Shown here piece after piece: positions 1 to 40,430 of a stretch of DNA of 40,430 nucleotides. The number at the start of each line of letters is the position of its first letter. Position 1 is the stretch's first letter. Under the pieces are notes generated by a model, which saw only the letters and a program-made list of their open reading frames with translations, was not told the origin of the DNA and did not search any database. Position numbers and translations under genes: made by a program. Origin of the DNA: a virus. The stretch is taken from positions 1 to 40,430 of the IMG/VR virus record IMGVR_UViG_3300028920_000145. The stretch is one strand, 5' to 3'.

Positions 1-1018
1 CCAGGCTTCTGCCGCCTGTCCTGTCTTTTCCCAATCGGCAATCCCTTCCTTATAAAGATCGTCCCTCGCCTTTTTACTTTGTTCTGCAAAGGTCTTTATT
101 TTTTCCTCGGTTATTTTAAGGCTTAAAGCCCATCCATCGGGAATTAACCTATCTGGCAGCGCCTTGATTATTTCATTGACCGTATTGAGCATGGAATAAA
201 AAGCGCCGGTTATATTTCCCGTCCAGCCCATTATTCCAGCGGCGGCCATTTTGAAAAACCCGCTTATGGTGTTGAATGTGTCTTTGAAGGCGCCCACCAC
301 TATTTCCGCAGAAATGGCTAATTTTCTGAACCTTTCTTCGAGCTTATCCCCTTTTTCACCAGCCGTAAAAAAAGCCTCTAATTCTGTTGTCGTTTTTATT
401 ACAAGTGGAACGAAAGCCTTTCCTAGTAATTCTTTTATGTCACCTAACCGGTTTTGTAATTGATTTAAGGGCCCTGCCCCTACCTCAGCCAACGTTCTGG
501 CAGTGCCGCCGAAAGCATAATCCAGCCCCTTGGTAAGGCTTTCCAGGCGCTCCGTACTGCCGACCGCCCCCTCTACCTGTATGCCATACCGAGAAAGGGC
601 GTTTGTGGAACTGCCCAGGGTCTTTGAAACCAGGTCGGCGGCTCCCGCCAAATCCATGCCTTTGGCTGCTGCCAAATCCTGCACAAGCGGGATCACCCTG
701 GCAATCTGATCTTCCTCTTTGACAAATGCGCCGATTAATGCCTGGGCCCGGATGGTGGCCTCGTCTCCGTACTCGGTAAGCTTCTGCAGGTCTTTTGCCT
801 GCTGGATAAGTTTATCTGACGTATAGCCCAGGGCATTAGCCAATTGCGCCTCAGCCTTCGCCTGAGTATCAAATAAGGCGATTGATTCCTTAAGGAGGCT
901 GTTTACCTTACGGAAAGCAAAAAACCCCACCACTGCCGCCCCTACGCTTTTTAAACTATTGGATAATTTCTTACTGGCCTCCTGCGCCAGGTTCATTGAT
1001 TTCCTGATTTCCCGGTTA
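1..1018. repeat. Left copy of a divergent 1018-nt end redundancy
   Basis: Bases 1-1018 align to 39413-40430 with no net insertion or deletion. Bases 1-335 and 845-1018 are nearly identical. Bases about 335-580 and 650-840 carry many substitutions, with an almost identical block near 585-645 between them. Differences lie inside the tape measure reading frame and keep it open. The simplest reading is a circular or permuted genome assembled from two co-existing strains. Confidence 0.85.
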
Positions 1019-1113
1019 TCCCTGCCGATGGCATTTTTAACGCGGCGATATGCCTTGGTAACACCATCCCTGAAACCAATACCGACTTTTACAGTTCTCT
1101 CATTTGCGGCCAT
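1..1113 (-). CDS. Tape measure protein, N-terminal part (allele 1), cut by window edge
   Basis: The open frame runs from an ATG at 1113 off the left edge (about 371 codons). It starts MAANERTVKVGIGFRDGV and continues with Lys/Ala-rich, coiled-coil-like helices and the motif VVGFFAFRKV near residue 58, typical of phage tape measure proteins that set tail length. The start overlaps the 3' end of the frameshifted tail chaperone by 14 nt, the usual order chaperone then tape measure. The same gene is present again at 38495-40430, which lacks this true N-terminus. The two copies differ at many residues (for example ANALGYTSDKLI versus AQALGYTSTRLL), so they are alleles and not identical ends. The joined protein would be about 676 residues. 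Confidence 0.9.
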   Translation of the reverse strand, partial: MAANERTVKVGIGFRDGVTKAYRRVKNAIGRDNREIRKSMNLAQEASKKLSNSLKSVGAAVVGFFAFRKVNSLLKESIALFDTQAKAEAQLANALGYTSDKLIQQAKDLQKLTEYGDEATIRAQALIGAFVKEEDQIARVIPLVQDLAAAKGMDLAGAADLVSKTLGSSTNALSRYGIQVEGAVGSTERLESLTKGLDYAFGGTARTLAEVGAGPLNQLQNRLGDIKELLGKAFVPLVIKTTTELEAFFTAGEKGDKLEERFRKLAISAEIVVGAFKDTFNTISGFFKMAAAGIMGWTGNITGAFYSMLNTVNEIIKALPDRLIPDGWALSLKITEEKIKTFAEQSKKARDDLYKEGIADWEKTGQAAEAW

Positions 1114-1482
1114 GTTTTTTGTCCATCAGTTTAAGCAATTTTTGGGCGTTTGCGGATTCATCCCCTTTTATATTATTACCAATTTTTTGCAATTTGGCAA
1201 TTACAATATCGCAATATTCCACCATTCGCACAAATTTTATGCTTTGTTTTGACAATCCCTTAGAGATTGGCAACAAATTATAGTTTTTAAGCCATTTATA
1301 GCCGCTGAAAAGCCGTGTGCCTGGCTCGCTTAGCTGGTCGATGGCGCGGACACGCTTCTCCTTATATCCGCGGCCACCGCACCAGCCGCAACCCTCCCCC
1401 TGGCATTTGATACAAAGCGCCTGCCATCTATCACTGTACGGGTCAACTATACCCGCAAAGACGGATGACAGGATTACAAGTT
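1100..1482 (-). CDS. Tail assembly chaperone, -1 frameshift extension (gpGT-like T part)
   Basis: This frame has no good start of its own but continues the 138-residue chaperone after a -1 slip at 1480-1486, adding 126 residues and giving a 263-residue fusion. The extension contains CIKCQGEGCGWCGGRG, two CxxC pairs with DnaJ-like CxxCxGxG spacing, likely binding zinc. It stops at 1100-1102, overlapping the tape measure start by 14 nt. In many long-tailed phages the short G and fused GT proteins chaperone the tape measure during tail assembly. The position here, between tail tube and tape measure, fits exactly. Slippage itself is inferred. Confidence 0.8.
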
Positions 1483-1890
1483 TTTTAGTTCTTCCTCACT
1501 CAGGTTGCCGCCTGCCCGTATCGCCTGCGCCACCTCATTCCTGGCGGATTTTTTTATGAGGGAAAGCCCTTCCCCCTGTTTTGTTTTCCAGGGCCGCAGA
1601 CCGCCCTTTAATAGTTTTTTCGTCTCATCACGCTCCAGGTTCAAATCGGCTCCCTTGCCGTCAATGTTTTTTACCGATTTGAGCCCGTAATGCAGCGCCA
1701 GAAGGGATATCGATCCCATTGCCACCTGATAGCCGTCATCGGTAAGAGCTCCCAAGCGATTTTCAATGTCCTCGTCCTGCTCTACTGTTAAATGTCCGCA
1801 GACAAAGACCGTTTGCTCATCCTGGGGCAAATCCCGGTCCTCCCGGCAAATATATTCAAATGTGTCTCCTGGTGTGATTCCCTGTGCCAT
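1474..1890 (-). CDS. Tail assembly chaperone, short form (gpG-like)
   Basis: A 138-residue acidic protein starting MAQGITPGDTFEYICRED behind a clear AAGGAGG ribosome site. It has no family motif I can name, but it sits between the tail tube and tape measure genes and ends in a slippery A AAA AAC next to its stop. That identifies it as the upstream partner of a G/GT chaperone pair. In phage lambda and relatives the short form is made in excess over the fusion. It is separated from the tail tube gene by an inserted small-gene module and a terminator (1933-1950), so its transcription needs read-through or a promoter I cannot see. Confidence 0.8.
   Translation of the reverse strand: MAQGITPGDTFEYICREDRDLPQDEQTVFVCGHLTVEQDEDIENRLGALTDDGYQVAMGSISLLALHYGLKSVKNIDGKGADLNLERDETKKLLKGGLRPWKTKQGEGLSLIKKSARNEVAQAIRAGGNLSEEELKNL
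1480..1486 (-). promoter_or_regulatory. Programmed -1 frameshift site A AAA AAC
   Basis: The heptamer A AAA AAC is in the correct phase of the 138-codon frame, one codon before its stop. A GAGG at 1494-1497 lies 7 nt upstream and could act as an internal Shine-Dalgarno stimulator. The -1 frame is open for 126 codons after it. A downstream stimulatory stem was not worked out. Confidence 0.8.
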
Positions 1891-1932
1891 ATTCCTCCTT
1901 TTCTGGTTATGTTTGCAGCATAAAATACAAAA

Positions 1933-1950
1933 AGCCCGGTCGCCCGGGCT
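1933..1950 (-). terminator. Intrinsic terminator (bidirectional hairpin)
   Basis: A 7-bp GC stem (AGCCCGG/CCGGGCT) with a 4-nt loop is followed by TTTT on the - strand and by an eight-T run on the + strand. It lies between the 59-codon gene and the tail chaperone. It is nearly identical to the hairpin at 2921-2938. Confidence 0.8.
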
Positions 1951-1969
1951 AATTTTTTTTGATTAGCGG

Positions 1970-2149
1970 TTATTTTCCGCAGAGTTTCAGGATTGCCGTT
2001 TCTATCACCTGGCCCCTGTGGAGCTTTGGACGGCTTAAATTTCCCAGGCGTTTTGTCAAATCCCATACCTCATCTGTAAGCCGTATGGAGCGGACCTTGG
2101 AAACGCTTTCCAGGGTCTCGCCGTCAGTTAAATCGTGTGCTATTTTCAT
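1970..2149 (-). CDS. Small ribbon-helix-helix-like protein
   Basis: A 59-residue protein starts at ATG 2149 behind AAAGGA. The pattern KVRSIRLTDEVWDLTKRLG followed by RGQVIETAIL resembles a ribbon-helix-helix fold: a short strand, then helix, turn, helix ending in an (I/V)xxAI motif. Such proteins bind DNA as dimers and usually repress promoters. It is the last gene of the inserted module between tail tube and tail chaperone and may control the promoter at 2825-2853. Family assignment is by pattern only. No signal peptide or membrane segment. Confidence 0.6.
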   Translation of the reverse strand: MKIAHDLTDGETLESVSKVRSIRLTDEVWDLTKRLGNLSRPKLHRGQVIETAILKLCGK

Positions 2150-2172
2150 TTTTTTTCCTTTCTTTTTTATGG

Positions 2173-2188
2173 ACCCGGAGGCCCGGGT
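2173..2188 (-). other. GC hairpin between two small genes
   Basis: ACCCGG-AGGC-CCGGGT (6 bp) just after the stop of the 84-codon gene. It is not followed by a T run on the - strand, so it is more likely an mRNA 3'-end or processing hairpin than a terminator. Confidence 0.45.
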
Positions 2189-2191
2189 TTA

Positions 2192-2446
2192 TTATTGTAT
2201 TATATGTCCCTTCCGAATCACGTGGCAAGGTGGGTTGTGGTGATTAAGATATTGCCACAAATTTATTCCATCAAGTCCGGGAACCATTTCCTCCCCGTCC
2301 ATCTCAGAAGCCTCTTCCGGCGTGCACTCCATTATGTCTGATATAAGGGATGCATCGTAAGACACAACGCGCCCGCTTACCCCGCCCTGTTCCAAGCACC
2401 CGTATACCGTGTTAGTGGTCTCAATTTTAGTGGTCAATTTTTTCAT
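2192..2446 (-). CDS. Hypothetical protein, 84 aa, downstream of the hammerhead ribozyme
   Basis: Starts MKKLTTKIETTNTVYG at 2446 behind AACGAAAGGA. The acidic middle (PEEASEMDGEEM) is followed by WQYLNHHNPPCHV. I do not recognise a family. The ribosome site lies just downstream of the hammerhead ribozyme at 2462-2511. Self-cleavage between 2469 and 2468 would give this message a new 5' end about 22 nt before the start codon. It belongs to the promoter-terminator module 1933-2938 and is probably an accessory (moron-type) gene. Confidence 0.7.
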   Translation of the reverse strand: MKKLTTKIETTNTVYGCLEQGGVSGRVVSYDASLISDIMECTPEEASEMDGEEMVPGLDGINLWQYLNHHNPPCHVIRKGHIIQ

Positions 2447-2461
2447 TTTTTTCCTTTCGTT

Positions 2462-2511
2462 AAGTCCAGACGCCCGGGTGGGCGTTTCGGCCGGCGCTCA
2501 TCAGTGGACTT
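2462..2511 (-). ncRNA. Type I hammerhead ribozyme
   Basis: On the - strand all core parts occur in order. Stem I is AAGTCCA (2511-2505) with TGGACTT (2468-2462), 7 of 7 bp. The CTGATGA core is at 2504-2498, followed by a short stem II region of 9 nt (2497-2489), then GAA (2488-2486). Stem III is ACGCCC/GGGCGT with loop ACCC (2485-2470). The cleavage triplet GTC ends at 2469. The open stem is stem I, so it is type I. Stem II is the weak point: only 1-2 bp form cleanly, with one extra C. It begins 6 nt after the stop of the 92-codon gene and ends next to the ribosome site of the 84-codon gene, so cleavage would split the two messages. Confidence 0.8.
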
Positions 2512-2516
2512 GCCGG

Positions 2517-2795
2517 CTAATAGGCATCTATGGCACTATATACCGCATCTTCCCCATGCCGGCGTATCATCTCATCCAGCAGGGCCTTATCTTGGAGGAC
2601 AGTCTCAAGGAGCTGGCTGTCACTGGCCAAGATGAAAAGCTCCTCAGCAAGAGACTGGGAAGTAATCCCTTCTTTTTCAAGGGCTTCGCCATCATCAGCA
2701 AAAGCCCGAATATCGGTTAGGGAGAAGCCCTGGCCAAGCAAGTCTATAATCGTGTCAACCGCCTCGATTGTGTCTGTGTCTATAATGTGTGTCAT
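2517..2795 (-). CDS. Hypothetical acidic helical protein, 92 aa
   Basis: Starts MTHIIDTDTIEAVDTIID at 2795 behind AACGAAAGGG. The protein is strongly acidic and mostly helical, without membrane segments. No family recognised. It is the first gene after the promoter at 2825-2853 and is followed after 6 nt by the hammerhead ribozyme. As leader gene of the inserted module it is a likely accessory protein. Small acidic phage proteins can be DNA mimics, but nothing here proves that. Confidence 0.7.
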   Translation of the reverse strand: MTHIIDTDTIEAVDTIIDLLGQGFSLTDIRAFADDGEALEKEGITSQSLAEELFILASDSQLLETVLQDKALLDEMIRRHGEDAVYSAIDAY

Positions 2796-2824
2796 TTTTT
2801 CCCTTTCGTTAAGTTGTTATATAT

Positions 2825-2853
2825 AATATACCACAATAACACTACAATGTCAA
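2825..2853 (-). promoter_or_regulatory. Sigma70-type promoter of the inserted module
   Basis: On the - strand TTGACA (2853-2848), a 17-nt spacer, then TATATT (2830-2825). It is followed by an AT-rich leader and the gene starting at 2795. It lies just after the tail tube terminator. An AAGTGAAAAAAA element lies upstream at 2869-2881 (+ strand). Confidence 0.75.
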
Positions 2854-2920
2854 GTCTTTTTTAAAAAAAAGTGAAAAAAAATATGCCTAAATTAGCCTAA
2901 AAAAGCCTATAAACAGAAAA

Positions 2921-2938
2921 AGCCCGGTTGCCCGGGCT
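2921..2938 (-). terminator. Intrinsic terminator after the tail tube gene
   Basis: AGCCCGG-TTGC-CCGGGCT stem-loop followed on the - strand by TTTTT, 32 nt after the tail tube stop. Almost the same hairpin occurs at 1933-1950, so the two bracket the small-gene module. Confidence 0.8.
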
Positions 2939-2969
2939 CTCCTGTCTGAAAAGGAAGTGTGATGGCAGA

Positions 2970-4412
2970 TCAGATAAAAAGTAGTTCCCAGTCGTCATCG
3001 TCCCCGGTGTTGCCCAGGTCACCAGTGCAAACGGCAGACAGGGCCAGGCCCACAATGCCGTCCTGGTCTTCGATGGGCAGGGCGTCAAATTCGAGCTCAT
3101 CAGCGAAAAGATAACACTGCTTTCCAACCGTGCTGCCCCAGTGCAAGCTCAGGCTGGTTTTTGTGCCCGCATCCAGCGTGCCGAAGAAATCATAGGTGGC
3201 AGCCAGTTCATGCTCCAGGTTGATCGTTACCTTTGATTCCCTGGCTGTTACCCTAGCCGTCTCGTATCCCGTATCACCGCTTGCATTTCCATTCTCCCGC
3301 AGGATGACCTCATTGCCGCAGTCCATAGCGAAATTCTTAAAAACAGGCGTAAAACTGCCGCCCAGGGTAAGCTCTGCGTTTTTGAGGATTGGCGGGTCTT
3401 CGTTATCCCTGGTAATGGATGTCATCGCCACATCACCGTTACTTTCCCTCGGCCCCTGGAAGGCGAAATCAAAAAACCCTGCACGATTGGCCTGGCTTTC
3501 AAGCGTCCAGTTGCCCATTGCGGATCGGGCCTCAAACTGATAGCCGTCATACTGCAGGGCTACCGTGGCCATCTCCTGGTTGCTGCTCACTGGCTTTATA
3601 TGATAACCGTGGACGGACGGGCTGGCCGACATGGTGGCTTTTGCGCCAGAAGTGCCGCCAGTCACTTCCTCCGAACCGTTGAACTTTGTCACGGAAGTGG
3701 GCTCGAAATAAAGATATGCAGCGCCATTCACTTCTGCTTTTAAAACCCTTCCCGTGGCACCGGTAACCCCGCCCGTAATAGTTTCATTTCTCTGGAATGA
3801 TGAAACAGTGATAGCCCCTATCGGTATCCTGGAAACTCCCAATAATTTATTTGAGCAGGCTTCAAAGGCCCATCCGTAATCAAGATTATACTGAACATCC
3901 GCAACCGCAGGCGAGTCCGTTGCCTCGTCATAGGTGTCATCTGTGATATCACGGTTAATCACATCTATATAATCAGAACCGTCATTCACATCGTGGATTT
4001 TGAATGTCCCATTATTCTGGCTGTTGGTGGCGTAATTGACGGTCAGATATTCCCCATCGTTTATTTCCGATAAATCAGGGCTGCCGTTAAATGCGTAGCG
4101 GACGATATTACCCGACTGCCAGTCTATGGTATCCACATCTAGGTTTGCCAGCTTTGAAAACGTGTCAGGAGTATTTATCTCGCTTCGAAAACTCACATTT
4201 ATGGCCTTCGTGCTTTCAAGGTTCCCGATAGGCGTCAAACTGGCTCTCGCCAAATCCCGTTTTTCCCTGGGCGCATTGTATTCTGCGGCAGCCCCCACTA
4301 TTATCCTGGCAATGCCGTCATTTGCGGCCAGCGTCTCAGCCGTTCCCTGCGTGCTCTCACACCGTCCTAATACCTGTTGTTTTCTGCTTAAAAGCGGGTT
4401 TGCAGTAGTCAT
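2970..4412 (-). CDS. Major tail tube protein
   Basis: A 480-residue protein starting MTTANPLLSRKQQVLGR, large for a siphovirus tail tube subunit. Beta-rich throughout. Residues about 210-265 contain two related repeats, ITGGVTGATGRVL and VTGGTSGAKATM, a pattern seen in inserted beta modules of phage tail proteins, preceded by NETITGG and NGSEEVTGG. It follows the tail terminator-like and gp37-like genes and precedes the tail chaperone, the usual place of the tube gene. The length could suggest a sheath protein, but there is no separate tube gene and no baseplate set. The conclusion rests on position and beta-rich character. Confidence 0.7.
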   Translation of the reverse strand: MTTANPLLSRKQQVLGRCESTQGTAETLAANDGIARIIVGAAAEYNAPREKRDLARASLTPIGNLESTKAINVSFRSEINTPDTFSKLANLDVDTIDWQSGNIVRYAFNGSPDLSEINDGEYLTVNYATNSQNNGTFKIHDVNDGSDYIDVINRDITDDTYDEATDSPAVADVQYNLDYGWAFEACSNKLLGVSRIPIGAITVSSFQRNETITGGVTGATGRVLKAEVNGAAYLYFEPTSVTKFNGSEEVTGGTSGAKATMSASPSVHGYHIKPVSSNQEMATVALQYDGYQFEARSAMGNWTLESQANRAGFFDFAFQGPRESNGDVAMTSITRDNEDPPILKNAELTLGGSFTPVFKNFAMDCGNEVILRENGNASGDTGYETARVTARESKVTINLEHELAATYDFFGTLDAGTKTSLSLHWGSTVGKQCYLFADELEFDALPIEDQDGIVGLALSAVCTGDLGNTGDDDDWELLFI

Positions 4413-4425
4413 TTTATCGCTCCTT

Positions 4426-4878
4426 TTAAGTTACACTCGGATTTGTTCTCAAAACTCTGTAGTTGATATTAAATGTAATTGTCACCTTTCCAGGCCGTTC
4501 CCGGACGTTAGTATATTCCCGTACGTTGTCTATATAATCAGCCACAACCATCCCCTTAGTTTGCAGCGTATCATGGTCAGCCTCCAAAAGCCTTTTGAAA
4601 TCCTCCACTACCTTGTCCATCATTGTATCGGGATAGGTTTCAGTATCATCAATTACAACCTCGAACTCAACCTCTGAATCTGCGGTATAGGAATTAACCA
4701 CTTCCCCCTCCACTTCCCGGCCCACTTCTTCGGGAAAGCGGATAAATACCTGGGGATAGGTACGGGAGGCAGGATCAAATTCATCTGCTGGCCCGTAGTT
4801 ATAATTATAACCGCCTGCAATGGTCATGCCATCAATAGCCGTAGCCAGCTGGTTAATGATGTCGGTATAAATCGCCAT
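4426..4878 (-). CDS. Probable tail terminator / minor tail protein
   Basis: A 150-residue protein (MAIYTDIINQLATAIDGM) that overlaps the preceding gp37-like gene by 1 nt. A start with a short helix (DIINQLATAI), a middle strand region (YPQVFIRFPEE) and an end with strands (VTITFNINYRV) resemble tail terminator/completion proteins that cap the tail tube and join it to the head. It lies directly before the tail tube gene, as expected. Function is inferred from position and general shape. No catalytic motif. Confidence 0.55.
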   Translation of the reverse strand: MAIYTDIINQLATAIDGMTIAGGYNYNYGPADEFDPASRTYPQVFIRFPEEVGREVEGEVVNSYTADSEVEFEVVIDDTETYPDTMMDKVVEDFKRLLEADHDTLQTKGMVVADYIDNVREYTNVRERPGKVTITFNINYRVLRTNPSVT

Positions 4879-5315
4879 TATTCAGTCTCAGGGGCCGTGT
4901 GAGCAAAACTTATCTGATATACCCATTGCCCGTTGTTCTCAGAAACAAATCTTATCCCCGTAGGCCATAGAATGGAGAAATCAGGCTGCGAAGTGATTGT
5001 ATATCCCGACAGGCTGGCCCGCACGGATTCAACTAACCCATAAACTCCCTGGTGCGCGTCTTTGAGCTTTAAGTTTTTCTGCATCACCGTTATAATCCAC
5101 TGGTGTCTCACTTCCTCCTGCACCAAGAATGATTTTCTATTTGGTTCCGGGTCGGGAAAAATGCTTTGGTCATATCGCACCAGGATAGCGCCGCCTGGAT
5201 GGGTCAGTGTGTACTCGGTGGGATTATCCGGAAAAGACCTTATCTCAGCCGTTGCCAGGCCGATGTCAGTCGTCAGCTTCTGGATTATATCGTCCTCGAT
5301 TACTTCAATATTCAT
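4878..5315 (-). CDS. Mu gp37-like head-tail joining protein
   Basis: A 145-residue protein starting MNIEVIEDDIIQKLTT. The N-terminal helix, the segment HPGGAILVRYDQSIF, and the strand HQWIITVMQKNL resemble the Mu gp37 family (DUF1834) found between gp36-like and tail tube genes. It overlaps the upstream gp36-like gene by 4 nt and the downstream gene by 1 nt, showing translational coupling. It probably helps complete the neck or tail. Family call by pattern and gene order. Confidence 0.65.
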   Translation of the reverse strand: MNIEVIEDDIIQKLTTDIGLATAEIRSFPDNPTEYTLTHPGGAILVRYDQSIFPDPEPNRKSFLVQEEVRHQWIITVMQKNLKLKDAHQGVYGLVESVRASLSGYTITSQPDFSILWPTGIRFVSENNGQWVYQISFAHTAPETE

Positions 5316-5800
5316 GCAATATCCCCGTAATCAAGGCCGTCATTCGGTCCCCAAAACCTGTCCAAACGCCCGTTTTTATCCGTGTCGCTTGTCCAAAATA
5401 CCTTTGAATCACTGGTTTTATTGGTCTTAAAAAACCCCGCTGTATTTGCCACCGAATTGGCATCATCAATTAATATCTTGTTGTCCCGTAACGCCTTTAA
5501 CTCGGTCATCACAAGATCAACCTGTGCCCGTAAAGAATCGGGCATTATCAGGTCTACGCGGCGAGCGTATAGATTCAGGATGGAAAGAATGACCGACCAG
5601 CGCCTTACATTCTCGGGAACAGGACTGAATGGTAAATCGTGCTTGCCCCTGGCAAAGCTCTCAATGGCTGCGTCAGCGTCCAGGATGGCACGATCAACGG
5701 CATTAGCGGAGATTGTCATCCCCGCCGTGTCGTCTGTTAATTGAGCTAAAATAGTAGACGGTAATCTTAACTCAATATCGCTCTGAGAACAATAAGCCAC
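5312..5800 (-). CDS. Mu gp36-like protein (DUF1320)
   Basis: A 162-residue protein starting MAYCSQSDIELRLPSTIL, the classic opening of the DUF1320/gp36 family (Y.t..Dl...l....l..Lt.D). It continues with AVDRAILDADAAIESFARGKHDLPF, also typical of these head-tail connector adaptors. They attach below the portal as a ring. The gene follows the capsid gene and overlaps gp37-like by 4 nt. The C-terminal tail (about residues 125-162) is polar and longer than usual. Confidence 0.8.
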   Translation of the reverse strand: MAYCSQSDIELRLPSTILAQLTDDTAGMTISANAVDRAILDADAAIESFARGKHDLPFSPVPENVRRWSVILSILNLYARRVDLIMPDSLRAQVDLVMTELKALRDNKILIDDANSVANTAGFFKTNKTSDSKVFWTSDTDKNGRLDRFWGPNDGLDYGDIA

Positions 5801-5832
5801 AAATCACCGTCTCCATTCATTAAGGTTTTCTA

Positions 5833-6819
5833 TCAGGTTAAGATCGTGTCTTTCCAGTGATAGCCCAGGTCTGTTCCCATCGCCAGGATATCCGTGTCCT
5901 CACGAACCTCGTACACCCATTGGTCTTTGTTGGCTTCGTAGTAATTACGGATAAGCCGCCCGGAACCATTCGACTGCTTGACCCTGAACTGGCCGCCAGC
6001 ACTCGGGGTCTTGAGACCGAGAGTAGCGGGACGATAGAACAGGAAGGCGTCGCCCTTGCCGTCATTGGTGTCCCATATATAGCGGGCTGTCATCACATCA
6101 GTCAGTTTCTGCTTGGCTGTGTTCTTGATGCCTTCGCCGATGAGCACCTTGAGGGACAGCAGTGAACCGATAAGGTCAGCCGTCACGATGTTCTTCTGCG
6201 TATACTTGATCTTTTCTGCCACGAGGGGGTTCTCTTTCAAGTCCTCCATCGTGTTGAAATCAAGCAGCAAATTATTGGCATTGAAACCGGTGTTTTTCTG
6301 GATGGCGATTTTTCCCGCTTTGATGTCAGCGAAAAATGTGTTAGTGGCAGCCGCTTCCGTGGAAGCCCATTTGCCTTCCGCATCCTCGCCGCCAGAAACC
6401 GCATCGGCCCAGGTAGTGGCTTTCATCAGGTCAGCCACACGGATTTCCTTTTTCAGGTCTACCTTATCAGTAGCGTACTCGATAGCGTCCTGTATCATGT
6501 TTACGGTCGGCGCACCGGTCATTCCCTGGCCAGCTATATCCTCGGCGGTAACTTCCTTGCCGAAAGCATACTGATCGGTGGAAATTGATTCGGTCGTCAG
6601 GCCGTAGTTACCACGGGCAGCCTCTGTTCCAGGAGCACGCAACTGCGCTTCATCCCTGAACCAGTCACCCTTGAAATACTTGGTAATCTTGGCTTCATAG
6701 GCGACATTATCCTTTATCGGGAATACCTGGTCGGCTATGTACGATTGATTTCTGTAAGCAATTGATACGTCGGCAAGCGGGCCGGCTATTATCTGTGCTC
6801 TTATATCTGGCTGAGGCAT
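5833..6819 (-). CDS. Major capsid protein
   Basis: A 328-residue protein starting MPQPDIRAQIIAGPLADVSI, then YRNQSYIADQVFPI and YFKGDWFRDEAQLRAPGTEA. The opening, with an arm followed by an E-loop-like region, matches major capsid proteins of Mu-like and related tailed phages with an HK97 fold. The end (LAMGTDLGYHWKDTIL) is also typical. It sits between the decoration protein and head-tail connector genes. No separate pro-region is obvious. Scaffold and protease come from the gene at 7283-8590. Confidence 0.85.
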   Translation of the reverse strand: MPQPDIRAQIIAGPLADVSIAYRNQSYIADQVFPIKDNVAYEAKITKYFKGDWFRDEAQLRAPGTEAARGNYGLTTESISTDQYAFGKEVTAEDIAGQGMTGAPTVNMIQDAIEYATDKVDLKKEIRVADLMKATTWADAVSGGEDAEGKWASTEAAATNTFFADIKAGKIAIQKNTGFNANNLLLDFNTMEDLKENPLVAEKIKYTQKNIVTADLIGSLLSLKVLIGEGIKNTAKQKLTDVMTARYIWDTNDGKGDAFLFYRPATLGLKTPSAGGQFRVKQSNGSGRLIRNYYEANKDQWVYEVREDTDILAMGTDLGYHWKDTILT

Positions 6820-6854
6820 TTTTATTCTCCTTTAATTGAAATTCCTTGAAAAAC

Positions 6855-7247
6855 CTACGCTTTAACCGTCATGCTGGCGAGTAAAACTTCCCCGAGTTCG
6901 TCTTCGGCCCCGCCCTGAAGCAGCGGCCCGACCTGGTAGGCGCTTGAGGCGGCGGCTTTGGCCTTGCCCGCGTCCGTGGCGCTTGTATATTCCATCGCAA
7001 CCTGCACGCCTTCGTCAAGCGTGGCACCCAGGACTACCAAGGAAGAACCCCCGCAGCCAATAGGAAGGATGCTGGCACCCTGGCCTGTGACTGGTGCATT
7101 TTGTATGATGCCGAAGGGCTGCTCAGTGGCATTGTCAGGCCGGCGGACTTTGCCGTCCGAATCAACCACTACAAAGCGATATCTGTCATTGGATAAATCC
7201 TCTGCGGCCTCTTTTGTTACTGCGAGATTTGGGGTGTAAGTAGTCAT
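6855..7247 (-). CDS. Head decoration protein (DUF2190-like)
   Basis: A 130-residue beta-rich protein (MTTYTPNLAVTKEAAEDL). Segments RPDNATEQPFGIIQNAP and IGCGGSSLVVLGATLDEGVQV match the small DUF2190 family that lies beside capsid genes and coats the capsid surface as trimers, like lambda gpD. It lies between scaffold/protease and major capsid, consistent with this role. Alanine-rich C-terminal half. Confidence 0.75.
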   Translation of the reverse strand: MTTYTPNLAVTKEAAEDLSNDRYRFVVVDSDGKVRRPDNATEQPFGIIQNAPVTGQGASILPIGCGGSSLVVLGATLDEGVQVAMEYTSATDAGKAKAAASSAYQVGPLLQGGAEDELGEVLLASMTVKA

Positions 7248-7282
7248 TTTTCATGTCTCCTGGTTTTGATTGTTAATGTCCC

Positions 7283-7798
7283 CTATTGCGGCAATACTTC
7301 TTTTGCGTAAAGCTCGGCCAGCTGCGGATTGGCGGCCTGTGCCTGGCGGAAACCCTCGGAAAAGGAAACGCCCTTTTCAGTGGAAATCTTCCTGGCTTCA
7401 ACGCTCAACTGCTCGCCTGCGCCAGCAGGCCCCTGGCCGTTGGTGAATTTTTCGCCAAACTTGATTTTCTTCTGGCTGTTTTCAATGGTCTCTTTGAAGA
7501 TGTCCAGCGGCGTTTTCTTGACTGTCTTGTCCCCTTCTGCGAAATCAAGCGATTCCTGCCCGTCCAGGGAAAACATCATTTTGACGGTGGCCTCTTTGTT
7601 GGCGGGAATTATTTTTCCTTCCTTGACCTGCTCGTCCACATACGCCTCGAACTCGCGGCTTTTTTCCGCTTTCTTGTATTCAGAAAATTCCTTCTCAGCC
7701 TTTTCTTTGGCTTCTTTCTCCGCCTGAATGGATTTTTCCGCCTCGGAAAACTTGGCTTCCAGGTCGGCAACTTTTGCGGTCAATTCTTCATTGGTCAT
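7283..7798 (-). CDS. Nested scaffold protein from an internal start
   Basis: Inside the protease-scaffold gene, ATG 7798 lies 8 nt after a perfect GGAGG (7811-7807). The product of 171 residues starts MTNEELTAKVADLEAKF and holds only the coiled-coil scaffold. Mu (genes I and Z) and other phages make scaffold in excess this way. Expression is inferred from the ribosome site and domain boundary. Confidence 0.65.
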   Translation of the reverse strand: MTNEELTAKVADLEAKFSEAEKSIQAEKEAKEKAEKEFSEYKKAEKSREFEAYVDEQVKEGKIIPANKEATVKMMFSLDGQESLDFAEGDKTVKKTPLDIFKETIENSQKKIKFGEKFTNGQGPAGAGEQLSVEARKISTEKGVSFSEGFRQAQAANPQLAELYAKEVLPQ

Positions 7799-8590
7799 TA
7801 TTTGATCCTCCATGTTTGTTAATTCCGACATATCGCCTGTGGGGTTTTTTAGCTTGCCCATGACGATTGAAATGCCCTTTGAAACTTCTTTTGTGCGAAA
7901 ACTGCCCTCTGTGAATTGTCCCGGATCCCGCTGCCGTACTCGGTAACTGGTCTCCGTCTCATCAATCCCAGGATTTGATTCCACTTTGAAATTGTTTTCT
8001 TTTATCCAATCCCGCACCTGGCCCTCGGATGAAAACCGGTCTTTGGAAAGGATAATCGACTGCGGAACCATTGACCCCTCTTTGAACTCTTCTTTTTTGC
8101 TGCCAAACCAGGCTTTCATTTCTGAAAACAGGCTTTTTATCTCACCCAGGAGGGGAGAATCGGCGGGCTCGGCCTCGGTAAACTCGAAGGTCACAAACTC
8201 ATCATCTTCTTTGAAAGCGAAGTCCGCCAGCCCTTTGACGGCGGGAGCTGCAGCACCTAAAAATGCCACATGGCGCAGGGATAGGTCAGGACGCAATGCA
8301 ATTGAACGATGCTTAAACATCTTATTTTTAAGCATTTCGCCAAATTCCTTTGTCCAATCGGACATTTCACCGATTAAAGTGTTTCCCTTGCGACTGAATT
8401 TCTTGAACCAAGCGAAGGCCGGGGCCGTGTCGGATTCAGGATGCCCAATAGTGGCGGGCACGTCTGTTTTCAATTCTTCGAATTTTTTCACCATTTCATC
8501 CAGGTCGCTTTCTGTCCACTCCCTGGAATTTCCGCTTGAATCGGTTTGCTTACCGCTGCGGAATAATTCCATCGTTATTTTTTTAGCCAT
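7283..8590 (-). CDS. Head maturation protease fused to scaffold (Mu gpI-like)
   Basis: A 435-residue protein with three parts. Residues 1-150 (DVPATIGHPESDTAPAFAWF, then HRSIALRPDLSLRHVAFLGA) match Mu gpI-type phage proteases. Residues about 172-250 (LSKDRFSSEGQVRDWIKEN, then YRVRQRDPGQF) form a small domain also found in other phage head proteins. Residues about 265-435 are a long charged coiled coil, the scaffold. An internal start at 7798 probably makes the scaffold alone. The first ATG at 8590 lacks a good ribosome site, so the true start could be the ATG seven codons in. It is the first - strand gene next to the divergent region. Confidence 0.8.
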   Translation of the reverse strand: MAKKITMELFRSGKQTDSSGNSREWTESDLDEMVKKFEELKTDVPATIGHPESDTAPAFAWFKKFSRKGNTLIGEMSDWTKEFGEMLKNKMFKHRSIALRPDLSLRHVAFLGAAAPAVKGLADFAFKEDDEFVTFEFTEAEPADSPLLGEIKSLFSEMKAWFGSKKEEFKEGSMVPQSIILSKDRFSSEGQVRDWIKENNFKVESNPGIDETETSYRVRQRDPGQFTEGSFRTKEVSKGISIVMGKLKNPTGDMSELTNMEDQIMTNEELTAKVADLEAKFSEAEKSIQAEKEAKEKAEKEFSEYKKAEKSREFEAYVDEQVKEGKIIPANKEATVKMMFSLDGQESLDFAEGDKTVKKTPLDIFKETIENSQKKIKFGEKFTNGQGPAGAGEQLSVEARKISTEKGVSFSEGFRQAQAANPQLAELYAKEVLPQ

Positions 8591-8626
8591 ATTTATAATT
8601 TAACGAAAGAAAGTGAAAAAAAGCAA

Positions 8627-8651
8627 TTGACAACTTTATAGAGATTGTCAA
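8627..8651. promoter_or_regulatory. Inverted repeat with a promoter-like box in the divergent region
   Basis: TTGACAA (8627-8633) and TTGTCAA (8645-8651) form a 7-bp inverted repeat with an 11-nt spacer. TTGACA could be a -35 box for the + strand, but the best TATATT (8658-8663) is too far for a standard spacing, so the promoter is uncertain. An AAGTGAAAAAAA element lies just upstream (8611-8622), as near two other promoters. The repeat is a good operator candidate between the two head gene blocks. Confidence 0.5.
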
Positions 8652-8689
8652 AAAGTGTATATTAGTCTTAAAACGACTTGATATTTCTA

Positions 8690-9200
8690 TGTTGGAATCT
8701 ATTTTAAGGGGTAAGGGCACTCGATTAGTTCATGACTGTTCGGGACGGACGTTGTGCCAACTCCAACGTCCTGCACCTGCCCTAAAGAGGTTGGGACTAC
8801 GAGTTGTAAGGAAGTTGGAAAGCCAAACAACTTTAAAGCACCCGAGGCGGGGCATCGGGAACACTCGATGTGCCACGATAGTAAGGGGAAGCAGGGCGCA
8901 AGCTCAAGGCCAGAGACAGGCGACAACCAGGCTGGTCGATACTCGATTTAAAACCGTTGTTCTCTCATCGGTCATATTGCTTAACTGCAAAACTCCATTA
9001 CCTAGAGGCGAAAATCCGACAAACTAATATTAGGGATGAGGGATAGGGAATATTTGAAACTGTTTACAGGGCAACCGAGGACAGGCCGGGCAGAAATGCC
9101 AAAGATAGGATATTAACGTGCATACCAATCTCAATTACACTGAGGAAGCATCCCTACTTGGAAACAGGTAGGGGAAACTGCGCCCAAAACTCATTATCTA
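8690..9200 (+). ncRNA. Large structured RNA candidate in a 628-nt gene-free region
   Basis: No credible gene lies in 8591-9218. The + strand carries many stable hairpins. Outer stem: 8714-8719 with 8778-8783. Nested inside it: GGACGTTG 8747-8754 with 8764-8771. Next: AAGTTG 8812-8817 with 8828-8833, and CATCG 8853-8857 with 8866-8870. Then two stems with GAAA tetraloops: 9089-9100, and a 9-bp stem at 9152-9173. The loop CAACTC (8758-8763) can also pair with GAGTTG (8801-8806), a possible pseudoknot. Size, complexity and phage setting recall GOLLD and ROOL RNAs, but I cannot match a known consensus. Ends are approximate and the strand is inferred from the hairpins and the downstream genes. Confidence 0.55.
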
Positions 9201-9218
9201 AGGAAGCAAAGGAGCAAA

Positions 9219-9428
9219 ATGGATAACACAAAAGAATCACCCATAGGGATAATGCCTAAGATTATTTGGCGGGAAAAGCGATTTAGAGAATTAATTTCCA
9301 CCATCTCACGATATTTTGACGAAGGGCGCAAAGTCCCATTGGCATGGTTTGAAGAATTATTGGAAAACCTAAAAGACACAAATATGTTACAGCGTTTAAA
9401 TTGTATCAAATTTGAAAATGAGAATTAA
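9219..9428 (+). CDS. Hypothetical protein, 69 aa
   Basis: Starts MDNTKESPIGIMPKIIW behind AAGGAG. The opening IGIMPKxxWxExR and the following helix (ELISTISRYF) resemble a widespread family of small phage proteins of unknown role that often lie near packaging genes. It is the first protein gene after the structured RNA region and touches the ParB-like gene end to start (9428/9429). No membrane segment or metal motif. Confidence 0.7.
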   Translation: MDNTKESPIGIMPKIIWREKRFRELISTISRYFDEGRKVPLAWFEELLENLKDTNMLQRLNCIKFENEN

Positions 9429-10031
9429 ATGCAGCCAATAATCTGGAAAAACGAAAAGCGCAAAATCAGCGAATTAATCCATTTCGAGCAGAATCCCCGG
9501 CAGTTATCGGAAAAGGATTACAAAGACCTGAGAAAATCCCTTGAGAAATTCAACCTGGCGGAAATACCGGCAATCAATACCGATAACACCATAATAGCAG
9601 GTCACCAGCGGCTTAAGATACTGGCGGAATTAAAGGGCCCGGATTGTGAAATAGACGTCCGCGTGCCAAACAAAAAACTAACGGAAAAGGATTTCAAGGA
9701 ATATCTTATCAGGTCAAATAAAAATACCGGTTCCTGGGATTGGGACGGCCTGGCGAATAATTTTGAAATGTCCGACCTGCTCGATTGGGGATTCGAGGAA
9801 AAAGAGTTTGCAATTTTTGAGGCCGAAGAGGAAATGCTTCCAGATTTAAAAGATATTGAAAAGGATTTTCAACAAATATCTTTTATAGTTCATGTCGAGC
9901 AAGCGGAAAAAGTCCAAACAGCACTAACCAAAGCAGTTAAAAACGGCCTCGGTGAATCTTCCGTAAATGAGAATAAAAACGGGAACGCATTATTTTTTAT
10001 ATGTCAAAAATATCTAGATGCTGAAAGCTAA
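9429..10031 (+). CDS. ParB-like N-terminal domain (ParB/Srx fold) protein
   Basis: A 200-residue protein. Residues about 14-60 hold FEQNPRQLSEKDYKDLRKSL and IIAGHQRLKILAEL. The GHQRL motif is the signature of the ParB/sulfiredoxin nucleotide-binding fold used by ParB CTPases and by phage DNA-modification partners. A D-rich middle (WDWDGLANNFEM) and a C-terminal half follow. There is no separate ParB DNA-binding helix-turn-helix. It overlaps the Mom-like gene by 14 nt, so the two are likely coupled and work together, probably in DNA modification and not plasmid partition. Confidence 0.75.
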   Translation: MQPIIWKNEKRKISELIHFEQNPRQLSEKDYKDLRKSLEKFNLAEIPAINTDNTIIAGHQRLKILAELKGPDCEIDVRVPNKKLTEKDFKEYLIRSNKNTGSWDWDGLANNFEMSDLLDWGFEEKEFAIFEAEEEMLPDLKDIEKDFQQISFIVHVEQAEKVQTALTKAVKNGLGESSVNENKNGNALFFICQKYLDAES

Positions 10032-10758
10032 GGACATAATAATTAAACCCATTTCGTCAAAAACGGCGGGAAAAATTATTAAAGCAATTCATTATTCCGG
10101 TTCTGTATGCCAGAACAGTAAAATCCACTTCGGTGTTTTTTTAAATGAAAAGTGCGGTGGGGCTTTGCAATTCGGGCCGCCAATGGATAAACGGAAAACA
10201 ATTACCCTTGTAAAAAATACTCGGTGGAATGGCTTTTTAGAATTAAACAGAATGGCATTAGCAGAATGGTTGCCAAAAAACGGAGAAAGCCGGGCGATCT
10301 CAATTTGCCTAAAAATCATAAAAAAAAGATACCCATTTATAAAATGGGTTGTATCTTATGCAGACGGAACCCAATGTGGAGACGGAACCATTTATAGGGC
10401 GTCAGGATTTTATTTAACCTCAATTAAAAAAAATACCACAATACTTTTAATGCCAAATGGAAAAATAATAACGGATAAAAGCCTAAATAATCATAAAATT
10501 AAAAATGCCGGATGGTGTAAAAAGAAAGGAGCAAAGCCACTTCCAGGGTTCCAGTTGCGATATATTTACTTCATAGACAAATCAAAAAAGAAAGATTTAA
10601 CAGTTCCAATTTTGCCATTTTCTGCAATTAAGGAATTTAAGGCGGGAATGTACAAAGGAATCAAGCGTGTGCCGAATAGTACGGATTCCGGTGTCCAACC
10701 GGAAAAAGGCGGTGCGAATCCGACCCACACGCTCCAAACCACTGAATCAACTTGCTAA
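10018..10758 (+). CDS. Mom-like GNAT-fold DNA modification protein
   Basis: A 246-residue protein. ELNRMALAEWLPKNGESR, then the long helix of SICLKIIKKRYPFIK, then VVSYADGTQCGDGTIYRASGF closely follows the pattern of the Mu Mom family (LSR...S...YAD...GxIYxAxxF). That family modifies adenine in phage DNA to resist restriction and has an acetyltransferase-like fold. The neighbouring ParB-fold gene fits a modification pair. The C-terminal 35 residues (VPNSTDSGVQPEKGGANP) are unlike the rest and are encoded by a tRNA-like sequence. Activity and target base are inferred. Confidence 0.7.
   Translation: MLKAKDIIIKPISSKTAGKIIKAIHYSGSVCQNSKIHFGVFLNEKCGGALQFGPPMDKRKTITLVKNTRWNGFLELNRMALAEWLPKNGESRAISICLKIIKKRYPFIKWVVSYADGTQCGDGTIYRASGFYLTSIKKNTTILLMPNGKIITDKSLNNHKIKNAGWCKKKGAKPLPGFQLRYIYFIDKSKKKDLTVPILPFSAIKEFKAGMYKGIKRVPNSTDSGVQPEKGGANPTHTLQTTESTC
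10665..10736 (+). other. tRNA-like sequence inside the 3' end of the Mom-like gene
   Basis: 72 nt with an acceptor-like stem GCGTGTG/CACACGC followed by T and CCA, a central 7-bp hairpin TTCCGGT/ACCGGAA (10686-10704), and a T-arm-like GGTGCGAATCC. The D arm overlaps the central stem, the loop lacks the usual U before the anticodon, and one extra base lies between T arm and acceptor. It is therefore a degenerate tRNA-like fold, not a normal tRNA gene. It lies just upstream of the small terminase. Confidence 0.35.
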
Positions 10759-10764
10759 TCAATT

Positions 10765-11112
10765 ATGACCTGGAAAAAAGGACAAAGCGGAAACCCGGCG
10801 GGAAGGCCGAAAAACGTCAAGTATTTTAGCGAAGTGGCAAAAGAACTATTGGAGGCCAGGAAGATAAAAATCCAGTATGAGATCAACGGGAATAAGAAAA
10901 ACCTGGACTTAAAAACCTCAAAAACCATCTCTCACGGCCTTGTTTCGGCCCTGATAGTGGAGGGGTTGAAGGGGAATGTTAAGGCTGCTCAGTTCCTGGT
11001 TGAGCGCATTGAGGGGAGGCCGGACCAGCGTTTGAAGCATGAGGGCGGGCTGAATTTGACCGGGAAAACGGATGAGGAATTGGTAAATCTGATTAAGCAA
11101 TTGGACGCATAA
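10765..11112 (+). CDS. Probable small terminase subunit (DUF5681-like)
   Basis: A 115-residue protein starting MTWKKGQSGNPAGRPKN. The KGQSGNPAGRPK motif defines the DUF5681 family commonly found just before large terminase genes. The rest is helical (AALIVEGLKGN-type helices, LVERIEGRP). Small terminases bind packaging sites on phage DNA and start packaging. Position two genes before the large subunit supports the call. Confidence 0.7.
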   Translation: MTWKKGQSGNPAGRPKNVKYFSEVAKELLEARKIKIQYEINGNKKNLDLKTSKTISHGLVSALIVEGLKGNVKAAQFLVERIEGRPDQRLKHEGGLNLTGKTDEELVNLIKQLDA

Positions 11113-11135
11113 ATTATTAACGTAGGAGGCAAATC

Positions 11136-11240
11136 ATGTCAGGAGGAAGAAAACAAGGGGCTTGTGGCGGGACACCCAGGAGGGACGGGTCCGGTGGTGG
11201 TTCTGGCAATAGGGGAACCGGCAGGCAGCCGAAAAAATAG
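11136..11240 (+). CDS. Very small glycine-rich basic protein, 34 aa
   Basis: ATG 11136 lies 7 nt after a strong AGGAGG. The frame ends at TAG 11238-11240, overlapping the GTG start of the large terminase by 1 nt (TAGTG). The product (MSGGRKQGACGGTPRRDG...) is almost all Gly, Arg, Lys and Ser. It has no recognised family. The perfect ribosome site and stop-start overlap argue that it is translated, either as a real protein or to couple translation of the terminase. Confidence 0.65.
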   Translation: MSGGRKQGACGGTPRRDGSGGGSGNRGTGRQPKK

Positions 11241-12712
11241 TGAAACGTGAAGCCCTGGAACTGCTTTATCTGGCGAAACTGGAAAAGAAAGCCAGGGAAT
11301 GCCGCCAAAACTTCTTTTCCTTTTTTCAGTATTTTTGGGATACGATAGTCCCGGACCCGCTTGTCCTTAACTGGCATATAAAATACCTCTGTAATGAACT
11401 ACAGAAAATAGGCTTTAGGCTGCAGAAACGGGAAAAAAACCCTTATGACTTGGTAATTAATATCCCTCCTGGCACTACAAAAAGCACCATAGTGACCATC
11501 ATGTGGCCCGCATGGTTGTGGCTTATCGACCCAACGCTGAGGGGGATTAATACAAGCTACTCGGGGGATGTGGCGATGGAGCACGCTGTCAAATCCAGGG
11601 ATGTGCTTAAATCAGCCAAATTTCAGGAATTATATCCAGACCATATCATTTTCAAAATAGACCAGGATAATAAAAGCCGGTATGAGAACACGGCCGGCGG
11701 CTCTCGGGCCTGCACGGGGACAGGCGGCAGGATAACCTCCAAGCACGCCCATTTCATTATTGAGGATGACCCATTAAGCCCAAAACAGGCTGTTTCCGAG
11801 ACAATGCTCAAGACAGCCAATGATTTCAGCGTCCGCACCCTGAGCACCCGGAAGGTTGATAAAAAGGTCTCTACCCGCATCCTGGTGATGCAGCGACTGC
11901 ATGAGGATGACCCGGCGGGAAGGAAACTGCAGCAATCAAATGTAAAACATATCTGTCTGCCCGCCGAAATAACCGAATTGGAAAATGTCCAGCCAAAGGA
12001 ATTAGAGAAAAATTACATTGATGGGCTCCTAGACCCCAGCCGCATGGATAAAGAAGTATTAAACAATTTTAGGGAGGAATTGGGCTCTGCGGAGTATGCG
12101 GGGCAGTTTTTACAGTCCCCCAGGGCAGCGGAGGGGAATATCCTAAAACGGGAATGGTGGCGGTTCTACGATGTCCTGCCTGATATAAAAATCCAAAGGA
12201 TCATTCAATCCTATGACACTGCGTTTAAAAAGGCCGACCATAATGATTTCTGCGCTGTCACCACTTGGTATGAATTCCCAAATGGATTTTATCTTGTAGA
12301 TTTATGGCATAAAAAAGTCAATTATCCAGAATTAAAGGTACAGGCCCATATATTGGGCAACGAATGGCGGCCTCATATCGTATTAATCCCCGACACGGAT
12401 GCAGGGCAGGCGTTAATCCCTGAATTGGCCCGGGAAAGCAAATTACCTGTCTATGCGGTGGCCGTCACCAAGGATAAAATCAGTAATGCAATGACCGCCA
12501 GCCCCACCATTGAAGCGGGAAAAGTGTTTTTGCCCAACACGGCAGCGTGGAAAAATATATTTTTAGAACAAATGAGCGGGTTTCCAAACGTGAAGCATGA
12601 TGATATTGTCGATAGCGTTACACAGTTTTTAAATTGGGTACGGGAACACCCATTTGAAACGCCTGTTGCAATAGGGAAACCGAGAAACAGAAGTTTAACA
12701 GAAGGATTTTAA
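11240..12712 (+). CDS. terL: Large terminase subunit
   Basis: A 490-residue packaging motor from a GTG start at 11240. The ATPase domain has the Walker A-like IPPGTTKST (about residue 74) and Walker B HFIIEDDPL (about residue 175), then STRILVMQRLHEDD as the coupling motif. The nuclease domain shows QSYDTAFKKADHNDFC with its first Asp near residue 325, DTDAGQ, and HDDIVDSVTQFL with the distal acidic residues. The enzyme translocates and cuts DNA at the portal. Length is normal. It is coupled to the 34-codon gene and followed by the portal after 2 nt. Confidence 0.95.
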   Translation: MKREALELLYLAKLEKKARECRQNFFSFFQYFWDTIVPDPLVLNWHIKYLCNELQKIGFRLQKREKNPYDLVINIPPGTTKSTIVTIMWPAWLWLIDPTLRGINTSYSGDVAMEHAVKSRDVLKSAKFQELYPDHIIFKIDQDNKSRYENTAGGSRACTGTGGRITSKHAHFIIEDDPLSPKQAVSETMLKTANDFSVRTLSTRKVDKKVSTRILVMQRLHEDDPAGRKLQQSNVKHICLPAEITELENVQPKELEKNYIDGLLDPSRMDKEVLNNFREELGSAEYAGQFLQSPRAAEGNILKREWWRFYDVLPDIKIQRIIQSYDTAFKKADHNDFCAVTTWYEFPNGFYLVDLWHKKVNYPELKVQAHILGNEWRPHIVLIPDTDAGQALIPELARESKLPVYAVAVTKDKISNAMTASPTIEAGKVFLPNTAAWKNIFLEQMSGFPNVKHDDIVDSVTQFLNWVREHPFETPVAIGKPRNRSLTEGF

Positions 12713-12714
12713 AA

Positions 12715-14202
12715 ATGGCCACGAAAAGACAAACCCCGATTGAAAAGGCCCATGCGGGCATGAAAAGACGCCCTCATGGTGAAATTGCCACCAGGCAGAA
12801 CTCCATTGATTGGGCCGGTGTTGTTGGATACCTGCCGAACCCCGACCCCGTGCTTTTTAAGCTCGGTAGGGACATGACCGCCTATGATGATATAATTGAC
12901 GACCCGACATTAAACGCCACCATCTCGCAGCGTAAAAGCGGGGTAAAATCGAAATTATGGGAGATTGACAGGGGAAAATCAAAGTCCAGGCAGGCCAAAG
13001 TGGTGCAGGAATGCTTTGATAATCTGGATATAGCCAAAATTGAGGAGGATATACTCGATTATTTCCTTACCGGGTATTCCCCCATTGAAGTCGTATGGGA
13101 TAAGCCCGGAAAAAATGGGCTTATAATGCCCAAGAAAGTGGAAGGAAAGCCGCCTGAATGGTTCACTTTCAGCCCGGATAATGAACTACGCTTCCGTTCA
13201 AAGACCAATTTCCTTTATGGCGACCCTATTCCGCCTTACTCAATTCTCTTGCCCAGATATAACCCGACATATAAAAACCCGTATGGTCAAAGCCTGTTAT
13301 CTGTTTGTTTCTGGCCAATCACCTTTAAAAAGGGAAGTCTTAAATTCTGGATGAAATTTGTTGAGAAATATGCTTCTCCTTATGCCATCGGCAAGCTGCC
13401 CAGGTCGGCCGGGGAAGCCGAATATACCAAGCTGGTGGACATCCTCGATAAATTGGTACAAGATGCCTGCGCCGCCATTCCAGACGATGCCAGCATTGAT
13501 TTTCTCACTGATTCGCAGAAAAAAGCCAGTGCGGATATTTACAAGGAACTGGCGGCATTCTCAAACGCGGAAGTGGCCAAGGCCATCCTGGGGCAGACGC
13601 TTACCACCGAGCAGGGAGACAGGGGAACGCAGGCACTGGGAACCGTACACCAGGGAGTAGCTCAGCATATAGTCGAGGAAGATACCCGGACGGTGGAAAA
13701 TACGTTCAACCAATTAATCCAGTGGATTATGCAGATTAATTTCGGAAAAGTGGAAACGCCTAAATTCTGCCTATATCAGGAGCAGGACGTGGACAAGATA
13801 CGGGCTGAGAGAGACAAACTCCTGGCAGACACAAAACAGGTGCAGTTCTCGCAACAGTATATTGATTCAGCATACGGATTTCAGAAAGGCGATGTGACCG
13901 TTACCGAACCAAAAGAGGAACCCGTTCCCATGCCGTTTTCTGAGTTCGCCGAAGGAATGGATGCGGGACAAAGGGCCGTGGATAACCTGATTGAATCCTT
14001 TTCCCCTGAGCAGCTCCAGGAGCAGGCCAATTTTGTGAAACCGATAATAAAATTGTTCAAGGAATCAAATGATTTTGACGAGGCCATGAAAGGGCTGATT
14101 AAGATTTTCCCGGACGTGCACCCGACAAAATTGCAGCGTCAACTACGAAACGCCATCTTTGTGACCGAGGCGTTCGGACGATTGGAGGGGGAAACTGCCT
14201 AA
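12715..14202 (+). CDS. Portal protein (DUF935 / Mu gp29-like)
   Basis: A 495-residue protein. Residues 60-130 (YDDIIDDPTLNATISQRKSG, then FLTGYSPIEVVWD) and the long stem helices near 270-330 (ILGQTLTTEQGDRGTQ, then HQGVAQHIVEEDTRTVENTF) are hallmarks of the DUF935 portal family of Mu and relatives. The portal forms the dodecameric ring for DNA entry and exit at the capsid vertex. It follows the terminase directly and precedes gpF, the Mu gene order. Confidence 0.92.
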   Translation: MATKRQTPIEKAHAGMKRRPHGEIATRQNSIDWAGVVGYLPNPDPVLFKLGRDMTAYDDIIDDPTLNATISQRKSGVKSKLWEIDRGKSKSRQAKVVQECFDNLDIAKIEEDILDYFLTGYSPIEVVWDKPGKNGLIMPKKVEGKPPEWFTFSPDNELRFRSKTNFLYGDPIPPYSILLPRYNPTYKNPYGQSLLSVCFWPITFKKGSLKFWMKFVEKYASPYAIGKLPRSAGEAEYTKLVDILDKLVQDACAAIPDDASIDFLTDSQKKASADIYKELAAFSNAEVAKAILGQTLTTEQGDRGTQALGTVHQGVAQHIVEEDTRTVENTFNQLIQWIMQINFGKVETPKFCLYQEQDVDKIRAERDKLLADTKQVQFSQQYIDSAYGFQKGDVTVTEPKEEPVPMPFSEFAEGMDAGQRAVDNLIESFSPEQLQEQANFVKPIIKLFKESNDFDEAMKGLIKIFPDVHPTKLQRQLRNAIFVTEAFGRLEGETA

Positions 14203-14236
14203 GATAAATAAAAATATCCTGGCGCTGGCTTTTAAA

Positions 14237-14950
14237 ATGAAGCCGGAAGAAGCTGTCAAGTACCTGGAAAGGAAGGGCTTTAAAATCACCTGGTCATGGC
14301 GGGAAAGCCTGGATTACGCTAATAACAGGTCTTTCGTGGTCGCCAAGTCGATGAATATGGATGTATTGCAAACAATACGGGAAGACGTGGAAAAGGCGCT
14401 CTCGGAGGGGATCACCTTCGAGGAATACAGAAAGAACCTCACTCCCCGCCTGGAAGCACTTGGCTGGTGGGGTAAAAAGGTGGTTGACGGCAAGATGGTA
14501 CAGTTAGGCAGCCCGTGGAGGCTGAAAACTATCTACCGTACTAATCTTCAATCCTCTTATATGTCCGGGCGCTGGAAAATGCAGGAGGAAAATAAAGAGG
14601 ACAGGCCAGTCCTTGAATACGTTGCCATTGATGACGATGTGACAACTCCCGTTTGCCAGGCGCTTAACGGTGTGCGACGTCCGGTCGATGATCCCTTCTG
14701 GAACACCAACTATCCGCCAAATCATTTCAATTGCCGTTCAAGGGTTAGGGCGTTGACCAAAGAGCAGGCGGAAAAACGCGGCGGGGTAACAAAGAAAATA
14801 CCCAAGATGGAAGACCCGAAAACGGGAAAAATGGTGAAGGCGAAACCTTCAGAGGGATTTAATAACAATCCAGGGAAAAAGCCCTTTGAGCCTGAAAAGA
14901 AGGATTATGACGCGGATATATGGCGGGAAGGGGAAAAACTAAAACCCTAA
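14237..14950 (+). CDS. Mu gpF-like minor head protein
   Basis: At least 237 residues. The family signature lies at YRTNLQSSYMSGRW and in DDVTTPVCQALNGV, then FWNTNYPPNHFNCRSRVRAL, the conserved metal-binding-like core of phage Mu F/SPP1 gp7 head morphogenesis proteins. The reported start is the first ATG, but it has no ribosome site. The frame is open upstream, and NILALAF before it looks like family sequence. A CTG at 14195, 6 nt after GGAGG (14184-14188) and overlapping the portal stop, is a better start and adds 14 residues. The protein binds the portal and helps DNA delivery. Confidence 0.88.
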   Translation: MKPEEAVKYLERKGFKITWSWRESLDYANNRSFVVAKSMNMDVLQTIREDVEKALSEGITFEEYRKNLTPRLEALGWWGKKVVDGKMVQLGSPWRLKTIYRTNLQSSYMSGRWKMQEENKEDRPVLEYVAIDDDVTTPVCQALNGVRRPVDDPFWNTNYPPNHFNCRSRVRALTKEQAEKRGGVTKKIPKMEDPKTGKMVKAKPSEGFNNNPGKKPFEPEKKDYDADIWREGEKLKP

Positions 14951-15453
14951 TGGAAATCACCTACACGATAAAAAGCAAACAAATAGACGACCTTTTTAGA
15001 AAACTGATAAGGCGCTCCGTCAATCTGCGGCCCGCACTGGTGTCAATAGGGGAAAAACTGGTTGATTCGATAGAGCAGAATTTTGAGGATGAGGGAAGGC
15101 CGAAAAAATGGAAACCGCTTTCCCCACCCACTTTAAGGGCCCGGCGGAAAAAAGGATATACAGGGCCAATCTTACAAGCGACTGGACAACTGGCTGCCTC
15201 CATTGCCAATAATGTGGACGTGGAGGCTGATGCCGTTTATGTAGGAGCTAAGGAATACGGGAAATATGTCCATTTTGGCACAAAGCAAAATGTTACCCCA
15301 CGTCAAAGGATGTGGCTTGGTAAGAACCTGGGACTATGGAAAAAGGTCGGGGATAAGCTGGAAACACCTGCCAGGCCGTTTATGCTGGTACAGGATGAGG
15401 ATATTGATTTCGCGGAAAAACGAATGCTTGACCATCTGACTGCAAACTTATGA
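14950..15453 (+). CDS. Mu gpG-like virion morphogenesis protein
   Basis: ATG 14950 overlaps the gpF stop (TAATG), giving 167 residues starting MEITYTIKSKQIDDLFRK. A longer frame exists upstream but the overlap start is preferred. KKWKPLSPPTLRARRKKGY, LQATGQLAASI, and YGKYVHFGTKQNVTPRQRMW match the phage virion morphogenesis family (Mu gpG), which acts in tail completion or head-tail joining. It ends with a 4-nt overlap with the Mor-like gene. Confidence 0.88.
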   Translation: MEITYTIKSKQIDDLFRKLIRRSVNLRPALVSIGEKLVDSIEQNFEDEGRPKKWKPLSPPTLRARRKKGYTGPILQATGQLAASIANNVDVEADAVYVGAKEYGKYVHFGTKQNVTPRQRMWLGKNLGLWKKVGDKLETPARPFMLVQDEDIDFAEKRMLDHLTANL

Positions 15454-15722
15454 AGGCGCTTTTATCAAATTTTGAAATAGAGGATTTCCCAAATAAATCC
15501 ATGCGCATGGTGGCCAGAAAGCTGGGCGTGCATTTTGCAAAGGAATTAATGACCAAATGCGGCGGGAGCATTATCTACGTCCCATCAAGATTTACGACCC
15601 GCTTTTGCAGGCGGTATATAGAAAAGCATTTTGACGGCAAAAATCACGATGCGATGGCAGCGGATTTGGATATCACCCAGCGATCCGTTTATCGTCACCT
15701 GGATTCAAAGATTACCGAGTAA
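15450..15722 (+). CDS. Mor-like transcription activator
   Basis: A 90-residue protein. GGSIIYVPSRFTTRF and the C-terminal helix-turn-helix DAMAADLDITQRSVYRHL match the Mor/C family of Mu, where an N-terminal dimer part is followed by a DNA-binding HTH that activates middle and late promoters. It is the last + strand gene of the head block and converges on the - strand gene at 15705 with an 18-nt overlap. No Mu transposition genes are present, so it may control head or tail transcription here. Confidence 0.75.
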   Translation: MKALLSNFEIEDFPNKSMRMVARKLGVHFAKELMTKCGGSIIYVPSRFTTRFCRRYIEKHFDGKNHDAMAADLDITQRSVYRHLDSKITE

Positions 15723-15872
15723 TTTTAAACGCATCAAATAGCGTTCCTGCCAGGGAAGACGATTCCATTTCTTTTTCAGCTCACGCCTTATGCGGTTTCC
15801 ACTGGCGCCCACCAGTTGGTTGTTTATCCTGGCTGCCTCTTTGGATAATAATTTAGACATCCTGCCGTTCAT
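15705..15872 (-). CDS. Small basic hypothetical protein, 55 aa
   Basis: The preferred start is ATG 15872 behind AAAGGA, inside the end of the upstream gene. The product begins MNGRMSKLLSKEAARINNQL and is rich in Arg and Lys (RIRRELKKKWNRLPW), so it could bind nucleic acid. An alternative ATG upstream at 15893 adds seven residues. It overlaps the Mor-like gene tail to tail. No family recognised. Confidence 0.55.
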   Translation of the reverse strand: MNGRMSKLLSKEAARINNQLVGASGNRIRRELKKKWNRLPWQERYLMRLKLLGNL

Positions 15873-16299
15873 TATTTTTTTTCCTTTCATCAATCGTTTT
15901 TATCATTTGATCCATCCTCGATATGGCCATATCAATATCTGTAAACGCCGTTTTCATGTCTGGATTATCCACATAGGAAACACGTGGGGTTTTCTTTTGC
16001 CTTTCAATCATATCCTGGATGATGAAATCATAAGCGGGAATTAGGGACGGCTCAATAATGAATTTTATCACGTTCCCTTTATGCTTTATCTGATACCGAT
16101 AAAACCCGGTAGGCTCAATCTTAATGAATTTTATTTCAAACGGGTTTTCTTCTGTGGCTTTATCCACAATGCTTTTAAGCTGGTTGCTTATTTTTGGCTG
16201 CGGTTTTTGCCGAGCCTTTTTTAATTCCTCTATCTCGGAAATCAACATCTTGATTCGTCCCTTAATCCAGTTTATTTCCTGTTCGATGTACATGGTCAC
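15853..16299 (-). CDS. Hypothetical protein, 148 aa, coiled-coil N-terminus
   Basis: Starts MTMYIEQEINWIKGRIKM and has a charged helix of about 30 residues, a beta segment (FIKIEPTGFYRYQIKHKG) and a second helical end (KTAFTDIDMAISRMDQMI). Not recognised. It overlaps the M15 peptidase gene by 4 nt, so the two are translated together near the end of the long - strand unit. Confidence 0.7.
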   Translation of the reverse strand: MTMYIEQEINWIKGRIKMLISEIEELKKARQKPQPKISNQLKSIVDKATEENPFEIKFIKIEPTGFYRYQIKHKGNVIKFIIEPSLIPAYDFIIQDMIERQKKTPRVSYVDNPDMKTAFTDIDMAISRMDQMIKTIDERKKNNERQDV

Positions 16300-16601
16300 G
16301 CCTTTGGATCATACTCTATATGAATGTGATTTTTATGATAGATAACATCAAATTCCTTGCCTAACCTCACACCTATTTCATTGGCGACTGCTTTGCACTG
16401 GCCCTCAGTGGGAAACTCCCTGGTACGGATATCTACCGCTTTCCCGACATAATGCAGGCTGTCTTGTATATGATTACCATCGCAGCCAGAAGTGATCACG
16501 AACTCCTGGTCTAACGTGTCATACAGGTCTTTCGCCACCATGCAGGCTATTACCATTTGCGGGGATATGTTTTTTATGCTTACTCCTGTTTTTAATCTCA
16601 T
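16296..16601 (-). CDS. M15-type peptidase, endolysin candidate
   Basis: A 101-residue protein. SLHYVGKAVDIRT followed by YHKNHIHIEYDP gives the His, Asp and His zinc ligands of M15/VanY-type L,D- or D,D-carboxypeptidases, and the length matches small phage forms. Such enzymes cut peptidoglycan cross-links at lysis. No signal peptide is seen, so export would need a holin. It is far from the holin-like gene at 29037-29264, an unusual split of lysis genes. Confidence 0.8.
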   Translation of the reverse strand: MRLKTGVSIKNISPQMVIACMVAKDLYDTLDQEFVITSGCDGNHIQDSLHYVGKAVDIRTREFPTEGQCKAVANEIGVRLGKEFDVIYHKNHIHIEYDPKA

Positions 16602-16616
16602 TCGTCAACCTTCCTT

Positions 16617-16802
16617 TCATACGTTAAACTGGTCTAATGTGTTTACTTTCAGCTTGACTTTTCCATCCTCTATTTGCCAGGAATAGATTATATTTTCCCC
16701 GCATTTGCGGCAGTCAAAACTCCCAGTCCCAATCATTTCGCCGTTATATATAGTCTGATATGTTCGGCAAAGAGGACATTTTATATGTAAATTTATTTCC
16801 AT
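16617..16802 (-). CDS. Zinc-ribbon protein, 61 aa
   Basis: Two CxxC pairs, CPLC near residue 9 and CRKC near residue 31, form a zinc ribbon. The C-terminal half (SWQIEDGKVKLKVNTLDQ) is a beta hairpin. No enzyme motif. It lies between the M15 peptidase and the DUF1064 gene. Small zinc-ribbon proteins of this type are common in phages and may bind DNA, RNA or host proteins. Confidence 0.7.
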   Translation of the reverse strand: MEINLHIKCPLCRTYQTIYNGEMIGTGSFDCRKCGENIIYSWQIEDGKVKLKVNTLDQFNV

Positions 16803-16805
16803 TTC

Positions 16806-17159
16806 TTACCTCTTATAATATATAATTTTATACTCGATTTCAGGAAAGATTGCCTGAAAAAGTTTATGCTTTAACTTCCAGTCACTGGTTGCCACTCCTT
16901 TAAATTCCTCCACCCATTTGCGGTCATTTGCGCCCGTTACCCAAAAATCCACATAGTGATTTGTTATATGCTTTCCATTCACGTCCAGGCTGAATTTTTT
17001 TTGCGTTTCATACTCCTTTATATACTTGGCTTTAACCAGCATCGCCAGCTTATTGCAGTGCTCCGCTTCCCCCCTGGAATGATGCCAGTGTCCAGAACTG
17101 CATTTACAAGATTTTGATTTATACTTAGAAACTCGTTTTTTAATGAATGAATTCATCAT
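16806..17159 (-). CDS. DUF1064 nuclease-like protein
   Basis: A 117-residue protein. HHSRGEAEHCNKLAMLVK, then YETQKKFSLDV, then HYVDFWV and WVEEFKGVAT match DUF1064. The D and ExK residues in the last two segments fit a small PD-(D/E)XK nuclease-like core. Such proteins may act in phage recombination or DNA processing. An N-terminal basic, Cys/His-rich stretch (KSCKCSSGHWHH) could bind metal. Confidence 0.75.
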   Translation of the reverse strand: MMNSFIKKRVSKYKSKSCKCSSGHWHHSRGEAEHCNKLAMLVKAKYIKEYETQKKFSLDVNGKHITNHYVDFWVTGANDRKWVEEFKGVATSDWKLKHKLFQAIFPEIEYKIIYYKR

Positions 17160-17177
17160 TTTATTTTCTCAATCTTC

Positions 17178-17768
17178 CTAATTTTTAGGAATTAATACAT
17201 AATAATTTCTATCATCAACCATTCCAGGAGCTTCTTCAACGACATTAAATCCGAAATCATTAAATAATCTCAAAAGGCTTTCTTTTGTATGACAAAAATT
17301 TTTCAAATCATCATATGCATTTTTTACTTTTGTTTTAAGACTTTTAAGATCAGTTCCTTCAATTCTTTCAACGCCTGAATAACCATCAATAGTTATAGGC
17401 TTCTCTCTTTTTAATACGGCATCAGTCACATGAAATGTATCTAATATGACTGTTGTATAATTTATTTTTCCTAAAAGATCAAATTGTTCATTTAATGGAA
17501 GATGATAATGTATGCCAAGACAATTTATTATATCATATCCTGTAAATTCAAAGTCTTTTAAATTTACTACCTGCCAGTTTATATTTGGCAGATAAAACGG
17601 GATACGATCTGGACGTGCGTCAAATGCTGTTACTTTATAACCTTTTAATGCCGCTAATGTGGCGAATTTTCCGTGACCGGTTGCTATATCCAGTAATTTT
17701 CCTCCTTTCCCATATTTATCAAGAAGTTTTTCATAAACATTCAATCTAAAAAATTTATTTCTTTCCAT
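17178..17768 (-). CDS. SAM-dependent methyltransferase, class I
   Basis: A 196-residue protein. LLDIATGHGKFATLAAL is the SAM-binding motif I and VTAFDARPDR the following acidic strand. The IINCLGIHYHL segment is motif IV-like, without the NPPY of DNA adenine methylases. The substrate is not clear: it could be a small molecule or glycan. The ribosome site is AGGAGG. Its base composition is more AT-rich than the head genes, suggesting recent acquisition. Confidence 0.75.
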   Translation of the reverse strand: MERNKFFRLNVYEKLLDKYGKGGKLLDIATGHGKFATLAALKGYKVTAFDARPDRIPFYLPNINWQVVNLKDFEFTGYDIINCLGIHYHLPLNEQFDLLGKINYTTVILDTFHVTDAVLKREKPITIDGYSGVERIEGTDLKSLKTKVKNAYDDLKNFCHTKESLLRLFNDFGFNVVEEAPGMVDDRNYYVLIPKN

Positions 17769-17789
17769 TTTTTTCCTCCTGTATTGTTT

Positions 17790-17963
17790 TCATTTTTTTT
17801 CCATTTTTTTTGTTTTTACTTCAGGCCGATAAAATACATCTTCATTTTTTCCGCAGATTTCACATATGCCGCCGTTATCCTTATATTTAAAAACCTTTGC
17901 TGCGCACGGCTCAGAAAATCCTTGCTTTATGTCTTTTATTTTGCATTCATCACAACACCACAT
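17790..17963 (-). CDS. Zinc-binding small protein, 57 aa
   Basis: Found by translating the gap between the methyltransferase and the pentapeptide gene. ATG 17963 has a GGGAGG ribosome site and the frame ends at 17790. Cysteines CCDEC near residue 3 and CEIC near residue 34 form two knuckles of a zinc ribbon. The C-terminus is Lys-rich. The 27 nt up to and including its start codon are identical to those before the pentapeptide gene (see repeat entry). Confidence 0.65.
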   Translation of the reverse strand: MWCCDECKIKDIKQGFSEPCAAKVFKYKDNGGICEICGKNEDVFYRPEVKTKKMEKK

Positions 17964-17987
17964 TATTTACCTCCCATTCCATAGCCC
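17961..17987. repeat. Gene-boundary direct repeat, copy A (27 nt)
   Basis: On the - strand this begins GGGCTATGGAATGGGA and ends in the start codon ATG of the next gene. It is identical over 27 nt to 18447-18473, and its first 16 nt recur at 19166-19181. The repeats bracket the pentapeptide gene and the C5 methyltransferase gene. Confidence 0.8.
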
Positions 17988-17990
17988 TTA

Positions 17991-18449
17991 TTACCATTCT
18001 TCCGCCTCCTTTCTGGTAATGAAAAAATGTATTCCATGAGAGCAGTCTAATCGAATATCATCACAGAATTTATCTGCATAGACCGTTTCTCTTTTTTTGT
18101 ATTCTAATTTTGAATTAGCTGTTTTACTTTTTCCATTACCTTCTAAAACTTTAGCATGGCTCGCTCTACACTTACGATTTATCAGACAGGAAGTTCTTTT
18201 TGCATCTTCGGGGATAAGAAGTTTACAAATACCTGTGTCTAGTTTTTTCCAAGCTTCAAAACTACCTGTTTCTGGACAGATTTGGAAATCAGGTAATTTT
18301 GCTCCCCGAAGGTTTGCTTCCCGAAGGTTTGCTTCCCAAAGGTCTGCTCCCTGAAGGTCTGCTCCCTGAAGGTCTGCCCTTTCCCCACCTTCATTATTCA
18401 ACCATTTGGCATGGTTCTTTAAGATTTCTTTTAATTTCTTTTTATCCAT
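17991..18449 (-). CDS. Pentapeptide-repeat protein with DUF5758-like domain
   Basis: A 152-residue protein. After a helix (LKEILKNHAKWL), residues 24-50 are pentapeptide repeats (A[DN]LxG type: ADLQGADLQGADL, EANLREANL). The rest (PETGSFEAWKKL, RTSCLINRKCRASHAKVL) resembles DUF5758, often joined to such repeats in phages. Pentapeptide solenoids can mimic DNA, but the role here is unknown. The gene is flanked by the 27-nt boundary repeats at 17961 and 18447, so it looks like a mobile one-gene insert. Confidence 0.8.
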   Translation of the reverse strand: MDKKKLKEILKNHAKWLNNEGGERADLQGADLQGADLWEANLREANLRGAKLPDFQICPETGSFEAWKKLDTGICKLLIPEDAKRTSCLINRKCRASHAKVLEGNGKSKTANSKLEYKKRETVYADKFCDDIRLDCSHGIHFFITRKEAEEW

Positions 18450-18473
18450 TATTTACCTCCCATTCCATAGCCC
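18447..18473. repeat. Gene-boundary direct repeat, copy B (27 nt)
   Basis: Same 27 nt as copy A, 486 nt away, just before the pentapeptide gene. It also encodes the last residues of the C5 methyltransferase. Confidence 0.8.
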
Positions 18474-19171
18474 CCCCCATTTAAAAGTTTAAATGCTGTT
18501 GCCGCCACGATTGGAACCTGTCCATTTCCAATGGCTTTAAGTCTGTCCACCCTATGGGCCATCCCATCATCCACTCGTGATTTTTGGGGGTAGGTTTTCC
18601 AAATACTTTCACGGCGTTTCTTGATGATGGCCATTTTTGCATTGATTTCGCCGCCCAATTTGCTTTTGTAGTTGGAGTCGGCAAATAACCACCATCTTCT
18701 CCTAATATGGTCAGAACCCAATTGTTTCGCCGAGAGCATAAGTCTTTTTGTTTTATAGCCAATTTCGGTAAGGTCGCTTTGTGCTTGAATGATAGCATCT
18801 TCGTCCACATTCTCAGCGAAAACATATTTGCTTTGTATAATTCCAATGCTTTCAAGCATTTCTGTCCATCTATGTTCTGCCGTCCAATTTCCATGTGCTG
18901 CGGTGCTCCACGCTTGACAGGGAAAGCCTCCTGTGATGAGGTCAACCATTCCTTTATAGCATTCTGCGTATTTTTTGACGAATCCCCGAATGTCTCCAAA
19001 GATTGGTGCTTTGCTAAGCAGCCCATCGAGTTGTCTTTGCTTGAGGACTTTTTGACAGTATTCTTCATATTCTACATATCCTTTACAGTTAAATCCAAGT
19101 AAATGCTGCATGGCAAGATCACCCCCACCAGCACCGGAAAATAAAGACAGGTAAGTCAAATTGTTTCCCAT
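18449..19171 (-). CDS. DNA cytosine-5 methyltransferase
   Basis: A 240-residue enzyme that transfers a methyl group from SAM to cytosine C5 in DNA. Motif I LSLFSGAGGGDLAM, catalytic motif IV GGFPCQAW (Cys near residue 85), motif VI FAENV, motif VIII HIRRRWWLFA and motif X LKAIGNGQVP are all present. The target recognition part is short. It protects phage DNA from restriction. The gene overlaps the upstream winged-helix gene by 16 nt. A second frame in its 3' half encodes another conserved phage peptide (see 18481-19068). Confidence 0.93.
   Translation of the reverse strand: MGNNLTYLSLFSGAGGGDLAMQHLLGFNCKGYVEYEEYCQKVLKQRQLDGLLSKAPIFGDIRGFVKKYAECYKGMVDLITGGFPCQAWSTAAHGNWTAEHRWTEMLESIGIIQSKYVFAENVDEDAIIQAQSDLTEIGYKTKRLMLSAKQLGSDHIRRRWWLFADSNYKSKLGGEINAKMAIIKKRRESIWKTYPQKSRVDDGMAHRVDRLKAIGNGQVPIVAATAFKLLNGGGYGMGGK
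18481..19068 (-). other. Overlapping second frame in the C5 methyltransferase gene
   Basis: An open frame of 195 codons lies inside the methyltransferase gene in another - strand frame. Its first half is likely a shadow of the catalytic region. Its end holds GGYLPTPTT and EWMMGWPIGWTDL, which match a conserved phage methylase-associated peptide family (PTPTAxD... MGxPxGWTxL). The same bases give the methyltransferase motif RVDRLKAIGNGQVP in frame one. Whether this frame is translated, by internal start or frameshift, is not known. Confidence 0.35.
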
Positions 19172-19467
19172 TCCATAGCCCCCTGCCGCTTTTCCCCTGT
19201 CCTCCGTACCAGGTCTTTCTTGTGCAGGTCTGCCATCCTTCTGGCTACCAGGTGATAATCAAGCCCGCTCATGACAGCCAGCTCCTTACAGGTGGATTTT
19301 CCATAATATTTAAGGGCATCAAGTACACATTTGGCCTGCCGTGCTATCATTCCAGTCCTGGCCCCCTTTTCCGCCGCCTCCCTGCTGGTCTCACAATCTG
19401 AGACCCGGTAGTTCTCATGGGGGCGGATTTTTAAATCAAGCTCCTGGGTGAAAATATCCTGTTGCAT
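19156..19467 (-). CDS. Winged-helix DNA-binding protein
   Basis: A 103-residue protein. Residues about 44-90 (VLDALKYYGKSTCKELAVMS, then LDYHLVARRMADLHKKDLV) form a winged helix-turn-helix with a wing at RRTGEKRQG. The N-terminal part (ETSREAAEKGARTG) is typical of phage/MarR-like DNA-binding proteins found beside methyltransferases. It may regulate the adjacent methyltransferase. Its end and the methyltransferase start share the 16-nt boundary repeat 19166-19181. Confidence 0.75.
   Translation of the reverse strand: MQQDIFTQELDLKIRPHENYRVSDCETSREAAEKGARTGMIARQAKCVLDALKYYGKSTCKELAVMSGLDYHLVARRMADLHKKDLVRRTGEKRQGAMEWETI
19166..19181. repeat. Gene-boundary direct repeat, copy C (16 nt)
   Basis: The first 16 nt of the 27-nt repeat at 17961 and 18447. 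Here they encode the end of the winged-helix protein and the start of the methyltransferase. Confidence 0.7.
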
Positions 19468-19673
19468 TAGTTGCCCTCCAGTCCTCGTCTAGCTTCCTTT
19501 TTTGCTGCCGATAGCGACCAGGTAAAATCGGCGCATACATTTTCCAAGTGTGATTTATAGCGGGCCGCCTCCGCTTTCACCTCCTCCAGTTCTTTCTGGA
19601 GGGATTGAATGCGTGATGTCCTTCCATCCAAAAAACCTTTATCATAGTCCGATATTATATCCATCTCACTCAC
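19467..19673 (-). CDS. Small coiled-coil protein, 68 aa
   Basis: Starts MSEMDIISDYDKGFLDG and contains one heptad-rich helix (IQSLQKELEEVKAEAARYK). It probably dimerises. The downstream gene overlaps by 1 nt. The start region carries the repeated gene-start sequence GGCGGTGAGTGA that also precedes other small genes of this cluster. Function unknown. Confidence 0.7.
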   Translation of the reverse strand: MSEMDIISDYDKGFLDGRTSRIQSLQKELEEVKAEAARYKSHLENVCADFTWSLSAAKKEARRGLEGN

Positions 19674-19929
19674 CGCCTTCCTTTATTTTTCTTTCCGCAA
19701 ACTCAAGCCAAGTATTAATAAAATCTCTTTTTGCTTTAATATCTCGTATCAAAAAATCAAAAGCACACTCTTTGTATAGCTCCTTCCAATCGGCATTAAT
19801 CTCACCATCTCCAACATCTATAACATAATTTCCACCCTTTGGCGTTGTTCTCTCAAGTACTGTTCCAAATTCGGGTCTAGTTATACCATCCCATACTGCA
19901 ACCCTATCTCCCACCTGAAATACTCTCAT
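19666..19929 (-). CDS. Hypothetical protein, 87 aa, beta-barrel-like N-terminus
   Basis: The preferred start is ATG 19929 just after GGCGGTGAGTGAT. An upstream start at 19989 is possible but would overlap the previous gene. MRVFQVGDRVAVWDGI and YVIDVGDGEINADWKEL suggest a small SH3-like beta barrel, and the C-terminal part is helical (DIKAKRDFINTWLEFAER). No family recognised. It overlaps the next gene by 8 nt. Confidence 0.65.
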   Translation of the reverse strand: MRVFQVGDRVAVWDGITRPEFGTVLERTTPKGGNYVIDVGDGEINADWKELYKECAFDFLIRDIKAKRDFINTWLEFAERKIKEGGE

Positions 19930-19930
19930 A

Positions 19931-20125
19931 TCACTCACCGCCTTCCATTGGACATTCATAAGCCGTATCAGTATTACATTTCTGTCCATCTATACGGCAA
20001 GTTTTGCTATGTACTCTTTGAGATGGGCATTTTGGTTCGCTTGGTTCTAGGTTATAAGTTTTTGGAGATACCCAAACCTCATTATCAGGGACACATTCTT
20101 TTGCTTTCATTATTAGTTCCATCAC
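19931..20125 (-). CDS. Cysteine-containing hypothetical protein, 64 aa
   Basis: Starts at 20125 (GTG-ATG pair after GAGGTGAGTGA; the ATG is more likely). PKCPSQRVHSKTC and IDGQKCNTDTAYEC place four cysteines that could bind zinc. Otherwise polar and without known domain. Separated from neighbours by 1-2 nt, so part of one small-gene string. Confidence 0.6.
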   Translation of the reverse strand: MMELIMKAKECVPDNEVWVSPKTYNLEPSEPKCPSQRVHSKTCRIDGQKCNTDTAYECPMEGGE

Positions 20126-20320
20126 TCACCTCTTTACTCCTTTTGGTACTTCATTACATAGACTTTCTAATGTTTTTATATATGATTTAGCTTCCGCCAG
20201 TTCTTTTTGAAGGGATTTTATTCCAGCCTCTAAACAATCATGACAAGTACCACAACTATTACAATAACTTGCTACATGGCTCATATTTTTTTTACATTTG
20301 TCTGTTGAATATTCCATCAC
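20126..20320 (-). CDS. Cysteine cluster plus coiled coil, 64 aa
   Basis: Starts at 20320 after GACGGTGAGTGATG. CNSCGTCHDC near residues 20-29 is a dense Cys/His metal-binding motif, followed by a helix with heptads (IKSLQKELAEAKSYIKTLES) like the one in the 68-aa gene at 19467. The shared helix and shared start sequence suggest the genes share parts by recombination. Function unknown. Confidence 0.6.
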   Translation of the reverse strand: MMEYSTDKCKKNMSHVASYCNSCGTCHDCLEAGIKSLQKELAEAKSYIKTLESLCNEVPKGVKR

Positions 20321-20331
20321 TCACCGTCCTT

Positions 20332-20445
20332 TCAAATCCCTAACCGTTCAATGATTTTTTTTATCAACCTCTCATATTCTTCCGAGTCCTTACACTGGGC
20401 GGCTATCTCCCGCTTTAGCCTCTCGTATTCCCGATATTTATTCAT
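20332..20445 (-). CDS. Very small charged helical protein, 37 aa
   Basis: ATG 20445 has a strong AAGGAGG 6 nt before it. The product (MNKYREYERLKREIAAQC...) is one highly charged helix with two copies of the EYERL motif. It lies 2 nt after the DnaB-like gene. Too short for a known domain, but the ribosome site supports translation. Confidence 0.6.
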   Translation of the reverse strand: MNKYREYERLKREIAAQCKDSEEYERLIKKIIERLGI

Positions 20446-20447
20446 TG

Positions 20448-21335
20448 TCATCCTCCTTGTTGAAAATCATGATATGTCTCAGTTGGCATATAATAATCAA
20501 AAATATGTTCACCCGTTTTTCCGTAGTGCCTATTTTTAACCTTTTTTATTTCAATTTTTACTTTATTCTCCAGGCCAGCTTCATACTGGCGGGTAACTAT
20601 TAATCCGTTGTCGCTCTTATTTGCCCAATGCGAACTACCGCTTATATCGTATAAAGATAATCCCCTCTGCTGTTCCTTGGGGCCCTGCGGCTTGGCGGGA
20701 TGTGCTACTATCCAAAAATTTATCTCCAGGTTACGGGATAGCTTGCGGATCAACTTTAATGACTGCCCTATGTAATCCGTCTCGGTGATATCCTTCGGCC
20801 GGTGGTTTTCAAGCTCATTCCAGGGGTCAATTATCGCCATATCCAGTTTTTTCCCGTACATCTGCCGGCAAAACCTGATTGTCGTTAAAATCTCATCCAG
20901 GTTGATTTCTTCGGTTGACGCGTCCAAAAAAACAAAATGCGCGAAAACAAAATCCATCCATTCGGAAAATTCCTTTGGTGTCAATTTTTCCGCATTGTAA
21001 TTTGTACCGGTTATTTTTCCAGATAATTTTTCTACCAATTTGTTCACGTGGCCGCTGATCGGATATGCCTCGGGAGACATAATCAAGATATTCCAGTTCT
21101 CATTTTTTGCCATATTACAGGCTAAATTCTCCAGCCAGGCACTTTTCCCGCTTCCTGGATAACCCGTTAAAATGTTCAATTGCCCTTTTAATAGGGTTAA
21201 TTTCTCATCGAAAAACGGCCAGCCCGTAGAAATCCCCTTTGGAATACCATTCTCATACAGGTCTATGCACTCCTGCCGCAAGGCGTATTCATCGGCTATT
21301 TTGCCCAGTTTCTCTTTTATGGCTTTTATTTTCAT
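20448..21335 (-). CDS. DnaB/RecA-like replication ATPase
   Basis: A 295-residue ATPase with only the RecA-like helicase core. Walker A GYPGSGKS near residue 58, Walker B LDMAIIDPWNELE near 162, and the sensor-like WIVAHPAKPQGP near 208 match DnaB/Twinkle-type superfamily 4 helicases. There is no primase domain. It would unwind DNA at the phage fork, loaded by the initiator gene next to it (4-nt overlap). Alternative: a RecA-like accessory ATPase. Confidence 0.82.
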   Translation of the reverse strand: MKIKAIKEKLGKIADEYALRQECIDLYENGIPKGISTGWPFFDEKLTLLKGQLNILTGYPGSGKSAWLENLACNMAKNENWNILIMSPEAYPISGHVNKLVEKLSGKITGTNYNAEKLTPKEFSEWMDFVFAHFVFLDASTEEINLDEILTTIRFCRQMYGKKLDMAIIDPWNELENHRPKDITETDYIGQSLKLIRKLSRNLEINFWIVAHPAKPQGPKEQQRGLSLYDISGSSHWANKSDNGLIVTRQYEAGLENKVKIEIKKVKNRHYGKTGEHIFDYYMPTETYHDFQQGG

Positions 21336-22033
21336 AACGGCAATACACCCTCGCTTTTAGGCTTTATATCATTTTTCATGAATGTATCCCAGTGTTTCAG
21401 CACTGACTCAGGACTACAAAACACATCAGGCCAGCAAGTCTCGTGACGTTTTTTTATTATTTCCAATAATTCCGGCGTGGCTTTTTTTAATAATAAATTT
21501 TTAGCGATACCACCTACTCTGGAAAATTCATTTGGTGTTATACGATTAAATCCCCATAAAGAACAGATTTTTTCACAAAGAATTTGGTGCTCTGAAGAAG
21601 ACGTAGTATTCTTTTTATTTTCATTGTTATCATTATTGTTTGTGTGCCTGACCTGTGCCTTACCTGTGCCTGACCTGTGCCTGACCGGTGCTTTTGCTGC
21701 CCCCGTTTCCTGGTAAGTACCGTAATTTGTTATAGTTATGCGGGTCCATTTGTTGGTACACTTACGGGACACCATCAGGCCACCTTCGAGACACTTGAAA
21801 AACCTTGCAACTTTCTTTCTTGACCATCCCCATTCAATAGAAAGTTTGCTTTCTGACGTGTAAAATTGGCCTTTTTTGCACAAAATGAACTCATTTCCTA
21901 ATAAAAATTGATTGTCTTTGTGATTAGCCCGCAAAATAAGGTCAATCCAGGCTTGACCCCTGGAAAACGGCCTTTCCTTCCATATTGGGTTTTCCCTTAT
22001 TTTACGATGTAAACTAATCCAACCGTCAGACAT
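21332..22033 (-). CDS. Replication initiator / replisome organizer
   Basis: From ATG 22033 the protein has 233 residues and starts MSDGWISLHRKIRENPIW. FSRGQAWIDLILRANH, then LSIEWGWSRKKVARFFKCLE, match the N-terminal winged-helix of phage replisome organizers. The C-terminal half (about residues 150-225) is DnaD/O-like helical. A longer frame begins at 22096 but overlaps the upstream gene. Four 11-nt repeats lie inside, likely the origin, as in lambda gene O. It overlaps the DnaB-like gene by 4 nt. Confidence 0.82.
   Translation of the reverse strand: MSDGWISLHRKIRENPIWKERPFSRGQAWIDLILRANHKDNQFLLGNEFILCKKGQFYTSESKLSIEWGWSRKKVARFFKCLEGGLMVSRKCTNKWTRITITNYGTYQETGAAKAPVRHRSGTGKAQVRHTNNNDNNENKKNTTSSSEHQILCEKICSLWGFNRITPNEFSRVGGIAKNLLLKKATPELLEIIKKRHETCWPDVFCSPESVLKHWDTFMKNDIKPKSEGVLPL
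21600..21690. other. Candidate replication origin: iterons next to an AT-rich tract
   Basis: Within the initiator gene, 21644-21687 hold four 11-nt direct repeats (- strand GGTCAGGCACA with two single-base changes). Next to them 21605-21640 is AT-rich. Iterons plus an easily melted tract inside an initiator gene is the lambda O-type origin layout. The 11-nt unit is not a multiple of three, so gain or loss of a unit would break the frame. Confidence 0.5.
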
Positions 22034-22223
22034 TTTCATCCACGTTATCAGTATCAACTTGTAAAATATAATGGTCATCTGTAATTTCGTATTCAACCAA
22101 GTATTCTTTTACACATATATCATAATTATTATATACGCAAACATCCTTTTTATCAATATTGTGTTTTTTTGACAAAATATCCTTAATATCAGATAGTGTA
22201 TATAGTATTCTATTTGTTGCCAT
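22026..22223 (-). CDS. Hypothetical protein, 65 aa, first gene of the replication unit
   Basis: The preferred start is ATG 22223 behind AAAGGA. A longer frame exists to 22256. MATNRILYTLSDIKDIL then DVCVYNNYDICVKEYLV and strand-rich end YILQVDTDNVDE. Not recognised. Its ribosome site can pair with an upstream leader segment (see leader at 22224-22335), so it may be the regulated gene. It overlaps the initiator by 8 nt. Confidence 0.65.
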   Translation of the reverse strand: MATNRILYTLSDIKDILSKKHNIDKKDVCVYNNYDICVKEYLVEYEITDDHYILQVDTDNVDENV

Positions 22224-22335
22224 ATCGAATCCTTTATTAAAGGGGGGCCAGGACAAAGAGATTCGAAAAACTTTGCCTGCTTAGCCGACTGGGTCGGAAC
22301 CCCAAAAAATTTCTATTAATCGAATCTTTTCCCTT
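22224..22335 (-). promoter_or_regulatory. Leader with alternative hairpins: possible RNA switch
   Basis: On the - strand AGATTCGA (22327-22320) can pair perfectly with TCGAATCT (22266-22259). The latter, with following CTTT, can instead pair with AAAGGATTCGA (22235-22225), the ribosome site of the next gene, with one bulge. Between the first pair lies a CCGAC/GTCGG hairpin (22285-22297). Mutually exclusive stems around a ribosome site are typical of riboswitch- or protein-controlled leaders. No known aptamer recognised. Confidence 0.45.
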
Positions 22336-22363
22336 AAAATAGAATTAATTACGCCCCTGTCAA
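22336..22363 (-). promoter_or_regulatory. Promoter of the replication operon
   Basis: On the - strand TTGACA (22363-22358), 16-nt spacer, TATTTT (22341-22336). The -35 box overlaps the stop of the 55-codon gene. The same TTGACA-16-TATTTT layout is used at 27029-27056. Confidence 0.6.
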
Positions 22364-22527
22364 GGAAATAATCGTTTCATTTTAGCGTCCATAGCATTTT
22401 TAAGGAATTTGATTTCCTCTTTAAGCAGGTTTTCCCGCAAGACAGACCAGAAAACGCTGAAACCTAGTGTTAAAGCCAGCACTATAACAAGTCGAAATAA
22501 TATCTCTGCTCCAATAGATTCAGCCAT
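22360..22527 (-). CDS. Single-pass membrane protein, 55 aa
   Basis: ATG 22527 to stop 22360. MAESIGAEILFRL leads into a membrane segment (LVIVLALTLGFSVFWSVL, residues about 13-30), then a charged helix (KEEIKFLKNAMDAKMKRL). The start overlaps the end of the glycosyltransferase gene by 46 nt and its ribosome site is weak. This shape, one membrane helix plus charged tail, fits a holin, spanin-like or membrane anchor. Its role is unproven. Confidence 0.5.
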   Translation of the reverse strand: MAESIGAEILFRLVIVLALTLGFSVFWSVLRENLLKEEIKFLKNAMDAKMKRLFP

Positions 22528-23852
22528 TTTTCACCATGCTTTTTTAAGATTAATTGCCGTCCTTCCTCCCAAATTGCCTTTTTATTTTCGGACTTATATG
22601 AACGGCCTTTGAAGTGATGGACGTATGTTTCCGTGCATATAGCTGGATACATTTCCTCTTTAATTCCTCGGATTATCCAATCAGCCTCATTCCCCCCGCC
22701 CCGAAAATCCTCGTCAAACGGCCCGATTTCCTGCCAGACACGCCGGTCAACCACCATGCAAAACCCCGTTATCTTAGCAATATAAACACGTGGCTTTATA
22801 TACCGCCTCAAATGAGACTGAATGATATTAACATCCATTCCGTCAATGGCGGCAGTTATTTTGATGTTTTTCTGCTGCGGGCTGGCGCTGTTATTCGTTA
22901 TCGGCCCGATGGCGGATAATTCCCTATCCAAGGTATTTTTATATAAATGATACTGCAAAATTATATTCCAATTCCAGGGGACAAGGGTGTCGGAATTGAG
23001 TAGACAAAAGACATCTCCGTCCGCCACTTCGCAGCCTGCATTAATAGCCCCTGAATGCCATAGCCGCTTTTTCCCCTGTATTAATTTTAGGTTCGGAATA
23101 TCCAGGTCGGCAATGCCATTTTTCACCGGCTCCGCCGGACCGTTATCGTCAATAATGATTATCTCGTAATCGCCGCGGGTATTCTCCACAATGCTGGACA
23201 GGCATTTCCGTAAGTAGGGGATTTGTCCATAAACTGGTAAAATTATTGACAGTTTTTTATCAATTATCCCGTGTTTTTTTTTGATTATCTCAGTATTATG
23301 CAGCCGACTTTTACGCCCCTGCATGGAAATTGAATCATCGTCAAAGTAAGCTGTGAAAAGAGTTTTCGGTATATACCAGCCTTTTAAATGCTTGCCTATC
23401 CTGATACATAAATCCCAATCCTGGTAACGGGTGAGGCTCTCATCAAACCCGGGAAAGTTCCCCGCCCGTATCAGGCTCATGGTGGATACAAAATTTCTCT
23501 GCGTGGCGGCAGGAAAGCACCATTCTTCCATCGTCTCGATGCCCTCCAAAGCCCCGGCCTTTCGGTAATCACAATATGCAAAAGAGCAATCAGGCTGCCC
23601 GTTTAGCTCCTTGAGCATTATTTCCAGACAATCCGGCTCGAGGATGATATCGTCATCGCAGAAAAAAAGAAATTCTCCCTGGGCGCGCCTGGCGCCCCGA
23701 TTGCGCTGGAAAGCCGCCCCATGCTTGCCATCGTCAAACTGGATTATCACCTCTAAATTTTTATAGGTTTGTGAGTTTATACTGTCAATACAACGGATTT
23801 CACGGTCCGGCCGGTGGGGGATTATTATTGAGATTAGCGGCCTAAAATCCAT
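22482..23852 (-). CDS. Two-domain GT2 glycosyltransferase
   Basis: From ATG 23852 (before LISIIIPHRPDREIR) about 456 residues. A longer frame starts at 23894. Domain one (1-205) has ISIIIPHRP and FCDDDIILEP (DxD). Domain two (about 210-456) has LSIILPVYGQIPYL, IIIIDDNGP and LLNSDTLVPW. Both are GT-A folds that use nucleotide sugars and metal. It may glycosylate phage DNA, virion proteins or host surface. Two such domains in one phage protein is uncommon. The coordinates use the likely inner start. Confidence 0.85.
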   Translation of the reverse strand: MDFRPLISIIIPHRPDREIRCIDSINSQTYKNLEVIIQFDDGKHGAAFQRNRGARRAQGEFLFFCDDDIILEPDCLEIMLKELNGQPDCSFAYCDYRKAGALEGIETMEEWCFPAATQRNFVSTMSLIRAGNFPGFDESLTRYQDWDLCIRIGKHLKGWYIPKTLFTAYFDDDSISMQGRKSRLHNTEIIKKKHGIIDKKLSIILPVYGQIPYLRKCLSSIVENTRGDYEIIIIDDNGPAEPVKNGIADLDIPNLKLIQGKKRLWHSGAINAGCEVADGDVFCLLNSDTLVPWNWNIILQYHLYKNTLDRELSAIGPITNNSASPQQKNIKITAAIDGMDVNIIQSHLRRYIKPRVYIAKITGFCMVVDRRVWQEIGPFDEDFRGGGNEADWIIRGIKEEMYPAICTETYVHHFKGRSYKSENKKAIWEEGRQLILKKHGEKWLNLLEQRYYFDLL

Positions 23853-24150
23853 TTTTTGTTGTCCAATATTTTTCTCCCCATTCCCGCACTGCAAAATAAT
23901 ATGCGTCCGCTGTCAAATGGGCCCGGGCCCGGAAAGTGGCAAACCGCCAGAACCAAGATTTTTTATAGATTTTAACGATATTATCCCAAAGCCTGCGGTC
24001 TGCCGCTATTCTATCCGCGCCGGTCCCACCCCTGTGATAATCCTCATCGTGGATTTTGCAGGCTGGTCGAATGGAAATAAACCACATCCAGAATGGCCGA
24101 TTAAGTCCCACGTGCTCCGACCAGCCGCTTCCGCAATCCCCAAATGCCAT
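23842..24150 (-). CDS. Small protein with phospholipase A2-like CxxHDxxY motif
   Basis: A 102-residue protein starting at ATG 24150, overlapping the upstream stop (TAATG). CKIHDEDYHRGG followed by ADRRLWDNI resembles the Ca-binding/catalytic His-Asp segment of phospholipase A2-like phage proteins. Aromatic-rich (WMWFI, WFWRFATF) and basic. It could act on membranes during infection or lysis. No signal peptide. The family call rests on one motif. Confidence 0.55.
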   Translation of the reverse strand: MAFGDCGSGWSEHVGLNRPFWMWFISIRPACKIHDEDYHRGGTGADRIAADRRLWDNIVKIYKKSWFWRFATFRARAHLTADAYYFAVREWGEKYWTTKNGF

Positions 24151-24365
24151 TATTTGCCGCGCTTTCTCTTAGGCTTGCTTTTAAGGCCCTCCAAGGCGTT
24201 TTTATTACCGGTGGGTGTTTGTATGGATGCGGCCACGTTTATCAGCTCATCATCAGATTTGGAGCCTTTCCCTGCGTATTCGCCGCAAATATGAGTTGTC
24301 CTTATCGGATGGGGGTATCGGTAGCAATATCCATTATCCCAGTGTCTGCATGATTTACAATCCAT
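24150..24365 (-). CDS. Cysteine-rich small protein, 71 aa
   Basis: CKSCRHWDNGYCYRYPHP near residues 3-20, with a later HICGEYAG, is a four-Cys pattern seen in small phage zinc proteins. The C-terminus is very basic (KSKPKRKRGK). It starts at 24365 inside the end of the 33-codon membrane gene and ends with the TAATG overlap to the next gene. Function unknown. Confidence 0.65.
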   Translation of the reverse strand: MDCKSCRHWDNGYCYRYPHPIRTTHICGEYAGKGSKSDDELINVAASIQTPTGNKNALEGLKSKPKRKRGK

Positions 24366-24456
24366 GATTTTGCCCCTTTTGCTCTAAAATAATCAAAAAA
24401 ATAACCAGAAGCCATAAAATATCAGAGATTACCAGTAGTGCGGTTGTCCAGGTCAT
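24355..24456 (-). CDS. Single-pass membrane peptide, 33 aa
   Basis: ATG 24456 lies 8 nt after GGGAG. The product has one membrane helix (LLVISDILWLLVIFLIIL) covering two thirds of the protein. It overlaps the next gene by 11 nt. It may be a holin or membrane toxin. Its position next to the PLA2-like gene suggests a membrane-acting cluster, but this is inference. Confidence 0.5.
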   Translation of the reverse strand: MTWTTALLVISDILWLLVIFLIILEQKGQNHGL

Positions 24457-24506
24457 AAGGCGGTCTCCCGCATTGGTCTGTCAGTCCCTACGCAGGAAAG
24501 CCGCCC

Positions 24507-24575
24507 CATTTGCACCATGCGGAATGACAAAATCCGTTTACATCCCATCTGTATCAGCCGGACTAAGTGCAAATG
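24507..24575. repeat. 9-bp inverted repeat in a gene-free stretch (24457-24593)
   Basis: CATTTGCAC (24507-24515) and GTGCAAATG (24567-24575) pair fully. A smaller CGGA/TCCG stem (24520-24535) lies inside. No gene is seen in 24457-24593. It lies just outside the two attC-like cassettes but lacks the GTT core, so it is not counted as a third attC. Confidence 0.45.
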
Positions 24576-24587
24576 TTTAATTGTTTC

Positions 24588-24675
24588 ATACAACGTTCGC
24601 AACTATACGAAGTCAATCTTTGATTGATTTGGGCGAAGATGCTTTAGCATCGGAGCCGTATAGTTGCTGTTGTAC
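24588..24675 (-). other. attC: attC-like recombination site of cassette 2
   Basis: On the - strand R'' GTACAAC (24675-24669), then A, stem GCAACTATACG paired with CGTATAGTTGC (11 bp), then GAAC, then R' GTTGTAT (24594-24588). The variable loop contains two small hairpins. R'' is the exact complement of GTTGTAC at the start of this cassette (24852-24846), as in integron cassettes. It overlaps the gene's last codons. Confidence 0.6.
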
Positions 24676-24828
24676 GATAGTTTGGAGGCGGTCGCATTCC
24701 TGCAAAAGGGCAAGTATTGCACCATCTCCTGTTTCGTCTCTCCAAGGTTTACCATAACGTAAACAGGTAAGTTTTGCCGTCTTTTCATCGAAACACCAAG
24801 TGTATTTATCATAACATTCTACTTTCAT
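24613..24828 (-). CDS. Cassette 2 gene: hypothetical phage-type protein, 71 aa
   Basis: ATG 24828 behind GGAGG. The product starts MKVECYDKYTWCFDEKTAKL and continues LTCLRYGKPWRDETGDG and ILALLQECDRLQ. This C.RYG.PWRD.TGD pattern occurs in small phage proteins of unknown role. It is the only gene of a 258-nt unit (24594-24851) bounded by attC-like sites, with its stop inside the site, just as integron cassette genes are arranged. Confidence 0.75.
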   Translation of the reverse strand: MKVECYDKYTWCFDEKTAKLTCLRYGKPWRDETGDGAILALLQECDRLQTIVQQQLYGSDAKASSPKSIKD

Positions 24829-24845
24829 TTTCTACCTCCAATTTC

Positions 24846-24899
24846 GTACAACGTCCGCCAAACGTGAGCAGTTTTAATTGCTCACTTTGGCTGTTGGTT
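24846..24899 (-). other. attC: attC-like recombination site of cassette 1
   Basis: On the - strand R'' AACCAAC (24899-24893), A, GCCAAA-GTGAGCA, 8-nt loop, TGCTCAC-g-TTTGGC, GGAC, R' GTTGTAC (24852-24846). The single unpaired G in one arm is like the extrahelical base of true attC sites. R'' is the exact complement of GTTGGTT at the cassette's own start (25100-25094). Confidence 0.65.
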
Positions 24900-25067
24900 T
24901 TTGTTTGGGGTGACATTTTCAAACTGTTCTTTCAATGTTTTATACATTACCCTATCGGCCATAATTGGGTTTATCAATGACAGAAATGAAGATAATTGAT
25001 AGCATAAAAATCCATTTATTCTTTTCTTAAACATCGACGCTTTATGCCAAGGATGTGTTTTATTCAT
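24882..25067 (-). CDS. Cassette 1 gene: hypothetical protein, 61 aa
   Basis: ATG 25067 behind GAAAGGA. Starts MNKTHPWHKASMFKKRINGF with a hydrophobic stretch (LCYQLSSFLSLINPIM) too polar for a sure membrane helix, then NVTPNKNQQPK. Not recognised. It is the only gene of a 248-nt unit (24852-25099), and its stop lies within the start of the attC-like site. Confidence 0.6.
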   Translation of the reverse strand: MNKTHPWHKASMFKKRINGFLCYQLSSFLSLINPIMADRVMYKTLKEQFENVTPNKNQQPK

Positions 25068-25093
25068 TTTAAATTCCTTTCACCACAAATTGA

Positions 25094-25100
25094 AACCAAC
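25094..25100 (-). other. Insertion point of the cassettes (GTTGGTT)
   Basis: GTTGGTT on the - strand marks the left boundary of cassette 1. The G is the last base of the flanking sequence and TTGGTT the first bases of the cassette. There is no inverted-repeat structure upstream, so this looks like a secondary integration site. No integron integrase is in the window. Confidence 0.5.
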
Positions 25101-25137
25101 TTGTTATTTGTAGCATATTCATTCACCATGCACTTAA

Positions 25138-25371
25138 TTAACCAACTTCCTCATCCTGCTTCATCCTGGAAGTCAGCTTATCCAAATCAAGACCCATAAA
25201 ATTAAACCATGATTTTATATGCGCTGGCTGCCACCAGTATTGCGGCTTGGTCATCGAAATACAATACTCGGCAAGGGGCAGTAAATCCCCCTGCCCCAAG
25301 GTGATTTTTTTATCGCCTTTAGATATATCGTGAACCATCTGATTGCCTATATATCGGCCTTTTATTTTCAT
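25138..25371 (-). CDS. Hypothetical protein, 77 aa
   Basis: Starts MKIKGRYIGNQMVHDISKGD and contains ITLGQGDLLPLAEYCISM and an aromatic YWWQPAHIKSWFNFMG. Not recognised. It lies 9 nt after the 65-aa gene and just before the cassette insertion point, so it is the last gene of the Erf group in the ancestral order. Confidence 0.65.
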   Translation of the reverse strand: MKIKGRYIGNQMVHDISKGDKKITLGQGDLLPLAEYCISMTKPQYWWQPAHIKSWFNFMGLDLDKLTSRMKQDEEVG

Positions 25372-25380
25372 AGTCTCCCC

Positions 25381-25578
25381 TTAATATGGCAACTGATTAG
25401 TTTTTTCTTTCCTCGGGAATAACACCAGATTTCCGTCCACTGGCAATGCGGCCAGCTTGAGGGAAATCCTGCCGTCATCCTGCAGGAAAGCCTTCCCTAT
25501 GCGATACCAGGCCATCTTTTCGTTTCCGTCCCTGGCTTTGTATTTCTCGCCTGTGCATACATCTCTAATTTCCATCAT
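25381..25578 (-). CDS. Hypothetical protein, 65 aa
   Basis: Starts MMEIRDVCTGEKYKARDG behind AAAGGAG, overlapping the erf stop by 14 nt. KMAWYRIGKAFLQDDGRISL and a basic end (FPRKEKTN) suggest a small beta fold, like phage single-domain OB or WYL-type pieces, but none is certain. Coupled to Erf, so perhaps a helper in recombination. Confidence 0.65.
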   Translation of the reverse strand: MMEIRDVCTGEKYKARDGNEKMAWYRIGKAFLQDDGRISLKLAALPVDGNLVLFPRKEKTNQLPY

Positions 25579-26206
25579 GTACTCCTTTCAAAAAATTGTC
25601 AACATCTTTTACACTTTCCATAAACATAGCCTTTTCCCGCTCATATAATTCCAAGAGGCTTTGCGGAGCCTTTTGTTTTTTGAGCCAGTCCCCCAGTTTT
25701 TCCCATTTTTCCGGGTCTTCCGCCCTGGCAGCCAGGTCGCTATACTCTTCCTCAAGGCTCTTTTTCGGGGCAGGTTTTTTCGGGGCAGGCTTTTTTGCGG
25801 CAGGCTTTTTTGCATCCCCCTGCGTCTGAGCCAGGTTCCCATCATCGTCCTCCTCGGAGGCCACGTTTAGGATGGCAGAGAGCGCATAGCGGCGGGCGTA
25901 GGTGATGGCACTCCCCTGTCCCTGCGGGCCTTTTTTATCTGCCAGAAGCGGCGTATTTGCGCTTATCCATTCCCCGCTCTTATGGGACAGGATAGTCGTC
26001 AGCGTATCACCATTAGGCAACGCCATCACCGCCAGGCCGTGTTTTTTTAGTCCCTCCCGGGTGGCCTCGATTACCACGTCCAGGGGCGCGTATTTGCTAT
26101 TAAAATACGGGTTGACTGCCTTTTTAGCAATCGATTTAAACTCGCCTTGTGCCGCAGACAGGGCTTCTGTCAGTTGGCCAATTGATGGGAATTTATTTAT
26201 TTCCAT
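25565..26206 (-). CDS. erf: Erf family single-strand annealing protein
   Basis: A 213-residue protein. Residues 1-130 (LSAAQGEFKSIAKKAVNP, YFNSKYAPLDVVIEATREGL, HGLAVMALPNGDTLTTIL, GSAITYARRYALSAIL) match the ERF family that anneals single strands in phage recombination and genome circularisation. A Lys/Pro/Ala linker with three KKPA-type repeats (about 138-152) leads to a helical C-terminus. Ribosome site AACGAAAGGA. Its presence fits a circularising or permuted genome. Confidence 0.92.
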   Translation of the reverse strand: MEINKFPSIGQLTEALSAAQGEFKSIAKKAVNPYFNSKYAPLDVVIEATREGLKKHGLAVMALPNGDTLTTILSHKSGEWISANTPLLADKKGPQGQGSAITYARRYALSAILNVASEEDDDGNLAQTQGDAKKPAAKKPAPKKPAPKKSLEEEYSDLAARAEDPEKWEKLGDWLKKQKAPQSLLELYEREKAMFMESVKDVDNFLKGVHDGN

Positions 26207-26220
26207 TGTTCATCCTTTCG

Positions 26221-26403
26221 TTAAAATGGTAAATCTGTGACTTTCCGGGCCCGAAAGCCTATCCTTATCTCTGCCCCGAGCTCCTCATGGCATTGGGCGC
26301 AGGCCCCTCCCGCTATACAATCAATGGGTGCATACTGCCCGCAGATTTGGCAGCGTACTTCCACTGTTGGCTCCCCGCATACTACTCTAATCCTTCCTCT
26401 CAT
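26221..26403 (-). CDS. Zinc-ribbon protein, 60 aa
   Basis: CQICGQYAPIDCIAGGACAQC places two CxxC pairs in a zinc ribbon. It starts at 26403 behind AACGAAAGG with a 17-nt overlap to the previous gene. The position directly before erf suggests an early accessory function. No enzyme motif. Confidence 0.65.
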   Translation of the reverse strand: MRGRIRVVCGEPTVEVRCQICGQYAPIDCIAGGACAQCHEELGAEIRIGFRARKVTDLPF

Positions 26404-26599
26404 TTTCGTTCCTTTCGTTTATGGTTTTTTCCGCCCGTTCAAGTAAAAAGTCTATTTCGGCGGCGTGATAATCCGAAATATCCTTGTCGATGTTTTTTAT
26501 TTTTTCCTCCAGTGCGATTCGCCAAGCCTTCTCCGCGCGCCTGCACGCGTCCAGTTTAAGGGCTATATAAACCGCACCTAACAATAAAATCCAGCTCAT
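26387..26599 (-). CDS. Membrane-anchored coiled-coil protein, 70 aa
   Basis: Starts MSWILLLGAVYIALKLDACR: a membrane segment of about 15 residues, then a long charged helix (AEKAWRIALEEKIKNIDKD, IDFLLERAEKTINERNE). Start overlaps the upstream stop (TAATG). Such shape could anchor an early protein complex to the membrane. Family not recognised. Confidence 0.6.
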   Translation of the reverse strand: MSWILLLGAVYIALKLDACRRAEKAWRIALEEKIKNIDKDISDYHAAEIDFLLERAEKTINERNENERKD

Positions 26600-26778
26600 T
26601 ATCTATGCCTGAAATAGCGGGCAATCGAATTTGTGACCCGCAGCTGAATGGGAACATATCCCTCGTTTTTTATTTTGAGGAACAGGGCTGGGCTGATCCC
26701 CATTTCCCTGGCAACCATGTCAATTGGACCGGTTTTCGATGCTTCCTCAAACCGCTTCTGCAATGCTGTTTTCTTCAT
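26599..26778 (-). CDS. Small helix-turn-helix protein, 59 aa
   Basis: ATG 26778 to TAA 26599. GPIDMVAREMGISPALFL forms a helix-turn-helix (DMVAREMG-ISP-ALFLKI), followed by VPIQLRVTNSIARYFRHR. It could be a Cro- or Xis-like regulator of the promoter at 27029-27056. The start overlaps the end of the 85-aa gene. Confidence 0.65.
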   Translation of the reverse strand: MKKTALQKRFEEASKTGPIDMVAREMGISPALFLKIKNEGYVPIQLRVTNSIARYFRHR

Positions 26779-27004
26779 CTGGCATTTCCTCTTGGTTTTC
26801 GTTTTTTTCCATTTTGCTTTTTAGGATGTCAATCGCTTCTCTCCATGTAGGGCCTACATAATAGGTGTACTTGTCAATATATACCGAACACTCAGCTGTA
26901 GTTTTTCTGTAAAGGTGATTAAAGTCAGAGAACTCATATCTTAGCGAATAATACCGCCCATTCGCCAGGGCTTTAACTTCTTGGATTGCTTCTTTGAATG
27001 TCAT
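26747..27004 (-). CDS. Hypothetical protein, 85 aa, first gene of the Erf unit
   Basis: Starts MTFKEAIQEVKALANGRYYS behind AACGAAAGGAG. Helix, then strands (YSLRYEFSDFNHLYRK, CSVYIDKYTYYVGP), then an acidic helical tail. Not recognised. It is the first gene after the promoter at 27029-27056 and overlaps the HTH gene by 32 nt. Confidence 0.65.
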   Translation of the reverse strand: MTFKEAIQEVKALANGRYYSLRYEFSDFNHLYRKTTAECSVYIDKYTYYVGPTWREAIDILKSKMEKNENQEEMPDEENSIAEAV

Positions 27005-27028
27005 AATGTGCTCCTTTCGTTTTATTTT

Positions 27029-27056
27029 AAAATATAATCCTTTTCATATTTGTCAA
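27029..27056 (-). promoter_or_regulatory. Promoter of the Erf operon
   Basis: On the - strand TTGACA (27056-27051), 16-nt spacer, TATTTT (27034-27029), then an AT-rich leader to ATG 27004. It lies just after the terminator at 27101-27128. Confidence 0.65.
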
Positions 27057-27080
27057 GTGATTTTCACTTTTTTTTCACTT
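27055..27080. promoter_or_regulatory. Operator candidate AAGTGA-TTT-TCACTT
   Basis: A perfect 6-bp inverted repeat (27055-27060 and 27064-27069) touching the -35 box, plus a third TCACTT at 27075-27080. AAGTGAAAAAAA also occurs near the promoters at 2825-2853 and 8627-8651. Confidence 0.5.
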
Positions 27081-27100
27081 TATTTTTAATCTATAAAAAA

Positions 27101-27128
27101 GGCCCCGAGCCAGTGGCAGCCCGGAGCC
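27101..27128 (-). terminator. Intrinsic terminator after the 54-aa gene
   Basis: A GC-rich imperfect stem (GGCTCCGGGC with GGCTCGGGGCC) is followed on the - strand by six T. On the + strand it is preceded by A-rich sequence, so it may work both ways. It separates the tail/glycosyltransferase unit from the Erf unit. Confidence 0.75.
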
Positions 27129-27160
27129 AAAAAACGAAAGGAATTAATAAACTATATTTT

Positions 27161-27325
27161 TCACCCCTTTTCCACTAGTTTTTTCTTCAAAGCCTCAATT
27201 TCCTCGCATTTTTGGCGGTAATTCATTACCAGAATATGGTAAGAATTTTGCATTTCCATTAAATCGGAGGACTTTATTTTCACCTCATACTGGCCTAAGC
27301 TGGCCGGGATTTCCTTTTCCTGCAT
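27161..27325 (-). CDS. Small coiled-coil protein, 54 aa
   Basis: The preferred start is ATG 27325, 8 nt after GGAG. A frame extends to 27385 but the longer part overlaps the glycosyltransferase. MQEKEIPASLGQYEVKIK is followed by a helix (CEEIEALKKKLVEKG). Function unknown. Last gene before the terminator. Confidence 0.6.
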   Translation of the reverse strand: MQEKEIPASLGQYEVKIKSSDLMEMQNSYHILVMNYRQKCEEIEALKKKLVEKG

Positions 27326-27845
27326 CGCATTCGCTCCTTTTCCTATATTGTTTTGCCCATAATGGTTTATGTTCAAAGTATTCACTTAAACAAATACTAC
27401 CGAACTCGATAAATATTTTATTTAATCTTATAAGCGGGTCTCTATTATTTACTCTTTGATTAAACACATTTTTAATAAAATTAGTTGAATTTCCGTTCCA
27501 GATAGCTTCAATGCCTAAGTTTCCAACTTTATTAGTATATTCATATCGTCTTTTACACCATGTATCAGTATCGAGATACAAAGTGTTTTTATAATTCATC
27601 AACCAATAAAACCTAGCATAATCACTAAAAAGAATGTAATCCTCGAATTTACAAAACCAGTTATTTTCTTTTAATTTTTCTTTTATTTCATGAGCATCAA
27701 TAATATCAAAATCGAATAATTTTTTTGAACTTGAGATGATTTTTACTTTTGCTTCTGGATAAAGTTTTTTAGCTCGAAATATGCACATCTTTCTCCATAA
27801 GTCAAATTCGCCAGTAATTCCAAGCCAAATAAAAAGAATGGTCAA
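27285..27845 (-). CDS. DXD-type glycosyltransferase (GT32/TcdA-like fold)
   Basis: A 186-residue protein starting MTILFIWLGITGEFDLW. YILFSDYARFYWLMNY then TLYLDTDTWC gives the SD..R...L...GG-less core plus DTD motif of GT-A sugar transferases of the GT32/capsular type. The sugar and target are unknown. It is distinctly more AT-rich than the tail genes, a sign of recent transfer. The end overlaps the next gene by 41 nt. Confidence 0.75.
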   Translation of the reverse strand: MTILFIWLGITGEFDLWRKMCIFRAKKLYPEAKVKIISSSKKLFDFDIIDAHEIKEKLKENNWFCKFEDYILFSDYARFYWLMNYKNTLYLDTDTWCKRRYEYTNKVGNLGIEAIWNGNSTNFIKNVFNQRVNNRDPLIRLNKIFIEFGSICLSEYFEHKPLWAKQYRKRSECDAGKGNPGQLRPV

Positions 27846-27862
27846 TTTAATCTATATCCAAA

Positions 27863-29026
27863 TTAAGTATCATACCATGAATCTGTTGTTTGATCCCATA
27901 TAGCTATCTTGGCTTCAAGTGGAAACAAATAAATATTCGTGGTGGCTCCATTATCAATGTATGCCGCACAAGTTCCGCTAGTATTTCTTATATATATAAT
28001 TTGTCCATCTGTTTTATTAGTAAGATTATAATAGTTGTCTGTTCCTGGAGTTGTTGGAGTAACTTTAATAATAGTTTTACCTGCGATACTATCACTGGAA
28101 GGCGAGCCAGATGAACCTCCAGTTCCCAAATCTAGCAATCCACCCTGGCAGGACAATGAACCTGAAACAATTAAATCTCCGCCTAAATCAACATTACCAC
28201 TGCCGAGAAAATTATAATCAGGATTGGTTACGGCATTCCCTAAATCAATTTTAGGTGATGTATTATCGGTATCAATAGCTATATAATCATTACTTCCTTC
28301 CTGGACTAAAAAGGCATCTTCCGTATCGTCTGAAATATCAATCTCAGTTTCGCCGCCTTTTACATGGAATTTCGGATGAAATGAATTTGTTCCTATAATA
28401 ACTTTTTCATCACTATCTAATGTGTCACAAGTTATATATGAATTTGTGGAACCTTCTATTATATAAAACGCAGTTGAATTATTATCAGTAATTTTAAACT
28501 GCCAATCAATCCCACTTTGACAAGTGAAACTAGACCCTGTAGCCATGTACAAATTATCTTTAATAGAGACGGGAGAATTAAATTCAACATCCGCATTATC
28601 GAATGAAATCAATTCACTTAAATCCGTTGTGTCTATTTTGATATATGAATTTGAGCCTTCTTTTATTTCAAAAGCTCCATCCGTGTCATCTGTCATACTG
28701 GATAAAAATGTACCTGATAACTGTAAATCGTCAGGTATCCCAATCGTTATGGTATCCCCTGAAACACTGGTTTCAATCTCATTGGCAACTCCTGTAACAG
28801 TCAATGTTTCAGTGGTAAGATTGACCGTACCTGTGCCAGAATCACCCGCCAAATCCAATTCGGTTATTTGTGTATTTGAAAAATACCTCATAGCCCCGTC
28901 CGCCAGGCGCTTAACGGCAATGCGGTCGTTGGTGGTATCATAACCTATCATCCCGGCCCGCATCGTGGTCGGCAGATTGGCGGCTGTATCGAATACCCGT
29001 ATTATATCCTTGTTTTCATTTGCCAT
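27863..29026 (-). CDS. Tail fibre-type protein
   Basis: A 387-residue beta-rich protein. Its start has MIGYDTTNDRIAVKRLADGAM, nearly the same as in the gene at 34214-34654, so both probably attach to the same tail part. The middle has repeating short units (FEIKEGSNSYIKIDTTD, FLVQEGSNDYIAIDTDN) typical of fibrous beta structures. The C-terminus (YIDNGATTNIYLFPLEAKI) is like a tip domain. It probably recognises the host surface. Confidence 0.75.
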   Translation of the reverse strand: MANENKDIIRVFDTAANLPTTMRAGMIGYDTTNDRIAVKRLADGAMRYFSNTQITELDLAGDSGTGTVNLTTETLTVTGVANEIETSVSGDTITIGIPDDLQLSGTFLSSMTDDTDGAFEIKEGSNSYIKIDTTDLSELISFDNADVEFNSPVSIKDNLYMATGSSFTCQSGIDWQFKITDNNSTAFYIIEGSTNSYITCDTLDSDEKVIIGTNSFHPKFHVKGGETEIDISDDTEDAFLVQEGSNDYIAIDTDNTSPKIDLGNAVTNPDYNFLGSGNVDLGGDLIVSGSLSCQGGLLDLGTGGSSGSPSSDSIAGKTIIKVTPTTPGTDNYYNLTNKTDGQIIYIRNTSGTCAAYIDNGATTNIYLFPLEAKIAIWDQTTDSWYDT

Positions 29027-29036
29027 AACTTACTCC

Positions 29037-29264
29037 TTAAAACGCTTTCCAGGCAAGCCCGACAAGGCCGGCCAGGATTAAAACGGTAATCCCCCAATGA
29101 GCTTTTATTAATGCGTAGATATTTTTATGCGCCTGCTCATTTGATTTGAATTTTTCTTCATGTGATTTGCAAGGCAATCCCGCCATTGAAACTTTAATTT
29201 CCGTTACGTTGTCGCTTATGCTGTCAATTTTTGTGAATAATCGTGAAATCGTGTTGTCGTCCAT
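29037..29264 (-). CDS. Holin-like protein (XhlA-type)
   Basis: A 75-residue protein. An N-terminal coiled coil (ISRLFTKIDSISDNVTEIK) is followed by one C-terminal membrane helix (WGITVLILAGLVGLAWKAF, residues about 57-75). The layout matches XhlA/haemolysin-type phage holin partners. It lies between fibre genes. The M15 peptidase is far away. Confidence 0.6.
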   Translation of the reverse strand: MDDNTISRLFTKIDSISDNVTEIKVSMAGLPCKSHEEKFKSNEQAHKNIYALIKAHWGITVLILAGLVGLAWKAF

Positions 29265-29265
29265 A

Positions 29266-29505
29266 TTACGTTTCCTGTGGTAATTTTTTTATCGTCACTC
29301 TGAATGAATGGGCCGATGTCTGCGCGTGCGTGCCCTGTATCATGCGGCCCCTGAATTTTAATTTATCCCCCGTTGTTAATGATATGACCCGCGTGATTTT
29401 AGAATTATCCTTTTTCAAAAAATCATTGCTTACATCATTATGATTTAATTTGCCATCGAATACCTGGTAATCAATGCCGACAAGTTCATTATTCCAACAA
29501 ATCAT
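29266..29505 (-). CDS. Hypothetical small tail-region protein, 79 aa
   Basis: Starts MICWNNELVGIDYQVFDGKL. A compact beta fold is likely (ITRVISLTTGDKLKFRGRMI, FRVTIKKL). Not recognised. It overlaps the fibre gene stop by 1 nt and lies 1 nt before the holin-like gene, so it may be a fibre or lysis accessory. Confidence 0.6.
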   Translation of the reverse strand: MICWNNELVGIDYQVFDGKLNHNDVSNDFLKKDNSKITRVISLTTGDKLKFRGRMIQGTHAQTSAHSFRVTIKKLPQET

Positions 29506-31052
29506 TATCCGGCCTCAGTCCGAAAATGGTAATACCTGGCCACGCATCCATCGGCGGTAAACCCAAGGATGCCCTTGTCGATATTTAAGTCGCCCACGCC
29601 GCTTATATTGACTTTATAAGTGCCCGAAGAACCTATTTCAGTCACGGAATTTGTTAGAGCAGTATATGCGGCCCCATCCTTGCTTATGGATGCCGTAACG
29701 GTTTTTCCCGTCTTTGGGGTTATCTTATCGACTGCATCCACCATCGTGAAGCTGAAATTGTCGTAATCCTCGCCTTTAATTATTCCGCCAGCTGATGAAA
29801 TCCAGGCCACATCCCCGCGGTCTCTTATTGCTTCCAGGGAATCGGTAGTCTTATCATAGCCGCTCCAGTCACCATCAGAGGCGGCCAGCTTTGCAATTAT
29901 GGAGTCATTTACCACATCGTCACTATCGGCCACCGCCACCAGGTGATCAAGTTTTTGAGCCACCAGCGCATCATTGCACTCGCTTTGTACCTCTGCATCC
30001 CACGAGGCGTTCCAGGGTACATCTGTTAATCCATCGCCGGCAGTCCCTATCTGCGTCTGTAAATCCTCGGTATCATCCTGAATGTCATCCAGGCGGTTTT
30101 GAGCCTCACCCGTAGAGCCGCCAGAAGTATGCCCGCTTAACGCCTCATCCCATACATCATCGGCAATTGCAGAGGATGAAGGCAATGCGTCAATCTGGTC
30201 GGAAAGTGTTTCCAGGGTATCGCCATCGGCTCCGGTTGCAGCTACGCCATTCCCACCATCATAAGCATCCAAGGCATCATCGCATTCCGTTTGCACTTCC
30301 GCTTTCATTCCAGTAGACATTCCGCCAAGGTCAGTAAGTCCAGCTCCGGCAGTACCAATTTGTGTTTGTAAGTCCTGCGTATCAGTCTCAACCGCGTCTA
30401 ACTGGTCGGAGATCGTTTCCAGGGTGTCCCCATCGGCCCCGGTTCTGGCTATATAGGTAGAACCTGAATCATCCGCCTTTATCGGGAATGCCGTGGATTC
30501 GTCAAATTTTGCGCTTGTGATAGCATCATCGGCCAGGTTCATTTCATCCCCCGGGTCAGCCGTTCCGATAGTGGCCCCCGGGTCGTGACCTGAAAGAGTA
30601 TTAAGGGCGGAAGCGTCTATCCTGGTGGCATCGTCCACCACCGCGTCCCGTATCTGGTCAGTGGCATCGGAGCCCTCTATTTGTTCAGCATTTACAGGCT
30701 GTCTGTCAAGGCGGAAAATCCTTTGTGCAATCACATCGTCAGAATCTGAAAATATAGTACAGATAACTTCCTCTTTTCCAGCAGCAAAGGCGGCATCGGG
30801 AAAATCCACTCTGATAGTGCGGTATTCGCCGCCAGATGAATCAGAACCCATATAGATTCCATAATTATCCGTGTGCGCTGTAGTGATAGAAGCCAAAGCC
30901 GTCAAAGCTGTCGGGCCTCCTACGGCAAATGAAGTACCATCCCCCCTGTCATATCGGATGTAACTTAACTTAAAATCCGTTATCGTCAATCCTCCCTCTG
31001 ATAGATGGAAAAGAATTGATTGGTCTGTTGCGCCTGCTGGTATATAATCCAT
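29505..31052 (-). CDS. Repetitive tail fibre/baseplate protein
   Basis: A 515-residue acidic protein. Residues 1-110 (MDYIPAGATDQSILFHLSEG, IYMGSDSSGGEYRTIRVDFP) are a beta domain like BppU N-termini. The middle (about 195-360) repeats a unit with GADGDTLETLSDQ, DLQTQIGTAGxGLTD and AEVQ-ECDDAL two to three times, helical and coiled. The end is a beta domain (KTVTASISKDGAAYTALT). It probably forms a fibre or its base. Overlaps the 1053-aa gene by 1 nt. Confidence 0.7.
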   Translation of the reverse strand: MDYIPAGATDQSILFHLSEGGLTITDFKLSYIRYDRGDGTSFAVGGPTALTALASITTAHTDNYGIYMGSDSSGGEYRTIRVDFPDAAFAAGKEEVICTIFSDSDDVIAQRIFRLDRQPVNAEQIEGSDATDQIRDAVVDDATRIDASALNTLSGHDPGATIGTADPGDEMNLADDAITSAKFDESTAFPIKADDSGSTYIARTGADGDTLETISDQLDAVETDTQDLQTQIGTAGAGLTDLGGMSTGMKAEVQTECDDALDAYDGGNGVAATGADGDTLETLSDQIDALPSSSAIADDVWDEALSGHTSGGSTGEAQNRLDDIQDDTEDLQTQIGTAGDGLTDVPWNASWDAEVQSECNDALVAQKLDHLVAVADSDDVVNDSIIAKLAASDGDWSGYDKTTDSLEAIRDRGDVAWISSAGGIIKGEDYDNFSFTMVDAVDKITPKTGKTVTASISKDGAAYTALTNSVTEIGSSGTYKVNISGVGDLNIDKGILGFTADGCVARYYHFRTEAG

Positions 31053-34000
31053 TATTCAAATCTCCCGATTAGATTACCTTTTAAATTTCCCCTTAAATTT
31101 ATATTTAATGCCTTTGTAAAATATTGTGGTTCTTCATAATTATCGTAAACTGTTGTAATATAACATTCCGATCTGTAAGAGTCTTTAGTAACCGCTATAT
31201 ACTCGATTATTCCATCCAGCCATTCGGTAGCATCACCAGCATTTCTTCCAATAAATAAATTCCCAGTATTGGCAAGTGTTCCGTTTAAGGTGCCTGAATC
31301 TTCCTCAGAGCCATTCACGTACAATTTTATTGTGGTTCCGTTTCTTGTGGCTGCTACCGTGTACCAGGTATCTATTGACATCGTGGTGGTGCTGGTAAGT
31401 ACAACTTGACTTCCCGCCCCACTTGCCACTATAAGCTCTATGGCAGTGTCATTCAGCCTTATTTCATATTGGTAAGTGGTTGCCGTTTCCTCTTTGTCAA
31501 AGATTTGTTGTAATCCGCTAACTTTGTCAACCTTAAACCGACATTCAATTAATAAGTCACCTGTCAAATCAAGTACATCAGCGTCAGGAACTATATTGTA
31601 GTCATTGGAGCCATTAAATTCCTGTTGAGTAAGTACCTGTCCTTCTTTTAATCGTGGCTGATTTACATAGGCATACGCCCCTTCATTCTGATTAGAAGTA
31701 GAGTCGTAAAATTCATTCCCCGCATCGTCCCCCTCTGCCATGTGGTAGTAAGCGGAATAATTACTATCGTAAACAGAGAATTGCCCGTAAGTGCTATCTA
31801 CAATGTAAGGTTCTTCGTGATTATCTATTGCCCCCCAATAGACTGTTAGGTTTTTGGTTATATCGACATAAATCATTATTTGAGATTTCTGGTTTACCTT
31901 GTCCCACCTAACAATATGAAAAGGTATCTCTGCGCCCGCCTGGACAAATCTCAAATCCCTGCCGTCTGTCTGTGTCTCATCCCAAATATCCCCGCTTGTA
32001 TCAATCTGAGCGGCAGTTATATTCAATGCTATGTTTGTAAGTCCAGCACATTGTTTCATTGCAAGTACGGTCTTATGCCCCCATTTTTCAGGAGCAGAAA
32101 CAGGGTTGTCTCCCACCGCAGAAGAGGAATTAAAAGTCCGATAATCAGTATATGAATTTTGTGTAAGATAGTCAGCCTTAAACCAGCTCGCTGAAAATGC
32201 GCTGTCAGCCAGCCGCACCTCGTCAATAGTACCGTCAAAACTATCTGTGGCCGTCCCCGAACCAGGTTTATGCCCGATATCAAGATTATTCGCCGTTGTG
32301 TCTATTGAGCCTGTACTACTCTGAGTAGCTACCTGTGAGCCGTTGTAATATATATACATATCCGAGCCGTCCCAAGCGGCATGAATAAGCGTCCATGTAT
32401 CCGTGCTTGGAAGTGTGCCGTAGGTTAATTCCTCAGATGTAAGTCCTGCCAGTTCAAAGAGGAAATCCGACCCTTGCTTGCGTAGTGAATACTGGTCATC
32501 TGAATTACCCTTTTGAAACACCCTGCGGTTATTCCCGCCGCCCCACGCATCGGGATTTATCCAGCATGACATACAAATACTATCCTGCATATTGATAGTA
32601 TCGGAGTTATCAATATTCAGGTAAGCGGTACTGCCACCTCCAGCAAACTCCCTTGCCTTAGATACTTTTCCGTCTGTCTGGCTTGTATTGCTTTGAGCAT
32701 TTACATCATTTGCATTACTGGTGCTATCCAATAAATCAAGAGAAGCCTCCTGTAAGTGCTGAACTACCTTATAAGCTGGTATCCAAACCCCCTGAGAGCC
32801 GCCCCTTGCATCGTCTGCATCAGGCTGCTGTGTGTCCAGTGTATCATGAAACCCATCCCCTCTCCAGCCGCCACCGCCTCTTGACCAGTAGAAATCTATT
32901 GATGTAGTCCCATCGTAGTCTACTGTAGGAATTTTAACCCATATATCAACATAAGAGCCTACGCTTATAGTATCAATTTCAAGATTAAGAATATCTTTTA
33001 TCTCATCATTCCCGCTTACAATCGCCCGTAAATCCCCGAAGCTATCACTTGCCTTATTCGCCCCTGAGAACATCTCGGAATACTCAGAAGTGGTAAAACG
33101 AAAATACATGGGATAATCGGTTAAATCCTCCGTAACCCCGTCATCGTCCAGTCCCTCGATGTCAACTGTTGCTTTCCGATGCCAGCCAAGCTGTTCCATT
33201 GTAAGATTTGTCGAGTAATATGTCCTCGGGTTTTGAATAAGTTCGTATTCTAATTTAATCCAGTCATCTGTTCTGGCGGCATCGGAAATTCGCACTTCAT
33301 CTATAATTCCGTCAAAATTAGCGGTAGTTTCACCTTTTGCCGCACCAAGCACCCATGTATCATTACTACTCTCTGCCGTGACACTTGTAGCCTCTGAATC
33401 ATAAACCCCGTCAATATAAAGCCTAGCGGTATTTAATGTATCACTATACACCATCGCCACATGATGGAATGTGTCAGTATCCGCAATAGTTCCAGTTGAG
33501 CTTTTATTACAGTTTCCGATATTTGTTCGCAGTTTATTGGTAGCCTCTATGTCTAATAAATCCCTGCCTATTCCTGCGCCATCTTTATTAGCTAACACCA
33601 TGTGCTTAGAGCCAATTGATTCTCTTTTCACCCAAGCACTCAGAGTCATATCATTGCCAGAAGGATTAAAAATAGCACTTCCGCTTTCTAATCTCTCTGT
33701 ACTACTTGCTTCAAAATCCACACCATAATCAATTTTTCCCGCCGCCTGAAAATCAGGGTTGCTACCTGTAGCATCAAAATCATTACCATTTGATGTTGCA
33801 TCGGTCATGGGAACACCTGAGTCCTCACCGTGCAAGACAGATTTAAAATTAGTATTCCAGGCATCGGAACCTGTCGGAGCAGATGCGGCAGGATTGCGCC
33901 CGTAAAGATCAAAGGTCATGTCAGCGTCTTTAGTGAGAGTCGCCACTTCAAAGAAAACCTGAAATGTCTTGTTATTAAAATCCCAGGAGGCGATCTCCAT

Positions 34001-34213
34001 GTCCAAAGCGGTAGAACCACCATTGGTAGTAACCCGGAAATCATCGCCATCATTCTCGCACATTCCCATTATGAGTTCAACTTCTTCCCTGGAAAAATGC
34101 TTGTCCGTCAGAGGGACTGGGTAATTAGTCTCATCTGTGCCTGAAGCACTCCAACTACCCTCGGTGAAGGCAACTGTCAACTCACAGATTTTTGTGTATC
34201 CAGATAATGCCAT
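31052..34213 (-). CDS. Large tail protein with three LamG-like domains
   Basis: A 1053-residue protein. Three concanavalin/LamG-like lectin domains end in FDGIIDEVRISDAARTDDWI (about 310), FDGTIDEVRLADSAFSASWF (about 680) and LDGIIEYIAVTKDSY (about 1010). Between them lie DUF2341-type stretches (WHRKATVDIEGLDD, GHKTVLAMKQCAG). Such proteins bind polysaccharide, so it is the best receptor-binding candidate. Each lectin domain has the opening strands DMTLSAWVKRE or similar. Confidence 0.75.
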   Translation of the reverse strand: MALSGYTKICELTVAFTEGSWSASGTDETNYPVPLTDKHFSREEVELIMGMCENDGDDFRVTTNGGSTALDMEIASWDFNNKTFQVFFEVATLTKDADMTFDLYGRNPAASAPTGSDAWNTNFKSVLHGEDSGVPMTDATSNGNDFDATGSNPDFQAAGKIDYGVDFEASSTERLESGSAIFNPSGNDMTLSAWVKRESIGSKHMVLANKDGAGIGRDLLDIEATNKLRTNIGNCNKSSTGTIADTDTFHHVAMVYSDTLNTARLYIDGVYDSEATSVTAESSNDTWVLGAAKGETTANFDGIIDEVRISDAARTDDWIKLEYELIQNPRTYYSTNLTMEQLGWHRKATVDIEGLDDDGVTEDLTDYPMYFRFTTSEYSEMFSGANKASDSFGDLRAIVSGNDEIKDILNLEIDTISVGSYVDIWVKIPTVDYDGTTSIDFYWSRGGGGWRGDGFHDTLDTQQPDADDARGGSQGVWIPAYKVVQHLQEASLDLLDSTSNANDVNAQSNTSQTDGKVSKAREFAGGGSTAYLNIDNSDTINMQDSICMSCWINPDAWGGGNNRRVFQKGNSDDQYSLRKQGSDFLFELAGLTSEELTYGTLPSTDTWTLIHAAWDGSDMYIYYNGSQVATQSSTGSIDTTANNLDIGHKPGSGTATDSFDGTIDEVRLADSAFSASWFKADYLTQNSYTDYRTFNSSSAVGDNPVSAPEKWGHKTVLAMKQCAGLTNIALNITAAQIDTSGDIWDETQTDGRDLRFVQAGAEIPFHIVRWDKVNQKSQIMIYVDITKNLTVYWGAIDNHEEPYIVDSTYGQFSVYDSNYSAYYHMAEGDDAGNEFYDSTSNQNEGAYAYVNQPRLKEGQVLTQQEFNGSNDYNIVPDADVLDLTGDLLIECRFKVDKVSGLQQIFDKEETATTYQYEIRLNDTAIELIVASGAGSQVVLTSTTTMSIDTWYTVAATRNGTTIKLYVNGSEEDSGTLNGTLANTGNLFIGRNAGDATEWLDGIIEYIAVTKDSYRSECYITTVYDNYEEPQYFTKALNINLRGNLKGNLIGRFE

Positions 34214-34654
34214 TTATGTCCCGCAGTTAGAAATGCCCGCAGGCATCAAAACAAAACCGTCTCCAACATCATAAAAAATAGCCAGCTCCACAATATCATC
34301 TTCATTCATGTTAAAACTTGCTTCCACCGTTATCTCATAGTCTCCATCTTTTTCGATCCTAATCTCATCGGAAGCCGCCGCATGGGTATAAGCTGAATCC
34401 TTCCTTTCCTCCGTTACAATGGTTAAATATTCGCCATCCTCATCAATCCCATGCCCTCCGCTGGCCGTATACCCTGAAAATACATTATTTGACGTTTCCG
34501 TAATGCCCGAAAAATACACCATTTGGCCATCCCGCAGCCGCTTAACCCCGAGCCTGTCATTAGTGGCATCATAACCGATCATGGTTTTAGCCAGGCGATC
34601 GTCTAGCTCGTCAGGCGTGTTAAAATATCTCACTCTGTCTGCATAATCAGGCAT
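34214..34654 (-). CDS. Small fibre-base protein, 146 aa
   Basis: Contains MIGYDATNDRLGVKRLRDGQ near residue 25, shared with the fibre at 27863-29026. The rest is a beta sandwich with DSAYTHAAASDEIRI and DGDYEITVEASFNM. It probably sits at the tail tip and joins a fibre. Overlaps the hub stop by 1 nt. Confidence 0.65.
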   Translation of the reverse strand: MPDYADRVRYFNTPDELDDRLAKTMIGYDATNDRLGVKRLRDGQMVYFSGITETSNNVFSGYTASGGHGIDEDGEYLTIVTEERKDSAYTHAAASDEIRIEKDGDYEITVEASFNMNEDDIVELAIFYDVGDGFVLMPAGISNCGT

Positions 34655-37600
34655 TAGGCGCCCTCGGTTATGGTGTCTGTCTCGCTGCCTGATTCAGTTA
34701 TTGTATCGGGCGCGTCTCCTGTCTCAATTATAAGTCCACCTGTCTCGATTATATCCTCGGGCTCCAGGATGGCCTCCACTTCCAAAAGATCATTTGCTGG
34801 ATTTAGTTTTATCTTTGTTATCCACCCAACACGATTTCCAGCGTTGGTATAAATATCATCCTCAAAAGTAATGTGATCCAATAGTTCCAAAGCCAGGTTA
34901 GTGGAATTTATCGGCAGGGCATAGGATATCTTTTCTTTTTGCCTGGTAGTCCATTCGACCAATTGCTGCAGGTAATAATATGCAGCGTTTCCGCTCCCGC
35001 CGCTTCCCTCCACAAAATTCTCATTATCGGGAAACCATTTACATTCAGCCTCAAAGGATTTTACAACCCGGTTGCGCAAATATGATTCATGGCAGACATC
35101 CCACCAATTGGCAGCTGTGGCATAGTCATTTATGCCCCCGACAAATTCCGACTGCCATTTAGCCACGCCCTTTGAATGCTCATACACGGTTCCGCTTGAG
35201 CCATTTGCCGCATTGGCAATGCCAGCATCGTTTTCAAATTCGATCATCAGATCATTACCGTCAATGGCTACAACACGCCCAAAAGCAAAATATATTCCAC
35301 CGCCCGCATCGAATGAAATATAATCATCCACTGTTGCCCAGGATGGGGCAGGACTAAAAGTTAGCATACATTGACTTAATCCATCAGGATAGATAAAAAA
35401 CCAGTATGCAGTCAAATCCCCTGAATGGGTTGTGCCATCCGTTCCGATGCTCACAAACCTGCTCGGGAAACTGGCCTGTTCAACATTGGTGATAAAAAGC
35501 GACCGATTAAAGGTGTCATTTGCCGGGTTATAATCGAATTTTATTTTAAATTCGTTAAAAATATCTGAAATACTCGTGTTTGTAAGGCGGCGCAGGCTGC
35601 CCTTTATAATCTTTGATTCATCATGTGTCGCCACGGATGTGGTGTTATCCCGAAAGGCGGTTATCCTTTTTTTTCCGTCTATCGTTGTATGTATGCCCGT
35701 AAATGTCTGCTCTGCCAGCTCCTTTAAATACTCAAAGGAGTTTTTCCTGTCGGTTACCTGGCGGCCTATTTTCCAGAAAGCACGCTTTGAAGCCAGGTTA
35801 TCATAATCAATATTGCCAGAAGCAACCCCGTCATACGTCTCAAGGATATGCTGAAAGCCCCTGTAAACATTATCCGTCAAGACCGCAGAAACTTCTTCAC
35901 CTTTTATTTTTGTGAATGCATCCTGGTTTGTAAGGCTTATTTTTTTTACTGCGACAAAGGTAATTTCCCGAAATGTATAGGTAAATTGTTTTTCGGGGTT
36001 CACCGCCCTAGCGACTGTCGCCGTAACAGTCAGCTTTAATTTTTTAAATGCCTGAAATGCCTTATTGTTTTCAATAAACTCCTGGATATCTATATAAATC
36101 TTTTTTTCATTAAAGGTATCATCATCGGCCACTTCATTGTAATAAATTTTAGGGATTAAATTCCATTCTTTAGTGATCCCAGCCTCTAAATTTGAGTCTC
36201 TGCCGAAATAGTAAACATCATAATTTTTAATAGATGCCGTTTCTCTATCGGCAAAATCAATTGCGCTAAATGCATAATTTATAGAAATACTATCTGTATC
36301 GTCCTCAAATAATAAATCCTGATCCATTACTATATAAACATTTTCATAGACGGTATTTAATAACTGCTCAGGGATTATCATTTCAAATTCATAAATAGCT
36401 TGGAGGCTGCCTTCGCCTAAATTCTTTTTGCATATATGATTATAAGATGAGCTTATGTCTCTATCATGCAGATCGGGGTTGTCATTGCCGCCTGTTATCA
36501 ACGTGGATGAAACAAAACTCCCCAGGGCATTGGAGTAAGAGCACGATATAAATTCTGGCTTTATAGTAAGCATTTCCCTTACTTCACCATCCAGGTTCAC
36601 GCCCTTATTTAATATCTCAATTCCTGGATAGCCTACATTTCCGATATTTGTTTTAGAAGTTCTGTCAATCGATTCAACCGCTGAAATATAATCATCCTGG
36701 TCTTTATCCCAAAAATACAATCTGGCAATATTGCCATTAACACCTAACTCAAAGGAATTTATTTCTTGATTGGATATTATTTGTGTTGATTTAAGTGTGA
36801 GTATTTCAAGATACCAAATATGCAGAGAAGTGGTTCCGTTATCGGTAGCGTTTTCTGTTTGTGGAGGACTATCAAACCATTTGTCTACATAAATGTTTAT
36901 ATATGTATTTCCACCCGATGACTGTACTTCGGAATTATCGGTTATTTTTAATGATTCATTTGTTCCGCCGATTGCTACCCTGATATAATTCCCAGCCAAT
37001 TCCCCAGCTGAATATGGCAATAAACCAGTGTTTAATTGAATTATCTTTGATCCTTGAGAATAGTTTTTTAATGAGGCAATTCTTACATTTCTCCTGCCGC
37101 TTCCTATCTCATAGGTGGTATCAAAATATAATATAAGCCCTGTTTTATTCTCATAGACAGATATTAATTTTGCCCTGTTTATGTTCCCAAAGCAGACAGG
37201 TATGGCTTCCCCGTCAGCCTTTGTATTCAGCTTTGGAAAGGTTGTATTGGAAATAACCGCTGGCGGCAGTGTCTTATGAACTGTCTTAAAATCATCTTCG
37301 CAAATAAATTTAAAGGATGTTTCATCATAGGGCGTTTCAATAATCACCCCCTGCCATCTCTGATAAAACACATCGTCAATTATCACAAAGAATTTTACTG
37401 TTTGATTAATCAGATATATTGAATTAGTATTCAAATAATTCCAGAATTTACCGCTATTCTTACGGGTAAAACTAAACCCGCTTAATGTCCCATAATTGCC
37501 CTGAATGGTGACATCTATTATCTGCACCGTGGGGGAAAACTGCTTTTCAGAGAGCAGAATCCCCTCTTTCCAAATATCCCCGTCATTGTCACCTGTCGGG

Positions 37601-37740
37601 ACTACGGTAACGCCGTCATAATCAGGCCGCCCGGTAATCCAGCGGAAATAATAATCGCTTCCGTCCTGGTAAAGCCCCTCATCCGTATCGGCAGCAGAGG
37701 CATTGGTGGCTATCTGGACAGCATAATGAATGGTGCTCAT
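34654..37740 (-). CDS. Tail tip / baseplate hub protein
   Basis: A 1028-residue protein. The N-terminus (about 1-160) is beta-rich (TVQIIDVTIQGNYGTLSGF). VCFGNINRAKLISVYENKTG near 195 resembles the hub region of siphovirus tail tip proteins. The C-terminal part (about 660-1000) has helices and strands (KELAEQTFTGIHTTIDGKKR). It lies after the Dit-like gene, the usual place of the Tal/central fibre. Acidic, threonine-rich end. No peptidase motif seen. Confidence 0.65.
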   Translation of the reverse strand: MSTIHYAVQIATNASAADTDEGLYQDGSDYYFRWITGRPDYDGVTVVPTGDNDGDIWKEGILLSEKQFSPTVQIIDVTIQGNYGTLSGFSFTRKNSGKFWNYLNTNSIYLINQTVKFFVIIDDVFYQRWQGVIIETPYDETSFKFICEDDFKTVHKTLPPAVISNTTFPKLNTKADGEAIPVCFGNINRAKLISVYENKTGLILYFDTTYEIGSGRRNVRIASLKNYSQGSKIIQLNTGLLPYSAGELAGNYIRVAIGGTNESLKITDNSEVQSSGGNTYINIYVDKWFDSPPQTENATDNGTTSLHIWYLEILTLKSTQIISNQEINSFELGVNGNIARLYFWDKDQDDYISAVESIDRTSKTNIGNVGYPGIEILNKGVNLDGEVREMLTIKPEFISCSYSNALGSFVSSTLITGGNDNPDLHDRDISSSYNHICKKNLGEGSLQAIYEFEMIIPEQLLNTVYENVYIVMDQDLLFEDDTDSISINYAFSAIDFADRETASIKNYDVYYFGRDSNLEAGITKEWNLIPKIYYNEVADDDTFNEKKIYIDIQEFIENNKAFQAFKKLKLTVTATVARAVNPEKQFTYTFREITFVAVKKISLTNQDAFTKIKGEEVSAVLTDNVYRGFQHILETYDGVASGNIDYDNLASKRAFWKIGRQVTDRKNSFEYLKELAEQTFTGIHTTIDGKKRITAFRDNTTSVATHDESKIIKGSLRRLTNTSISDIFNEFKIKFDYNPANDTFNRSLFITNVEQASFPSRFVSIGTDGTTHSGDLTAYWFFIYPDGLSQCMLTFSPAPSWATVDDYISFDAGGGIYFAFGRVVAIDGNDLMIEFENDAGIANAANGSSGTVYEHSKGVAKWQSEFVGGINDYATAANWWDVCHESYLRNRVVKSFEAECKWFPDNENFVEGSGGSGNAAYYYLQQLVEWTTRQKEKISYALPINSTNLALELLDHITFEDDIYTNAGNRVGWITKIKLNPANDLLEVEAILEPEDIIETGGLIIETGDAPDTITESGSETDTITEGA

Positions 37741-38498
37741 GGCGTGGGTTCCTCAGCAAATACAAGGCGCAAATTCCAGAAAATGAGATTTTCCCGTCCC
37801 AGTTCTTCCCACTCGATTATTTTTGTGTAAAAAGTATCATAATCGCCCCTCCGCTGGCCAAATGGTTTTGTTATGCCTATGTTCGGGAATGCAAAAGCGG
37901 CCGTCCTGCCCGTGTCACGCAAATACCGCCTTATCGCTTTCATCTCCTCCAGCGTCTGGGCAAAGACCGCCTCAAACCGCCCCGGGTCTGTTGCCTTGTC
38001 CAGGTAGGAAGCAATCCGGTCGTAGGTGAACTCACGGGAAACATCGAATTTACTGCCCGCCTCATACTGCCAGGAAGCAGGGCGCAGCGTGGATAAAGAT
38101 GCCGCTGGACTGCTTACAAAGGAAGGGGAAAGCAGCCGCAACCGTAAGGGCATTGAGTATTTACCGTAAGAAAGCCGCTGTATCTTTCCAAAATCGACCA
38201 CCGTCACGTCAAGGTTGCCACTATAATCAATATCCGCCCCGAAGATTTCCTCACCTGTTCCGCAGGAGATATTAAAGTTTTCCCGCTCGGTATTCAGCAC
38301 TTCCTCCAGATCGGCCAGTTCAGAGGCAGGCCCCTGGAATAAAACTGAACTCTCATAGACATCCTCATCACTTCCCCGGTCCGTGGCTTCATAATATCCG
38401 TTGGCTTTCTGAAACCACTGCACCGCCAGGCTTGTATCGGGCTTATAACCCCATACCACATAGACGGTATTGTCCAGCCCTGAGACGTCCCAAATCAT
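37737..38498 (-). CDS. Distal tail protein (Dit-like)
   Basis: A 253-residue protein with 4-nt overlaps on both sides (tape measure, hub). Residues 60-120 (VLFQGPASELADLEEVLN, NISCGTGEEIFGADIDYSG) and 170-253 (RRYLRDTGRTAAFAFPNIG, LIFWNLRLVFAEE) show the beta pattern of Dit proteins that cap the tube. Position after the tape measure supports this. Confidence 0.7.
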   Translation of the reverse strand: MIWDVSGLDNTVYVVWGYKPDTSLAVQWFQKANGYYEATDRGSDEDVYESSVLFQGPASELADLEEVLNTERENFNISCGTGEEIFGADIDYSGNLDVTVVDFGKIQRLSYGKYSMPLRLRLLSPSFVSSPAASLSTLRPASWQYEAGSKFDVSREFTYDRIASYLDKATDPGRFEAVFAQTLEEMKAIRRYLRDTGRTAAFAFPNIGITKPFGQRRGDYDTFYTKIIEWEELGRENLIFWNLRLVFAEEPTP

Positions 38499-40430
38499 AT
38501 CGCTAAGGCCGCCACTTCTGATTGTGTGCGGGCAAACCCGTCTAAACGCTCCTGGATTGTGTCACCTATAAGCCCGGCCGTGTATTCCCCATCCTGAGAG
38601 CCATTAACAGTAATATTTATGTCCCCTATATTAAGGGACGTCCCGAGTTTTTGGCCGCCATTCGCCAGGGCCAGGATATTCCGCTGTTGTGCTGCGTTTA
38701 AGATTAACTCTCCCCTGTTGGCAAGTACGGGTACTTTATCCCCCGTCATCGGCCCCTGCTGGACAAACCCCCCGCTCTGGAATTTCTGCGCTTTGATCGT
38801 GGCTACCCTGGCAAAGCCAGCTGCTATAGCTGCGGCGGCCGCTGCACCACCCAAAGCAGGCCCCACAATGGGAATACCCGCCATAGATTTAAAAGCCGCC
38901 TGAGCGCCTGCAATCGTGTCTATCACGGTTTGAGTAATAGCGGCAGCCTTATATATAGCCCCAAACTCTTTTGTTTTCGCAGCCACTTCACCTAAATTTG
39001 ATACTAAATTAGATAATCCTTGTTTTCTTGCGGCCATTTCTGATTGTAAAATCGCCTTCGATGCCTGTGCAGAATCTTTGTCTTTCTGTATACGTTCATC
39101 TCTATATTTATCCTGTATCGCCTGCAATCTTTGTTCTGCCGTTTCCTCAAAAAGCGCCTTGTCAGCCCCCGCTTTTTCCAGGATTGCTTTTTCCTGGTCT
39201 AAACGGTTCTGCAATGCCTGGATTTCCGCTGCCTCCCTGCCTGCAACCGCCTCCAGGGATATAAGATTTAACTGCTCCTGCAATTGCTTGGCGGCTTTTA
39301 TCTCGTTCTCCATGCCTGCCTGCGCCATCGGAGACGGGGCAGCACCTGGCTTTCGGCCTGTGGCTTTTTGGACTTTATCCCCCGCCTTTTTCGCTTCCTC
39401 TCCGAATTTCTTCCAGGCTTCTGCCGCCTGTCCTGTCTTTTCCCAATCGGCAATCCCTTCCTTATAAAGATCGTCCCTCGCCTTTTTACTTTGTTCTGCA
39501 AAGGTCTTTATTTTTTCCTCGGTTATTTTAAGGCTTAAAACCCATCCATCGGGAATTAACCTATCTGGCAGCGCCTTGATTATTTCATTGACCGTATTGA
39601 GCATGGAATAAAAAGCGCCGGTTATATTTCCCGTCCAGCCCATTATTCCCGCGGCGGCCATTTTGAAAAACCCGCTTATGGTGTTGAATGTATCCTTGAA
39701 GGCGCCCACCACTATTTCCGCAGAAATGGCTAATTTTCTGAACCTTTCTTCTAATTGTTCGCCTTTTAGGCCAGCCGTGAAAAACTGTTCCAATTCTTGT
39801 GCGCTTTTAATGACCAATGGAATAAAAGCCTTTCCTAATTTTTCCTTTATATCCCCGATTGTCATATCCATTTGCTGAAGTGGTCCGGCACCGACTTTTG
39901 CGACTGCTCTTGCCATTCCTCCGAAATGTCTATCCAATCCATAAATTAAATTGTCCAGCCTTTCAGTAGAACCGACCACCCCTTCAACTTGGATTCCATA
40001 CCGAGAAAGGGCGTTTGTGGAACTGCCCAGGGTCTTTGAAACCAGATCAGCCGCCACCGCCAAATCCATTTTTTTAGCCGCTGCTAAATCCTGAACTAAT
40101 GGAATAACTTTTGCGATTTGATCTTCTTCATCCACGAAAGCGGCGATTAATGCCTGAGCCTGGATCGTGGCTTCATCGCCAAATAATGTTACTTTCTGTA
40201 ATGAAGATGCCTGATCTAATAATCTAGTTGATGTATAACCCAAAGCCTGCGCCAGCTGCGCCTCCGCCTTCGCCTGCGTATCAAACAACGCGATTGATTC
40301 CTTAAGGAGACTGTTTACCTTACGGAAGGCAAAAAAGCCCACCACTGCCGCCCCTACGCTTTTTAAACTATTGGATAATTTCTTACTGGCCTCCTGCGCC
40401 AGGTTCATTGATTTCCTGATTTCCCGGTTA
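38495..40430 (-). CDS. Tape measure protein (allele 2), N-terminus cut by window edge
   Basis: 637 residues from the inner ATG at 40408, and the frame continues (NREIRKS) off the right edge. With the first 39 residues seen at 1113-997 the full protein is about 676 residues. Long helices (about 330-460), hydrophobic segments (AIYKAAAITQTVIDTI and GPALGGAAAAAAIAAGF near 490-540) and Ala-rich C-terminus are normal for tape measures. By the usual 1.5 angstrom per residue rule the tail would be about 100 nm. It overlaps the Dit-like gene by 4 nt. Confidence 0.9.
   Translation of the reverse strand, partial: NREIRKSMNLAQEASKKLSNSLKSVGAAVVGFFAFRKVNSLLKESIALFDTQAKAEAQLAQALGYTSTRLLDQASSLQKVTLFGDEATIQAQALIAAFVDEEDQIAKVIPLVQDLAAAKKMDLAVAADLVSKTLGSSTNALSRYGIQVEGVVGSTERLDNLIYGLDRHFGGMARAVAKVGAGPLQQMDMTIGDIKEKLGKAFIPLVIKSAQELEQFFTAGLKGEQLEERFRKLAISAEIVVGAFKDTFNTISGFFKMAAAGIMGWTGNITGAFYSMLNTVNEIIKALPDRLIPDGWVLSLKITEEKIKTFAEQSKKARDDLYKEGIADWEKTGQAAEAWKKFGEEAKKAGDKVQKATGRKPGAAPSPMAQAGMENEIKAAKQLQEQLNLISLEAVAGREAAEIQALQNRLDQEKAILEKAGADKALFEETAEQRLQAIQDKYRDERIQKDKDSAQASKAILQSEMAARKQGLSNLVSNLGEVAAKTKEFGAIYKAAAITQTVIDTIAGAQAAFKSMAGIPIVGPALGGAAAAAAIAAGFARVATIKAQKFQSGGFVQQGPMTGDKVPVLANRGELILNAAQQRNILALANGGQKLGTSLNIGDINITVNGSQDGEYTAGLIGDTIQERLDGFARTQSEVAALAI
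39413..40430. repeat. Right copy of the divergent 1018-nt end redundancy
   Basis: Aligns to 1-1018 without gaps. The divergent blocks here are more AT-rich than in the left copy, for example near 39745-39900. Both keep the tape measure frame open. Confidence 0.85.

Follow-up and report, generated by a model that had tools for sequence, protein, structure and literature searches.

The closest described systems are hammerhead ribozymes of phages and the Rfam family RAGATH-1. Perreault et al. (2011, PMC3088659) reported a pseudoknot between parts of stems I and II in about 40% of hammerheads, with examples in each of the three types, and a natural hammerhead with a one-pair stem II that requires its six-pair pseudoknot for speed. 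The study also places pseudoknotted hammerheads at phage gene junctions, as in the locus analyzed here, and describes cleavage of polycistronic RNA, both in vitro and in E. coli, by hammerheads clustered in phage genomes. It further cites a halovirus hammerhead that precedes a start codon by 13 nt, where the 5' end of the mRNA lies within three nt of the cut. HHphage of the haloviruses HF1/HF2 resembles our element in that a start codon follows it, there after a dozen nt; its core variant, linked to high salt, is absent from our element. RAGATH-1 (RF03152) has the type I order and a one-pair stem II with a loop of 6-7 nt, and inspection of its alignment revealed complementarity between loop II and the upstream sequence, all of which our element shares. 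The Rfam consensus of this family has an additional hairpin whose loop presents the upstream pseudoknot strand.

The window, i.e. the whole stretch of DNA analyzed, is a virus record of 40,430 nt (IMGVR_UViG_3300028920_000145). Close to the element its minus strand encodes Mu-like head proteins, namely a protease, a major head protein, and proteins like gp36 and gp37. Between a gene for a 480-aa protein (2970-4412) and a gene at 1474-1890, a cassette on the minus strand spans 1933-2853 in the order predicted promoter, ORF92, hammerhead, ORF84, ORF59 and terminator-like hairpin (Table 1). ORF92 and ORF84 have no protein relatives in the viral contigs or phage records searched, and ORF59 gave no family match. 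The predicted structure of ORF92 (pLDDT 81) returned no match in a fold search, and the prediction for ORF84 is poor (pLDDT 43). The locus shows no DNA similarity to phage records. In three related phage contigs (L122, L123 and L126) the homologue of the 480-aa gene is followed by a short gap and then directly by the next structural gene, which in L122 is 55% identical to its counterpart in the window. The cassette is therefore an extra in the window phage relative to these three. Its layout resembles that of moron cassettes (own promoter, small acidic proteins, a small putative DNA-binding protein, an extra among structural genes), and this is only a resemblance. Some moron cassettes carry anti-defence genes; a designation as anti-defence cassette was suggested by the layout alone, and as nothing supports a specific activity it was rejected. 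A G+C-rich hairpin lies between ORF84 and ORF59 (2169-2192), and a promoter-like site (11/12) is present near the 3' end of ORF84 (2199-2228).

Table 1. Features of the hammerhead cassette and of related hammerheads (window coordinates unless a contig is named).
Feature	Position	Strand	Basis
Type I hammerhead, predicted	2517-2462	-	sequence reading
Pseudoknot 5' strand GCCGGC	2512-2517	-	sequence; permutation test with 22 hammerheads; register-matched pair table
Stem I 5' arm AAGTCCA, 7/7 paired with 2468-2462	2505-2511	-	sequence; 6/7 stem I pairs covary
Catalytic core CTGATGA	2498-2504	-	sequence; invariant across aligned homologues
Stem II, single pair G2497-C2489; loop CGCCGGC	2489-2497	-	sequence; pair table; covariation
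GAA (2488-2486) and 6-bp stem III, ACGCCC (2485-2480)/GGGCGT (2475-2470), loop ACCC	2470-2488	-	sequence; covariation
Predicted cut between C17 (2469) and T1.1 (2468)	2468-2469	-	inferred from hammerhead chemistry
Stem I 3' arm TGGACTT, start of downstream product	2462-2468	-	sequence; covariation
ORF84 leader ACTTAACGAAAGGAAAAAAATG, ribosome site AAAGGA (2457-2452)	2444-2465	-	exact-repeat search
First leader copy ACTTAACGAAAGGGAAAAAATG, before ORF92	2793-2814	-	exact-repeat search
Predicted sigma-70 type promoter TTGACA-17-TATATT, extended -10	2825-2853	-	consensus match 11/12
ORF92, acidic, predicted all-helical	2517-2795	-	sequence; structure prediction
ORF84	2192-2446	-	sequence; structure prediction
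ORF59 (59 aa), last cassette gene, ribbon-helix-helix-like by eye	1970-2149	-	sequence inspection; putative fold
Terminator-like hairpin closing the cassette	1933-1950	-	consensus match
Terminator-like hairpin of the structural gene before the cassette, upstream of the predicted promoter	2917-2942	-	consensus match
Compact pseudoknotted hammerheads	L266 4778-4837; L300 2580-2640; L299 495-554; L074 1663-1726		
L310 hammerheads	IMGVR_UViG_3300037205_000035, G014:C1:16500-30500, cores 12363 to 3110	-	

An earlier note, written from the sequence alone, had placed a type I hammerhead between two small genes of this window. The bases it named are all present: a stem I paired at seven of seven positions, the CTGATGA core, GAA, a stem III of 6 bp and GTC. 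The element thus has the CUGANGA core and GAA with an A15.1-U16.1 pair (2485 and 2470) and H17, and three helices, of which stem I is open-ended and stems I and III covary. Counting from C17, the predicted cut after GUC on the minus strand falls at the position given in the note. The element is longer than the note had it. Immediately 5' of stem I, at 2517-2512, stands a GCCGGC with which loop II (GCCGGC, 2495-2490) can form a 6-bp pseudoknot that engages six of the seven loop bases. With this strand included the element starts at 2517 instead of 2511, and its first G is the final base of the ORF92 stop codon UAG. The note had regarded a short stem II with an extra C as the weak point. Stem II is indeed weak, a single G-C pair, but the pseudoknot explains both this weakness and the extra C. 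The one-pair stem II and the pseudoknot make the element more like RAGATH-1 than like the standard type I model.

The minimum-energy structure calculated by RNAfold, which in its plain form cannot represent a pseudoknot, uses the GCCGGC helix as a nested hairpin; its stability is not unusual (z -1.3). Stem I does not form in this nested structure, so the active one requires pseudoknot and stem I to coexist. A UGCC/GGCA hairpin is also possible in the window and would consume part of the pseudoknot strand. Folded as single strands, the flanks of homologues did not agree on an upstream hairpin presenting this strand.

Homologue sets were collected by pattern scans and a script requiring the whole hammerhead; the viral homologue contigs are IMG/VR records, mostly metagenomic. 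In one set the pseudoknot strand is placed as in RAGATH-1, at some distance upstream of stem I (L013, L069, L098, L258, L263, L267, L280, L295, L296 and others). About 9-14 nt separate the strand from stem I at such RAGATH-1-like loci, whereas that of the window abuts stem I. In a second, compact set the distance is 0-3 nt (L266, identical to L276; L300, identical to L308; L299; L074; L269; and the similar elements L181, L230, L268, L271 and L272). L266/L276, L300/L308, L299 and L074 resemble the window element in size, order and a stem III starting with ACGC, and their pseudoknot is likewise flush or near-flush with stem I, between small genes. A published description of the compact form may exist; the search covered the open-access literature.

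Within the compact set, nine of 14 stem pairs were changed on both sides, and 93% of cells were paired compared to 33-54% when the partners were slid. Three of the six stem III pairs covary, with all cells (100%) paired, and the G-C pair of stem II is invariant, backed by the pseudoknot. The pseudoknot was assessed with 22 hammerheads having a loop II of 6-7 nt. The pairing score of each loop II with its own upstream strand averaged 7.1 (4.7 for swapped pairs), and the own-partner score was reached by none of 20,000 permutations. The scan that fixed CCGG on both pseudoknot strands is biased toward a pseudoknot; each of the 22 hammerheads, or the contig that carries it, was also recovered with patterns that leave the upstream strand free. 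The note had proposed a comparison across related phages. Orthologues at this locus could not be used for covariation, as L122, L123 and L126 do not carry the cassette; the stem pairs do covary among homologues elsewhere.

Three hundred dinucleotide-preserving shuffles of the window were searched with a loose descriptor that asked for the core, A15.1-U16.1, at least 3 pairs in stem III and at least 4 in stem I. It occurred 0.02 times per shuffled window and exactly once in the real one, and stems of 6 and 7 were never reached in the 300 shuffles. The pseudoknot alone was matched by 3.9% of shuffled upstream 30-mers (777/20,000). By itself it is thus the weaker evidence, not a striking one, and its support is drawn from the homologues. 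Among Rfam families, RAGATH-1 was the sole ribozyme match, with 27.7 bits, half of the gathering threshold of 56.3 bits (E 0.012 in a scan of 401 bases with 4227 families; E 2.8e-4 in a single-family search of the whole record). The type I model suggested in the note, RF00163 (Hammerhead_1), gave no match at E <= 10. A contig with twelve hammerheads, described below, likewise stays below the RF00163 threshold, which indicates that RF00163 lacks sensitivity for elements of this kind. From eight compact homologues, with the window excluded, a covariance model was built whose only match was the window element (58.8 bits, E 1.5e-12; E-values of this tool are rough). L269 was omitted from the final alignment, where its long stem III was misaligned. 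As expected, a model including the window had no match in the related-phage contigs L122, L126 and L128. The leave-one-out search without the window, the covariation and the position of homologues at similar stop-to-start junctions of other viral contigs bear out a type I hammerhead between genes.

The element occupies the 70-bp gap from the stop codon to the next ribosome site, and 22 nt separate the predicted cut from the ORF84 start codon AUG. The 22-nt leader of ORF84 has only two copies in the window, alike save one variable base, with 0 expected by chance. The copy of ORF92 stands behind the predicted promoter. In L266, L300, L299 and L074 a start codon follows 12-14 nt after the predicted cut; among the compact homologues, L269 and the L181 group are exceptions in not standing before a start codon.

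Junction hammerheads are repeated on one 63-kb contig (L307/L310), where a stretch of about 9.3 kb carries 12 of them, all on the same strand. The start codon is found 9-14 nt after the cut in eight of the 12 and at 27 in one; in most, a stop codon comes shortly ahead of the hammerhead, and a ribosome site and ATG directly follow the cut. Rfam at curated thresholds left the stretch unflagged. Most of these hammerheads have an ordinary stem II; they share the junction position with the window but not the compact pseudoknot. Two hammerheads were also observed in a cultured virus, Salisaeta icosahedral phage 1 (JN880423.1, L316), at 10222 and 10645, in the successive gaps between ORFs 16, 17 and 18. 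No paper combining Salisaeta, phage and ribozyme was found among the open-access papers searched. A further contig (L259, cores 1520 and 1825) contains two hammerheads ~300 nt apart, and 28-33 nt past each cut a short ORF begins.

The computation establishes the fold, its homology, its position and the leader repeat. From these we infer cleavage and an effect on message stability and translation: very probably, the pseudoknot-held type I hammerhead between ORF92 and ORF84 cuts the cassette transcript into separate messages. Hammerheads leave a 5'-hydroxyl on the downstream product, and RNA ends influence decay. After a cut between the cistrons, the ORF92 message would end in the body of the ribozyme with its G+C-rich stem III, and this structured 3' end should block 3' exonucleases. 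The message of ORF84 and ORF59 would begin with a 5'-hydroxyl and a 22-nt leader that nearly matches the leader of the promoter-proximal ORF92. The two parts would then exist as separate messages that share the start signal, each with a lifetime of its own. Message processing is the reading that needs least, and we regard it as the best one.

Alternatively, the RNA cuts but regulation is the point of it. Ribosomes ending ORF92 at UAG would then cover the 5' strand of the pseudoknot and the stem I arm, the RNA would fold and cut only at low upstream translation, and the lifetime of the downstream message would be tied to upstream use. Consistent with this, in the window, L269 and L074 the stop codon borders on the fold or runs into it, and it lies 0-1 nt before stem I in six of the 12 L310 hammerheads. 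However, tight intergenic space in phages alone predicts the same spacing, and in most members of the L181 group the nearest upstream stop is located 21-28 nt before stem I. We consider this regulatory reading unlikely. Still less probable is that cutting serves to free the ribosome site of the second gene. In L266, L300, L299 and L074 the stem I 3' arm is itself the GGGAGG Shine-Dalgarno sequence of the next gene, but in the window AAAGGA lies outside stem I and is not hidden by it; cutting is therefore probably unnecessary to expose the ORF84 site. A chance or decayed hammerhead-like sequence, whose G+C-rich inverted repeats form an ordinary intercistronic hairpin, would fit the score below the Rfam threshold and the 3.9% of shuffles that match the pseudoknot strand alone, but is very improbable given the rarity of even looser matches in shuffled windows, none of them as good, the leave-one-out result and a core with all bases intact.

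Beyond message processing at this locus, the compact pseudoknotted hammerhead may, as a tentative suggestion, be a portable intercistronic unit of phages (stop codon, ribozyme, ribosome site and start codon) that turns an operon into single-gene messages, with junction hammerheads used gene after gene in some phages, as on the contig with 12 of them. As the homologues show, a group of phage hammerheads at gene junctions escapes detection at Rfam thresholds. In one short cassette, two genes with the same leader stand one behind a promoter and the other behind a ribozyme, which provides a small testable setting for the question of what role hammerheads play in bacteria and phages.
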